Positions 1-64,000 of a DNA stretch of 64,000 nucleotides are shown piece after piece (within the stretch, counting starts at the first letter, position 1; every line of letters starts with the position of its first letter). Both the position numbers and the translations under genes were made by a program. The stretch covers positions 1 to 64,000 of the forward strand of contig JAACJK010000073.1 in assembly GCA_013368325.1 (NCBI GenBank). The letters run 5' to 3'. This DNA is from Ephemerocybe angulata. Its lineage: Eukaryota > Basidiomycota > Agaricomycetes > Agaricales > Psathyrellaceae. Below the pieces are notes generated by a model. It was given only the letters and a program-made list of their open reading frames with translations, had not been told where the DNA came from and ran no database searches.

Positions 1-62
1 TAACCCTAACCCTAACCCTAACCCTAACCCTAACCCTAACCCTAACCCTAACCCTAACCCTA
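1..62. repeat. Telomere, (TAACCC)n
   Basis: Ten perfect TAACCC units plus TA. The C-rich strand reads 5' to 3' at the left end, which is the orientation expected of a real left chromosome terminus with TTAGGG telomeres. The tract joins the satellite abruptly inside its C subunit, at the sequence GCACCTGTGGCATGCG. Confidence 0.98.
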
Positions 63-2416
63 AGCACCTGTGGCATGCGATGCACTCTGTCTTGCCTCGA
101 TGCTCGCTCGACTTGTGAATGAGGGACAGTGGACTGCGCCGTATTGCATCTGACATACACGTCTGACTTGGTTTGTGAATATGTGACAAAGGACTGCGCA
201 CTTGTCACATCCGACATACACCTCTGACTCGGTTTGTGAATGAGGGACAAAGGTCATCGCACCTGTGGCATGCGACGCACTCTGTCTTGCCTCGATGCTC
301 GGTCGACTTGTGAATGAGGGACAGTGGACTGCGCCCGTATCGCATCTGACATACACGTCTGACTCGGTTTGTGAATATGTGACAAAGGACTGCGCACCTG
401 TCACATCCGACGTACACCTCTGACTCGGTTTGTGAATGAGGGACAAAGGTCATCGCACCTGTGGCATGCGACGCACTCTGTCTTGCCTCGATGCTCGCTC
501 GACTTGTGAATGAGGGACAGTGGACTGCGCCCGTATCGCATCTGACATACACCTCTGACTCAGTTTGTGAATGAGGGACAAAGGTCATCGCACCTGTGGC
601 ATGCGATGCACTCTGTCTTGCCTCGATGCTCGCTCGACTTGTGAATGAGGGACAGTGGACTGCGCCGTATTGCATCTGACATACACGTCTGACTTGGTTT
701 GTGAATATGTGACAAAGGACTGCGCACCTGTCACATCCGACATACACCTCTGACTCGGTTTGTGAATGAGGGACAAAGGTCATCGCACCTGTGGCATGCG
801 ATGCACTCTGTCTTGCCTCGATGCTCGCTCGACTTGTGAATGAGGGACAGTGGACTGCGCCCGTATTGCATCTGACATACACGTCTGACTTGGTTTGTGA
901 ATATGTGACAAAGGACTGCGCACTTGTCACATCCGACGTACACCTCTGACTCGGTTTGCGAATGAGAGACAAAGGTCATCGCACCTGTGGCATGCGACGC
1001 ACTCTGTCTTGCCTCGATGCTCGCTCGACTTGTGAATGAGGGACAGTGGACTGCGCCCGTATTGCATCTGACATACACGTCTGATTCGGTTTGTGAATAT
1101 GTGACAAAGGACTGCGGACCTGTCACATCCGACATACACCTCTGACTCGGTTTGTGAATGAGGGACAAAGGTCATCGCACCTGTGGCATGCGATGCACTC
1201 TGTCTTGCCTCGATGCTCGCTCGACTTGTGAATGAGGGACAGTGGACTGCGCCGTATTGCATCTGACATACACGTCTGACTTGGTTTGTGAATATGTGAC
1301 AAAGGACTGCGCACTTGTCACATCCGACATACACCTCTGACTCGGTTTGTGAATGAGGGACAAAGGTCATCGCACCTGTGGCATGCGACGCACTCTGTCT
1401 TGCCTCGATGCTCGGTCGACTTGTGAATGAGGGACAGTGGACTGCGCCCGTATCGCATCTGACATACACGTCTGACTCGGTTTGTGAATATGTGACAAAG
1501 GACTGCGCACCTGTCACATCCGACGTACACCTCTGACTCGGTTTGTGAATGAGGGACAAAGGTCATCGCACCTGTGGCATGCGACGCACTCTGTCTTGCC
1601 TCGATGCTCGCTCGACTTGTGAATGAGGGACAGTGGACTGCGCCCGTATCGCATCTGACATACACCTCTGACTCAGTTTGTGAATGAGGGACAAAGGTCA
1701 TCGCACCTGTGGCATGCGATGCACTCTGTCTTGCCTCGATGCTCGCTCGACTTGTGAATGAGGGACAGTGGACTGCGCCGTATTGCATCTGACATACACG
1801 TCTGACTTGGTTTGTGAATATGTGACAAAGGACTGCGCACCTGTCACATCCGACATACACCTCTGACTCGGTTTGTGAATGAGGGACAAAGGTCATCGCA
1901 CCTGTGGCATGCGATGCACTCTGTCTTGCCTCGATGCTCGCTCGACTTGTGAATGAGGGACAGTGGACTGCGCCCGTATTGCATCTGACATACACGTCTG
2001 ACTTGGTTTGTGAATATGTGACAAAGGACTGCGCACTTGTCACATCCGACGTACACCTCTGACTCGGTTTGCGAATGAGAGACAAAGGTCATCGCACCTG
2101 TGGCATGCGACGCACTCTGTCTTGCCTCGATGCTCGCTCGACTTGTGAATGAGGGACAGTGGACTGCGCCCGTATTGCATCTGACATACACGTCTGATTC
2201 GGTTTGTGAATATGTGACAAAGGACTGCGGACCTGTCACATCCGACATACACCTCTGACTCGGTTTGTGAATGAGGGACAAAGGTCATCGCACCTGTGGC
2301 ATGCGACGCACTCTGTCTTGCCTCGATGCTCGCTCGACTTGTCAATGAGGGACAGTGGACTGCGCCTGTATCGCATCCGATGTATGCCTTTGACTTGGTT
2401 TGTGAATGAGAGACAA

Positions 2417-2608
2417 CCTCCCACAGGGACACGTTGATGCACGCCATATGGCTACTTGCATTGTCTGGCAGAGGTGTCCTCATACAAAAAAATGCCGCCA
2501 CGCACCAATCCTTGCTCAAAGCCTGCCACCCTAGCACCAACCCTGGCCCAAAACATGGAAGACCCTACAAACCCTGCCCAAAAATCCCCCCATAACCCTA
2601 AACCCTAA
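2417..2608 (+). repeat. Telomere-ended module, copy 1
   Basis: A non-satellite segment beginning CCTCCCACAGGGACACG and ending CATAACCCTAAACCCTAA, so it carries an interstitial telomere-like seed at its right end. It then joins the middle of satellite part B. Confidence 0.9.
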
Positions 2609-3201
2609 GACAAAGGACTGCGCACTTGTCACATCCGACGTACACCTCTGACTCGGTTTGCGAATGAGAGACAAAGGTCATCGCACCTGTGGCATGCGAC
2701 GCACTCTGTCTTGCCTCGATGCTCGCTCGACTTGTGAATGAGGGACAGTGGACTGCGCCCGTATTGCATCTGACATACACGTCTGACTTGGTTTGTGAAT
2801 ATGTGACAAAGGACTGCGCACTTGTCACATCCGACGTACACCTCTGACTCGGTTTGCGAATGAGGGACAAAGGTCATCGCACCTGTGGCATGCGACGCAC
2901 TCTGTCTTGCCTCGATGCTCGCTCGACTTGTGAATGAGGGACAGTGGACTGCGCCCGTATTGCATCTGACATACACGTCTGATTCGGTTTGTGAATATGT
3001 GACAAAGGACTGCGGACCTGTCACATCCGACATACACCTCTGACTCGGTTTGTGAATGAGGGACAAAGGTCATCGCACCTGTGGCATGCGACGCACTCTG
3101 TCTTGCCTCGATGCTCGCTCGACTTGTCAATGAGGGACAGTGGACTGCGCCTGTATCGCATCCGATGTATGCCTTTGACTTGGTTTGTGAATGAGAGACA
3201 A

Positions 3202-3382
3202 CCTCCCACAGGGACACGTTGATGCACGCCATATGGCTACTTGCATTGTCTGGCAGAGGTGTCCTCATACAAAAAAATGCCGCCACGCACCAATCCTTGC
3301 TCAAAGCCTGCCACCCTAGCACCAACCCTGGCCCAAAACATGGAAAACCCTACAAACCCTGCCCAAAAATCCCCCCATAACC
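3202..3382 (+). repeat. Telomere-ended module, copy 2 (seed trimmed)
   Basis: Same segment as copy 1, starting 785 bp later. The telomere-like end is cut to CATAACC and continues directly as satellite TCTGACTCGG, a junction at a short shared ACC/ACCT. Confidence 0.9.
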
Positions 3383-6300
3383 TCTGACTCGGTTTGTGAA
3401 TGAGGGACAAAGGTCATCGCACCTGTGGCATGCGATGCACTCTGTCTTGCCTCGATGCTCGCTCGACTTGTGAATGAGGGACAGTGGACTGCGCCGTATT
3501 GCATCTGACATACACGTCTGACTTGGTTTGTGAATATGTGACAAAGGACTGCGCACTTGTCACATCCGACATACACCTCTGACTCGGTTTGTGAATGAGG
3601 GACAAAGGTCATCGCACCTGTGGCATGCGACGCACTCTGTCTTGCCTCGATGCTCGGTCGACTTGTGAATGAGGGACAGTGGACTGCGCCCGTATCGCAT
3701 CTGACATACACGTCTGACTCGGTTTGTGAATATGTGACAAAGGACTGCGCACCTGTCACATCCGACGTACACCTCTGACTCGGTTTGTGAATGAGGGACA
3801 AAGGTCATCGCACCTGTGGCATGCGACGCACTCTGTCTTGCCTCGATGCTCGCTCGACTTGTGAATGAGGGACAGTGGACTGCGCCCGTATCGCATCTGA
3901 CATACACCTCTGACTCAGTTTGTGAATGAGGGACAAAGGTCATCGCACCTGTGGCATGCGATGCACTCTGTCTTGCCTCGATGCTCGCTCGACTTGTGAA
4001 TGAGGGACAGTGGACTGCGCCGTATTGCATCTGACATACACGTCTGACTTGGTTTGTGAATATGTGACAAAGGACTGCGCACCTGTCACATCCGACATAC
4101 ACCTCTGACTCGGTTTGTGAATGAGGGACAAAGGTCATCGCACCTGTGGCATGCGATGCACTCTGTCTTGCCTCGATGCTCGCTCGACTTGTGAATGAGG
4201 GACAGTGGACTGCGCCCGTATTGCATCTGACATACACGTCTGACTTGGTTTGTGAATATGTGACAAAGGACTGCGCACTTGTCACATCCGACGTACACCT
4301 CTGACTCGGTTTGCGAATGAGAGACAAAGGTCATCGCACCTGTGGCATGCGACGCACTCTGTCTTGCCTCGATGCTCGCTCGACTTGTGAATGAGGGACA
4401 GTGGACTGCGCCCGTATTGCATCTGACATACACGTCTGATTCGGTTTGTGAATATGTGACAAAGGACTGCGGACCTGTCACATCCGACATACACCTCTGA
4501 CTCGGTTTGTGAATGAGGGACAAAGGTCATCGCACCTGTGGCATGCGATGCACTCTGTCTTGCCTCGATGCTCGCTCGACTTGTGAATGAGGGACAGTGG
4601 ACTGCGCCGTATTGCATCTGACATACACGTCTGACTTGGTTTGTGAATATGTGACAAAGGACTGCGCACTTGTCACATCCGACATACACCTCTGACTCGG
4701 TTTGTGAATGAGGGACAAAGGTCATCGCACCTGTGGCATGCGACGCACTCTGTCTTGCCTCGATGCTCGGTCGACTTGTGAATGAGGGACAGTGGACTGC
4801 GCCCGTATCGCATCTGACATACACGTCTGACTCGGTTTGTGAATATGTGACAAAGGACTGCGCACCTGTCACATCCGACGTACACCTCTGACTCGGTTTG
4901 TGAATGAGGGACAAAGGTCATCGCACCTGTGGCATGCGACGCACTCTGTCTTGCCTCGATGCTCGCTCGACTTGTGAATGAGGGACAGTGGACTGCGCCC
5001 GTATCGCATCTGACATACACCTCTGACTCAGTTTGTGAATGAGGGACAAAGGTCATCGCACCTGTGGCATGCGATGCACTCTGTCTTGCCTCGATGCTCG
5101 CTCGACTTGTGAATGAGGGACAGTGGACTGCGCCGTATTGCATCTGACATACACGTCTGACTTGGTTTGTGAATATGTGACAAAGGACTGCGCACCTGTC
5201 ACATCCGACATACACCTCTGACTCGGTTTGTGAATGAGGGACAAAGGTCATCGCACCTGTGGCATGCGATGCACTCTGTCTTGCCTCGATGCTCGCTCGA
5301 CTTGTGAATGAGGGACAGTGGACTGCGCCCGTATTGCATCTGACATACACGTCTGATTCGGTTTGTGAATATGTGACAAAGGACTGCGGACCTGTCACAT
5401 CCGACATACACCTCTGACTCGGTTTGTGAATGAGGGACAAAGGTCATCGCACCTGTGGCATGCGATGCACTCTGTCTTGCCTCGATGCTCGCTCGACTTG
5501 TGAATGAGGGACAGTGGACTGCGCCGTATTGCATCTGACATACACGTCTGACTTGGTTTGTGAATATGTGACAAAGGACTGCGCACTTGTCACATCCGAC
5601 ATACACCTCTGACTCGGTTTGTGAATGAGGGACAAAGGTCATCGCACCTGTGGCATGCGACGCACTCTGTCTTGCCTCGATGCTCGGTCGACTTGTGAAT
5701 GAGGGACAGTGGACTGCGCCCGTATCGCATCTGACATACACGTCTGACTCGGTTTGTGAATATGTGACAAAGGACTGCGCACCTGTCACATCCGACGTAC
5801 ACCTCTGACTCGGTTTGTGAATGAGGGACAAAGGTCATCGCACCTGTGGCATGCGACGCACTCTGTCTTGCCTCGATGCTCGCTCGACTTGTGAATGAGG
5901 GACAGTGGACTGCGCCCGTATCGCATCTGACATACACCTCTGACTCAGTTTGTGAATGAGGGACAAAGGTCATCGCACCTGTGGCATGCGATGCACTCTG
6001 TCTTGCCTCGATGCTCGCTCGACTTGTGAATGAGGGACAGTGGACTGCGCCGTATTGCATCTGACATACACGTCTGACTTGGTTTGTGAATATGTGACAA
6101 AGGACTGCGCACCTGTCACATCCGACATACACCTCTGACTCGGTTTGTGAATGAGGGACAAAGGTCATCGCACCTGTGGCATGCGATGCACTCTGTCTTG
6201 CCTCGATGCTCGCTCGACTTGTGAATGAGGGACAGTGGACTGCGCCCGTATTGCATCTGACATACACGTCTGACTTGGTTTGTGAATATGTGACAAAGGA

Positions 6301-6688
6301 CTGCGCACTTGTCACATCCGACGTACACCTCTGACTCGGTTTGCGAATGAGAGACAAAGGTCATCGCACCTGTGGCATGCGACGCACTCTGTCTTGCCTC
6401 GATGCTCGCTCGACTTGTGAATGAGGGACAGTGGACTGCGCCCGTATTGCATCTGACATACACGTCTGATTCGGTTTGTGAATATGTGACAAAGGACTGC
6501 GGACCTGTCACATCCGACATACACCTCTGACTCGGTTTGTGAATGAGGGACAAAGGTCATCGCACCTGTGGCATGCGACGCACTCTGTCTTGCCTCGATG
6601 CTCGCTCGACTTGTCAATGAGGGACAGTGGACTGCGCCTGTATCGCATCCGATGTATGCCTTTGACTTGGTTTGTGAATGAGAGACAA

Positions 6689-6869
6689 CCTCCCACAGGG
6701 ACACGTTGATGCACGCCATATGGCTACTTGCATTGTCTGGCAGAGGTGTCCTCATACAAAAAAATGCCGCCACGCACCAATCCTTGCTCAAAGCCTGCCA
6801 CCCTAGCACCAACCCTGGCCCAAAACATGGAAGACCCTACAAACCCTGCCCAAAAATCCCCCCATAACC
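6689..6869 (+). repeat. Telomere-ended module, copy 3 (seed trimmed)
   Basis: Same segment with the same CATAACC/TCTGACTCGG junction as copy 2, which implies that the junction itself was amplified. Confidence 0.9.
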
Positions 6870-9259
6870 TCTGACTCGGTTTGTGAATGAGGGACAAAGG
6901 TCATCGCACCTGTGGCATGCGACGCACTCTGTCTTGCCTCGATGCTCGGTCGACTTGTGAATGAGGGACAGTGGACTGCGCCCGTATCGCATCTGACATA
7001 CACGTCTGACTCGGTTTGTGAATATGTGACAAAGGACTGCGCACCTGTCACATCCGACGTACACCTCTGACTCGGTTTGTGAATGAGGGACAAAGGTCAT
7101 CGCACCTGTGGCATGCGACGCACTCTGTCTTGCCTCGATGCTCGCTCGACTTGTGAATGAGGGACAGTGGACTGCGCCCGTATCGCATCTGACATACACC
7201 TCTGACTCAGTTTGTGAATGAGGGACAAAGGTCATCGCACCTGTGGCATGCGATGCACTCTGTCTTGCCTCGATGCTCGCTCGACTTGTGAATGAGGGAC
7301 AGTGGACTGCGCCGTATTGCATCTGACATACACGTCTGACTTGGTTTGTGAATATGTGACAAAGGACTGCGCACCTGTCACATCCGACATACACCTCTGA
7401 CTCGGTTTGTGAATGAGGGACAAAGGTCATCGCACCTGTGGCATGCGATGCACTCTGTCTTGCCTCGATGCTCGCTCGACTTGTGAATGAGGGACAGTGG
7501 ACTGCGCCCGTATTGCATCTGACATACACGTCTGACTTGGTTTGTGAATATGTGACAAAGGACTGCGCACCTGTCACATCCGACATACACCTCTGACTCG
7601 GTTTGTGAATGAGGGACAAAGGTCATCGCACCTGTGGCATGCGATGCACTCTGTCTTGCCTCGATGCTCGCTCGACTTGTGAATGAGGGACAGTGGACTG
7701 CGCCCGTATTGCATCTGACATACACGTCTGACTTGGTTTGTGAATATGTGACAAAGGACTGCGCACTTGTCACATCCGACGTACACCTCTGACTCGGTTT
7801 GCGAATGAGAGACAAAGGTCATCGCACCTGTGGCATGCGACGCACTCTGTCTTGCCTCGATGCTCGCTCGACTTGTGAATGAGGGACAGTGGACTGCGCC
7901 CGTATTGCATCTGACATACACGTCTGATTCGGTTTGTGAATATGTGACAAAGGACTGCGGACCTGTCACATCCGACATACACCTCTGACTCGGTTTGTGA
8001 ATGAGGGACAAAGGTCATCGCACCTGTGGCATGCGATGCACTCTGTCTTGCCTCGATGCTCGCTCGACTTGTGAATGAGGGACAGTGGACTGCGCCGTAT
8101 TGCATCTGACATACACGTCTGACTTGGTTTGTGAATATGTGACAAAGGACTGCGCACTTGTCACATCCGACATACACCTCTGACTCGGTTTGTGAATGAG
8201 GGACAAAGGTCATCGCACCTGTGGCATGCGACGCACTCTGTCTTGCCTCGATGCTCGGTCGACTTGTGAATGAGGGACAGTGGACTGCGCCCGTATCGCA
8301 TCTGACATACACGTCTGACTCGGTTTGTGAATATGTGACAAAGGACTGCGCACCTGTCACATCCGACGTACACCTCTGACTCGGTTTGTGAATGAGGGAC
8401 AAAGGTCATCGCACCTGTGGCATGCGACGCACTCTGTCTTGCCTCGATGCTCGCTCGACTTGTGAATGAGGGACAGTGGACTGCGCCCGTATCGCATCTG
8501 ACATACACCTCTGACTCAGTTTGTGAATGAGGGACAAAGGTCATCGCACCTGTGGCATGCGATGCACTCTGTCTTGCCTCGATGCTCGCTCGACTTGTGA
8601 ATGAGGGACAGTGGACTGCGCCGTATTGCATCTGACATACACGTCTGACTTGGTTTGTGAATATGTGACAAAGGACTGCGCACCTGTCACATCCGACATA
8701 CACCTCTGACTCGGTTTGTGAATGAGGGACAAAGGTCATCGCACCTGTGGCATGCGATGCACTCTGTCTTGCCTCGATGCTCGCTCGACTTGTGAATGAG
8801 GGACAGTGGACTGCGCCCGTATTGCATCTGACATACACGTCTGACTTGGTTTGTGAATATGTGACAAAGGACTGCGCACTTGTCACATCCGACGTACACC
8901 TCTGACTCGGTTTGCGAATGAGAGACAAAGGTCATCGCACCTGTGGCATGCGACGCACTCTGTCTTGCCTCGATGCTCGCTCGACTTGTGAATGAGGGAC
9001 AGTGGACTGCGCCCGTATTGCATCTGACATACACGTCTGATTCGGTTTGTGAATATGTGACAAAGGACTGCGGACCTGTCACATCCGACATACACCTCTG
9101 ACTCGGTTTGTGAATGAGGGACAAAGGTCATCGCACCTGTGGCATGCGACGCACTCTGTCTTGCCTCGATGCTCGCTCGACTTGTCAATGAGGGACAGTG
9201 GACTGCGCCTGTATCGCATCCGATGTATGCCTTTGACTTGGTTTGTGAATGAGAGACAA

Positions 9260-9440
9260 CCTCCCACAGGGACACGTTGATGCACGCCATATGGCTACTT
9301 GCATTGTCTGGCAGAGGTGTCCTCATACAAAAAAATGCCGCCACGCACCAATCCTTGCTCAAAGCCTGCCACCCTAGCACCAACCCTGGCCCAAAACATG
9401 GAAGACCCTACAAACCCTGCCCAAAAATCCCCCCATAACC
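9260..9440 (+). repeat. Telomere-ended module, copy 4 (seed trimmed)
   Basis: Same segment and junction as copies 2 and 3, 2,571 bp after copy 3. Confidence 0.9.
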
Positions 9441-10716
9441 TCTGACTCGGTTTGTGAATGAGGGACAAAGGTCATCGCACCTGTGGCATGCGATGCACTC
9501 TGTCTTGCCTCGATGCTCGCTCGACTTGTGAATGAGGGACAGTGGACTGCGCCGTATTGCATCTGACATACACGTCTGACTTGGTTTGTGAATATGTGAC
9601 AAAGGACTGCGGACCTGTCACATCCGACATACACCTCTGACTCGGTTTGTGAATGAGGGACAAAGGTCATCGCACCTGTGGCATGCGACGCACTCTGTCT
9701 TGCCTCGATGCTCGGTCGACTTGTGAATGAGGGACAGTGGACTGCGCCCGTATCGCATCTGACATACACGTCTGACTCGGTTTGTGAATATGTGACAAAG
9801 GACTGCGCACCTGTCACATCCGACGTACACCTCTGACTCGGTTTGTGAATGAGGGACAAAGGTCATCGCACCTGTGGCATGCGACGCACTCTGTCTTGCC
9901 TCGATGCTCGCTCGACTTGTGAATGAGGGACAGTGGACTGCGCCCGTATCGCATCTGACATACACCTCTGACTCAGTTTGTGAATGAGGGACAAAGGTCA
10001 TCGCACCTGTGGCATGCGATGCACTCTGTCTTGCCTCGATGCTCGCTCGACTTGTGAATGAGGGACAGTGGACTGCGCCGTATTGCATCTGACATACACG
10101 TCTGACTTGGTTTGTGAATATGTGACAAAGGACTGCGCACCTGTCACATCCGACATACACCTCTGACTCGGTTTGTGAATGAGGGACAAAGGTCATCGCA
10201 CCTGTGGCATGCGATGCACTCTGTCTTGCCTCGATGCTCGCTCGACTTGTGAATGAGGGACAGTGGACTGCGCCCGTATTGCATCTGACATACACGTCTG
10301 ACTTGGTTTGTGAATATGTGACAAAGGACTGCGCACTTGTCACATCCGACGTACACCTCTGACTCGGTTTGCGAATGAGAGACAAAGGTCATCGCACCTG
10401 TGGCATGCGACGCACTCTGTCTTGCCTCGATGCTCGCTCGACTTGTGAATGAGGGACAGTGGACTGCGCCCGTATTGCATCTGACATACACGTCTGATTC
10501 GGTTTGTGAATATGTGACAAAGGACTGCGGACCTGTCACATCCGACATACACCTCTGACTCGGTTTGTGAATGAGGGACAAAGGTCATCGCACCTGTGGC
10601 ATGCGACGCACTCTGTCTTGCCTCGATGCTCGCTCGACTTGTCAATGAGGGACAGTGGACTGCGCCTGTATCGCATCCGATGTATGCCTTTGACTTGGTT
10701 TGTGAATGAGAGACAA

Positions 10717-10902
10717 CCTCCCACAGGGACACGTTGATGCACGCCATATGGCTACTTGCATTGTCTGGCAGAGGTGTCCTCATACAAAAAAATGCCGCCA
10801 CGCACCAATCCTTGCTCAAAGCCTGCCACCCTAGCACCAACCCTGGCCCAAAACATGGAAGACCCTACAAACCCTGCCCAAAAATCCCCCCATAACCCTA
10901 AT
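10717..10902 (+). repeat. Telomere-ended module, copy 5
   Basis: Ends CATAACCCTAA and then enters satellite part C at TCGCACCTGTGG, a different junction from copies 1-4. Confidence 0.9.
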
Positions 10903-11948
10903 CGCACCTGTGGCATGCGACGCACTCTGTCTTGCCTCGATGCTCGGTCGACTTGTGAATGAGGGACAGTGGACTGCGCCCGTATCGCATCTGACATACA
11001 CGTCTGACTCGGTTTGTGAATATGTGACAAAGGACTGCGCACCTGTCACATCCGACGTACACCTCTGACTCGGTTTGTGAATGAGGGACAAAGGTCATCG
11101 CACCTGTGGCATGCGACGCACTCTGTCTTGCCTCGATGCTCGCTCGACTTGTGAATGAGGGACAGTGGACTGCGCCCGTATCGCATCTGACATACACCTC
11201 TGACTCAGTTTGTGAATGAGGGACAAAGGTCATCGCACCTGTGGCATGCGATGCACTCTGTCTTGCCTCGATGCTCGCTCGACTTGTGAATGAGGGACAG
11301 TGGACTGCGCCGTATTGCATCTGACATACACGTCTGACTTGGTTTGTGAATATGTGACAAAGGACTGCGCACCTGTCACATCCGACATACACCTCTGACT
11401 CGGTTTGTGAATGAGGGACAAAGGTCATCGCACCTGTGGCATGCGATGCACTCTGTCTTGCCTCGATGCTCGCTCGACTTGTGAATGAGGGACAGTGGAC
11501 TGCGCCCGTATTGCATCTGACATACACGTCTGACTTGGTTTGTGAATATGTGACAAAGGACTGCGCACTTGTCACATCCGACGTACACCTCTGACTCGGT
11601 TTGCGAATGAGAGACAAAGGTCATCGCACCTGTGGCATGCGACGCACTCTGTCTTGCCTCGATGCTCGCTCGACTTGTGAATGAGGGACAGTGGACTGCG
11701 CCCGTATTGCATCTGACATACACGTCTGATTCGGTTTGTGAATATGTGACAAAGGACTGCGGACCTGTCACATCCGACATACACCTCTGACTCGGTTTGT
11801 GAATGAGGGACAAAGGTCATCGCACCTGTGGCATGCGACGCACTCTGTCTTGCCTCGATGCTCGCTCGACTTGTCAATGAGGGACAGTGGACTGCGCCTG
11901 TATCGCATCCGATGTATGCCTTTGACTTGGTTTGTGAATGAGAGACAA

Positions 11949-12134
11949 CCTCCCACAGGGACACGTTGATGCACGCCATATGGCTACTTGCATTGTCTGG
12001 CAGAGGTGTCCTCATACAAAAAAATGCCGCCACGCACCAATCCTTGCTCAAAGCCTGCCACCCTAGCACCAACCCTGGCCCAAAACATGGAAGACCCTAC
12101 AAACCCTGCCCAAAAATCCCCCCATAACCCTAAT
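11949..12134 (+). repeat. Telomere-ended module, copy 6
   Basis: Identical arrangement to copy 5 exactly 1,232 bp later, so module plus flanking satellite was duplicated as one block. Confidence 0.9.
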
Positions 12135-13180
12135 CGCACCTGTGGCATGCGACGCACTCTGTCTTGCCTCGATGCTCGGTCGACTTGTGAATGAGGGACA
12201 GTGGACTGCGCCCGTATCGCATCTGACATACACGTCTGACTCGGTTTGTGAATATGTGACAAAGGACTGCGCACCTGTCACATCCGACGTACACCTCTGA
12301 CTCGGTTTGTGAATGAGGGACAAAGGTCATCGCACCTGTGGCATGCGACGCACTCTGTCTTGCCTCGATGCTCGCTCGACTTGTGAATGAGGGACAGTGG
12401 ACTGCGCCCGTATCGCATCTGACATACACCTCTGACTCAGTTTGTGAATGAGGGACAAAGGTCATCGCACCTGTGGCATGCGATGCACTCTGTCTTGCCT
12501 CGATGCTCGCTCGACTTGTGAATGAGGGACAGTGGACTGCGCCGTATTGCATCTGACATACACGTCTGACTTGGTTTGTGAATATGTGACAAAGGACTGC
12601 GCACCTGTCACATCCGACATACACCTCTGACTCGGTTTGTGAATGAGGGACAAAGGTCATCGCACCTGTGGCATGCGATGCACTCTGTCTTGCCTCGATG
12701 CTCGCTCGACTTGTGAATGAGGGACAGTGGACTGCGCCCGTATTGCATCTGACATACACGTCTGACTTGGTTTGTGAATATGTGACAAAGGACTGCGCAC
12801 TTGTCACATCCGACGTACACCTCTGACTCGGTTTGCGAATGAGAGACAAAGGTCATCGCACCTGTGGCATGCGACGCACTCTGTCTTGCCTCGATGCTCG
12901 CTCGACTTGTGAATGAGGGACAGTGGACTGCGCCCGTATTGCATCTGACATACACGTCTGATTCGGTTTGTGAATATGTGACAAAGGACTGCGGACCTGT
13001 CACATCCGACATACACCTCTGACTCGGTTTGTGAATGAGGGACAAAGGTCATCGCACCTGTGGCATGCGACGCACTCTGTCTTGCCTCGATGCTCGCTCG
13101 ACTTGTCAATGAGGGACAGTGGACTGCGCCTGTATCGCATCCGATGTATGCCTTTGACTTGGTTTGTGAATGAGAGACAA

Positions 13181-13374
13181 CCTCCCACAGGGACACGTTG
13201 ATGCACGCCATATGGCTACTTGCATTGTCTGGCAGAGGTGTCCTCATACAAAAAAATGCCGCCACGCACCAATCCTTGCTCAAAGCCTGCCACCCTAGCA
13301 CCAACCCTGGCCCAAAACATGGAAAACCCTACAAACCCTGCCCAAAAATCCCCCCATAACCCTAAACCCTAAAC
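13181..13374 (+). repeat. Telomere-ended module, copy 7, at the satellite/unique boundary
   Basis: Again 1,232 bp after the previous copy. It ends CATAACCCTAAACCCTAAA and abuts unique DNA, the truncated secreted-protein gene. This junction is where the satellite stops. Confidence 0.9.
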
Positions 13375-13378
13375 TAAC

Positions 13379-13717
13379 CTGCGATTGTTTCATCATCGTA
13401 TCACAGAGATTGCAAACCGATAGTGACCTGCGTTCTAGCTCATCCACGAGCTCGCGCGTAGTGAGTTCTGACACAAGGTCGCGCGCGGTGATTTCATGCG
13501 ACAAGGTCTCTACGTAGTGAGGTTCCCTGGCGTAGACTTCATTGCGCCGTACGTGCTAAGCACGCCCACGGTAGTGCGAAGTGGATCGGTTAATAAATGC
13601 CATCACACACGCAGCTGAAAGCATCGCTATGCGTACCTCGTTATAATGGTACGCATTCACATAAGAACACAAGAAAATGACGACAGAGAGTATCGTAGGG
13701 ACAGTGGATATCCGCAT
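13379..13717 (-). pseudogene. Small secreted protein gene truncated by telomeric sequence
   Basis: Exon 1 (13717-13637) encodes a hydrophobic signal peptide, starting MRISTVPTILSVV and ending near YVNA before YHYNE. A phase-0 intron (13636-13556, GTACGC...TTAG) follows. Exon 2 (13555-13379, 59 codons) has the repeats TARDLVSEL and TTRELVDEL, then ERRS and a CNLC pair. It ends in CAG|GTTAGT, a good donor, and within six bases runs into TTTAGGGTTTAGGG. The third exon is therefore missing. The intact paralogue at 15100 has the same exon layout, intron phases, acidic Arg-containing nonapeptides and CxxC, which supports the model. Function is unknown; the protein was probably secreted. It may still be transcribed, since its promoter is intact. 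Confidence 0.75.
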
Positions 13718-13762
13718 GATGGATCGACTTGAAGGGAGGTATGGGCGTGATATTATACCAGT

Positions 13763-13769
13763 CTTTATA
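13763..13769 (-). promoter_or_regulatory. TATA box of truncated secreted-protein gene
   Basis: The minus strand reads ATATAAAGACTGG, about 46 bp upstream of the ATG at 13717. Confidence 0.6.
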
Positions 13770-13786
13770 TGTGGCACACCTCCCAT

Positions 13787-13862
13787 GAAAGGAACGCGAT
13801 CGGCCTAAGCGCCGATCACGTCACCATCGTGTTTGTGCGCTTAGAGCTCACATCCCTATCCC
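13787..13862 (+). repeat. Dispersed element, copy at 13.8 kb
   Basis: GGAACGCGATCGGCCTAAG and the following roughly 55 bp recur with a few substitutions at 26449-26525. The core ATCGGCCTAAGCGCCGAT is an imperfect palindrome. It is probably the end of a small transposon or MITE, but I see no second terminus. Confidence 0.55.
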
Positions 13863-14999
13863 GACCGTGTTCCAGCGGGATTTTGGATTTATTGATCTTA
13901 TTTATAGCGGGTCGCCGCCGACGCATCTTGTGATGTGGCTCAGATGTGGCTCAGATGATGGGAAACGGTTACAGCGCCTGTGCCTGAGGCGTGTTTGAGG
14001 GGCGTCCACCCACATGCTAGTTGCGCACTTGAATGTGTTAGCCTATGTGAATTGCGTTTATCCACACGTTACATAGACAGAACCAGCAGCGCCGCATTTC
14101 TTAACTTTTCGTCTACATAAAATGTCAGAGCTTGACCACAAGTCCATCACATGTGGCAAATAGTCTGCCCCTCGCCCCGCGTGCATTGCGTTTGGAAATT
14201 GTCAAGGGAACTGTATTCCTCCACGCAGTATAGTCTCGCATTCCAACCTCTCCATACCGTACGCTGTAGGGATGCGCCCGATTCTGTGTCCAGAGTCGGC
14301 GCATCACTTACCGTTTGATCAGTGCGCACTTTGAAATCTCCATGTATTATAACACATATTCTCCAAAACAGTCAGCCCAATTTCAGACTCCAAACCAGTC
14401 GTCCGTGGTCGAGGTCAAGGACCTATAACTTTTGCCGAGGTTTAACCGAATAAATGCAAAAGTTATGTCTATATGGTTTGACCTTGGTAACAGTAAGAGC
14501 CAGAATGAATACAACTCATACAAGCGAATCTCGTAGGAAATGATCACTGACGACGATCATCCTCTTGGAAGTTAGAGCTCAAAGTCTACATTGATTACAT
14601 GCAGTTTCATCCTTCGCCACCCAACATCGCCAGTCACAGTACCAATTCATTCGGATAGACTGGAAACGCGAAGGTCCTTCTCAGAACCCGGGATGCGCAC
14701 GGGTGGCGCTGCGGCGCACAGAAGCACACGGAGTGAATCGCACGACGAATGCAGCGCGTCCTCACTCGTCTGCGCCCTGGGGTTTTGCGAATATCGCCAT
14801 CTTCAGTTGATCTTTCCCTGGCGTGTTAACCTTGCAATGCATGCAAACGTAGACGTATGTACAGTCCGCGGTGAACTAGTTCACACTAAACCCGGCGAAT
14901 CAGTGCAATGGGGCGATCGTCTTACCAACGGACGGGACGTGTTTCAGGACGCCCCAACCTCTGGCTCAGGCTTACTACGCCGAGCAGACTGTATCGGGT
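13863..14999. other. Intergenic, no gene recognised
   Basis: Reading frames here have no recognisable domain or gene structure. The right part is probably the upstream region of the secreted-protein gene at 15100. Confidence 0.5.
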
Positions 15000-15009
15000 G
15001 TCGAAAAGG

Positions 15010-15017
15010 TATAAATA
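15010..15017 (+). promoter_or_regulatory. TATA box of secreted-protein gene
   Basis: TATAAATA lies 90 bp upstream of the ATG at 15100. It is followed by a CA-rich leader (CAACCAACAACCAACC), which is typical of strongly expressed fungal genes. Confidence 0.75.
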
Positions 15018-15099
15018 CCTCCCCTGGAGAGCATCCTATCCCCCTCTCATACATACTCCTTCAAAGCCCTTCAACCAACAACCAACCAACCCAGCCAAA

Positions 15100-15569
15100 A
15101 TGCGTCTCACCCTGCTCGCCCTCCCTCTCGCCTTCCTCTCCCTTGTTGCAGCACACGGCGGCGCCCACGCACACGTACGTATCACAATCCGAGTGTCCCC
15201 CTCTGCACGTTATACAACGCCAGACTAAATCTCGAACACCACTTTCTACCGCATAACAGAACCACGCACGCGACCTCGACGAGCTAAGCACCCGCGACAC
15301 CCTCGAGGACATCAGCACGCGCGAGCTCCTCGACGAGCTCTCCTCCCGCCTCGACAGGCGTGGTGGCAACCGGCGCGGGGGCAAGGCACCCGGGTGGGCG
15401 CCCATTTTACCTTTCAGATGCGCCTATTGCCTCATTGATATAACCACCTCGGTGCGTCTCGGCCCCATACGCTTGCTCCAGAACTCGATAATCTAATTCC
15501 AATTTTCTTTTGTGTAGAATGTCAATAGCAATTGTTGGAAGTCTCCTGGCGGGAATCATACATCGTAGG
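15100..15569 (+). CDS. Small secreted protein with nonapeptide repeats
   Basis: Three exons (15100-15174, 15260-15451, 15519-15569) joined by two phase-0 introns give 105 residues. Residues 1-18 are a clear signal peptide (MRLTLLALPLAFLSLVAA). The mature part starts with a His/Ala-rich stretch and then imperfect nine-residue repeats, STRDTLEDI and STRELLDEL, followed by SSRLDRR (a dibasic, Kex2-like site), a Gly/Arg segment, CAYC and one more Cys near the C-terminus. The paralogue at 13379-13717 keeps the same repeats, intron phases and CxxC. Role unknown; the features fit an extracellular effector-like or structural small protein. Exons 1-2 are firm. The third exon is short and less certain. 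Confidence 0.7.
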
Positions 15570-18178
15570 GCTGAATCGGATCGTGGGTGCCTGATAGGCG
15601 TAATGTCACTGCTATATAGTAGCATTATCTTTGTTCAACATCCATTCTTTTGGTTATTTAGAAGATACTACATTTCCCAAACAGAAAGGTACACACTCTC
15701 TTCTGTACCGAACTCGTCCACCCATCCCGCAACAAGGTGCGCGACCGCCTCTGCTCATGAGAACGACCCCTTCCGCAATGCGTGGAATAGGAAGCGAGCC
15801 AGGGGGAGTCGAAATAAGTGGTGATGGAGACCCGGCCTCACCGTGCGATGGTGAGTGCGATTGGGAGGTGCATGCGGGACTTCAGGGTGTGTCGAAGCCG
15901 GGAGCGCGAAGGGGAAGGAGACCGAGAGATGGACGATGCGAATCGATCCAACTCGTTCCTATATTCATAACTTTCGGAGATCTTTACAACAATGTAGCGG
16001 GGTCGCTCGACTGAGAGGATACACAAGGGTATTCAAAGTACGTCAGCATTTCAACGAAGACGCACTTTCTTTGCGCCATTATGATGTTAGTCGCCAATAG
16101 TATTTATTCATTCGCATCGCTAAACGTTGACTTTGCCCGCGGAGGTCGCGAAAGGATATCCCTCCACACTCGTCTCTTATCTCCGGAGCGAGGCGTGGGA
16201 GGAGAGAAAGAGATCAAGAAGATATAACTTCATATAAGTACTCCAATCACTGGCCCAGTGCCAGATACCATCTAGGCTCAGAACAGACCAGCGGAAACGC
16301 ATAACCAACACTGTCCCGACTCCCGGTGACCGATCCGAACTCGAAGATCCCGTATCCCGTATCCCGTCCAGTAACGCAGCACGCTCAAACACCGAGAGCC
16401 CAAATACAAGAATCATTAGTATACTTACTTACTTCCCTTCTTTCCGTCCCATCTCCCACCATCGTACGTACGTACCCCCATCCACTGAGCTCCCAAAACA
16501 CCACAGAGCACAAGAGGTATACTTGAGTACTTTTTAGCAGCGCAGACGCTGATGGGGCATGGGTAAGGGTACTTAGTACGGGATCTCCATGGCCTCAAAG
16601 CCCTCCAGGCCCCTCTCACGAGGTAGGACGGGTATATACTGGCAGTATCGTAAAGAATACGGTTGGTTTTTGAGTCATGAGTAGTTAAACTCAGATACCC
16701 CTAAGTATACAGGCATACTCCGACTATGAATGGATAACAAAGAGACGATTAAGCGCTCAAGGCACATGCATACGCACACCGCCCGTTGTTAATGCTAGAC
16801 CTGGGAGTCATCACTTAGACAATACGACGCATATCTACCGACCATGCCCAGTGTGCCGCAGTACCTTTTGAACACCCACACCTCTGGTATGACCACTTCC
16901 CGCGTATATATAAGGGGGTCGCAAGTGGACGAATGGGACAGCAAAGTCACATCGATCCAGGGGAGTGGGTTTATTTCCAAAACGTGGAAGCTAGGTGTCG
17001 GGCAGATCCAACTTCTTCTCCGCACCAATGCATCAGGGCGTCGGGAGCGTGAAGGAGCAGCAGCTACCTTGAACCACAAGCGAGGGTCCATTCGTCCCAC
17101 CCCTTCCCGAGGTGCCTCTGCGTCCTCTTCAAGTACACGAACGCCAAGCCACTGAACATCCTCGCATAAAGCCCGCAAAAATCAACTGATAGTCGGACCC
17201 GTCAAGGTATATTTCTCGCCACTTAGGCTCAGTCCCGCGACATATCGCTCGTGGCACTCAATACAGTCAACAAGGGATTGATGGCCCGACATCCCATGGA
17301 AGGGGAAATGGTGCGACCTCGAGGCGGGGAGGACTGCGGAAGGCTACCAATTGAGGACTGTTCAAGGTAAAGTGGGGCAGTCGGACTAACAGTTCACCTT
17401 CAACGCTTATTTTCGAGCGTTCTTTAGGCCCCGAGGTTCGTCATGATGACCTCCTACCCCTTCGAACTCTAATGCTGATTGTGGAGAGTGGGGAGTGCGT
17501 CGTAGAAGTCGAAGATTGAAAAACTAGCGTTATGAGAAAGCGAAACGGCCTAAGGATATGGGCACCTCACGCGAAGGAGGTTGTGCGCATTGGTGCGCGA
17601 TGTCTTTAAAGTGCTTCAGAAGGGGAGAACCTAGAGTGCAATGCTGAGCTTATTTGCCTGTTTCTTCCTGCGTACCTGCTACGGTCCCGGATACGAATAC
17701 TATTGCGCTGCACTTCTCCATGTCAAGCCATGCGACGAGAAGTGCGAACCTCCGTTATACTTGGACGTCGTGGTTCCGAGGAAGATCAGAAGTATAGGTG
17801 CCTATATAGAGTACAAGGTATGTGTGAGTACGAGCGATCAGCCCAATTGGCAGGTGTGGGTTTAAATCAACATGGTAGCCAGCTGACTGCAGAATCTGAA
17901 CCACTCGAAATTTTGACAGTCGTGTAGGAGGTCCCCGAACACGGTGGAAACCAGGAAGCCGCAGTTGGCTCAAGCGAATGGGATGAGCATAACCCCCCGT
18001 AATCCCTTTTCCAACCAATGAGGCTGCCTCTTGGAGTGTTCTCTTTTCATCTCTCGAACTTCCTTCCTGAGCTTCGATTCCCCAGATTCCACACGCTTGA
18101 AACGCTACGAAGTCTTCATCCTGAGCATACCTTCCTTTAGCGACAACAAAAATTTAAGTATATCGGGTATATGTAAGG
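15570..18178. other. Intergenic, with a duplicated 200-bp tract
   Basis: No recognisable gene. 16318-16515 resembles 19540-19690 in order (GACTCCCG, CCGATCCGAACT, GATCCCGTATCCCGT, TCTCCCACCATCG, CCACAGAGCACAA), separated by small indels. A 74-codon frame at 17641-17865 has no domain I recognise. Confidence 0.5.
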
Positions 18179-18186
18179 TTTAAATA
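18179..18186 (+). promoter_or_regulatory. TATA-like box of transporter pseudogene
   Basis: TTTAAATA lies 94 bp upstream of the ATG at 18273. Confidence 0.5.
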
Positions 18187-18272
18187 CCCCACATCCTGGC
18201 AATGGGTCGTCAGGACGCCCCTCCTTGCATTATCCCCTCTACCAATCCAAGTATCCGAAGCTATCTCTCGCG

Positions 18273-19179
18273 ATGAGCCCAAAGCCCAACGGAAACAGCC
18301 TCGACTCTAAGATCGAGTATGCTGGAGCGCTCCCAAATCAGGATGCTGTCTCCGCGCCTGCGGGACCCCCTCTCCCCTTACCTCAACGTTCGGTAACCCA
18401 ACACCTGCGTACGTCATGGTTTCCCGCCTTTATGAGTTATAGTTGACTCATTCTCCGCATTTAGTGGAATGTTTGCCTTTGCGGGAACGATGCTGTTGAT
18501 GGCTTTGTACAATCTCGGTGCAGGTGGTGTCCATGTATCGAACGTCTTGGTCGGCATGCTTGTCTTCGCTGGTGGCATCGCCCAGTTTATGGTCGCGATG
18601 TGGGAGATTGCAAGGGGGAACACGCTTTTCGCGACATGTAAGTCTTCCTTTTCTGAACTACGAGGACAGGTCTAATAACATTCGCTTATTTAGGTTTCTT
18701 GTCCTTCTCAACGTTTTAGCTCAGCTACGCCGCGGTTCTCATCCCATCATTTGGTGTCATGGAGGCGTACAAGGATGCACCCGAAGAGCTCCCCAAAGCT
18801 CTCGGTTTGTACCTCTTCGTATGGTTCATCACCATCTTCCTCCACCTGTATGTCTTGGGTCCACCCCAGCTCGAGATGGCGTCGTATTAACTCGTCTACC
18901 TCACAGCCCCGCTGTCATTGGAAAGAGCCACCTGTTCACGGTGCTCCTCAGCTTTGCGTCCCTTGCGGTTCTCATGCTTTCATGCGGAATGTATACCCAG
19001 ATCAAGACGTACGTCGAATGTTCATTGCATATGGAGGCCTTCAAACTGACATGGATTGTAGGCTCAGCATCGTCGGAAATTCCCTCCTTCTTGTCGTATG
19101 TAGTCTCGCGTACTACATCGGCCTTGCAGGCCTCTTGGCATCAGATCCAGGTTCGGCGTTCACGCTACCCCTGTTCTGA
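18273..19179 (+). pseudogene. GPR1/FUN34/YaaH (acetate transporter) family gene, disabled
   Basis: Family members are six-helix plasma-membrane carriers for acetate or related ions. The diagnostic GNPTPAGMF start of the domain is read at 18400-18473 across an intron (GTACGT...TTTAG). Next come the helix with VLVGMLVFAGGIAQFMVAMWE and then RGNTLFAT, LSYAAVLIPSFGVMEAY, FTVLLSFASLAVLMLSCG and the terminal AYYIGLAGLLA...FTLPLF up to TGA at 19177. Two lesions: the N-terminal frame from ATG 18273 (MSPKPNGNS...) is not the GNPTPA frame, and no intron I can find reconciles them. TAG at 18717-18719 also stands exactly where the family has Trp in the GxFWLSYA motif (TGG to TAG). An alternative acceptor at this TTTTAG would give the wrong phase. 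Probably a recent pseudogene, unless both lesions are sequencing errors. Confidence 0.8.
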
Positions 19180-20062
19180 AGTCGCAACGTAGAGCCGTAA
19201 CCCTCAAAATCCAAACGCATCCCCCACATTTCTCCAGCATTAGCACAACATTAGCATGTTAACTTTTACGAGGGTCAATTTCGTTCATCTCCTCCCACTG
19301 TATTACTATGTATATTTCCATCCTCTCTCTCTGTATTGATCCGAGAGGATATACCTTTGTGACGACAAGTCAAATCATGTAGTCATAGTTTATAAATGCC
19401 ACTTCTTCAACTTGAATCTGTCTCTGCCCAGTGCGAATACCCTTGGGAAGCCTATCCTGTACGAAAGGCATAGAAGTCGACACCCGCATAGACCCACCGT
19501 GGACGGACCAAGGGAACCGCCCGACCCCCCGCAATCCCGACTCCCGACCGATCCGAACTTATGTAGATCCCGTATCCCGTCTAACGCTCAAACCTGATAC
19601 GTATACGAGGCTTCTTTCCGTTCTATCTCCCACCATCGCCATCCACTACCAGCTCCAGAGTCCAGAGACGCCCGCCACAGAGCACAACAGTCAAACCACA
19701 GTCTCTACGTACAAGATACCGCGAACCGGAGAAAATTGAAATCGAGATACAACATCATCTCCGCCTCATCTACACTCTACACAGCGTTCAGGCGAAACAC
19801 AAAAGGAAGCACACATAATTCGAGTTCTACAACGACATCAGGACGAAAAGAGAGACGAACATCGAGACGAAAAGAAAGACGAAAAGAGAGAGAAAAAAAA
19901 ACAAACACATTAAAAAACGACAACACAATTATTACAACCACTACACAACAATCAACCGTTCACATCCAAGTCCACACCCTTCCACCCCATCGCCGCTTCC
20001 ACCACCCTCTCCCTATCCTACAACTTCTACGTCCACCCACTGACGCCACATGGTCGGTCTCT
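19180..20062. other. Intergenic between transporter relic and PWWP gene
   Basis: Contains the second copy of the duplicated tract (19540-19690) and a purine-rich, low-complexity stretch (AAAGAGAGACGAACATCG and similar) near 19840-19910. This is 3' flank of the minus-strand PWWP gene. No gene seen. Confidence 0.5.
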
Positions 20063-22573
20063 CTACGCCTCAGCCATCTCAAAGTCCTTCTCCGGCCCAC
20101 CCACCGCCTCCACCGCGCCCTCCAGCGCAACCTCGGCGTCCTCGGCTCCCTCCACGGCGGGTGCGTCGGCCATAACAGCATCTGCGAAGTAAAACGAGTC
20201 AGCGGGGGATCGATAATAGACGGATGAAGACGAAAGGAAGACGGTCGATCGAGTGAACGAAGAGGGAAGCGGAGGAAGGAAGGAAAATAGATGGGTCTTT
20301 GATAGGTACGTCCCAACGCAACTTGGGACGAGAGACGACGGGCACGAACGAACGAAGGAGCACGACGTCAAGGGACAATTGTGCGAACGAGCGAACTCAA
20401 GAACGAACGACGCCACACCCCACACCGACGCAGGGTACGATCCCAACTCTCTCGAACTCCAAAATCGCCCAAACGCACGTCCACATACTCCCTCCACCAA
20501 ATCGAACCCTAACCCCACACCCACATCCCCTCCCCTCCCCTCCCCTCCCCAAAAACCGCAAAATCGAAAAGAAAGAAAGACGACTGACCACCCTTATTCA
20601 AATCCAAAGCTCCAGTCCCCTCCACAACCTCCCTCTCGCCCTCCCCATCCTTCTCCCCCTCCCCATCCACCTCGCCCTCCCCATCCTCCTCCCCGCCCGC
20701 CGCACCCGCACCCGCACCAATCGCCCCCTCCTCTCCCACTCCATTCTCCCCATTCACCTTTTCCTCCTCCTTCACATTCTCCTTTCCTTTCTTCGCGCCC
20801 TTCTTTTCCTTCCTCTCAGCAACGGAGGGCGAACTCTTCTCCTTCTCCTTCTCCTTCTCGTCTTCCTTGGCAGGACTCCCCCCCTTACTCTCGCCCTTCT
20901 CCCCCTCCCCTTCCAACTTGCTCTTGGTAAGGATCGCCTGCCAGCGCTCGACGAGGGCGCGCGCGCGCTCGCGGAAGCGGAACTCGGCGTCGCGCGGGAC
21001 CTTTCCGGCTGGGAGCGCGGCGATGTGGCGCATGACTTTGCCGATTTTGGAGAACTGCGAGGGAGGAGGGGTGTTAGTGTTAGGACGTATGTTCGTTGTA
21101 CGGATGTGGGGAGGGGGGATGGAGGAGGGAGGAGAATGGAGGAGGTGTGAAAGAGGGAAGGTGTGATTGGTGGATGGAACGTTGGATGGGTGGGAGACAA
21201 CGACGAACGAAGGTCGTCGAGACCGTCGTCGTTGATAGAGGAGGGTGTGGATGGAGGGGGAGGGTGGAAGGGGGTATGGAGCGAGTAGAACTCGATACGC
21301 ACCTGGAGCTGCTCAATCGTGATATCCTCCTTCGCCTCCACCGTCCTGAAGAGCTCATCGATCTCCGGCATGCCCTACATCCTTGTAAGTACGCACGCTA
21401 CACCGTCTCGTCGTATGGTCGGAGCGTTAACGCACCTCGTCCTTGGGAAGAACCTTGCCGAGGAACATCTTCTGCAGCTTATGGCGCCAGTCGCGCACCT
21501 GGACAGCCTCAGGGTCGTGGTTCGCTGTCGAAGTCGCTCCAGCATCAGTACATCACGCATCTCCTCCTCCTCCGAACGAGCGGGGACTCACATTCCTCAG
21601 CCTCCTTCTCCGCTGCAGCAGCGGCAGCAGCATTAACCCTCTTCTGCCTCTTCGTAGGCGGAGGACTTCCCTCCCCGTCCCTGCCTTCCTTCGCCTCCTT
21701 CGCCGCTGACGCCTTCTTGGTCTTTTTGGCACTCGGCCCCACAGCATCCTCGTCCTCGACCCCACTCGCACTTGGCCCGTGCTCGCCCTCGTCCTCGCTC
21801 TCGACCATAGCTTTGCTCTTAGCTCCGTTCTTCCCTCGGCCCTTCGCACTCGCGGTCTTGCTCTTCTTCGCGCTCGCGGTGCTCGTAGACACCTTGGGTG
21901 CTTTCTTCGCCTTCGCACCGCCCTCCGAGACCGTATCGCGCTTGCGCTTCTTGCTCTTGCTCGACGCAGTGTTGTTGGCATCACTCTCGAGCTCATCCAC
22001 GTCGGCTTCGGCGTCCTCGTCCTCCCCGTCGGATGCAGAGGCAGCGGCGAGGGCCTGCGCGGCGAGGGCGTCCATCTTCGCGAGCCAGGCGGTGGGGTCC
22101 TGCGCGATGCGGTAGGCCTCGAGGAGGTCTGGCTTTGCCTTCTTCTTCGTCGGCTCGGTGATGTACGCCTCGATCTCGTGCGGCTGCAGCCGCGAGATGT
22201 CTTTTTCGAGCAGCCAGGAGCTATTCGAACACAGATTGTTAGAATTGTTAGACGAGTAAGGTGGGTAGAAGGAATGGGGGCGTACTATTCGTTGTTGGGG
22301 AAGAAACGGATGCAGTAGAATGTTGCTTTCTTGTTGGCTGGCCGGTCGGCTTTCACGTTCTCAGGAACACTATCAGGGTTACTGACCTACCCATCCCCCA
22401 AAACCAAAAACATCAACATCCCACTCACTAAACCACATAGACGCGACTCGACTCACAATACCAGGCCACGGAGCGTATCCGCGCACCTTGCCCAGGACGA
22501 CATCCCCGACATGATACACACTCGGCTCCCGTGCGGCCCTAACCGCACTCCCGCTGCTGCGTTTAGCGCTCAT
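20063..22573 (-). CDS. PWWP and TFIIS-N (LEDGF/IBD-like) domain chromatin protein
   Basis: Seven exons (22573-22457, 22386-22286, 22220-21592, 21524-21436, 21374-21303, 21054-20589, 20181-20063) give 530 residues with consistent phases. The N-terminal PWWP domain (about residues 20-100) contains VGDVVLGKVRGYAPWPGIV and, across the intron, FYCIRFFPNNEYSWL. PWWP domains read methylated histone H3 and DNA. A Lys/Ser/Ala-rich linker (about 130-280) has likely nuclear-localisation clusters such as KSKKRKR. A TFIIS-N/IBD-like helical domain (about 285-380) contains VRDWRHKLQKMFLG, LFRTVEAKEDITIEQLQ and FSKIGKVMRHIAAL...VPRDAEF. The C-terminus is Glu/Gly/Lys-rich and low complexity. The domain order matches HDGF/LEDGF-type proteins. 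It probably acts as a nuclear chromatin adaptor in transcription. Confidence 0.9.
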
Positions 22574-24683
22574 CTCTTCTTTCTTCCTGGGTGGGCGACA
22601 GATGCTTAAGGGGGTGTGAGGGAGGGAGGGGGGAGGAGGAGGAGATGCTGTTGGGCGCGGTGAAAGACGTTGAACAACCTGGCAGAAGCCGCGATTTCCA
22701 TGTCACGCGCGCCGTTTTCCACGCTGGTCTGTGCGCGGACACGTGGATGGGCGGATAGGGGCTCCGCGCGGGATCGGGCGCGATTTGGGCGGGTGGGGTT
22801 GGGAGAGAAGAGGGGCCATTTTGGAGTGTGTGTGCTGCGCGTATTGGGTGGATTGGGGTCGAATGGGAGCGGGATGCGATGGGGGGGATGGAGATAAGAT
22901 TGCGAATCGGGAATCGCCGAATGTCACAATCTTATCTTATCCGAGCCCTCTGCCTTGTGCTCTGCGAACTCGACGAGGTGGATGGCGATGAAGACACCCG
23001 GGCTTCCCAGACCTTGAGCGGGAATCAGATATAGAACTGGCAGAGTGGTGAACGGAGACTAAATGGACGGATAGAATAGGGCATGCCTTCGTTAACGGGT
23101 TCCTCAATACTATTCTCCCTTCGCTACCATCTCCACCCCTTATATGATCAAACAAAGCTTTCCTTCGACTTGTGCACCTGTTAGAGCGGCAGGGGGCGAT
23201 ACGTATCGACTGACCATAGGCTACGTCGGTACTTGATTCCGCGCATTTGGTGAAGGGATCGGAGAGTCCGGGTTGCGTATGCGAACTGGTAAATCCACTG
23301 CGCCTCGACGCGGGTCGGAGAGTTAATCATCTACCTTTAAGCTCACGGGGGCTGTACATAACTTCGAATAGTTGAAATGGGAACGCATGGCCCGTGTTTG
23401 TGGTGAGGAAAACTGATGGCGAGTGTACGGAAAGCGGTCGAAAGTGGTGGAGGCCGGATGTCTGTGGCAGTCCAAGATACCGCGTTTCCTGGCCGGAATC
23501 TCCCTCATATTAGCTTGGCCTGCTCGTCCATTTGAACCTCACTCGGCGGAACGTTATCGGTCTGATAGACCCCAAATGGGTACTTCGGTTCACCCGCGGG
23601 CGCCTAATGGAAGTTGAAATTTGAAAAGAAGCGAGGTGATCCAGGGGATCCGAAGTTATTTCACGTTCTTCCTGGCGCGTTTCAGGAGATTGCGTGCAAT
23701 TAAATGTGCACTTCGTAATGCTGTACCACAGCCCTTGCTCACAGAGAGTCGAGAGAGTCAATCGATGGAATTATGTTGTGATTATTCTCTTAGTATGTCG
23801 TTCTGTGCAGTGCTTCCAACCACTGCCATTACCCACATTCTCACTTCCGAACCCTACATATATATATAAAAGCGCGGTCAGAACATAATACATCTACCCG
23901 CATCCTTTGCCGATAGCGCGGCCCATGGACTCCACCAGAAGACCATGTTAAAGCTTACATGGTCGATACTATGTGCACGGTTCCCGAGTACCCACGTCTT
24001 GGTGTACTCCACAGCAGGAAGATCGTATACTAGGAATGCTCTTTAGGTTAGAAAGATGATCTATCATAAAGCTTTCTCCTGAAGTCCAACGCCAAGGTGT
24101 CAATGCTTTTCTTTAACAGCATTAATATCGTTTATGGTGCCATGTATACGAAGAGAGACGCGCAAAGCTCTGGTAAACGCCCACGTACTTGGGTGAGCAC
24201 AGGCAAAGTACTATAAGGATAAGAATCTCGCGCCAGGAGAGATGATCAAGAATTAAGATCAGTAAGAAGGCTCAAGGATCCGATGCCGCTGTCTACCGCG
24301 ACACGGGCTTCCAGATAAGAGGCCAGATTCACCCATAGATGTCAGAAACAGCCCATCAGACCTTACGCAGCATCCTGCATACCCGCCCCCAGTCTTAAAT
24401 CTTCATGACGCAGGCTCCTGAAGAAGCCACTAGAGTGGCGAAGTTGTTCGCAGATTCATTAATGGAGGAGGTACAGTGTCCTTGGCTAGGCCTCATCACA
24501 GTGACTTACAACTGTCTTACTTGTCAGTACATGAAGTGTACGTGTCTCTGTTCGAGTTTCAATCACTGAGTTTAGTGCTTACCGAGTTCGACAGTTGGAT
24601 TTTACACGACCTGTGTTCCTCATCCTTCGCGCTTGTCCATCCACCAGACATACTGATATATCCAACACGCTAGATATATCATT
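22574..24683. other. Intergenic; orphan TATA at 23.86 kb
   Basis: The first 300 bp are the GC-rich upstream region of the PWWP gene. A strong TATATATATAAAAG at about 23858-23871 is followed by ATG at 23924, but that frame closes after eight codons. This may be the promoter of a lost gene. Nothing else recognised. Confidence 0.45.
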
Positions 24684-26190
24684 ATGTCACAACGGTGGTG
24701 GAAGAGGTAGCTCGCAAACGTCCGGAATTCGGGCATCCCTGAGTTGACTTGCCCCGCTTTCAGATTTCGACCATATGGCCTCAGAGGTGGAGGGCGGGCA
24801 AAATCCTCTTTTTGGTCGCCAGGTATACTCCGATGCTCTACATTGTCATGGACGTACTCAGTAGGTAATGTTACGCTGTGAGAAATATCCTCGTTAACTG
24901 AAAACAATGTTTACAGTCGGAAAACGAGTAAATTCACTTCTCTCTCCCAAGGCACGTTGCGCACGACACGCAGAACTTCAACTCATGCCACAACCCTGCT
25001 GATTTGGTGTTTCCAAGACTTGTCGGTGCTTGTACATTGGCTCCTACAGTACGTAGAGGACTTTTATGCTGAGAGAGAAGTTCCATTGACTCTTCCCAGT
25101 TGAACTGTGGGTTTCTAGCAGTGCATCCGAGCGTGAGCAGTTTTCGCCCCATGATTTTGGACATACATACATGACGTGCGACGCTACTTCCAGTCATTCT
25201 CGTCCTGTTCATCTACGCGCTTCTCGGCGCAAAGTTCAGATATTTAGCGGTGATGATATCATTTCAAACGGTATTGTTCACTTTCCCCCATTGCATCCGA
25301 AGCATTGAAAGATCTGCCTAGGTGTGCGTCATCGAGAACCTCGTCCTGACTCTTAGTTGGCTCGCGGAGGCTTCTCTCAGTAAGGCAACTTCCTTTATGC
25401 AAACGGGCTAATCTATAATATTGATTAGCACGCGGAACGTCCAGTATTGACCGTGAACTCGGATATGGCTGTACATGGACAACCCAGTTCTCAGAGGCTG
25501 CAATGAACGGCGCTGAGCTCTCAAAATATGTGGGGTTCATGAAGGCGATTGGTGAGTATCGCTGTGCATACTCATTTTTCATACTCATTTAACACATGAA
25601 ACGTTCTCAGTGACGGCAGCTTTAGCGCACATTACTCTCTACTTCCGCTACAGGAGGCAGACGGGCTCATTAATTCAGGTTATTCGTCGGGATGGTGGGC
25701 TCTACATTCTCTTTCTTACAGGTAAAATCCATGTTTGTGCCAATGGTCGTTGTGTGGCTAACTTGTCATGACCTTAGGAACACATTTAATAGGCACAGCT
25801 GTAGCAGCTTTCCACATGGTGCGGTCTTCAAAATTGTGCTGAGTTACTGAGATATTGAAGTCCGTCACAGGGACTTGGATCCTACAAGATACCTGCATCG
25901 TACGTCTCATCGCCCGGAACAGGGACCTGCTCGCTAATCAACACGAACTCGCAGTGCTCTTTCCAAGTATGCACTTTTTCTGTTCACTCCCTGATGGAGA
26001 AAGTGGTCTAAACTGGAGTATTTTAGTCTTCAGTTATACTCTGGGCCAATTCTCGGCTGTCGCCTTCTCCTCAACATGCACAGGATCGATGAAACGGAGA
26101 CCAGGTCCAGGATTTCTACACTCCTGTTTTTAACTCCTGAAACAAACCAGGACGGCGCTCATGCTGAAACGGTGGGTACTATCCGGAGTT
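24684..26190 (+). pseudogene. DUF6533-family membrane protein relic
   Basis: Four hallmark pieces of this Agaricomycete multi-helix family occur in the right order and strand: AGKILFLVARYTPMLY after TIWPQRW (24764-24860), VILVLFIYALLG (the usual RVYALYG helix, near 25194), SLIQVIRRDGGLYILFLTG (25660-25790, spanning an intron) and CRLLLNMHRIDE (near 26060), ending TIRS* at about 26190. The exon at 25500-25640 splices cleanly (GFMKAI|VTAALAHITLYF). I could not link the pieces into one open frame, the N-terminal helix is missing, and the segment at 24867-25190 does not look like the family. Probably decayed. Confidence 0.5.
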
Positions 26191-26448
26191 GACAGAGACA
26201 GCCCACCTTCGGTATCTAGGGGAGAATTACGAACCGTCTGGCGAACCAATTGTAACTACATTCTACAATTCTACACGTTGGTCTCTCAAGTGCGGCCTTA
26301 TCTTCTCCAAACACATGTACTGTGCAACGGGCCAAAGCGCAGAGCCACCCCATGGGATTGTTGGACGTACCAAGTGAGTGCTAATGCGAGAGTTGGCGGT
26401 TGGCAGGATAGGTTACAGAGGGCGTTACTGTGTACTTGTTTCGGGGAA

Positions 26449-26525
26449 GGGAACGCGATCGGCCTAAGCGCCGATTACGTCACCATCGCGTTTGTGCGCC
26501 TAGGGCTCATCTCCGTGTCCCGTCG
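26449..26525 (+). repeat. Dispersed element, copy at 26.4 kb
   Basis: Second copy of the roughly 75-bp sequence at 13787, with the same ATCGGCCTAAGCGCCGAT palindrome core. Shorter echoes occur near 56043 (ATCGGCCTAGGCGCC). Confidence 0.55.
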
Positions 26526-26744
26526 ACGTTAGCTACGTGAGGATCGACAGCGGAGGTCCGAGCCCCCTTCGCACCTAGAGCTGCGCTTTTCTCTTCATCG
26601 GATGTCCATTTTTCGTGCTGAATAGGGTGTGTTACGATATCCCGAGTGGATGAGCGTTTCACCTTTCTAGAGAGTGCGGAGATTAGGGTTGAACAGCTGA
26701 AGGTTCGTTCATTCGTTTATTCGCTCATCTCATCGAAGAAGTCA

Positions 26745-27500
26745 TCGTCGTCCGAGTCCAGTGATACCCGCGACAAGCTTGAGGGCGAGCGAGCGACTCC
26801 ACCTCGAGACTCGGAGGCTAAAGCAGCAGGGCGTACTGCCCAAAGACGTGGCGGAGAGGAGTTCGAGGGTTACAGGGTAGCGGGATCAGGGCACTCAGGT
26901 CTGTGCGATCGGCGAGCGTCAGTCCGTCGAGACGGTGGAAGTGGGATTTAATCGTAGGCGAAGTCGCAGTGGGAGTAGGAGTCTTGAGTTTGCGTCACAT
27001 TCCAAGGCAGGTTCAGGAGGGGGAGTTCGGTGACATTGTTGACGTACCGAGGGGCAGCGTACCGTCGGTACCGGAGGAGGACCGTCGAGGATGCGGGAGA
27101 CATGGATGGAGGGATATCCTGTACGCTGGGTCTGGGGCGAGTTGTTGAGGGAGTGGGAGTGTTGTGACCGACGAGCGGAGTCGTTCGGCGTCGTCGTCGT
27201 CGAGAGGAGGGGAAGGGGCCCGGACGGCGGGTCGGAGGAGTGTGCCCGCCGGTATCCCCTTGGCGAACGAGGTGTCGTTTCACCGACCCTTTCGACGAGT
27301 CAGTTCGCAGAAGCGCTGATGTAGAAGCCTAAGGCTAAGAAGTTCGAGTCGAATCTAAAGTCCTCGACGGTGACGGAGGGAGCTCCAGAACATCCCAGTC
27401 ACTTTCTATCGAGTCTCCCAACTCGTCATCGTTCGCCGACTCCTCAACTAAACACTTCGATCAAGGTCTCGGATTCTTCGATGCCGAGGATATGGTACTG
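26745..27500 (+). pseudogene. Decayed copy of the Ser/Arg-rich gene at 33.1 kb
   Basis: Runs parallel to 33290-34075: GCGAGCGACTCCACCTCG, GAGGCTAAAGCAGCAGGGC, GTGCGATCGGCGAGCGT, GTTGACGTACCGAGG, TCGCCGACTCC and GGATTCTTCGATGCCGAGGA appear in the same order. The reading frame is broken many times by indels and stops. This copy reads GGTGACATTGTTGACGTACC where the other has an in-frame stop, which helps infer the ancestral frame. Confidence 0.65.
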
Positions 27501-28461
27501 CCTGCGACTGTGCTGGCGACGCCTCCGAGGATACCGTGCTTTGTGTAGGGGTTATCCCTCTAGTTCTCCGACTCATATGTGGTGGTCAACCGCCGTTGGT
27601 TTACACTGGCATATTGTTTGTTAGATACGAATTGCCCAGCTTCGGCATACCTATCTCCATTGTCAGTGCTGGAAATGCATGTTGCTCCAGTTCTGTTACT
27701 GTCCTTATTTCCTGGTGGTGAGCGTGCCGCGGAGTGTGCAAAGAACTGGCATCGGGTCCTTGGTGTAAGGCGTGCGGCGGGAGGGAGCGCACTAGCAATC
27801 ACAGGCAGGAATCCGGTGGAATATAGGGTCCCGAATGGGAGAGCGTGAAGAAGTTATAACTCTCACACTTCGAGTTACGCTCGCGTGGCAATGAAAAATG
27901 TGGCATGTATAATACTGCGCAGGGTCTACATAGTGAAACGAAGTCCTTCTAAGAGCCACTATCTTCTTCCCAGGTTCATACTTCGCCTCCCCGAGATTCC
28001 GAGCGGACCAGCGCGTGCCACCATACTTCAGCATCCACCTCGTCGCCTTGTAAAGCTCAGGGATCTTCTTGGTCGCCCCTCTTCTCTGAGATTGTACTCA
28101 GTTGTGCTGGGACTGAGGCCGGAGACAACCCATGTGCCTTTAACGCTGTGGGACTCGGGAGAACGTGACGTCGCGACTCGGGCTCCGCGCTTCGTTGCAT
28201 GACAGCGATGAGGGGCGGAGCAAGAACGTTGGCGCACATCGAAGATCCCCACCGTCGATTCCACTACGCACGGACCAGCGCAAACTGAGGCTCAGTTCTT
28301 AGAGTATGCCCTGAGCATCTTCTCCATTCTATTTACGCAAAGTAACAATTCCAAAAATACACATCTTATGTCTACATATATCATTTTCCTCGCTATCGAA
28401 GTGAGCGCCTTGCGGGCGCCTATCCGACGTCATCGTCATCTTCGCATCAAGTTGTAGTAGC
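27501..28461. other. Intergenic; contains one copy of a short duplicated tract
   Basis: No gene recognised. 28275-28355 (CTGAGGCTCAGTTCTTAGAG and on) recurs at 30520-30595. This is the 3' flank of the SDR gene. Confidence 0.45.
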
Positions 28462-29954
28462 CTAAAGCTTCAAGTTCCTTTCTGCTGCCCATCGCAACGT
28501 GTCTCGGGTAGTCTCCTCCTTCGTGCGATATTTCATCCCAAGAATCCTCTTCTCCTTGGCAGTATTAAAATAAATCTCCGAGGCCAGCTCGTCCTTCGTG
28601 GTCTCCAGCGTGCCCTCAGGAAAGGTCCTTCCAGGATAAAACTCGGCCCCCGCTTTGTTCGCGAGGTCGACTACAAAGGGGTTCAAATAAGCCTTCGTCC
28701 TCTCATGGATAAAGCGGTACTCACACCACTCATTGAGAAAGAACGTTCCCTCCGACACAATAATCCGCTCTCCCCCCGCCTCCGCCGTCTCCATAGCGCG
28801 CACATGCGCCTCGGCAATGTCGCGTACGTCGACCCAGCCGTTCGGAATCGAGAGTGTCATCACATCGGGTTTGGAGCTGGGTTCGATGACACTGTCCCAC
28901 CATAGTTTGAGGGTCGAGGGGAGGTCTGAAGCGGATTTGGGGGGTTGGATTGCGGGCTAGAGAAAGGGGGTGGGTGGGTGAGTTAGTGAGCTGGTGGGGT
29001 GGAGTGAGGTGGAGAGGGGTGGAGAGTGGGGGGGAGAGGGGACGGACGTACGCCGAAGACTAGAGAGGGGTTTATCACGGAAATGTCCCATTGAACTTCA
29101 GATCTGTGGGCGTTGTAGAACTCCCAGGCAGCTACATATATATCAAACGATGTGTCAGTGATGGTATTCGACAGACCACAGCAAGTACACATAGCAATTT
29201 GTGCACACCTTTTTCAGCCATGACCTTCGAAGCCCCGTATACAGTCATCGGATCCGTCTTACTACCAAGTCTCTCGACTTCAGAAACGTATTGGGTGTTC
29301 CAGTCATCTTCACTAAACGTCCTCGCCCCGGGACTCGGTGTCCACAGTGCTGCGACGCTGGAGGTTATCACGATGCGCTTCAGTTTGTATGAGCTGTCTC
29401 GTTGACTTGACAAAGGATAGTTTAGCGTGGGTTCGTGTTTTGTCAAAGGAGCGAGGTACCTGGCACGCAGTGCGCTCTTGAGAACTCCGAGCGTGCCATC
29501 GATGGCTGGCTGGATCGTTTCTTTGCGATAATTTAGAGTTTATGGAATTCGTTGGGTATCAAGAGGATGTTAAACGTACCTTGGGGGTCGGTCAAGCTGG
29601 GGTTCGGCACTGGCGACGCTACATGCACAACGGCATCCACTCCGAGGATCACTTCATCAAATGCACCATCCTATAATATTGATAAGTAAAGACATTTGGC
29701 CCCTTCCGCTCACGTACTTTGACAATGTCTGCGATTACAACGGATTCAACTGCAACGTCATCTGAATCCTTCTTGCCACCTTCTTCATTTATGTGTTTAA
29801 GGAGATCATATTTGAGGGATGCGCCTTTCTCTGTGGAGCGCACTACGGCTTTGACGCTGTGGCCGCGGGCGAGGACGGTGGCTATTACCTGGGCGCCGAG
29901 GTAGCCTGTACCACCGGTGACGAGGATCGTGGATGGTGATGTTATGGGGGACAT
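28462..29954 (-). CDS. NAD(P)-dependent reductase, extended SDR (aldehyde/flavonol reductase-like)
   Basis: Seven exons (29954-29718, 29670-29580, 29520-29460, 29393-29209, 29131-29052, 28956-28725, 28670-28462) give 364 residues with matching phases. The Rossmann start ILVTGGTGYLGAQV carries TGxxGxxG near residues 13-19. VVHVASPV and VITSSVAALW are typical of the dihydroflavonol/cinnamoyl-CoA reductase-like branch that includes yeast Gre2-type enzymes. The catalytic YxxxK is YGASK (about Tyr182, Lys186). NPSLVFG and GWVDVRDIAEAHVRAM follow. The frame stays open through the last intron (28724-28671), but the spliced reading NEWFDLANKAG fits the family better. Predicted to reduce a small carbonyl in the cytosol with NADPH; the substrate cannot be told. 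Confidence 0.88.
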
Positions 29955-31689
29955 TGCGCGGTATCTGGTTCGAAGTGATTAGTTCATGCTTCTCTTTTAA
30001 GGAATTCACTTATGCCCGGTGTCGGCCATTGATTACTCACTATACAGAGCACGCCGCCCGTTCAAGTCGGCCGGAGTTATTCAGCAAGTGTCTATATTAT
30101 GGCACTGCATGACTTTCCGCAGGCCTTCGACAGCCAATGAACCGTCCAACAAAACACAATTCTGAGGAAGCCGTGATGGCCGTGTTCAGGGAAGGAAGGT
30201 GGAGTGTTAGGCGAGCTCGAAAGGGAAGAGAAGTCTTAACCATTCTTTTAGACGGGGAGGATAGATGCCATGGGAAAATGGTACTTATGGCGACCGACGA
30301 GTATGGTAAGGATTTGCTATTTTGGACTTTGGAAGATGACATTGCAACCCACTCGACTTTGTCTGCCGTCACTTACAGTGCGACCCCAGGTCGGTCATTC
30401 TGTTCATACATACACAGCCAGAGAATCACGCTTGTGAGCTGCGGGGGCGATTACAGCCAGACCGTAAGTTGACTGTGCGCCACCACTAAAGTATTGACCG
30501 CGGGACACGGGCCTGCGCAAGCTGAGGCTTGACAGTTCTTAGAGTATGCTCTGAGCATCTACTCCATTCGATTTATGCAAAGTAACGATTCCAAAGATCC
30601 AAGGCTCACCATTGCAATCCATTACAAACTTAGCACTATTAGTGAAGTTCGTCTCCCCTTCCTCCATTACTTAGCCCTCGGTGAGGGCGCTGTGACGCCG
30701 ATCAGACAATCATCACAATGCCTCACCCGAGGTCTCGCCTCCATGTTACATGTACAAACCTCCGGGACTATGTCTCTCCGAAGACCGTCTAGCTGAGTCA
30801 GTCTACTCGTATACTTTCTCCGATTTCCGAGAGTACTAATGCAAATTTGGATGTTTCATCCTTGAAGTATCATCCCTGTCGTGGTCTTTTACTTGACATG
30901 CGACTATTTCCTTTTCATCTCTTACTCTAGTCCATATGGCTAAGCCTCATCCCACTGGCCCACATCTACCTCCCACAACTAGTCGACATAGTATCGTTTG
31001 TTAACCCCCAACTATTCTAGATAGACATGTACTGCGATAGCCCATGGTCTGCAATACCTTCTGAGCGCCTATTTATGATAAATCCCCTTTGCTGCGTAGA
31101 CAAGTAGGATCCCGCAATGTTGAGGGAGGTAAGCGACCCGTCCAGTCCAACCACAGTACGGGGTCCAATATGCCGCAAATATACTCATACCTCGGTATGA
31201 TCTCGCACCATAATTCCTACATAGCTGGACATTTCGCCTCGAATTAACGATTGACGTCCCTTCTTCCCCGACTCCACGAAGTGGGGGAGGGTCCTGTTGC
31301 GTCAAAACGGCCACACTGCAGGCAGGGTGGAATACATCCCGAGAATTTATTGTCCTCAGGATTTGATTGAGCATCCTAAATCCACCATCATGCCTGCACC
31401 GTTGATGTAGCTTGTCAGTCATCGAAAATCTGAAAAACACTATGCCCGAAAAATGGATCGCTTGTCAGTGATTTAAGATTCAACCACTGAGGGGATCGTC
31501 TGTTCCCATGGCTACTCCCTCAAAAAAGTATGATACACTCTGCAGAGATATTCTACATAAGCATGTTGTCTTATACTCCGGCCGTATCACTTCTTATATT
31601 GAGTATCACCCATCCCTTGTATTCTCGGAATACAAGGTATCCTAGATTTTAAATCCCCGAGACCATCTAACGGACATCACATTCCCCTC
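29955..31689. other. Intergenic; duplicated tract and unsupported frames
   Basis: 30520-30595 repeats the SDR 3' flank (28275-28355) in the same orientation. A plus-strand frame at 30137-30472 (111 codons), head-to-head with the SDR gene, has no domain I recognise and an overlapping long frame on the other strand, so I do not call it. Confidence 0.4.
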
Positions 31690-32368
31690 GTAGATTATGC
31701 ATTATGGGCTGCCTGCAGTGCCAGTTTCCTGCCAACTGACATGGAAAGCGTGCGAATTCTCCGCCATCCCTGGCTTTCTCCCATTCCTCTCCATTCTATT
31801 CGATGTCATGGGTTCACTGCTTCCAAATTTATGTTCCGTGATCCGCACCGACGCCATGTTCTCTCTCCCTCGATGTCTACTACTGTCATTCAGAAGCAGC
31901 CTTCTTGAGTTGCACGTATTCTCGACATTGAGGACTGTCCTCCGTTTGACGCCCGCACTCCACTGAAGATTATCCTTCATTTGATGGCCCTCTCTACTAC
32001 CCTCTGATCTCTTTTCTCGTCCACAATGCCTGGCTCACTACCTCGTCCATACCTTCGAAGTTCGCCAGCTTGTCGTGTTGTCACGGTGCAAATCGAAGTA
32101 CTCTGAGCCTGACGTCTATGGGCTACTCGATAGTGACTATTCTTTCCTCTCGTTAGACTACACAGCCCTCTCAGAGTGTCTGAAGGCCCTTTCTCTAAGT
32201 GATCTCCGCCGCTTATGTGTGCGCCACTGTGGAAATCATGGTGCTTGGCTAAAGTTGAGGAAGCCTGATTTTCATAATATATTTTGTGATTATAGTCACT
32301 GGGCAATTGTTGGGCAATTGAACGAAAAGTTTCGGAAACATCGGCATCTATCGCAGCTTAAACCATGA
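31690..32368 (+). pseudogene. Possible F-box/LRR-type relic
   Basis: Several short frames look like the LRR part of fungal F-box proteins: DIEDCPPFDARTPLKIILHL near 31920, and a 97-codon frame ending at 32368 with ALSECLKALSLSDLRRLCVR. They are in different frames separated by stops. No F-box seen. Weak call. Confidence 0.25.
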
Positions 32369-33086
32369 TTTTTAAAGTCGCCCTCAGTCTCGGGAGTCGG
32401 GGATTGGCGCCGCTTCGCGACGCCGCTATTCACCATCCTCGCTGCCAACCAGGTCGTTCGGCCAACCACGCCAGATAAGATAAGATCCGCGATCGTGGGA
32501 GTCTCCTTCCCCAACCAACGATCTCTGCTGACAGTGGTCGCTCCTCCAGGTTTATCTCCTGCCTCCATGTACTCAACGGTCGTCGACGAGGAGGATCGTT
32601 CGACTTGTGCTCGTGCCCCTTGGTCTTGAATTTTCTGGCTACGCTTCCTGGATACAGACATTCGAGGTGGGCGGTCGTGAGGATGCCCCAGTTTGCGGCA
32701 GGTTGGTATGTCGGCTCTTCCCACTTTGCGAAGTAGCTAACTGCCGCCTGGCTATAGCGGATAATCTAACATACCCATATTTCGACTAATTCGGGTGGTA
32801 AATCGACCACAGACTGAATCCCGAGCGGCTGAGCAACTCGTCCGACTCCACTTATACGGTATACCCCAGTATGTGCCCTTGCCCACTGCTCGAACTGCGG
32901 AACACTCGATACTGAGAACGTTATCTACTATAGGACTAACCCACCCGATCTGGCTAGCCCTGGTGAACTACCGCTGACCCGTCGATTGCGGTAGCTGCGG
33001 GAATACACACCTCGAGGTACCATGCCTAGCTGGGGACACCGTCTAGACGTACGTTCCCTTACCCACCCACCTGTGTCCCGACATAA
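32369..33086. other. Intergenic, no gene recognised
   Basis: Reading frames on both strands up to about 140 codons, none with a recognisable domain or consistent splicing. Confidence 0.4.
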
Positions 33087-34254
33087 ATGGACGTCTATAC
33101 CCCACAGCTCGCCTCCGCACCTCGCCATATACTATGTCACATCCCGCGATGCCGTCTCTCCCCCTCGACGATCCCTCGCCCGGCGGCCACACTGACCCCA
33201 CCGTCCGACACTTCCCATCGCCCTTTTCTCCTGCATCCCCAGCCCCGTTGCTTCCACATCTACTTGCATCCCATGTCTCCCAATCCGACGACAACCTCAA
33301 CAGCCAGGGATCTTCCACCCCACCTCGAGCGCGAGCGACTCCACCTCGGGAGGCTAAAGCAGCAGGGCATCCTGCCCAGGCGAGGAGTTCCAGGGGTTCC
33401 AGGCATTGGCTCCGCTGCTGCACTCGGACGTGTGCGATCGGCGAGCGTTAGTTCGTCAACTGGAATTGGGAGTGGGAGTCGAAGCCAGAGCGGTACTAGT
33501 CGTAGTTGGGGCGGGAGTAGGACGAGGAGGTCGAATTCGAGGCCGGTTCAGGAGGAGGAGTTCGCAATTGGGAGTTCGGCGACTTAGTTGACGTACCGAG
33601 GACCGGAGGAAGACGAGGACGCCCTTGACCTGGATGGAGGGATGTACGCTGGATCTGGGAGGAGGAGTTATGCTGCGAAGAGGGCGACTAGTCGAGGGAG
33701 TGTGAGCGTTGTGAGCGACGAGCGGAGTCCATTGAAGGATCCGCTGTGGATGCGTTCCAGAACGGGGTCGGGCTCGGCGTCATCGTCATCGGGAGATGGC
33801 GAAGGGGCTCGGTTGGCGGGTCGGAGGAGCGTGCCCAGTACCGCCTTGGCGAATGAAGTGTCGTTCGACCCTCTCTCGGCGAGCCAGTTCGCGGAAGTGC
33901 CGATGGCGAAACGAAAGGTCAAGACGTCCAAGTCGAAGACTTCGAGGACGATGGCGAGCTCAAGAACGTCCCAGGCACTTTCCATGGCATCGCCCATCTC
34001 GCCATCGTTCGCCGACTCCCCAGCCATACACGTCGAACTTGAAGTTCTCGGGTTCTTCGACGCCGAGGAGGGAGCGTGCGGCGAGTAGGGCTGGCGCGAC
34101 CGATGCTGGGTCGAGTGGGCGGGGTGATAGAGAGCGGAGTAACGGGTTCCCATCGACAGGATTTGGGAGGGCGAGGCGGGCGACTGGGGCGAGTGAGCGG
34201 GATGCTGTCGCGTTATTGGGTGCGAAGGGTGATGGAAGTGCGAGTGGGATCTGA
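33087..34254 (+). pseudogene. Ser/Arg-rich hypothetical gene with in-frame stop and frameshift
   Basis: A long frame starts at ATG 33087; an inner ATG gives MSPNPTTTSTARDLPPHL. It includes LERERLHLGRLKQQGILPR, Ser/Gly/Arg repeats and QEEEF, then a TAG at 33585-33587. It continues in frame as TYRGPEEDEDALDLDGGMY, Ser/Lys-rich sequence and LGFFDAEEG before closing at 34088. The natural continuation RAASRAGATDAGSSGRGDR...GDGSASGI* lies in another frame and ends at 34254. The stop and the frame change, plus the more decayed copy at 26745, suggest a small family now degenerating. An intron spanning the stop cannot be excluded. No known domain; strongly disordered composition. Confidence 0.5.
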
Positions 34255-34887
34255 GTCGTGACCCAAGTGCGGCTCATCCTTCGCTTTGTCCACCGTGTAT
34301 ACCCAAGCTGTGTATAAAGCCTGTCGCTTGCGACGACGCATTCCACGTTATGATTATTATCTTATACCATGTAATTTTCAATGTAGACTTGTGCTAGGAC
34401 CTAATCTTTTCAAGTTTATCCCTCACAAGTACCGGATCGGCGGATCCTCACAAAGCCTAACACACGTCTTACTTATGTTCGAACTCGTCAGCACACCGGT
34501 TGAGCCGAGGTTGGGCGAGAGTTTACATCGCTATAGAGTAGTAGTATAGACAAGCTACTCTATAGGCTTTCCGTGTGTGCCGGTGGTTTGACAATTCAAG
34601 CTGCCTTGAACTGCCAAATGCATGTCACTATGTAGGTGGCGGCACGACACGACGCTGGATGTCGTTAGGTTTTGACTCGATGTATGGGTACCTCCTTTGG
34701 GACCATGAGCGGCCCATACAGTTGTGATCGCGGTCCTGACACAACTTTATTACAAGGCTTGTCATCGACACGAAACGTCTGTTGGTCAAAGCTTGCCTCC
34801 TCCCACTCCCCACTTCCAGGGCTCTTGCGAACCCTCGACCGCCTCAACTCCGAGTACCCGTGCAACCCTTCATATCTTGAATGAGAC
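34255..34887. other. Intergenic, upstream of the seven-helix protein gene
   Basis: No gene recognised. No convincing TATA within 100 bp of the ATG at 34888. Confidence 0.45.
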
Positions 34888-36269
34888 ATGGTTGTTTCCA
34901 CCAACACCGCAGACAGGGATAGGGCGGAGCAATACAACACTTTGCTGGCGTTTTGGCTTGGGGTGGGTCGTTGTTCTGTGGTGGGTGGTGCTCCACGGTG
35001 TGTGCTCATGCTGGCGTTATTCAGGCACTGGTGTACGGTACGTTCCTACCTTCCAGTTACTCTCCTCGTTAATACCAAACGCGTACTTTACCACAGGATT
35101 ATATTGCGTTCTATTCCTCCATTCTGTGAAGATAATGGCCCGGAGGCGACGATCGCATCGTACATGGCCAGCCATGGTACGTATCTGGCGGAACTATCGA
35201 TAGATTCATCTTGATACTGATTTTCAAAACACATCCTTTCATTCAACAGGTTTTCTCTTGTGCGACGTACCTCATCTTCATCCTCACAACGATTTACATG
35301 GGTAGGTCTCTCCGCTTCATATTTCACGCCTTCGCGTCTCTTGGTACTTTGCTGATGAAACAGGTCTCAACATCTCCCGGTTTCTCTACGCTTTCAGCCC
35401 GGAGTGGACAGAGGCTTCGAACGGGGAGCTTCCCATATACCACCTGCGAGACTACACCCCTAGCCAACGCTTCGCTAAGATGGTCATCATGGCTATCCTA
35501 ATATGGCTGGGCGATGCTTTAACGGTGAGTAGCTTCCGCTTCCTCTCAGTAACATCGCTCTAGGGGCTAAGCTTAGCGCTGTAGATATTCCGATGTTTCA
35601 TCATCTGGGATAAGAACTGGTGGGTCGTACTCGCCCCTATTGTCTTATGGACCTTCAGCGTTAGTACGTCATGATCTCCTTCATCCTTCCAGCATCGGTC
35701 ATCCCATTTGACAAATCGTCTTCCAGGCAACAGCTCCATCGTTACAATGGCATTTCATAACCCAAACACACTGCCTCCCCAACTAGTGAAGTCGTTGAAC
35801 GGGATCATCTTCCCGGTCAATATTGCGCTGATCTGCCTTACAACGGGCCTCATCACGTTCAGAATAGGGCGCCAGTATCGTCTCTCTCGCGCAGCCGGAC
35901 TACGCAGACACGGTCGAGGTGTTGGCCTGCTCACCATTATAAAGATTGTTGTGGAGAGCGCTATGATATTTGCTTTTCATCAAATATCCATTTGCATCGC
36001 CTTCTACATCGGTAACCCCGGGTTGAGACAAATCTTCAGCGAGACCCTCGTCTCGAGCATAGGTGCGTCCTTCATACCTTGCCCTCGTCTTAAATCAACA
36101 TTTGACAAGGCGCCCTTTGATCCACCATGACCCCATGACCCCAGGTGCCACGTTCGCGCTCATTACAATTCGTGTAGAAGACTCGAAGCACGAGGCGACA
36201 TCGCAGTACACCCTTCCCCACATATATAGTGCGAGGACGGTGTCCCGGCTGCGCGCAGGCACCATCTGA
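34888..36269 (+). CDS. Seven-helix membrane protein of an uncharacterised Agaricomycete family
   Basis: Eight exons (34888-34962, 35025-35037, 35097-35176, 35250-35301, 35364-35524, 35585-35663, 35727-36062, 36145-36269) give 306 residues with all phases consistent. Exon 2 is a 13-nt microexon. With it, helix 1 reads ALVYGLYCVLFLHSVKIMARR, a family-like start; without it the frame fails. Later helices include YLIFILTTIYMG, MVIMAILIWLGDALTIFRCF with IIWDKNWWVVLAPIVLW, VNIALICLTTGLITFRIGR, IIKIVVESAMIFAF and SIGATFALITIRVE. The GDAL...YR/FRC...W.NW...P pattern and the L.TTGLI..RI..R motif mark the family, which is GPCR-like and of unknown ligand. The tail after the last helix is short and polar. 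Confidence 0.85.
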
Positions 36270-38033
36270 TCCGCCCACCATTCCCAAACATGCGCTCACG
36301 ACCGGCTTCTGACGCTGACCGACCGGCCGCGGGGGAAGTTTCGAATTCATCTCGCAGTCACCTTACGCTGCGAATATCAGGACTCAGTGTACTACTGCCG
36401 TCTCATCATTCACTTCGAGTTTACGTTATGGACAATGTAATTCATATTATAATGAGCTTCCAGGGCAGCGATGGGTACAGTGACCTTAAGGAGTTGAACA
36501 GAGTGCTAGAAGCCTTCTCTACGTCGAATGTGCTCGGGGAACCGTCGGAAGTTACACATATGGGGTCAGCTGTGACTGATACAGTGGGCGATACAGATGC
36601 CCGGTGATGTTCGGCAACACCCGAAGTATACGACGAAGATCAGGAGAGAGTAGGTATACACACCCACATAGCACATTCGAACTCGATAGACTGACGATAA
36701 TTTGTACAAGAGCCAGAGCAGGACACGATGACCTCGAGTAATCTCTATTATGCAGTCCGCGTTGAACAACGGATGTAGTGGAACACGGCTCAAGCCCAGG
36801 TTGTATAGCCAATTTCCCTCAATAACCATCTCATTTGCATGCGCAGCATATCCCGTGCTCGTCGTGGACGGGTACAGCAACCCCAGGATGGATCAGATAA
36901 GATCAAGATGAGCATATGTTCCGGATGGGTCACATCCATCCCGTTTCTGAGCGGGGCGAATACGAATGGCTGGGTTTGATGATTGATCCAGCACATCCGA
37001 CAGTCATGGCCCTCATCGACCCCGAAAACTTGACCGAAGAAGCATTTCCAGAGTGACGAGATTCTATTTGTCGTTATATGCGCAGATCCTTGTTCTAGCA
37101 CTGGCGAGGGTAAGACGATATCGGAAGATAGCGAAGTATACTGTTCAATTTGCAATCGTGAGCACAGTGGTTTCCTCCCGGTCTTCACATAGATCCCGAA
37201 ATGACCTAGAAGAAGGTCAAAAAAGGTACCGCATCTCTAGCGCCTATTCCAGCTTAAGCTTCTTCTGAGATTACTCCGAACACGGCCACGACCACCGAGA
37301 CGTGCCGAGCTAGGCGCGGCTTTACGACCCCAGTCAGGTAATCGTTCCGACTCTGTCTAACCTCACCTCTGGTTGGTAGGCACGTACGCAGATAGCTCAG
37401 TACGGCGGTGCATGAGACAAAATATGCCCTGACTAGAGAGGGTCTGTCGTCATTGCATTCGTCATATGCCGGAACGTATGGAGGATCTTCTCGCTTGAGC
37501 TCGACACGCGATGTCCTCATGGCCGAGATAGTTAGACGCCGGATTAGACGCCGACCGCGCTTTCCCTTTTGCGATGCGAATCACCATGTGTTTCGGCCAC
37601 ATTGCTTTAATCCAAGGTCGACAGGGATTAATATGGTTAGATGGTCCCCAAATATCGGCTATCTACCCTACTCGGAAGCGGAAGCAGGGCAAATTTGCCT
37701 TTCTCTGAGCCTTTGCCGTAGACGTCGCGTTTCTCTCTTTGAAGTCCGCCAATGCATGCCCTCACTTTCCCTTTCTTAGCCTCCACTTCCGTAATTGCTT
37801 TCTCATCTTTAATACAGGCCTTTTAGACAATAGTGACGCGCGTCTGTCTTGAGGCTAAGTGAGATGGAAAGAAGAGCACGATAACGCACGGGCGCCCGAT
37901 GCTCGCAGCTCGGCCACTGGCACCACCCAATTACCGATGATACTTAAGCTCTCTTCGGAAGAGCAGAACCTCTTCAGCTCGCATCCTCCCCTCCACATTT
38001 CCTCGGAAACCATCCATATCAATACGATCGATC
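36270..38033. other. Intergenic, no gene recognised
   Basis: Frames of up to 132 codons on both strands lack domains. A 105-codon plus frame at 36290-36607 directly after the membrane protein gene has Ser/Thr-rich sequence, but no link to it by splicing that I can support. Confidence 0.4.
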
Positions 38034-38753
38034 ATGTCCACCACACGCTACTTTCAGCCACTATTTCTCGAGGACCGCTCTGGATCTCTTACAGGTTCCG
38101 ACTTCGTCGACGTTCATGACCGGATGAAGCTTTCGTACCGGTGCACGAGGCGAGATACGCTTGGATCGCGGTTCATCATCCTTGAGCTCTCGAGTCCGAG
38201 AGACGACGCATTCACGCGTGCAGTCGTGATGTTGGACTTTGGCGGGAAGGGGGAGCTTGGCACGGTCTCGTTCGGTGCTGGATGCGTGAAGATGGAGAAG
38301 TACCTCGTCAACGTGGGCGGTGGAAGGTACGCCTCGTTTTTCCCACAGAAGCGGAACAGCGCTAACCTTTACTGATTAGCGCCCGTAGACGAACGTTCCT
38401 AGGTCAAAACGGCAAAACCTACACGTGGTCTTACCGAACACACGAAGACCACGAGTGGACTGTGAGTCATTCTATCTCTTGTGACCTACTGCAGCGCTGA
38501 TCACCCTTTCCGGAATTAGTGTGTCGATGCCTCGAGGAATGTGGTCTCCTTCTACAACCTCAAGGTACCGGGAGAGCCCCCGTACGCCAACTCGTCGGGG
38601 TGTATGTTGACCGTCGAGGAAGCCTATGCCGATATGGCATGTGGTAAGTCTATATCGCTTCTCCCGATACTACGGTGCAGATCTGACCTTGCTGCAGAGT
38701 TCTTGGCAACGTGCATGATCATGCGGCACATCGTAGCTCACAACATAGAATGA
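38034..38753 (+). CDS. DUF6593 domain protein
   Basis: Four exons (38034-38326, 38380-38461, 38520-38643, 38698-38753) give 184 residues. The order and motifs fit the fungal DUF6593 family: an N-terminal beta-rich part with RMKLSYRCTRRDTLGSRF, then RRTFLGQNGKTYTWSYR (family F.G.DGR.Y.W), EWTCVDASRNVVSFY, SSGCMLTVEEAYADMA, and the hallmark ending EFLATCMIMRHIVAHN. Function of the family is unknown; members are usually small soluble proteins present in many copies in mushroom genomes. Introns are 53-58 bp and all phases agree. Confidence 0.88.
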
Positions 38754-38958
38754 CATAGCATATTACTTAGCGGACGGCGACTTTTGTTTCTTCACACTCG
38801 TTGCTCCGTTTCGGACGTACGCCACGGTCCTTGTAGTACTACAAATTGTGATTCTATATCTCTCATATCCGACGTACAATGTACTGTCCATAACGATGTC
38901 CAAAGTCCAATACTAGTACAAGTCCACAAACGAATTCGGGCGGGATATCGATCTTTTA
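38754..38958. other. Intergenic, convergent 3' ends
   Basis: Short 3' to 3' space between the DUF6593 gene and the minus-strand AA7 gene. No feature seen. Confidence 0.5.
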
Positions 38959-40440
38959 TCAAGGCTTGATACCTGTAGGTGAGTTGAAGACGCCTGTAGG
39001 ATCGAACTGAGCCTTCAGGGTCTTCAACTTCGGAAGATTGGTTTTGTAGTAAAGGAATTCAGCTAAGCGAATGGTCAGGACGGAGTTAGAATGGGATACA
39101 AAGGCGACGTACAGTTCGCGAGTCGGTCGTCGATGTAGGGCTCGTACGCTCTGTAACGTTCAGGTTAGTAATATGTCCAAGTCAGACGACCGACAGGTAA
39201 CGCACCCGTAGTCCCAATTAGCGGGGCTGTTCTTCACGATGCTATCGGCGACCCCTAAATGACGGAGATGAGTAAGAGGCGGAACATTTGACCTTGGAAG
39301 CCGTTGACGTACCATCGATAAACGTGAAGCCAACAGCGGGGAAAGGTGGATTGCTATCCCAAGAATACGCATAAAGCTGCATTGCGAACAGCGAGTTTCG
39401 ATGTCCAAACGCCGTGTCCTCCGTCGCTACAACGTTGATCGCCGAGTTCGAGCCACCAAAGAGCTCGATCTGCAAGAACCAACCCTGCATTGTGGGTCAG
39501 TACACGATTACCAGCGATTCAAAATGTAGAGAATTTAACTCACCACATTCGCATCGTACCCGTTATTCGAGATGTACGTCGCGAACGCCTTCAACGCGGT
39601 CTGGCTCATAGGGGAACTCTGCGGGGTCACAAGACTCTTGGCATAGAACGTATCGTGCTGACCAAGAGGGTTACTCGTATCGAGACTTCCCTCAGCGAGG
39701 TTCTTCGCACTATCGAGATAGCTCCCCGGAGTCACTGTCTTCCAACTCGGGTTGCCCAACGGACCCAGGAAAGGCTGGAGCGTCACGTTAAGCTGATTCG
39801 CAGCCCCGTACCAGCCACCCGTCACGCCGAAGTTGACAGTCCCGCGCGACGAGCCCTTGCTGAGAACGATCTCGAGGCCGAGCTGTGCTGGGATGTTGGA
39901 CACGGCGTAGGTCTGGAAATTGGCGAGTGCGGTCGTTGCGGCGTTGATGTTGAGGTTGTAGTTGTAGTTGAAGATCGTGGCGGAGGAGGGCGCTGCGTAG
40001 GTCTTGACCTGTGTCGAGACGACGATACCGAAGGAACCAGCTGCGCCCCGGATGGCCTACCGAGCAACGTTAGCCGGAATATGGAGAGAGGAGAATGATG
40101 GGGTACATACGAAGAACAGGTCGGGATTCTGCGTCTTTGAGGCCTTCGCGATCGTGCCGTTCGCGAGAACCACGTCTGCAGAGATGACACTATCGAGAGC
40201 GAGTCCCCACATTCGCGAAGTGAACCCATATCCACCATACGCTATTCGGATGGTTAGGTATCCCCCTTCGACGAGCGTGCGAGCTATACGCACTGGCGTG
40301 TCCACCCCATCCAACATACGCACATGTCCCGTGCGGAAGTGCCCTGCCTTGGTTACCCAGCGTCGTGATGATGTTCCCCAATCGGTTGCCGACACCAATC
40401 ACCGCCGTCTGGGTAGAGGAATCGTAGGTGATGGTCTTGA
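38959..40440 (-). pseudogene. AA7 FAD oxidase, left copy, 3' part (split by transposon)
   Basis: Carries the rest of the gene whose start lies at 48792-49229. It resumes right after MQNF of the N-terminal part with TITYDSSTQTAVIGVGNR, then the flavin-linking Cys region LPHGTCAYVGWGGHA, GGYGFTSRMWGLALDSV, the substrate domain (AIRGAAGSFGIVTSTQV, VNFGVTGGWYGAANQ, SSPMSQTALKAFATY) and the C-terminal QFDPTGVFNSPTGIKP*. The stop is at 38959-38961, 12 residues short of the right copy's end. Apart from the insertion I see no stop or frameshift. The 3-bp TGA at 40438-40440 is repeated at 48792-48794. Confidence 0.9.
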
Positions 40441-40503
40441 CACGGCGGGCACAGCGATGTCAAATGTGATGACACATTGCTGTGTCAAATCACGTGTCAA
40501 ATG
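40441..40503. repeat. CACTA left terminal inverted repeat
   Basis: Pairs with 48730-48791. TGTCAAAT occurs three times in the same direction within the first 62 bp, a plausible transposase-binding repeat. Confidence 0.9.
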
Positions 40504-41222
40504 CTGTGCCCACCGGCCCGGCAACCTGGCCCCGGGCGTTGGAAGGGCAAGCGCTCATCGCAGCCTGTCGTGCTCTCCCATCTCATCCAGCTACTCCTCT
40601 CGAACATCCCTGACTTGCTCGCGGCGACGACCTCTACAGCAAGAAAGATTCCGTGCATCAAGAATTCTCTACAGTGACAAGGCCCACGAGATGTTGGAGA
40701 TTTGGAAATCCGAAGGCTGGCGGTGTCGTTGGGCAGTGCGGGTCGCGGCGATGGGCGTTGGTGGGCGATGAACGTCTGTAGGTCGCGATGCGTAGGTAGA
40801 TAGGCCTCACGCACCACTCGCATAGCATGGCCACAGACAGTTGAGGCTCTTCTGGGGCCCGTTACGATTGGTTGAGGGTTCTTTCCCCAGGAACCGGCGG
40901 GAGAGGGAAGAGTCTAAGACATGTGTGTATCTTATAGCTTGGAGATCTCTCTTCAGCTACTGACAATGGCATAGAAGTTTTGTATGACCTGTATATCAGT
41001 ACCAATGTTCTATACCTCCCCGTAAACGCCATAACCATGCATGAGCTTCTGGGTCCTACTACATGTTTCCGATTCGTCGGCTGTGCCGTTGAGGGATTCA
41101 GGGGTATATTACCCCAGCAGGCAAGTCGGGAGCAACCAATCAGCAAGGCGCAGCGCCCTTTCCAAGTGATCTCGACGCTTATCTGGGTTTCGTCCTGCGA
41201 TCTTTCGCTCCAGCCCGCTTGT
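40504..41222. other. Transposon left subterminal region
   Basis: No gene seen. Contains GC-rich CCGGCCCGGCAACCTGGCCC after the TIR, and the presumed promoter and leader of the accessory gene. Confidence 0.5.
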
Positions 41223-43385
41223 ATGGACCCAGCTATCCAGGCCTTTTTCCAGGAACAAATTCAGGCAGCTGAACTACGCCTACGCCAGGAGTATGAAGCA
41301 CGATCCGCTCAAAAGGAGGCGGCGTTCCAACAGCACGCCGCTGAAGCAGCCGAGTCATGGAATGCCCAAAAAAGCTTCCTAGAAGAGAAGGTCGCTGCAT
41401 TGGAACATGCTCTTGCAGAGACGAGGATCCGGTCTGGAAGGTGCGTACCATTAAAATTGTCCATGGGCATCTGTTGTAACAGGGATGGCAGGGGCAAGTC
41501 CGATCCGAATGCGGGCAGTGTGCAGCAGCCTATCTTGGTTGCTGAACCCGAGCAAGAAGAAATGAAGGCCCCTGCAACACCCAAGCGGCGCTCTCAGACG
41601 AAGGTAGCTCAAACTCCTCCCGCCACACCCCTCGGTACTCGAAGAAAATCAACGCGAGGTTCTGCCTCAATGCCGACAACGCCTGCTTCGCCAAGAACAA
41701 CCCGCAGTTCCACTCGAGCAAGCACTGCACAGGGAGATGCATCGACATCGGCCTCTCCAAGTCCGGTTCCTACACTGAACACCCCCAGTCGCACCCGTAA
41801 ACCTACCAGTGCAGCGTCCAAAGCTAGAAGCACACCTACACCACCAGCTGAATCACAGCCGCCAACGCGACCGGCGAAACCCAAGCAATTGCTCCGAAAA
41901 GAGATACCCGTTGATGCACTCCTACTCAAGGTATGCACGGCTGCTCCTCAACTCGCTAAACCTTGATTGACCTATTTGACGAACTGCAGGATCATGCTTT
42001 CACTCATTTCCGACTCATTTCCGGATGTCTCGCGGCGGATGATGTGCCTGAAGACGTCGATCCTGCTACGCTTGCTGCATTCTATGCTCGCTTTTCAAAC
42101 GAGGATGCAGTTCTTGGTGCCCGTTCTGGACCTCCCCTTATCTCGAAAACATCGGTCAAAGTGTACCCGTACCAGCCTGCAGAGGCTAGCCAATCGCGAA
42201 ACCTGTCCAGGCTGGCGATGATCGAGAGCACCGTCGTCGACTTCATCGCAACTAAAATGGCTCGAATGGGCATTTCGCGGTGGACTCCCAATTACAATGA
42301 GGCACCTGGCTCCCTGTACAACACTGCCATTAGCATCCTCTTTATCGACACCTTCCGTCAGGCGATTGTCTCGGGCGCATACGACTTCAACGGAAACCAA
42401 GCCTGGAAGAAGTATACGACCGACATGGATCTCCTGCTGCAGATCTACGATCATGTAACGCACTTTCATTTCTTCCAAATTTGGAAAGAGGAAAAGCGCA
42501 ACAAAGGCTCGGCTCGCTTTGCAAAGGAGAGACAGGCAATGTACGCAGTCAAACGAAAGGTACGTTATCGTACTGTTTGTTGTTCAGATTATCTAACAAT
42601 CAGTTTAGAAAGCCAAAGCCCGACGGAATTATTTGAAGACAAACAAGCATCATCGTCTAGCAAAGTTATTGATTGATGTCAAGGCTACTTCGGACGAGGA
42701 ACAGGATCCTGCCGGCGCCTTCCTGGGACAGCGACCTATCTACCACCCCCGCTTTCGTCCCGAGCGCTCAGCTGGAGCTGAAGAATGCATTCGTTTGATT
42801 GACCGCGCAATCGACTCTGCTAAGGGGCTCAAGAAGAACGGCATACGACGGGATCCGATTCTGATTGCCCCTCCACGATCCCAGCAGAAGATTACCATGT
42901 TTCCAGCACTGCCGCCCAACATGCCGATCGACTATTACGACCCCGATTTCTTCAATCAGCTTCCTCTTGAACTGCGAAAGAAGGCAAACATCGGTGTATT
43001 GGTGCTTCCCGGAAAAGTGGAGAAGAGCTTGAACCGAAAGGATGCAGATGGCAAGCTTACCGGTAAGCAGTTGATGGAGAAGTATGGTGACGATGTGCTG
43101 TCGTGTTACGATCTCGATGGATTTTCATCTGGAGATGAGGGGGATTTGTCGGGAGATGGTGACAACGAGTCTGACGGTGATGAGTTTGATGATGGGGAAG
43201 AGTGCGGCTCAGACGAGAGTGAGGAATTGGAGGACGAAGGTGAAGGTGAAGGTGAAGGAATTGGTGATGAGGATGCTACCATGTCTGTTCTGGATGAAGA
43301 AGAGGAACGCGAGCACGAGATGTTCTCCCGGCGATCCACTTTAGCAGCTCAGCTTTCAGTTGGGAATGCAATGGACTTTGAGTAG
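41223..43385 (+). CDS. CACTA accessory protein (second transposon gene)
   Basis: Four exons (41223-41440, 41483-41930, 41990-42559, 42609-43385) give 670 residues with consistent phases. The N-terminus (MDPAIQAFFQEQIQAAELR, about 1-75) is a likely coiled coil. A Thr/Pro/Ser/Arg-rich linker follows (about 80-215). The central part is a globular region (about 223-480) with FTHFRLISGCLAADDVPED, SKTSVKVYPYQPAEASQS and WTPNYNEAPGSLYNTA. The C-terminus is very acidic (SGDEGDLSGDGDNESDGDEF). I do not recognise a domain. Its position inside the TIRs and convergent to the transposase (47 bp between stop codons) suggests an accessory factor analogous to TnpA of plant CACTA elements; this is inference. 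Confidence 0.8.
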
Positions 43386-43432
43386 ATAGTTGGTAGATAG
43401 CTTAGAACAATTTCAAATAAAGTATTTCAATA

Positions 43433-46400
43433 TCATATATCTCTATACAAACTGTTTACAAGAACAAGTACAGGCTTTTTTATGCCAAAAGTCCCTTTCG
43501 GCCTTTCGTAAAACGGTACATGCCCTAGGATATCGTTGACTTCAATAACAATAAACTTGTTTTCAACAGGTTTCCGCGAGTAAACTACTCCGACCTTTAA
43601 TCCAGGCAGAGCTGTATATGGGTTGAGTTCGTCATCCTGTTTCGACAGTCGACTGTGTGGTGAGACAAGAGCATATGTCTGACGAGGCTCTCCTGGAATC
43701 ACTGCGCAAGACCACATGCTCTGAATGAATCCGACATCAACGTAACCATCCCTGCCCGACCTGTAGCTGATAGAGCTATTTCCTGGGTGCATGCTGTGAA
43801 CGGCGTATGTGCGTGTCTGGTGACAGATGTACCGATGTGGTGTTGCCCAGGGAGAAAGTATTTTGCATTCAAATTCTCCGTTAGAATTCTCAGGATGGGG
43901 GAGATTGTTACGGTGTCGAAAGGAATTTGTGTCTCGATTCAGATATGCCAACCAAGCTTCATATTGCGTGTCTGTAAGTCGCTGGGGCTTGGGTTGGCTG
44001 CTGTTATCTGCGGTGCCGCGATTGCGAAGAGCAGATGCAACCTCGGCAGGAATTGACGGGAACGCGAAGGCCGTGTTGACGATGTCGTGTTCCTCAGACG
44101 CCGCCTGGCAAACGTGCTGGGCCCAAGGCCCACGTTCGAGCAGAGTCGTGATGCGGCTCCGCCTGCATATTTGCCGTAGCATGGTCAAGTCCATCTCCCC
44201 TAATCGAGGTTTAGGGCTTTCGATACACAGTACAAATAAAGCTGAAATACTCACAGAGATGCCCGTTTGTCTTAATCCGTTGCAGTGTTCCGTTGTGCTG
44301 TTCATACGGAAACTCACTGAGGCGAATGAGTGGCCCCCAGAACTTCATTAAGATTGGATTGTGCATGGCATAGTGATGGTTCGGCCGAGATGGTGCATGG
44401 GGGAAGAGGGTACGTGCGGATATGCGGTATTTGATGTAATGGTGGAGGTAGAGATCGGCGGCATCGGCGGACGTAGTGTAGGCACATACAATATTGGTGC
44501 ATGTTGTGAGGTTGTAGAAATTCGCCAAAAGGTCCGTCGAGATGGCACTGTTTGACGATGTCCAAATCTCGGGAAGGATGAGCGGCAAGAAAACGATGAA
44601 GAGTTTTAGCCACTGGTCTGCTTTCAGCTTTCCATGCGTCTTTTCGCCAAGATTTGGTGGGGGACGTTCAACCCAACTGGGAACGGTGGCCTTCTCGATA
44701 CATTCCCGTATCATAGATAGCTGGGAAGGGGTAAAAGTACACGTTGGGGGATCCGCCATGTCCAAGTCAGGATTGTCATCAACATCATCGGCGTAGTTGC
44801 TGCCACTCCCCTCGTCTAGATTTTCAGGGTCATAGTCGTAGTCGTCACGGTCGTCCAAATCGTCGCCAACCGAGATGTCGAAAAGCCAACTTGAATCCAC
44901 CAATGGTGTGTCTGAGGGAGGGTTGTCAGAAGCACCTGCGCTAGGCTGTAGCCGGGCAGCCTGGCTCTCCTCATGAAGCCCAAGAATCTCATCGTCGATA
45001 TCCATCATGTCCGATCCCGCGTCCGAGCCGTCCACCGACATCATCTCAACATCCTCCAAGTCTTGTTCTGGATCCCCGAGCTGAGGTGCTCCACCGAATG
45101 TCCCTTTCTTCTCTTTATCCTTCCCAATCCCCCATCTGTGCCGCACGTGGTGCTGTAGCACACCCTCGATCCAGTTATGCATCAAACCAAGGATGGTGTG
45201 CTTAACGGGATCACGGTAGCTGAGCACGTTCAGAGACGACCATCGAACACCGTGGGCCTTGAAGATTTCGTTTCGCTCCTTCTTGGTTGCCGCCGTTCGC
45301 CACCGTTCAGCTGCTGCGCGTACATCTGTTCCATTCCGGGGTATGAACATGCGGATATCCGTCTCCTCAATGTCCTTTTTGTGGAGGAAACAAAAGGAGC
45401 AGAAATGCGCCAGCGACCCGACACCCGCGAACCCCAACGCCTTCCGCATGGCGAGTAGATCACCGATTGCTGGTAGAACCCCCACTCTCCTCCAGACTCC
45501 CTCCGGATGGCGACAGGTCCGCAGCTTGCGACCAGTCCACATGCGTTCTAGCTGGGAAATGACGGGGTCCGACACGGCTGTGATTGTTTCCATGTCTGGT
45601 TCTTTGGGAAGAGGGGTGATAGCAGCGAAGTAGGTATATTCCGGACGGTACTGAAGTTCCGCAGGGAGGTTGAGGCAGAAGAACATGATGGCGCCGGCGG
45701 ACACAGTTTTCCCCGCAATTTTGTTGGTGAGCGGGTTGAACCAGTCGATGAAATAGCTGAAGGTAAGGTTGCCGCGAGTAGTTGTAAATGACCCTAGGCT
45801 GCGCCATGCTGGGCTATCCCAGATTGAGGCCATGTTCGTTGGGTTGGGCTTGTGCGCATATGATTCATCGATTTTGTCCTCGATTCCTGGAATAGAAAGG
45901 AAATACTCGAGCCACGATTCGAAGTCTTGAACGTTGTAGAGACGACAGGGTACGACTTTTGGGCCAGCCCTCGTAGAACGGGTAATATACAGAGGCTCGT
46001 TGCAGACTCGACTCCGCGGGGTGGCTCGGAAGTTGCAGAGCTCCGGGATGTGATCAAGGCGGTATTGCTTAAAGCATTTGGGGCAGCATATTGTCCTTGA
46101 GAGCTTCGGTTCAACGGCCATTGTCTTCATAGCAGTCCGAACGTCTTGAGGAAGAGTCGGCGCATCGCACACATCCTTGGAATTGCCAGGCCATTGAAGC
46201 TTCAAACGTGCCGAAAGTTCTCCAAACTTGATTGCCATGGAAACGATAGCTTGTACAGCAGATAAGGTACGGTTGACTGAAGCTCTGCTAAGCCCTCCGA
46301 CAAGGTATAGCCAGCTTCCTAAGGCAGAAACCGAGGCTTTGAGGCCATGGCCGAGGTCCTCAAGCGCTTAATACTATGTCAGGAACATGAAGCAAATCCC

Positions 46401-46831
46401 GAATGACAGCGGCACACACCTTCATTTTCCTCTAAAAGCCTGATGCTATCCTCCCTCTCCAACCCTTCTAGAATCTTGCCTTTCTTTCCCCCCAGCTTCT
46501 CGGTCGACTCCCCTATCCCAAGATGTGTTGCGGCGAGCGAGGTCGAGACTTTCTCGGCCTTCCGGAAAGCCCCAACTGGAGACACAGCGCGACCGGTCCC
46601 ATTCAACAGTGCAGGTGATCGACGAGAGCCGACCTCGTCCAAGCCGCCGTCTGCTACGTAGCCTGCGTTCCTATCCTTCGTCCTGTGGTTCGAGCGAGTG
46701 CGAGTCTTGATCAGTTGGCCTGGTAGTATCTGCTTTGTCGCTTTGTCCGTGTAAGTAAGTGCTCCACACTTGTAGTGGCACCGGCAGAGAACCAGATCTT
46801 CGGTGGAGCTCGTTTTGGGATGTCGAGACAT
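43433..46831 (-). CDS. CACTA transposase, Tnp2 family
   Basis: Three exons (46831-46420, 46366-44255, 44199-43433) give 1,096 residues; an upstream in-frame ATG at 46888 would add 19. The N-terminus has a Cys-rich start (LVLCRCHYKCGALTYTDK) seen in fungal Tnp2 proteins, and CCPKCFKQY is a second zinc-type motif. Core motifs: LPAIGDLLAMRKALGFAG, HFCSFCFLHKKDIEETD, GVRWSSLNVLSYRDPVKH, LGLMHNWIEGVLQHH. An acidic insert (about 480-580) precedes PSWVERPPPNLGEKTHGKLK. The third exon supplies the tail WATPHRYICHQTRTYAVH. The frame is intact, so the enzyme may be functional. Acts in the nucleus on the element's TIRs. Confidence 0.9.
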
Positions 46832-47281
46832 GGCCAGTCCCCGCGGTGATGTTGGTGGGCGTGAGGGTAGGTTGTGGTGAAGGTTCAAGCCGACATTGAT
46901 GATTCTGAAGCCGCGGCGCGAATTTGCGACCTACCATCAATCTTCATACACCCTTGATACACCCCAATACCCTCGAAAGCCATTTCATCTTATCACACCG
47001 GCACTATACAGCTATAGAGAATGTAGATATATTTTCATTCCCAGGAGTAATACAGTAATGACTACAATAACATAAAACTTTGTCCCACTGGGGTCATATG
47101 GGTGTGCTGTTGAGCGTAAGCGCTGCGTTGACAGTGACCGCCGTACTTGAAAAGGAGTTAAAGGGCTCGGCGTCGTTGGACACCAGCGATGGTGGCAGAA
47201 GCAGACGTGGGTAGTGGAGAGGGACACGCGCGTTGTTCGACGTGAACGAGTGACAGGTGGCGGTGGGTGGTGGAGCAGGAG
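46832..47281. other. Transposon right subterminal region, first part
   Basis: No gene. 47160-47275 (AAGGGCTCGGCGTCGTTGGA and on) resembles 47805-47900 on the other side of the MITE, an internal subterminal repeat. Confidence 0.5.
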
Positions 47282-47784
47282 TAGTGCCTTACAGGCTCGG
47301 GCTCAAAGCCGCGAGCCGGGCCTAGCCGGGCCCTTACAGGCCGAGCCGAGCCGGGCCTTACTCGATTTGGCAGTAGGGCCGGGCTGGGCTCAAGGCCGGG
47401 CCCAGACCAAAAAGCCGGGGCTTAGGCCTTGAGTACGTATAATATATTACAAGACCTTATGGTGCAGTGGTTGATTGCCCGAAAATTCTCTCAAGAGGCC
47501 TCCGGTTCAAATCCCGGGCATAGCAATAGTAATTTTGAGTGAAAATATTAGTCCTGAATACATAAACTAATGGTACTAGTAATTCAATACAAAAATTTAG
47601 TGACCTAGAACGAATTTCATTAGAAAAAAATCGTATAGAAAAGCCGCGGCCTAAGCCGTGAGCCGAGCCGGGCCTGACCACTTTGGGGGCTCAAGGCTGG
47701 GCCCACGATTTCAGTGGGCCTTGGCCGCCCAAAGCCGGGCCTTAGCCGCGGCTTTTGGGCCGGGCCTGGGCCTGTAAGGCACTA
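47282..47784. mobile_element. hAT-type MITE, 503 bp, nested in the CACTA element
   Basis: Begins TAGTGCCTTACAGGC and ends with its exact inverse GCCTGTAAGGCACTA. It is flanked by the 8-bp target duplication AGCAGGAG (47274-47281, 47785-47792), as for hAT elements. Both subterminal regions are packed with GGCCCGGC-type repeats. No reading frame of note, so it is non-autonomous. Confidence 0.88.
47454..47525 (+). ncRNA. tRNA-like (SINE-type) Pol III sequence inside the MITE
   Basis: A-box-like TGGTGCAGTGG (47460-47470) and B-box GGTTCAAATCC (47504-47514) lie 33 bp apart (end to start), the usual tRNA spacing. The T-stem has a central C-C mismatch, and the acceptor 5' strand does not pair with GGGCATAGC, so this is not a functional tRNA. 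It may be a SINE head captured by, or inserted into, the MITE. Confidence 0.5.
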
Positions 47785-47792
47785 AGCAGGAG

Positions 47793-48729
47793 CGCACTGA
47801 CGAGGGCGAAGGGCTCGGCGCCGTTGTACCCCAGCGGCGGCGGTAGAAGCAGATGGGGGGTAGCGAAGAAGGGGTGCTCGCGTCGTTGGACGCGAGCGAC
47901 GGCACGACGGCGGTGTGGCGATGGTGGCAGAGCAAAGCGAGGAGGGGTATGTGGTGTCGTGTAGACGATGTGCCATGTGGCCTATGGGGTGGCAATGGGA
48001 TCTCGCGTTAGGCAGCGGTAACGGCGTCAAAGAGAGGACACTGTTGAGCAGCGTCAGTCATGACCGGGGACAGTCGACGGGGAGGGGCTTACCGGGAAGG
48101 GAGCACGTGCGGAGCGGTCGCAGAGAGAGTTTGTCACCGCGACAAACTCTCCCTGCGACTGAAAGCTGGTGGCCTTGTCACGCGTTTGCAAGGCTGGTGG
48201 GCGTCTTGGTGCCGGTAGTGTATGGGCAGGATGCCTTCAAACGACGTCGGACGAGCTAATTCGGGGACAAAGGTCTCGATGACCGTCATGCTGTTGGGGA
48301 TAGCTGTAGGGGCAGGCCGTGAGCTCGATATGCTGGGCACCTAAATGTCGGGTCAAAACATACCATTGCAGCGCTGTTGAGTACGGTGGAAAGACTGGCT
48401 GGGCTTCCTTGACTCAAATCGAACACGCTCGTCGCTGGACGGGGCCTTGCGAGGCGCGTCCTGCAGGGGCCAGACGGCACCGGGGCGAGAGCTGACGCGA
48501 CGACCGGGAGACCTGCGCGCAGGCGCTGCTCTTCCGACGGCCCCTGGTGTGAGGCCCAGACGGTCAAGAAGCGCGAATAGGACGCGACGGGGTCACAAGG
48601 GAGGATGAGAATAGTGTGGAGAGAGGAGCCCGGCCTTGCAAAACGGGGGAGTCTCCGCCATGGTGGCGGGAGGAGAGGACTGTGCCAGCTCGACGGCCAT
48701 GGCCCGTTCCCGGACCGACGGGGTCCGAC
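47793..48729. other. Transposon right subterminal region, second part
   Basis: GC-rich, no gene supported. Contains a perfect 11-bp hairpin at 48125-48151 (GAGAGTTTGTC, 5-nt loop, GACAAACTCTC). Confidence 0.5.
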
Positions 48730-48791
48730 ATTTGACACGTGATTTGACATGGCAATGTGTCATCACATTTGACATTGCATTGCCCGCCGTG
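48730..48791. repeat. CACTA right terminal inverted repeat
   Basis: Inverse of 40441-40503, ending TGCCCGCCGTG at 48791. Confidence 0.9.
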
Positions 48792-49229
48792 TGAAGTTCT
48801 GCATGTCGATGACAATGGAGCCATTCTTCCCGCCAAGACCGTTCGCGACGTAGCTATGCTGGTCCGCCATGAGAACGATAGGGCGAAGACTAACAAGACT
48901 GACGACCTACCCCTCCACTCCGAGCAACGACATTGTATCCATCAGCCTTGGCTACCTTCACAATTTGCGAAACTTGATCGATCGTCGTTGGGTAGGTGAT
49001 GACTGCGGGCTTGTAGGCATATCTGAAGTTGACTGAGGATCCCTTGAGCTTATGCTTCACTTTCTATGATCGAATGCTTACATGGCTGGCTCGCTGTCGT
49101 ATAGTTCGACGCGCCGGGGTACGAGACGGTGAAGCCTTTGCCCGATAGGTCAGAAATAACATCGGCAGAGACTCCAGGAAGAAGGCTATGCGAAGCAAGG
49201 AGAAAAATGAGCGAGGGAGCGAGTAACAT
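48792..49229 (-). pseudogene. AA7 FAD oxidase, left copy, 5' part (split by transposon)
   Basis: Exon 1 (49229-49082), exon 2 (49032-48911) and the first part of exon 3 (from 48858) have the same lengths (148 and 122 nt) as the right copy. Signal peptide MLLAPSLIFLLASHSLL, then SDLSGKGFTVSYPGASNYT, AYKPAVITYPTTIDQVSQ, VVARSGG|HSY with the flavin-linking His, and GSIVIDMQNF, where the CACTA element begins. Transcription would run into the transposon, so at best a short inactive fragment of about 110 residues plus read-through is made. Confidence 0.9.
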
Positions 49230-49269
49230 GGGGGGAGATGCTGGAATGCACTGACACGGTGTATCGCGG

Positions 49270-49276
49270 TTATATA
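49270..49276 (-). promoter_or_regulatory. TATA box of left AA7 copy
   Basis: TATATAA on the minus strand, about 41 bp upstream of the ATG at 49229. Confidence 0.6.
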
Positions 49277-50876
49277 CACCGACTGGGGAGCCAGGGGTGC
49301 TCAACCGAGTGCCGTCGGCACCACGTCGGATGGAGCAAAGTGCCCGTAAAAAGGACAGGTTCCCTTTGTGTTTCAAGGGCTGAGATGAAAGGAAACATTG
49401 CGCCCAACGTGATAAGGATCATCGGGGTCGGTAGTACGAGGATATAAGGCGGAGGCTGAACAGCGACGATGAGTCTATCTCTTCTTGGTGAGGGTTAAGA
49501 TAGACGTACAAAGCGGGCCAAGAACCCATTCTGCAAGGTCTAAGCAAGTCGATCGACGGTGGGGTGTGCGGAGCAGATGACGGTCATGATGGAGAATGCT
49601 GGAACATTGGCCGATTTACCCCCGCTCCAAGGCTATGCACCGGATCATACCATCACGCCTCTTTCCCTCCTCCGCATACGATTCCAATGGCAAGGTCAGA
49701 GCTATTTCTAGCTTTGGCCCTTTTCAAAGTAATGTGGGCTGTGGGATCGGGTATTCAAGACCGCAGATCTATTCGTTGTGACGTACTGTTAGCGAATTCA
49801 TTCCTCAGGGGTCTCGGATAGATCTTTGAGTGAGACCATTGTGAGGACGTCACTAGGTTAGCGAATCGACGTGATGTGAGGCTTCAGGCCGTACACACCT
49901 GCGAGAAGGCCATGTAATGCATATTTCTAAACGGAGGTTTCTGGACCTTTCGTGGAGCATCTCGCGATAGTTGGAGATATGGAGGATCATATTTTGCTTT
50001 GATCGAGCACCAGGGTAGTTTGTATTTTAAAGCTCCTGCGGTGCCTGCATCCATCCTAAACCTCCGTCCAAGATCGGCAAGAAGGTGGAGGAGATTGCTG
50101 CCCCAATTCTCCAATAACCTTCACTGCGGCAACACATGATCGTCCTCGAGGCTGATATTACAAATTCCGGTAGCCTTCAGGTACCACCGTCCAGATATCA
50201 AACCGAGAGCTGTGATCACCTTAGGCGCCTTTCTCGAAGAATCAGGATGTATCACGTCCCACACCAACAGAACCATTGAAGTGAGCTGGGGATTCTGCAC
50301 AGCTATTATAATGATCCAAGGCTGACAGCCATGGCATGCGAAAGGAGCTGACCTAAATGCTTGATTAGATTGGCTGACTCGTTTAAGCTATACCTCATGC
50401 CCCTGCGGTGCCGTGCATAACTTCCTCCTCTTCACATCCTCCCTCGAACTATGGGATCGATGTATCTGTCCTCCAGACCAGCGTCCCCCGCGATATGGAA
50501 ATAGCTTGTCTACGCGTTTTAATCCCCCTCGGATCTGGGCTTCCAGTATGTCCCATTTCGAGGGGAGAGATAAGGAAAGATAGTGGGATCGCCAATCTTC
50601 TAATCACTCCCGCCACTGTTAGGTAATAGCGGCCTCGAGGGACATTTCAAATTTCTACGGTCCTTAGATGCGGGAAGACGGCATGGAGCAGGCATGTATG
50701 AGGTAGAAGCAGGGTTCACACCTCTTGCATTACCCCTGTACTCAGTGAGAAAAGTACGCTCCTCCCATTACAGACAGCCCTATACCTCGATTCAGAGCTA
50801 CGTTCTTCTACTTAAACCAACCCACTTCTCCCTAGCTCAAGGTCGCAATAGCTGATCCACAGAGCACTATCATACC
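49277..50876. other. Divergent intergenic region of left arm
   Basis: Upstream of both the AA7 gene (minus) and the F-box gene (plus). It matches, inverted and with indels, the region 58563-59828 of the right arm (for example AGGTGTGAACCCTGC and CTTAAACCAAC stretches). No separate gene seen. Confidence 0.6.
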
Positions 50877-52322
50877 ATGTCCGCTACAGCCACATTCCAA
50901 ACAAACCCCTCCGTACAGTCTGTTTCTCTCGTACATCCACCCACGGACGTCAGGAGTATCAGCAATAGTATCCTTCAGACCATACTTCAAATGGCCTCTT
51001 CGACATCCATCCCAAATCCCACCGCAATCTCTCTGTCCTCCCTCTGGGCGATCGGCGAAGCTAGGCGGCTCAGGCTTGTCTGCACCTCGTGGCGCGCTGT
51101 GTACGACAGTATCCCATCGCTGTGGTCAGCCGTCGTCGTCTTTCACGACTCAGATACAGCTCAAGATAGCCTTCGTACGCAGATCGAGAAGTCGAGGAAA
51201 ACATCACTGCTTCTCTCACTCTACGTTCTTCGTCGGAGAGTCGCACCAAGAGCTACGGAGTCGAAGGATGGTGAGAGGGAGATGGTGAACAGAATTCTAG
51301 ATCAGTTGGTGAGGAAGAAACGTCGGGTCGGGACCCTCGTCGTCGATACGTACTGGTCATCGTCGCTGCCGGATCCCACCACTATCCTCGCCGTTCCCGC
51401 TTTCAAGGACGTTCGTCACCTAGAGCTCAACTGCACCATCGATGACGTACCCACACCTTCTGACCCTCTCACCGCCGCGAAGAGGATCACCGGCACTAAA
51501 GGCTATGGAGCGTCCTTACCACCGTTCTCCAACTTATCTACTCTTTCACTCGATGGAAAAAGCGTCCTCGAACTTCTTACTTCACTCGAGTCCAGTTCCG
51601 GCCTATATAGACGCCTCTCCATGCTGGAATCTTTCACTATCACTCATCTTGCTTCCTCCACCATCGCATTCAGCGCGCCGACGATGGAGTACCTGCTCTT
51701 CCTCATCGACTCCCTATGCCATCTGAAGCGGCTCTCATTCGTCGACTTCGACATCGAGGAAAGAACCATCTTCCCTGCTCTCCACACACCTACCTTCCCA
51801 ACGTTTATCAGGACGCTCGAGATCAAGCGGACGAAGTGGTCGACTATCAACCTCCTCCTTCCCTATCTGTCGCCCACTAAGGTCACATTCGAAGCGTGCT
51901 ACTTCGAACGTCCATTTTCCATCCCAGTAACACTACCCAGCAGCGTTACGCACCTTACTCTATCCCATCTCTCCGAGTACGCTGCACACCCTCTCGCGGA
52001 AGTTTTGTCGAGTTGGACCACAGGGGCTGAACTCACGATCGATTCGTCTGAGTTCCTTTCGAACGGATTCCTCCTTCTCTTTCGGGCGGTAACCAGTGGG
52101 AAGGAAAGACCCATCCTGGAAAGTCTACGCCATTTAAGAGTAGTCGATTGCTCTAATCGCCAACTCACAACGTCTGGTTTGCTCGACTTCCTCGAGGCTA
52201 GGGCCCTGGGAAGGGTCTCAAGGCTTGAAGCCCTGGAGGTAATTGGGTCTTCTCCGAAGCTTCTTGATTTGGGTGAGAGGTATAGGGCGTACAATCTGGC
52301 GGGGAACGCTGCTTGGGAGTGA
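50877..52322 (+). CDS. F-box/LRR-like protein
   Basis: Single-exon gene of 481 residues, with ATG at 50877 following CTATCATACC. The region about 25-80 (ISNSILQTILQMASS, then RLRLVCTSWRAVYDSIPSLW) is the typical degenerate F-box of Agaricomycetes, which recruits Skp1 in SCF ubiquitin ligases. The rest has irregular Leu-rich repeats (FKDVRHLELNC, LSTLSLDGKSVLELLTSL, HLKRLSFVDFDIEE, LESLRHLRVVDCSNRQLT, VSRLEALEVIG), probably forming a solenoid for substrate binding. A truncated inverted copy lies at 58040-58562. Target unknown. Confidence 0.85.
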   Translation: MSATATFQTNPSVQSVSLVHPPTDVRSISNSILQTILQMASSTSIPNPTAISLSSLWAIGEARRLRLVCTSWRAVYDSIPSLWSAVVVFHDSDTAQDSLRTQIEKSRKTSLLLSLYVLRRRVAPRATESKDGEREMVNRILDQLVRKKRRVGTLVVDTYWSSSLPDPTTILAVPAFKDVRHLELNCTIDDVPTPSDPLTAAKRITGTKGYGASLPPFSNLSTLSLDGKSVLELLTSLESSSGLYRRLSMLESFTITHLASSTIAFSAPTMEYLLFLIDSLCHLKRLSFVDFDIEERTIFPALHTPTFPTFIRTLEIKRTKWSTINLLLPYLSPTKVTFEACYFERPFSIPVTLPSSVTHLTLSHLSEYAAHPLAEVLSSWTTGAELTIDSSEFLSNGFLLLFRAVTSGKERPILESLRHLRVVDCSNRQLTTSGLLDFLEARALGRVSRLEALEVIGSSPKLLDLGERYRAYNLAGNAAWE

Positions 52323-53784
52323 TGCGTGCCGATTCGAGTAGCAGCCACCACTATTATGTCGTCAATCTTACGAGCGAACAGTTACTCCCGGATTTTAGGA
52401 CTCTCTCTTCCCATTGACCATCCTATGTTACATCGCCTGTAGTTTCACAACAACTATATCCATACTATGCATCGTCTATGCTTCCTTGATCTCTTCCGCT
52501 ACGGCTCTTGTATCCTCCTGGCTATGTACTTTGAACATAATTCAACACATAGTATGATCATGCTTCTATTCTACGTGTGAACACAGTTCATATGATGTCT
52601 TGCTAGCTAAAAAGGGTCTTATTTTCAGCGCACAGGCTGCTTGATGTCATGGGACCCAAAATAGTCGGTCGAGGCGCCCGGCGCTTAATTTGGTGTCAAC
52701 AGCCCAATCGAGGCCCTTGATCAGTCTGATGCACTATTGATCGGCTATGCAGGCTCAGCTTGGGCTCAGCGTCCACAAGTCCTCTCTGAGCATTGATGAG
52801 CCACAGAAGTAATTCCTAGTTCTATCCACATGTCTAAGGCGTAATCAAAGTTATCATCCTGTGTATCTTTGGTTCGGCTCGACGTCCATTGACTTCGTTC
52901 TGACTTCCGAGGGACCTCGTGAATGTGTGCCTCCAGTTCACTAGAGGTCATACTTGAGCAGGGGGAAGACGTACGTTACGAAATCCACAACGCAGTGAAT
53001 TTCGTTCCCGTTTAGTCGTCCAGGCCCGGGACGCGTGGATCCAAGTTGACTTCAATCGATATGGGGGCGCAAATAGGTGTTCGTTGTGGCGGGAATTCTC
53101 GAGTAGAGGTCTCGGTGTGGATGTGAAGGACTTTGTAAACGACTCTTCTGTACCTACTGAGTGCACATGAGATCCTTTCATGTCTAATATAGGCCCGTTT
53201 CCTTCGTCATTTGCTGTTTCATGGGATATTAGTGTCGAGGGATAGCGGTAGATGTAGGTGTTCGGACACCGCACTAATAGGTGTGTCTGTACCAAACACC
53301 AACGACGTACAAAGTGATCGTGAACACTCCTCGTCATTAAGCGCCCGTCAATCGTGGCTAAATTCGTTCAATCACCTCGCCAACACCTACTCACCTCTCG
53401 ACGAATCCATTCAAGTCAAGCTCACTACAAAACCCGCCAGTAACGATCCACCCATCAAGATTTAGAAAGACGTTTATGGACATGCATAACTATCAGACTG
53501 CCATACCGACGCCCTAAACCATCCATCGACCACCCAAACCAAATTGAAAAAAAAGAAAAGCAAGTACGTCTATTACAATTACAAAACCCCGCCATAACCT
53601 ACAGTTATACAGAAGCCTACTCTAAAACACGAAAAAGGATATCAATATAGACGTACACAAATATGCACGCACTGCAAGTCCACGCTCCACCCACATCGAA
53701 GCGCAGTTTTCATCCACCCCCTCTCCCCAAAACCCACAACCGTCCTCGCCCACCATCCCCCTCCCAAACCCCACACTCCACCTC
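52323..53784. other. Intergenic spacer, no gene recognised
   Basis: A 129-codon minus frame (52948-53337) has no recognisable domain and no support from splicing. The right part is the 3' flank of the transporter gene. Confidence 0.45.
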
Positions 53785-55437
53785 CTACACACTCCCCGAA
53801 TTATCAGCACAAGTCCACGGGCCATTCACCGCCGTCGTATTAACAAGATCCACAACAGCCCCATACGTGCCCCCAGCCATCAAGAACACCCCCACCACAA
53901 AGAACACCGCATTCACAACCGCAACGAACACCCTCCTCCCCGTCCTCTCCCCCACCGGAACGTACCGCCAATGGTCGTGCCACCACATAAGCGTGTAGGG
54001 GATGATACACACCAGCGGACAGATGATAGCGCCAATCAGCGAGATGAGCGACCCGAATATCGGGATCGCAGACGCGATGATGTACCCCCCAATCGTCGCC
54101 GCACCCGTACATCCCAGCCACGTCGCCCAATGCGTTATCGAGTTACTCTGCAGATGCTTACTCCCCGCCAAGATCCGCACAAACATATTCTTCCCCGACA
54201 CATGCACAAAGATCGTCAACGACGCCAACAAGCCCGGGATCGCAATCCCATAGCAGACTTTCTTGAGCACGACGCCTGCACTGCCGAGTGCGGGTTGCGC
54301 GATGTACTGCCCGCAGTAGAAGTAGACGACGGAGCCGATGACGAGGTAGAGCACGGTGATGAACTTGATAGAGACGACCATCATCCTTGCGTACTTCCGC
54401 GGCTCTTTCATCTCAGACACAATGCCAAAGCTACGTCCACGACCCAACGACGTCAGTACATCTCGACAGAGGAGAAGGAGAGGGAAGGGTAAGTGCGCAT
54501 TACTCACTAGATAGGCGTCGACCCATACGAAAACACGATAATATTAATCGCACTCATAGCCTGCGCGAACGTAGGGTTCCCAAAGATCTTCAAATCTTTA
54601 TCCCACGGACCCTCCTGCGGCGCCGGCAGCGGCGGCCTCTCCTGCACCCCCACCCCCACCGTCAGTGTCACAATAGACGCGACGATAGACACGATTCCTG
54701 CCCAGCCGATCCACGAGACTTTGCCGAGCGTGCGGAGAGAGCCGACGAGGAAACCTGCGATGGCGGCGACGGCGATGAAGACGGCGGTGCAGGTGCCGTG
54801 TGCGGAGACGGCGTTGAGGGCTGTTGAGAGGCCGACGAGGGCGGAGGCGGTGATGAAGACTAAGACTACAGTGGGTGTCAGCCGTTCGTCGCGTTTAGAT
54901 CGTAGGTGTAGTGGGGACGACTCACGAATGCAGTATACGAGGTACAGGAACTCGCGTCCGATGCGTCCGAAAACGACCCCTCCAGCGTCAGGAAGACCGT
55001 ACACCTCTGGATGCCTAATCTTGAAGGAACCAATGATGATCGAGCAGTCTAAGGTACGTTAAGCTGTCCATATTCGCTCCAAGACGAAGGAGAAAGCGAC
55101 CGACGTACATGCAATGATGCTTTGAACGACCACTATGCAGATGATGCCAGGCACGATGCCCAGCGTCGAGAACACAGTGGGGAGCGCGAGGACGCCCAGC
55201 CCGAGATTACTCTTCGTCATGAGTACAAGGGCGCCCCACTCGCCAAGCTACAAGGCAGACTTGATTAGATGGAAGGAGGACGATGGATGAAACGAACGAC
55301 GAACGTACATCGCGGAAATTGGGCCCATTCTCATCCACCTTCCCAAAGACAGCATCCTCCTTCTCCTCAACAAAAGACGGCGGGTTACTATCGTCTAGCG
55401 CAGTCTTCTCGTCCAACACCTTCTTGGCGCCGAACAT
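53785..55437 (-). CDS. Amino-acid transporter, Aa_trans (SLC32/36/38, Mtr/AVT-like)
   Basis: Five exons (55437-55309, 55247-55109, 55048-54926, 54865-54508, 54430-53785) give 464 residues with consistent phases. A hydrophilic N-terminus (about 1-43) is followed by the family start WGALVLMTKSNLGLGVLALP in helix 1. Then come SIIIGSFKIRHPEVYGLPDAGG, a helix-rich middle, NIIVFSYGSTPIYFGIVSEMKEPRKYARMM (the conserved F.Y......I..EM..P), and helices through GYIIASAIPIFGSLISLIGA and PLVCIIPYTLMWWH. About eleven helices in all. Probably a proton-coupled importer of neutral or aromatic amino acids, or a vacuolar transporter; substrate and membrane cannot be decided from sequence. Confidence 0.88.
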
Positions 55438-56837
55438 CCTGGGGCTCGAGAGTCGAGCAAGCGAGAGAGAGAGAGAGAGGGACGGCGCGTTGGAGAAGGG
55501 AGAAGGAAGATTTTAGCGTCGTCGAGTCAAGAAGCAAGCGCCCACGCGAGAATTGTCGCTGCGGGCCGCATAGGCGCTTATGGAAAGCCGGCCCGCATGG
55601 AAGGAAGGGAGGAAGCGGGACGACCCCGCACGGATAAACGATGGCGCGCCTACCCCGCATCGGTCAGCGCCGTTCGAACGTTCGCTTTCGTCGTTGATCG
55701 TCAGGCATGCTGGGCAGTTCAGCGCACACGGTGTGTAACTCTGGAGGGAGGAGTCGCCTTTTCTTCGTGGTATGAGGCGGGTGGTCGTCGAGGTTGGGAA
55801 GTACTTAAGAGGGCGGGGTCGACGACGGGCGGCTGACGATCGGCGTGTTTGATCCTTCCGCGCCGCCCTGTTCGGCGTGCATGGACGGCGAATGCTCACA
55901 GAACCCTCGAGCGAACTCCGAAGCGCGTTGGTGAACCAAGGGAGAGCACTTTGGAATCTTGGATGATCATGGTGGAGGGGAAGGAGGCAAGGAATCGACT
56001 GCGGGCCCTGTTTCATATATAAATAGCCGATGGAATGCCGATATCGGCCTAGGCGCCTAATGCCAATTCGGCCGATGGTGCTGCTGTTCCGATGAGGTGC
56101 AGTGTTCGATTCCAGCTAGAGACGTCCTTCGTATGCGTTTAGCAATGGTGGCCGTGTGCCGACTCATCTACGAGCCTGCGTGTATCCCTGATTCAGAATA
56201 TACCCCAGTAAACTAGAGACATACCTTACTGACAGAAGAGTCGTCAGGAAGGTACTGTTGAAAGTGGGAAGTACTTTTGCTACACGCCATACAAGCCCTC
56301 ATACGAAACCGTGAAGGACTCCACGAGTCTTTCAACGGTTTCGCATGGAGACTGGCATGGCATCTTTGGAGAACATATAAGAATATCATCATGAGTTCCC
56401 TGGGGGATAGGGTTCGGTGAAGGGGCTGTAGCATGCACCGGGGGCTGGCCGGAAGGATAACACAAAGGAATGGCGTCAAGAAACAGGCGCCTTTATAGGT
56501 GTTCGCTAGACTCTCGATATCCTGATGCTGACAGGACGAGTTCCGTTCCAAAGTTCAACCGTGAGTGGTGCTGGCGATTTACACACGGTATGTTCAAGCC
56601 GTTCCAGCGCAACCGGTACTCTGCTCCCCTTCGCTTATGATTTCCTTATGGTACTAACGATGATGAATGAATGAATGACTGAAGAACGAATCTACGAGGA
56701 TATCTCTATAATGCTACGATGCTGTCTATGTAAGCGTCCAATGGCGTGTGTGTGTCCGTGACTAACTCTAATCGAGGCTCGCCTCTCTACTCTACTCTCT
56801 ACTCTAAAGTCCATGATACTCTAAAAGTCTATCTAAT
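55438..56837. other. Intergenic; upstream region of the transporter gene
   Basis: Contains TATATAAATA at 56018-56027 with no gene in reach, and a short echo of the dispersed element (ATCGGCCTAGGCGCC near 56043). Frames of up to 167 codons overlap on opposite strands without domains. Confidence 0.45.
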
Positions 56838-57504
56838 CTAAAAGTCCAACATGTCATGAAGGGATACCACCGTAGGCCTATAGTTCACCATAAACGTGCC
56901 ATACAAACGTCCGTCCGGAGCGAATTCTACAGCTTTTTCTAGGGGTGAAATGGCCTCAGCCAGGTCGTGTTCGTCTCCCGTGCTCTGGAAGCAAGACTTG
57001 AGCCAGTTTCCTAGGTTGCTTAACCGAGTGGCAATGGCCGTATCGCTCTCTGGAGTCGGAGGCGCTGGCACCTTCTCCGAGAAGCTATTTTTCACCTATC
57101 AGTTTTCGAACGTCTCACGAGTACCATAACAAAACATACGTACACATCGTTGGTGACGTTCTCCTCCGCCTTCTCCTGAACTCGTTCTCCCGTGTAGGGG
57201 TTATATACGCCTAGATGATAATATTTTAGCACTCAAATCCGTCCAGGATAGACGACCGCTTACCATCCATGTTCACTCCGGCGCCTGCGCGCAGGAAGGT
57301 CAAGTACTGACGTTCCACGTCTGATCTGGTAGTGGAGTTGCTGATCCTCTGGTGAGTTTTCAAACCTTCAATATATCTAATAGGATAACTTACAATAGGT
57401 AGGGCATGATTAAGGGCGGAGTGGGCGTGCGTGTGGTGAACGTTCAGAGGAGGGGGCCTGCCCAGTGTAAGATCGGAGGGGATGGATGAGGAGAAGGCAC
57501 TCGC
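56838..57504 (-). CDS. TPR-repeat protein fragment
   Basis: Three linked exons on the minus strand: about 57504-57269 (ends FLRAGAGVNMDG), 57210-57140 (GVYNPYTGERVQEKAEENV) and about 57082-56838. The last contains ATRLSNLGNWLKSCFQSTGD and EHDLAEAISPLEKAVEFAPDG, a canonical repeat of the long TPR/CHAT proteins of Agaricomycetes, and stops soon after (HDMLDF*). No start ATG is apparent and only one TPR is present, where such proteins usually have ten or more. Probably a truncated remnant, or the end of a gene with an unrecognised first exon. Confidence 0.45.
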
Positions 57505-58039
57505 TGAAAAGTCCAATTTATATGAGCGCCGCTATATGGGCAAACACCGCCTCTGATGCGACCAGGCACAGCGTGCCACACACTCCAAGCAATTTTCACC
57601 TCGACGACTGCACGCAAATAGTCCTCGTGGGCGAACTGAAACACCGCAAAATTTTACATGGCGACCATACATAGCTTGTCTGAGCGCGTGCAACGCAAAT
57701 AAGTGCATGGCGTCCTTAAGCGAGCCTGTGTCAGGCTCGCGTGTATGCGGCAGGCATGCTCGACTCTATGTAACCCTGGGCGGAGGGTTCTCTATGCATG
57801 AAACGGAACATTGCTGCATTGGCCTGCGCCCTGGACTTGATGGAAGGCGCGGGAATATGACGCGTGGTCCACAGCCTCGCACAGCCCCGTAGACGCGAGA
57901 CTGCGATGATATCTCGATGATAGTCCCTAGAAAATTCATCGCTATCCCTCGCATATGTAGCTCCGAAATGGATATGTTTCCATGCATCCGGTTGCATTGT
58001 AAGGGGAAGGCTCGTAGGGAAGGATGCGCGTGTGCGGCG
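57505..58039. other. Intergenic between TPR fragment and right-arm duplication
   Basis: TATAAATT on the minus strand near 57520 could serve the TPR fragment. No gene recognised. Confidence 0.4.
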
Positions 58040-58562
58040 CTGTCGATCCTTGGACTTGCGATGGCAAGTCGAGCAAACCAGACGTTGTGAGTTGGGAATT
58101 AAAGCAATCGACCCTCAAATGGTGTAGACTCTCGAGGATGGACCTTTTCTTTTTACTGACTACCGCGCGAAAGAAGGAGGAATCCATTCGAAAGGAACTC
58201 AGACGAGTGGATTGTTAGCTCGATCCCCGTGGTCCAATTCGATAGAACCTCCGCGAGAGGGTGTGTAGCGTACTCGGAGAGGTGGGATAGACTAAGGTGC
58301 GTAACGCTTCTGGGGAGTCTTACTGGGATGGCAAATAGACGATCGAAGTAGCACGCTTCGAGTGTGACCTTGGAGGGCGACAGGTAGGGAAGGAGAAGGG
58401 CGGTCGTCGGGTAGAATCTGGGATGGATGTCGAAGCGGCCATTTGGAGTATGGTCTGAATTATGCTGTTGCTGATACCCCTGATGCCCACAACCCATGGA
58501 TGGATGAAAGAGAAATGTGCCTGTACGGCGGGGTTGGCTAGGAATGTGAGAGTAACGGACAT
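58040..58562 (-). pseudogene. F-box/LRR gene, right copy, internally deleted
   Basis: Inverted copy of 50877-52322. It keeps the start (MSVTLTFLANPAVQ, then ISNSIIQTILQMAASTSIP), then jumps over about 270 codons, including the Cys-Trp half of the F-box, to LLPYLSPSKVTLEACYFDR and SVTHLSLSHLSEYATHPLAE. It ends with broken frames around SGLLDLPSQ. Homology stops near 58040. Confidence 0.88.
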
Positions 58563-59828
58563 GATATGATAGTGCTTTGTGAACCGGACATTTTGACCTT
58601 GAGCTTGGGAGAGGTGGACTGGTTTAAGTAGAAGAACGTTGCTACGAATCGAGGTCTAAGGTAGTAATGTGGAGAACATACGTTTCTCACTGATGGGGGT
58701 ACACAAGAGGTGTGAACCCTGCTACTACCTCATACGTGCTTGCCTCCCGGCTCCATGCCGTCTTCCCGCATGCAAGGACCGTACAAAATTGAATAGTCCC
58801 TCGAGGCCGCTACTATTACCTCACATTAGCGAGGATGATTAGAAAACTCAACGATTCAAGTACCTTTCCTTATCTCCCCCCATGGGATGGGATATACTGA
58901 TCACTCAGGCTCGACGGGAATTAAAACGCGTAGACAAGCTATTGCTATGTCGCGAGGCACTGGTCTAGAGGTCAGATAAATCGATCCCATAGTTCGAGGG
59001 TGGTTTTGACGAGGAAGGAGCAGGATCACAGCTCTTGATTTGATAACTGGACGGTCATAGTCATGCCTGAAGGCTACCGGAATTTGAATTATCAGCCTCG
59101 AGGGATATCATGTCGTATGGCCGCAGTGAAGGTTATTGGAGAATTGGGCAGCAACCTCTTCGACCAGACTGCCGATCGTGCATGTAGATTTAGATGGAGG
59201 CAGGCAGCGCAGGAAAGTTAAAATACAAGCTACCCTGGTGCTCAATCAAAGCAAAATCATGATATGATCCGCCATCTATCTCGAGATGCTACTACAAGAA
59301 CAGCCCAGAAGCCTCCCTTTAGGAATATGCATCACACCCCCGTCCCGCAGGTGTGTACGGGCCTGAAGTAGATCTACCCGGAGTATCACCCACCCAGAGT
59401 ATCACTCAAAGTGCGCCTTCTGATGTTCTCACTAAGGTGAATCTCATTCAGGCAACTATCCGAGACCTCTGAGGAATTGGGTTCACTGAAAGTACGTCAC
59501 AACGAAATAGGACTGCGGTCCTGAATACCCGATACCACAGCTCATATCACCTTGAAAAAGGATGCTTATTGGCTTCCATTGTCTAAAGACTTGGTACGTC
59601 TATCTCAACCCTCCCCAAGAAGAGATAGACTCATCGCCGCTATTCACCATCCGTCTTATCCTCGTACTATCAACCCTGATGATTTCTATCACGTTGGGGG
59701 GGCAACCTTTCCTTTCGTCCCGTCCAGCCCTTGAAACAAAAAGCGAACCTGTGCCTTTTACGGGCACTTCTCCATACGACGTGGTGCCGACGACACTCGG
59801 GTGAGCGCCCCTGGCTCCCCAGTCGGTG
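58563..59828. other. Divergent intergenic region of right arm
   Basis: Inverted counterpart of 49277-50876, shorter by about 330 bp. Upstream region of the right AA7 gene. No separate gene. Confidence 0.6.
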
Positions 59829-59836
59829 TATAAGTA
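59829..59836 (+). promoter_or_regulatory. TATA box of right AA7 gene
   Basis: TATAAGTA, 48 bp upstream of the ATG at 59877, in the same position as the TATATAA of the left copy. Confidence 0.6.
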
Positions 59837-59876
59837 TAACCGTGGTACCTCGTACTGCATCCAACATCTCCCTCCC

Positions 59877-61843
59877 ATGTTTCTCGCTCCCTCGCTCCTT
59901 TTCCTCCTCGCCTCCTATAGCCATCTTCCTGGAATCGCTGCCGATGTTATTTCTGACCTGACGGGCAAAGGTTTCATCGTCACGTACCCCGGTGCATCGA
60001 ACTATACGACAGCGAGCCAGCCTTGTGAGTATTCGATCCATGAACATAACGCATAGGGGCTTACTCGATGCCCAGACAACTTCAGATATGCCTACAAACC
60101 GGCAGTCATCACCTATCCGACGACGATCGACCAGGTTTCGCAAATCGTGAAGGTAGCTAAGGCCGATGGATACAATGTCGTTGCTCGCAGTGGAGGGGTA
60201 TGTACGGCTTTAGTCACATCAATCTTCGTCCTGTCGTACTGACGGTCTACCAGCATAGCTACGTCGCGAACAGCCTTGGCGGCAAGGACGGCTCCATCGT
60301 CATTGACATGCAGAACTTCAAGACCATCACCTACGATTCATCCACCAAGACGGCGGTGATTGGTGTGGGCAACCGATTGGGGAACATCATCACGACGCTG
60401 GGTGGCCAAGGGAGGGCACTTCCGCACGGGACATGTGCGTATGTTGGATGGGGAGGACATGCCAGTGCGTATAGCTCCCACCCTCGTCGAAGTGGGATAC
60501 CTAACCCTCCGAATAGCGTATGGTGGATATGGCTTCACCTCGCGGATGTGGGGACTCGCTCTTGATAGCGTCATCTCCGCAGATGTGGTTCTTGCGAACG
60601 GCACGATCGCGAAGGCCTCGAAGACCCAGAATCCCGACCTGTTCTTCGTACGTACCCCATCCTTCTCCCCTCACTATATCGCCACTAACTTTTCTCGATA
60701 GGCCATCCGGGGCGCAGCTGGATCTTTCGGTATCGTCACCTCGACCCAGGTCCAGACCTACGCTGCTCCCTCCTCCGCCACGATCTTCAACTACAACTAC
60801 AATCTCAACATCAACGCCGCAGCGACCGCACTCGCAAATTTCCAGACCTACGCCATGTCTAACGTTCCAGCACAGCTTGGCCTCGAGATCGTCCTCAGTA
60901 AGGGCTCGACGCGCGGAACGGTCAACTTCGGCGTGGTGGGTGGCTGGTACGGGGCTGCGAACCAGCTCAACGCGACGCTCCAGCCTTTCCTGGGCCCGTT
61001 GGGCAACCCAAGTTGGGAGAAAGTTACGCCGGGGAGCTATCTAGACAGCGCGAAGAACCTTGCTGGGGGAAGTCTCGATACGAGTAACCCCCTTGGTCAA
61101 CACGATACGTTCTATGCCAAGAGTCTCGTGACTCCGCAGAGCTCGCCTATGAGCCAGACCGCGTTGAAGGCGTTCGCGACATACATCTCGAACAATGGTT
61201 ATGACGCTAGTGTGGTGGGTCCTCTACGATTTAATATGCTGTTTAAATTAATCGAGTGCTGACGCGTTGTAGCCATGGTTCTTGCAAATCGAGCTCTTAG
61301 GTGGCTCGAACTCGGCGATCAACGCTGTAGCGAGCGCAGATACTGCATTTGCGCATCGAAACTCGTTGTTCACGATGCAGCTTTATGCGTATTCTTCGGA
61401 TAGCAACCCACCTTTCCCCGCTGATGGCTTCATATTTATCGACGGTACGTTGACGACTTCCAAACGCAATGTTCTGCGTAGCTTACTCACCTTGGTCATG
61501 ATGATTTAGGAGTCGCCGATAGCATCGTGAAGAATAGCCCCGCTAACTGGGACTACGGGTGCGTTACCTGTCGGTCGACTCGTCTGACTTGGAAATATTA
61601 CTAACCTTAACGTTACAGAGCATACCAGCCCTATATTGAGGACCGACTCGCGAACTGTACGTCGTCTTTGTATCCCATTCTAACTCCGCCCTGACCCTTC
61701 GCTTAGCTGAATTCCTTTACTACAAAACCAATCTTCCGAAGTTGAAGACCCTGAAGGCTCAGTTCGATCCCACCGGCGTATTCAACTCACCTACAGGGAT
61801 CAAGTTGAAAGATCGCCAGAATTCGTTTGTGCACTTGCACTAG
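59877..61843 (+). CDS. Secreted FAD-linked oligosaccharide oxidase-like enzyme (AA7/BBE), intact copy
   Basis: Nine exons (59877-60024, 60076-60197, 60254-60464, 60517-60647, 60702-61214, 61273-61444, 61510-61558, 61619-61656, 61707-61843) give 506 residues with all phases consistent. Signal peptide about 1-21 (MFLAPSLLFLLASYS). The FAD_binding_4 domain has AVITYPTTIDQVSQIVKVA and SGGHSY with His91, then GTCAYVGWGGHA with Cys151. The 60-residue spacing equals that of the two flavin-linking residues (His70, Cys130) of glucooligosaccharide oxidase, so a bicovalent flavin is likely. The substrate domain runs from AIRGAAGSFGIVTS. The BBE end includes YLYYKTNLPKLKTL-like sequence and FDPTGVFNSPTGI. 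It should oxidise sugars or oligosaccharides outside the cell, releasing H2O2; substrate unknown. It is the surviving member of the inverted pair. Confidence 0.9.
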
Positions 61844-62659
61844 TCTTGGAATTTGGACATCGTTTAGAAACTCTTAAGGACTGTAGATTGTACGCCGAAA
61901 TATTAATGAAGAATCACAATTCATTCATGTAGGATAGACGGTTTAGAGGTTTCAAGTGATGAATGGGCGTCTAAATACTCATCATTAATCGATATGGGTG
62001 GTAAGGGGCAAATAATGCTCAGTATGGGTTGCACAAAGGGTACTCTCATGATACAAACCGCTTCTGATTTGAAAATGTGTCTATCTCTATTGGCAAATAA
62101 TGTGATGGACGCGCAGCTTCTTGGACGTTATCTTGCGACCCAGACCAATTACAGCCACCCCAACAATCTTCAAACCTTTTACAACAACCACATTACGTGC
62201 CCAGACAGGTCTGAAACCTCGTATGCCATCCCTGCCATCCGAGGACCTAGGCTCTCAAGCTGGAGGAGAGATTGGCCTGGCGTACACCCCCGGCGAGTTC
62301 TCCGACGTCTTCCCAAACACCTGAGTTCCTGGATCTGGGTCACCGAAGACACCCCTTCACCGACATACCTACTGCACCAAACGAGCAGCGCGCATTCTGC
62401 GACGCCTTCACACACACGAAGACCACCGCCATACTCATCTTTGTCGACAATCATTTTGCCCTTTACTTCGGGAGCGGAATTCATGTCGACCTCTTCCGCG
62501 TTTGATATCTGAGATATCCACGCTTAGAAGAAAGTGACGTATCCCGTCGACGATTATCCGCTACCAATTCGCTACAGAAAGTCCGTGTCCGTCGCCCGTA
62601 ATGCTTGCATTGGGCCCAACTAACTCGCTACGTTTAAGCTACTAGCTACAGTAACAACC
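61844..62659. other. Intergenic, no gene recognised
   Basis: A 172-codon plus frame at 61994-62512 overlaps long frames in other phases and on the minus strand, and has no domain. I do not call it. Confidence 0.4.
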
Positions 62660-62713
62660 GGTTCTATAGTGTAGTGGTTATCACTCGAGATTCTGATTCT
62701 CTCAAATTCTCGG
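62660..62713 (+). tRNA. Broken tRNA-Gln(CUG)-like sequence
   Basis: GGTTCTATAGTGTAGTGG gives a normal acceptor 5' strand and A-box. The D-stem GTG/CAC is present, and the anticodon loop TTCTGAT has anticodon CTG (Gln). After the anticodon arm only TCAAATTCTCGG, the 3' half of a T-arm, remains. The 5' half of the T-stem and the acceptor 3' strand (expected TAGAACC) are absent, replaced by CTCGCCGCTCATG of the neighbouring repeat. Probably non-functional, or the head of a tRNA-derived SINE. Confidence 0.55.
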
Positions 62714-62841
62714 CTCGCCGCTCATGTCAGTAGCTGCAACTGCAACTGCAACTGGAAAATTATGTAATCAATGTCGTGAGAATAATCTGCTAAGTCTGGT
62801 CACCTCCGTGTTTCTCTTCCACCTCGTCGTACAATTTCCCT
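62706..62841 (+). repeat. Direct repeat, left copy
   Basis: ATTCTCGGCTCGCCGCTC through CGTACAATTTCCCT recurs at 63872-64000, 1,166 bp away. It differs mainly by a 7-nt CACCTCC present only here. It contains (CTGCAA)n and may be an LTR or SINE body. Confidence 0.85.
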
Positions 62842-63871
62842 ATTTCTATCTTCCATTGAGACCCATTGACACTATCCTTCTATACTACTTTTTCCTCAAC
62901 TGAATACACTATTGAATCCATAGACCTACGCAGACCCCACAAAGACCCCATGGAACCCACTCAAGCCTTGAGAATCACGATCACCTAAGCGCTACGCGGT
63001 ACACCTCCTACTACTCACGCCGAGTCCTCCACTTCCACACCTAATCCCAATACCATTCCCTCAGCTGCTTCCAACATGTCTTGACAACCGTTACCTCAGC
63101 GCCAACTACTCGCGTCGATGCTCAGAATAGGCCACCCCGGTCCCCCGCCCATTTCAAGTGCATTTCAGATTGGCCGCAGAGCGGGAGCACATGGAGAAGT
63201 TGTCAAGAAAGAGGGTGCGGAAAACCTACCAACCACGCGAACCTGTAAAGTGCAGCAACCGAGGCCCAAGGCAGTGCTACAAATGTGGGTCATTTGATTG
63301 CAAGGGGAAGAAGGCAAGAAGAAGGTCCCGAAGATATGTCCCAATCCATGCCAGGATTGCAAGAAGAAGTGCTGGGATGCGTGGGATTGAGTTGAAGATG
63401 CGCTATAGCTTATTACTGCTCTCCGTTATGTATTCAAACTTGTTTTAATCTTACACTTTGAGTTGCCAGTCTTCAAGAATCAAGAGTGGATCTTGACTGC
63501 TCGGTTTGTCCTCTCCTGGCACTGATGTGATTCAATCTCTTCATCGCATCTAATCTACGCGAGTAGCAGGTCCCCGAATGGGAGTTATAGATAGTTTTTC
63601 GGGGAAATAACACGCCAGTAGCATGCGTATCCATCAGAATCCCGCCCCGTTTGGACGAATCAAAATAAACCTCAAGAATACTGCCCAAAGGAATACCCGC
63701 TGGGCTCCCGATATTGTGCACGGCGTAGGTTGTCGCAAACTCAATTTCACACTGAAAGTGAGCTATACTGAGCTCTATCTCCTCCTCCCTCCTCCTCCCC
63801 CTTCCTCTTTTGGAATTCAATTTCGTTTAGTTATTTATTCTATTTCTAGCTACACACACCAGTAGCGAGCC
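62842..63871. mobile_element. Interior between the two direct repeats
   Basis: Two suggestive frames. On plus, 63158-63448 has KLSRKRVRKTYQPREPVK and a Cys cluster (CYKCGSFDCKGKK). On minus, about 63749-63473 reads CEIEFATTYAVHNIGSPAG after a CTTTCAG acceptor. Neither starts with ATG nor matches a family I can name with confidence. The bracketing by direct repeats suggests a small retroelement-like or composite element. Confidence 0.35.
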
Positions 63872-64000
63872 ATTCTCGGCTCGCCGCTCATGTCAGTAGC
63901 TGCAACTGCAACTGCAACTGGAAAATTATGTAATCAATGTCGTGAGAATAATCTGCTAAGTCTGGTGTGTTTCTCTTCCACCTCGTCGTACAATTTCCCT
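63872..64000 (+). repeat. Direct repeat, right copy (runs off the window)
   Basis: Second copy of 62706-62841. Just at its edge, GCGAGCC-ATTCTC-GGCTCGC (about 63865-63884) forms a perfect 7-bp hairpin not present at the left copy. Confidence 0.85.

Follow-up and report, generated by a model that had tools for sequence, protein, structure and literature searches.

Among described systems, the closest to the element reported here are the fungal EnSpm/CACTA transposons of the CMCT clade, certain elements of Cryptococcus and the large two-protein CACTA elements of plants. Plavaka, a fungal CMCT lineage, encodes a transposase of the same broad clade as our element and has the ends TGT..ACA or CATCA..TGATG, whereas ours has CACGG..CCGTG; the paper that describes the CMCT elements deals with TET-carrying members (PMC12730594), whereas a Pfam scan of six ORFs of our element found neither TET/JBP nor any other family above the cut-off, and it carries a convergent accessory gene. 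The Cryptococcus elements CNIRT6 and CNEST share with it a CMC transposase; CNIRT6 also generates 3-bp target-site duplications (TSDs), and CNEST likewise begins with CACGG but makes 2-bp TA duplications rather than variable 3-bp ones. Both are reported to insert in exons as well as introns and to have been caught moving (PMC12810828). In plants, maize En/Spm and soybean Tgm9 resemble it in that they are large, encode two proteins, make 3-bp TSDs and interrupt genes (PMC4423477, PMC4773125). They differ in that plant CACTA ends are described as CACT(A/G) (PMC4423477), and in that the two proteins of Tgm9 are reported to arise by alternative splicing (PMC4773125), in contrast to the two convergent genes seen here.

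The window, that is, the whole 64,000-nucleotide stretch of DNA from the mushroom Ephemerocybe angulata (Psathyrellaceae) that was analysed, lies on a contig of 143,431 bp (C97) and contains a well-preserved, young-looking CACTA insertion of this already known kind (Table 1). The assembly is, we assume, of the same species as, and identical with, the one published for Coprinellus angulatus. It is under this latter name that the genome of a litter decomposer has been reported (PMC7368018).

Table 1. Positions of the CACTA element, its genes and the surrounding oxidase genes in the window
Feature	Position	Strand	Details
AA7 gene, interrupted, 3' part	38959..40440	-	rest of exon 3 40294-40440; exons 40111-40241, 39544-40056, 39313-39484, 39206-39254, 39113-39150, 38959-39062
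TGA target-site duplication, left copy	40438..40440	.	TGA present once in paralogue, 60318-60320
Left TIR	40441..40503	+	CACGGCGGGC...; three TGTCAAAT motifs
Accessory gene	41223..43385	+	predicted exons 41223-41440, 41483 or 41492-41930, 41990-42559, 42609-43385
CACTA-type transposase gene	43433..46831	-	predicted exons 46420-46831, 44255-46366, 43433-44199
Transposase E, likely catalytic	44301-44303	-	
Transposase HxxxH	44361-44375	-	
Transposase CxxC	45390-45401	-	
Transposase D	45459-45461	-	
Transposase D	45744-45746	-	
Nested hAT-like MITE, 503 bp	47282..47784	.	8-bp duplication AGCAGGAG at 47274-47281 and 47785-47792
Right TIR	48729..48791	-	5 mismatches to left TIR over 63 bp
TGA target-site duplication, right copy	48792..48794	.	
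AA7 gene, interrupted, 5' part	48792..49229	-	exons 49082-49229, 48911-49032; first part of exon 3 48792-48858
AA7 paralogue, intact, inverted, 506 aa	59877..61843	+	9 predicted exons, all open; empty site 60318-60320

The element occupies positions 40441-48791, exactly 8,351 bp, begins with CACGGCGGGC, ends with the inverse of CACGGCGGGC and is bordered on both sides by a perfect TGA duplication; the initial annotation, which had placed an element of this length with a TGA duplication in an AA7 exon, was accurate in these respects. It had also described the terminal inverted repeats (TIRs) as matching. With the left end as query, a whole-genome search recovered the right end at E 6.3e-19, far from chance, and to this extent the description stands, but the two TIRs are identical at 58/63 positions (5/62 or 5/63 mismatches, a match of ~92%). 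The inverted CAC..GTG termini, together with 3-bp TSDs of variable sequence, support the proposed identification as an EnSpm/CACTA-type DNA transposon, even if the letters CACTA themselves are absent (CACGG). An identification as Plavaka was considered and rejected, given ends that do not fit and a single Plavaka score, below threshold, in the homologue P0034. No published description of the element was found in the literature searched, which comprised open-licence papers only. Near the right end lies a hairpin (48117-48159) of two 19-nt arms, 95% complementary, around a 5-nt loop.

A search of the 58.7-Mb assembly (232 contigs) with the left end gave four matches, namely both ends of the element itself and one each on contigs C196 and C55. 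The latter mark elements of 937 bp (C196, TSD ACA) and 903 bp (C55, TSD TGA), each with both ends, which are non-autonomous 0.9-kb copies sharing the ends of the window element. A shorter end pattern matched at 12 places on seven contigs, its reversed control at none, and added elements of 8,485 bp on C220 (TSD TCT), 522 bp on C185 (TSD TCA) and ~520 bp on C126 (TSD TGA, one end imperfect), bringing to five the other elements that have these ends and 3-bp TSDs. It also detected an unpaired end on C50 (L054, G000:C50:140309), a CACGGCGGGC end 89% like that of the window element, with no partner within 1.5 kb around it; no match to the transposase was reported for C50. The ends on C55, C196 and C50 are closer to those of the window element than are those on C220, C185 and C126. 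The boundaries of a further element on C98 were sought and not found. As the C50 end was missed by the left-end search and caught by the shorter pattern, these copy counts are lower bounds; no further full-length copy of the family was found in the genome search, and a single full-length copy offers no within-genome support for mobility.

The interrupted gene would encode an AA7 glucooligosaccharide oxidase, a name taken from its homologues: FAD_binding_4 and BBE score above the cut-off in the orthologue P0085, and one exon of the window gene, scanned alone, gives FAD_binding_4 below the cut-off. When read in two pieces the gene consists of 9 open exons and 8 GT-AG introns encoding 495 residues, with no stop, frameshift or splice loss across the 9 exons, which bears out the earlier view of a host gene otherwise undamaged. 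The element sits at the boundary of codons 112/113 in exon 3. An intact paralogue with the same 9-exon layout lies ~11 kb away, its protein 92% identical to that of the interrupted copy; on this paralogue the match to the left flank of the element extends down as far as 60318 and that to the right flank up as far as 60320, an overlap of just the three target bases. Between the two copies dS is 0.35 and dN 0.041 (ratio 0.117), and both oxidases are under constraint. Genome matches to the flanks, four for each, contained neither another near-identical copy of this locus nor a second allele.

The element itself has been invaded by a 503-bp sequence which is short and non-coding, has inverted TAGTGCCTTACAG ends and an 8-bp TSD and is present in many copies, as expected of a MITE, and which we take to be hAT-like from the length of its TSD and its TAGTG ends. 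The genome contains 42 matches to it, itself and partial ones included (40/56 candidates were scored), and the best other match shows 98% identity across all 503 bp. The 8-bp TSD is perfect in the window copy and in 7/11 fetched copies; of the other four, one match ends one base short, one has 5 differences, and the remaining two either have a right end that is degenerate or are too short for their full flanks to be judged. We rejected a tRNA or known RNA as an explanation of this sequence, there being no tRNA in the window and three Rfam matches, all below the gathering score. Minus the MITE and the extra 8 bp the CACTA element would measure 7,840 bp, and the nested insertion and the 5 TIR mismatches make the initial wording "nearly pristine" too strong. 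Two GC-rich direct repeats of 51 bp, 82% alike, flank the MITE (47161-47211 and 47809-47859). Neither the MITE nor the intact paralogue at 59877-61843 figured in the initial annotation.

The age of the insertion can be approached through P0084 and P0085, a further pair of E. angulata oxidases. P0085 is itself named glucooligosaccharide oxidase, and we take both to be encoded on one 70,791-bp contig of another assembly of the species. The interrupted copy has P0085 (495 aa) as its orthologue, the two being identical at 474/495 residues; 15 sites group them apart from the paralogue and P0084, and no site favours either of the other two groupings. The orthologues in the two assemblies diverge by 4.2% and 5.5% in protein, and since both oxidases have counterparts in the other assembly the inverted duplication predates the divergence of the lineages. 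P0085 is uninterrupted at the protein level, with zero extra or missing residues at the insertion site. We thus have two natural empty sites, one in DNA (the paralogue) and one in protein (P0085); the former has a single TGA and the latter reads through, in keeping with the earlier statement that one TGA goes with an open frame. Replacements private to one of the two number 10 in the interrupted copy and 9 in P0085, which gives no hint of relaxed constraint, and the insertion looks young. The simplest reading is that it postdates the parting of the two E. angulata lineages, with little time for the gene to decay.

The opposite reading, of an ancient, inactive element that merely looks fresh, could draw on the 5/63 TIR mismatches, on the MITE that landed inside and on the single full-length copy, and the initial annotation had regarded many TIR mismatches among genomic copies, together with a lack of empty sites or footprints in any strain, as a sign of such an element. 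Mismatches do occur in three other elements (6/63, 8/63 and 9/63), the one with 9/63 being a diverged relative; as relatives also mismatch, however, these differences do not date the insertion, and the MITE may predate the move of the element to this site. With the perfect TSD, the uninterrupted orthologue and a host gene free of stops, frameshifts, splice losses or excess replacements, we consider great age very unlikely. We instead propose, with a probability of roughly 0.93, that an autonomous-looking EnSpm/CACTA element recently entered one member of the duplicated AA7 pair by ordinary cut-and-paste transposition, landing in exon 3, duplicating TGA and splitting that copy. Under this proposal the split copy would be inactive and the paralogue would retain the oxidase activity.

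The predicted transposase (1,096 aa) and the accessory protein are both open in their spliced models, in line with the two open genes first noted, although these models, like those of the oxidases, are predictions. The transposase is of a type with a RAG1/Transib fold and D/D/E, CxxC and HxxxH residues, and its D/D/E active site would cut at the CAC..GTG ends. Among the aligned homologues E685 is invariant (45/45) and E401 nearly so (43/45). The catalytic E is likely to be E689, judging from the RAG1-like residue order and fold; E401, first considered as the third catalytic residue, was set aside in favour of E689, which fits the RAG1-type succession of D, D, CxxC, HxxxH and E. The protein reached no Pfam model, Transposase_21 (tnp2) included, which is matched by 7/24 aligned proteins at E<=0.01. 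Synonymous sites are saturated between the two 8-kb elements compared, so the constraint observed is family-wide and is no proof that the window copy works. Compatible with the recent insertion proposed above is a young element that is now immobile, with the MITE or host silencing blocking expression of the transposase; the MITE precedes the predicted ATG of the transposase by ~450 bp and only a single full-length copy was found, and we regard this as a possible, if somewhat doubtful, account of its present state.

The initial annotation further suggested a reversible switch, in which precise exit of the element in some nuclei restores the oxidase and the locus toggles its expression. There is a precedent in the soybean CACTA element Tgm9, for which exact exit from an exon with function restored has been documented (PMC4773125), and here too the TSD has been preserved and the flanking exons carry no damage, so that such a switch is possible in principle. 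The data do not support it: no excision product or footprint was seen, the flanks drew no second allele among their genome matches, and the ancestral state accounts for the empty sites; comparison alone, it has been pointed out, cannot distinguish precise excision from non-insertion (PMC4423477). Given also the MITE upstream of the transposase start and the intact paralogue, we regard a switch as exceedingly improbable; with so similar a gene nearby, the effect of any excision on the oxidase would probably be modest.

What the locus does offer is a clean, complete two-gene mushroom CACTA element with an empty site beside it and a second one in another assembly, and hence a good test case for the mobility of fungal CACTA elements and for the role of the accessory protein. 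The accessory gene, which converges with that of the transposase, would encode ~670 aa and is 100% identical to the public E. angulata protein P0079 (D9611_014574), which, at 729 aa, starts further upstream than our model and differs slightly from it in the first intron. Its family is represented by 5 hits only, its own entry among them; the sole label is PF26792, precomputed for 5/5 hits and absent from our own Pfam scan, and the fold prediction, made from 5 sequences, has a mean pLDDT of 36.6. By analogy with the two-protein En/Spm system this protein may assist transposition. The fuller scenario, in which the element is still mobile, relies on the accessory protein as a second factor for transposition and exits precisely in some mycelial nuclei, so that one of the two oxidases varies between nuclei, we rate as highly improbable. 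Contig C98 carries two relatives of the accessory gene with equal scores (G000:C98:181955-183107 and 199351-200503), only one of which adjoins a transposase match.
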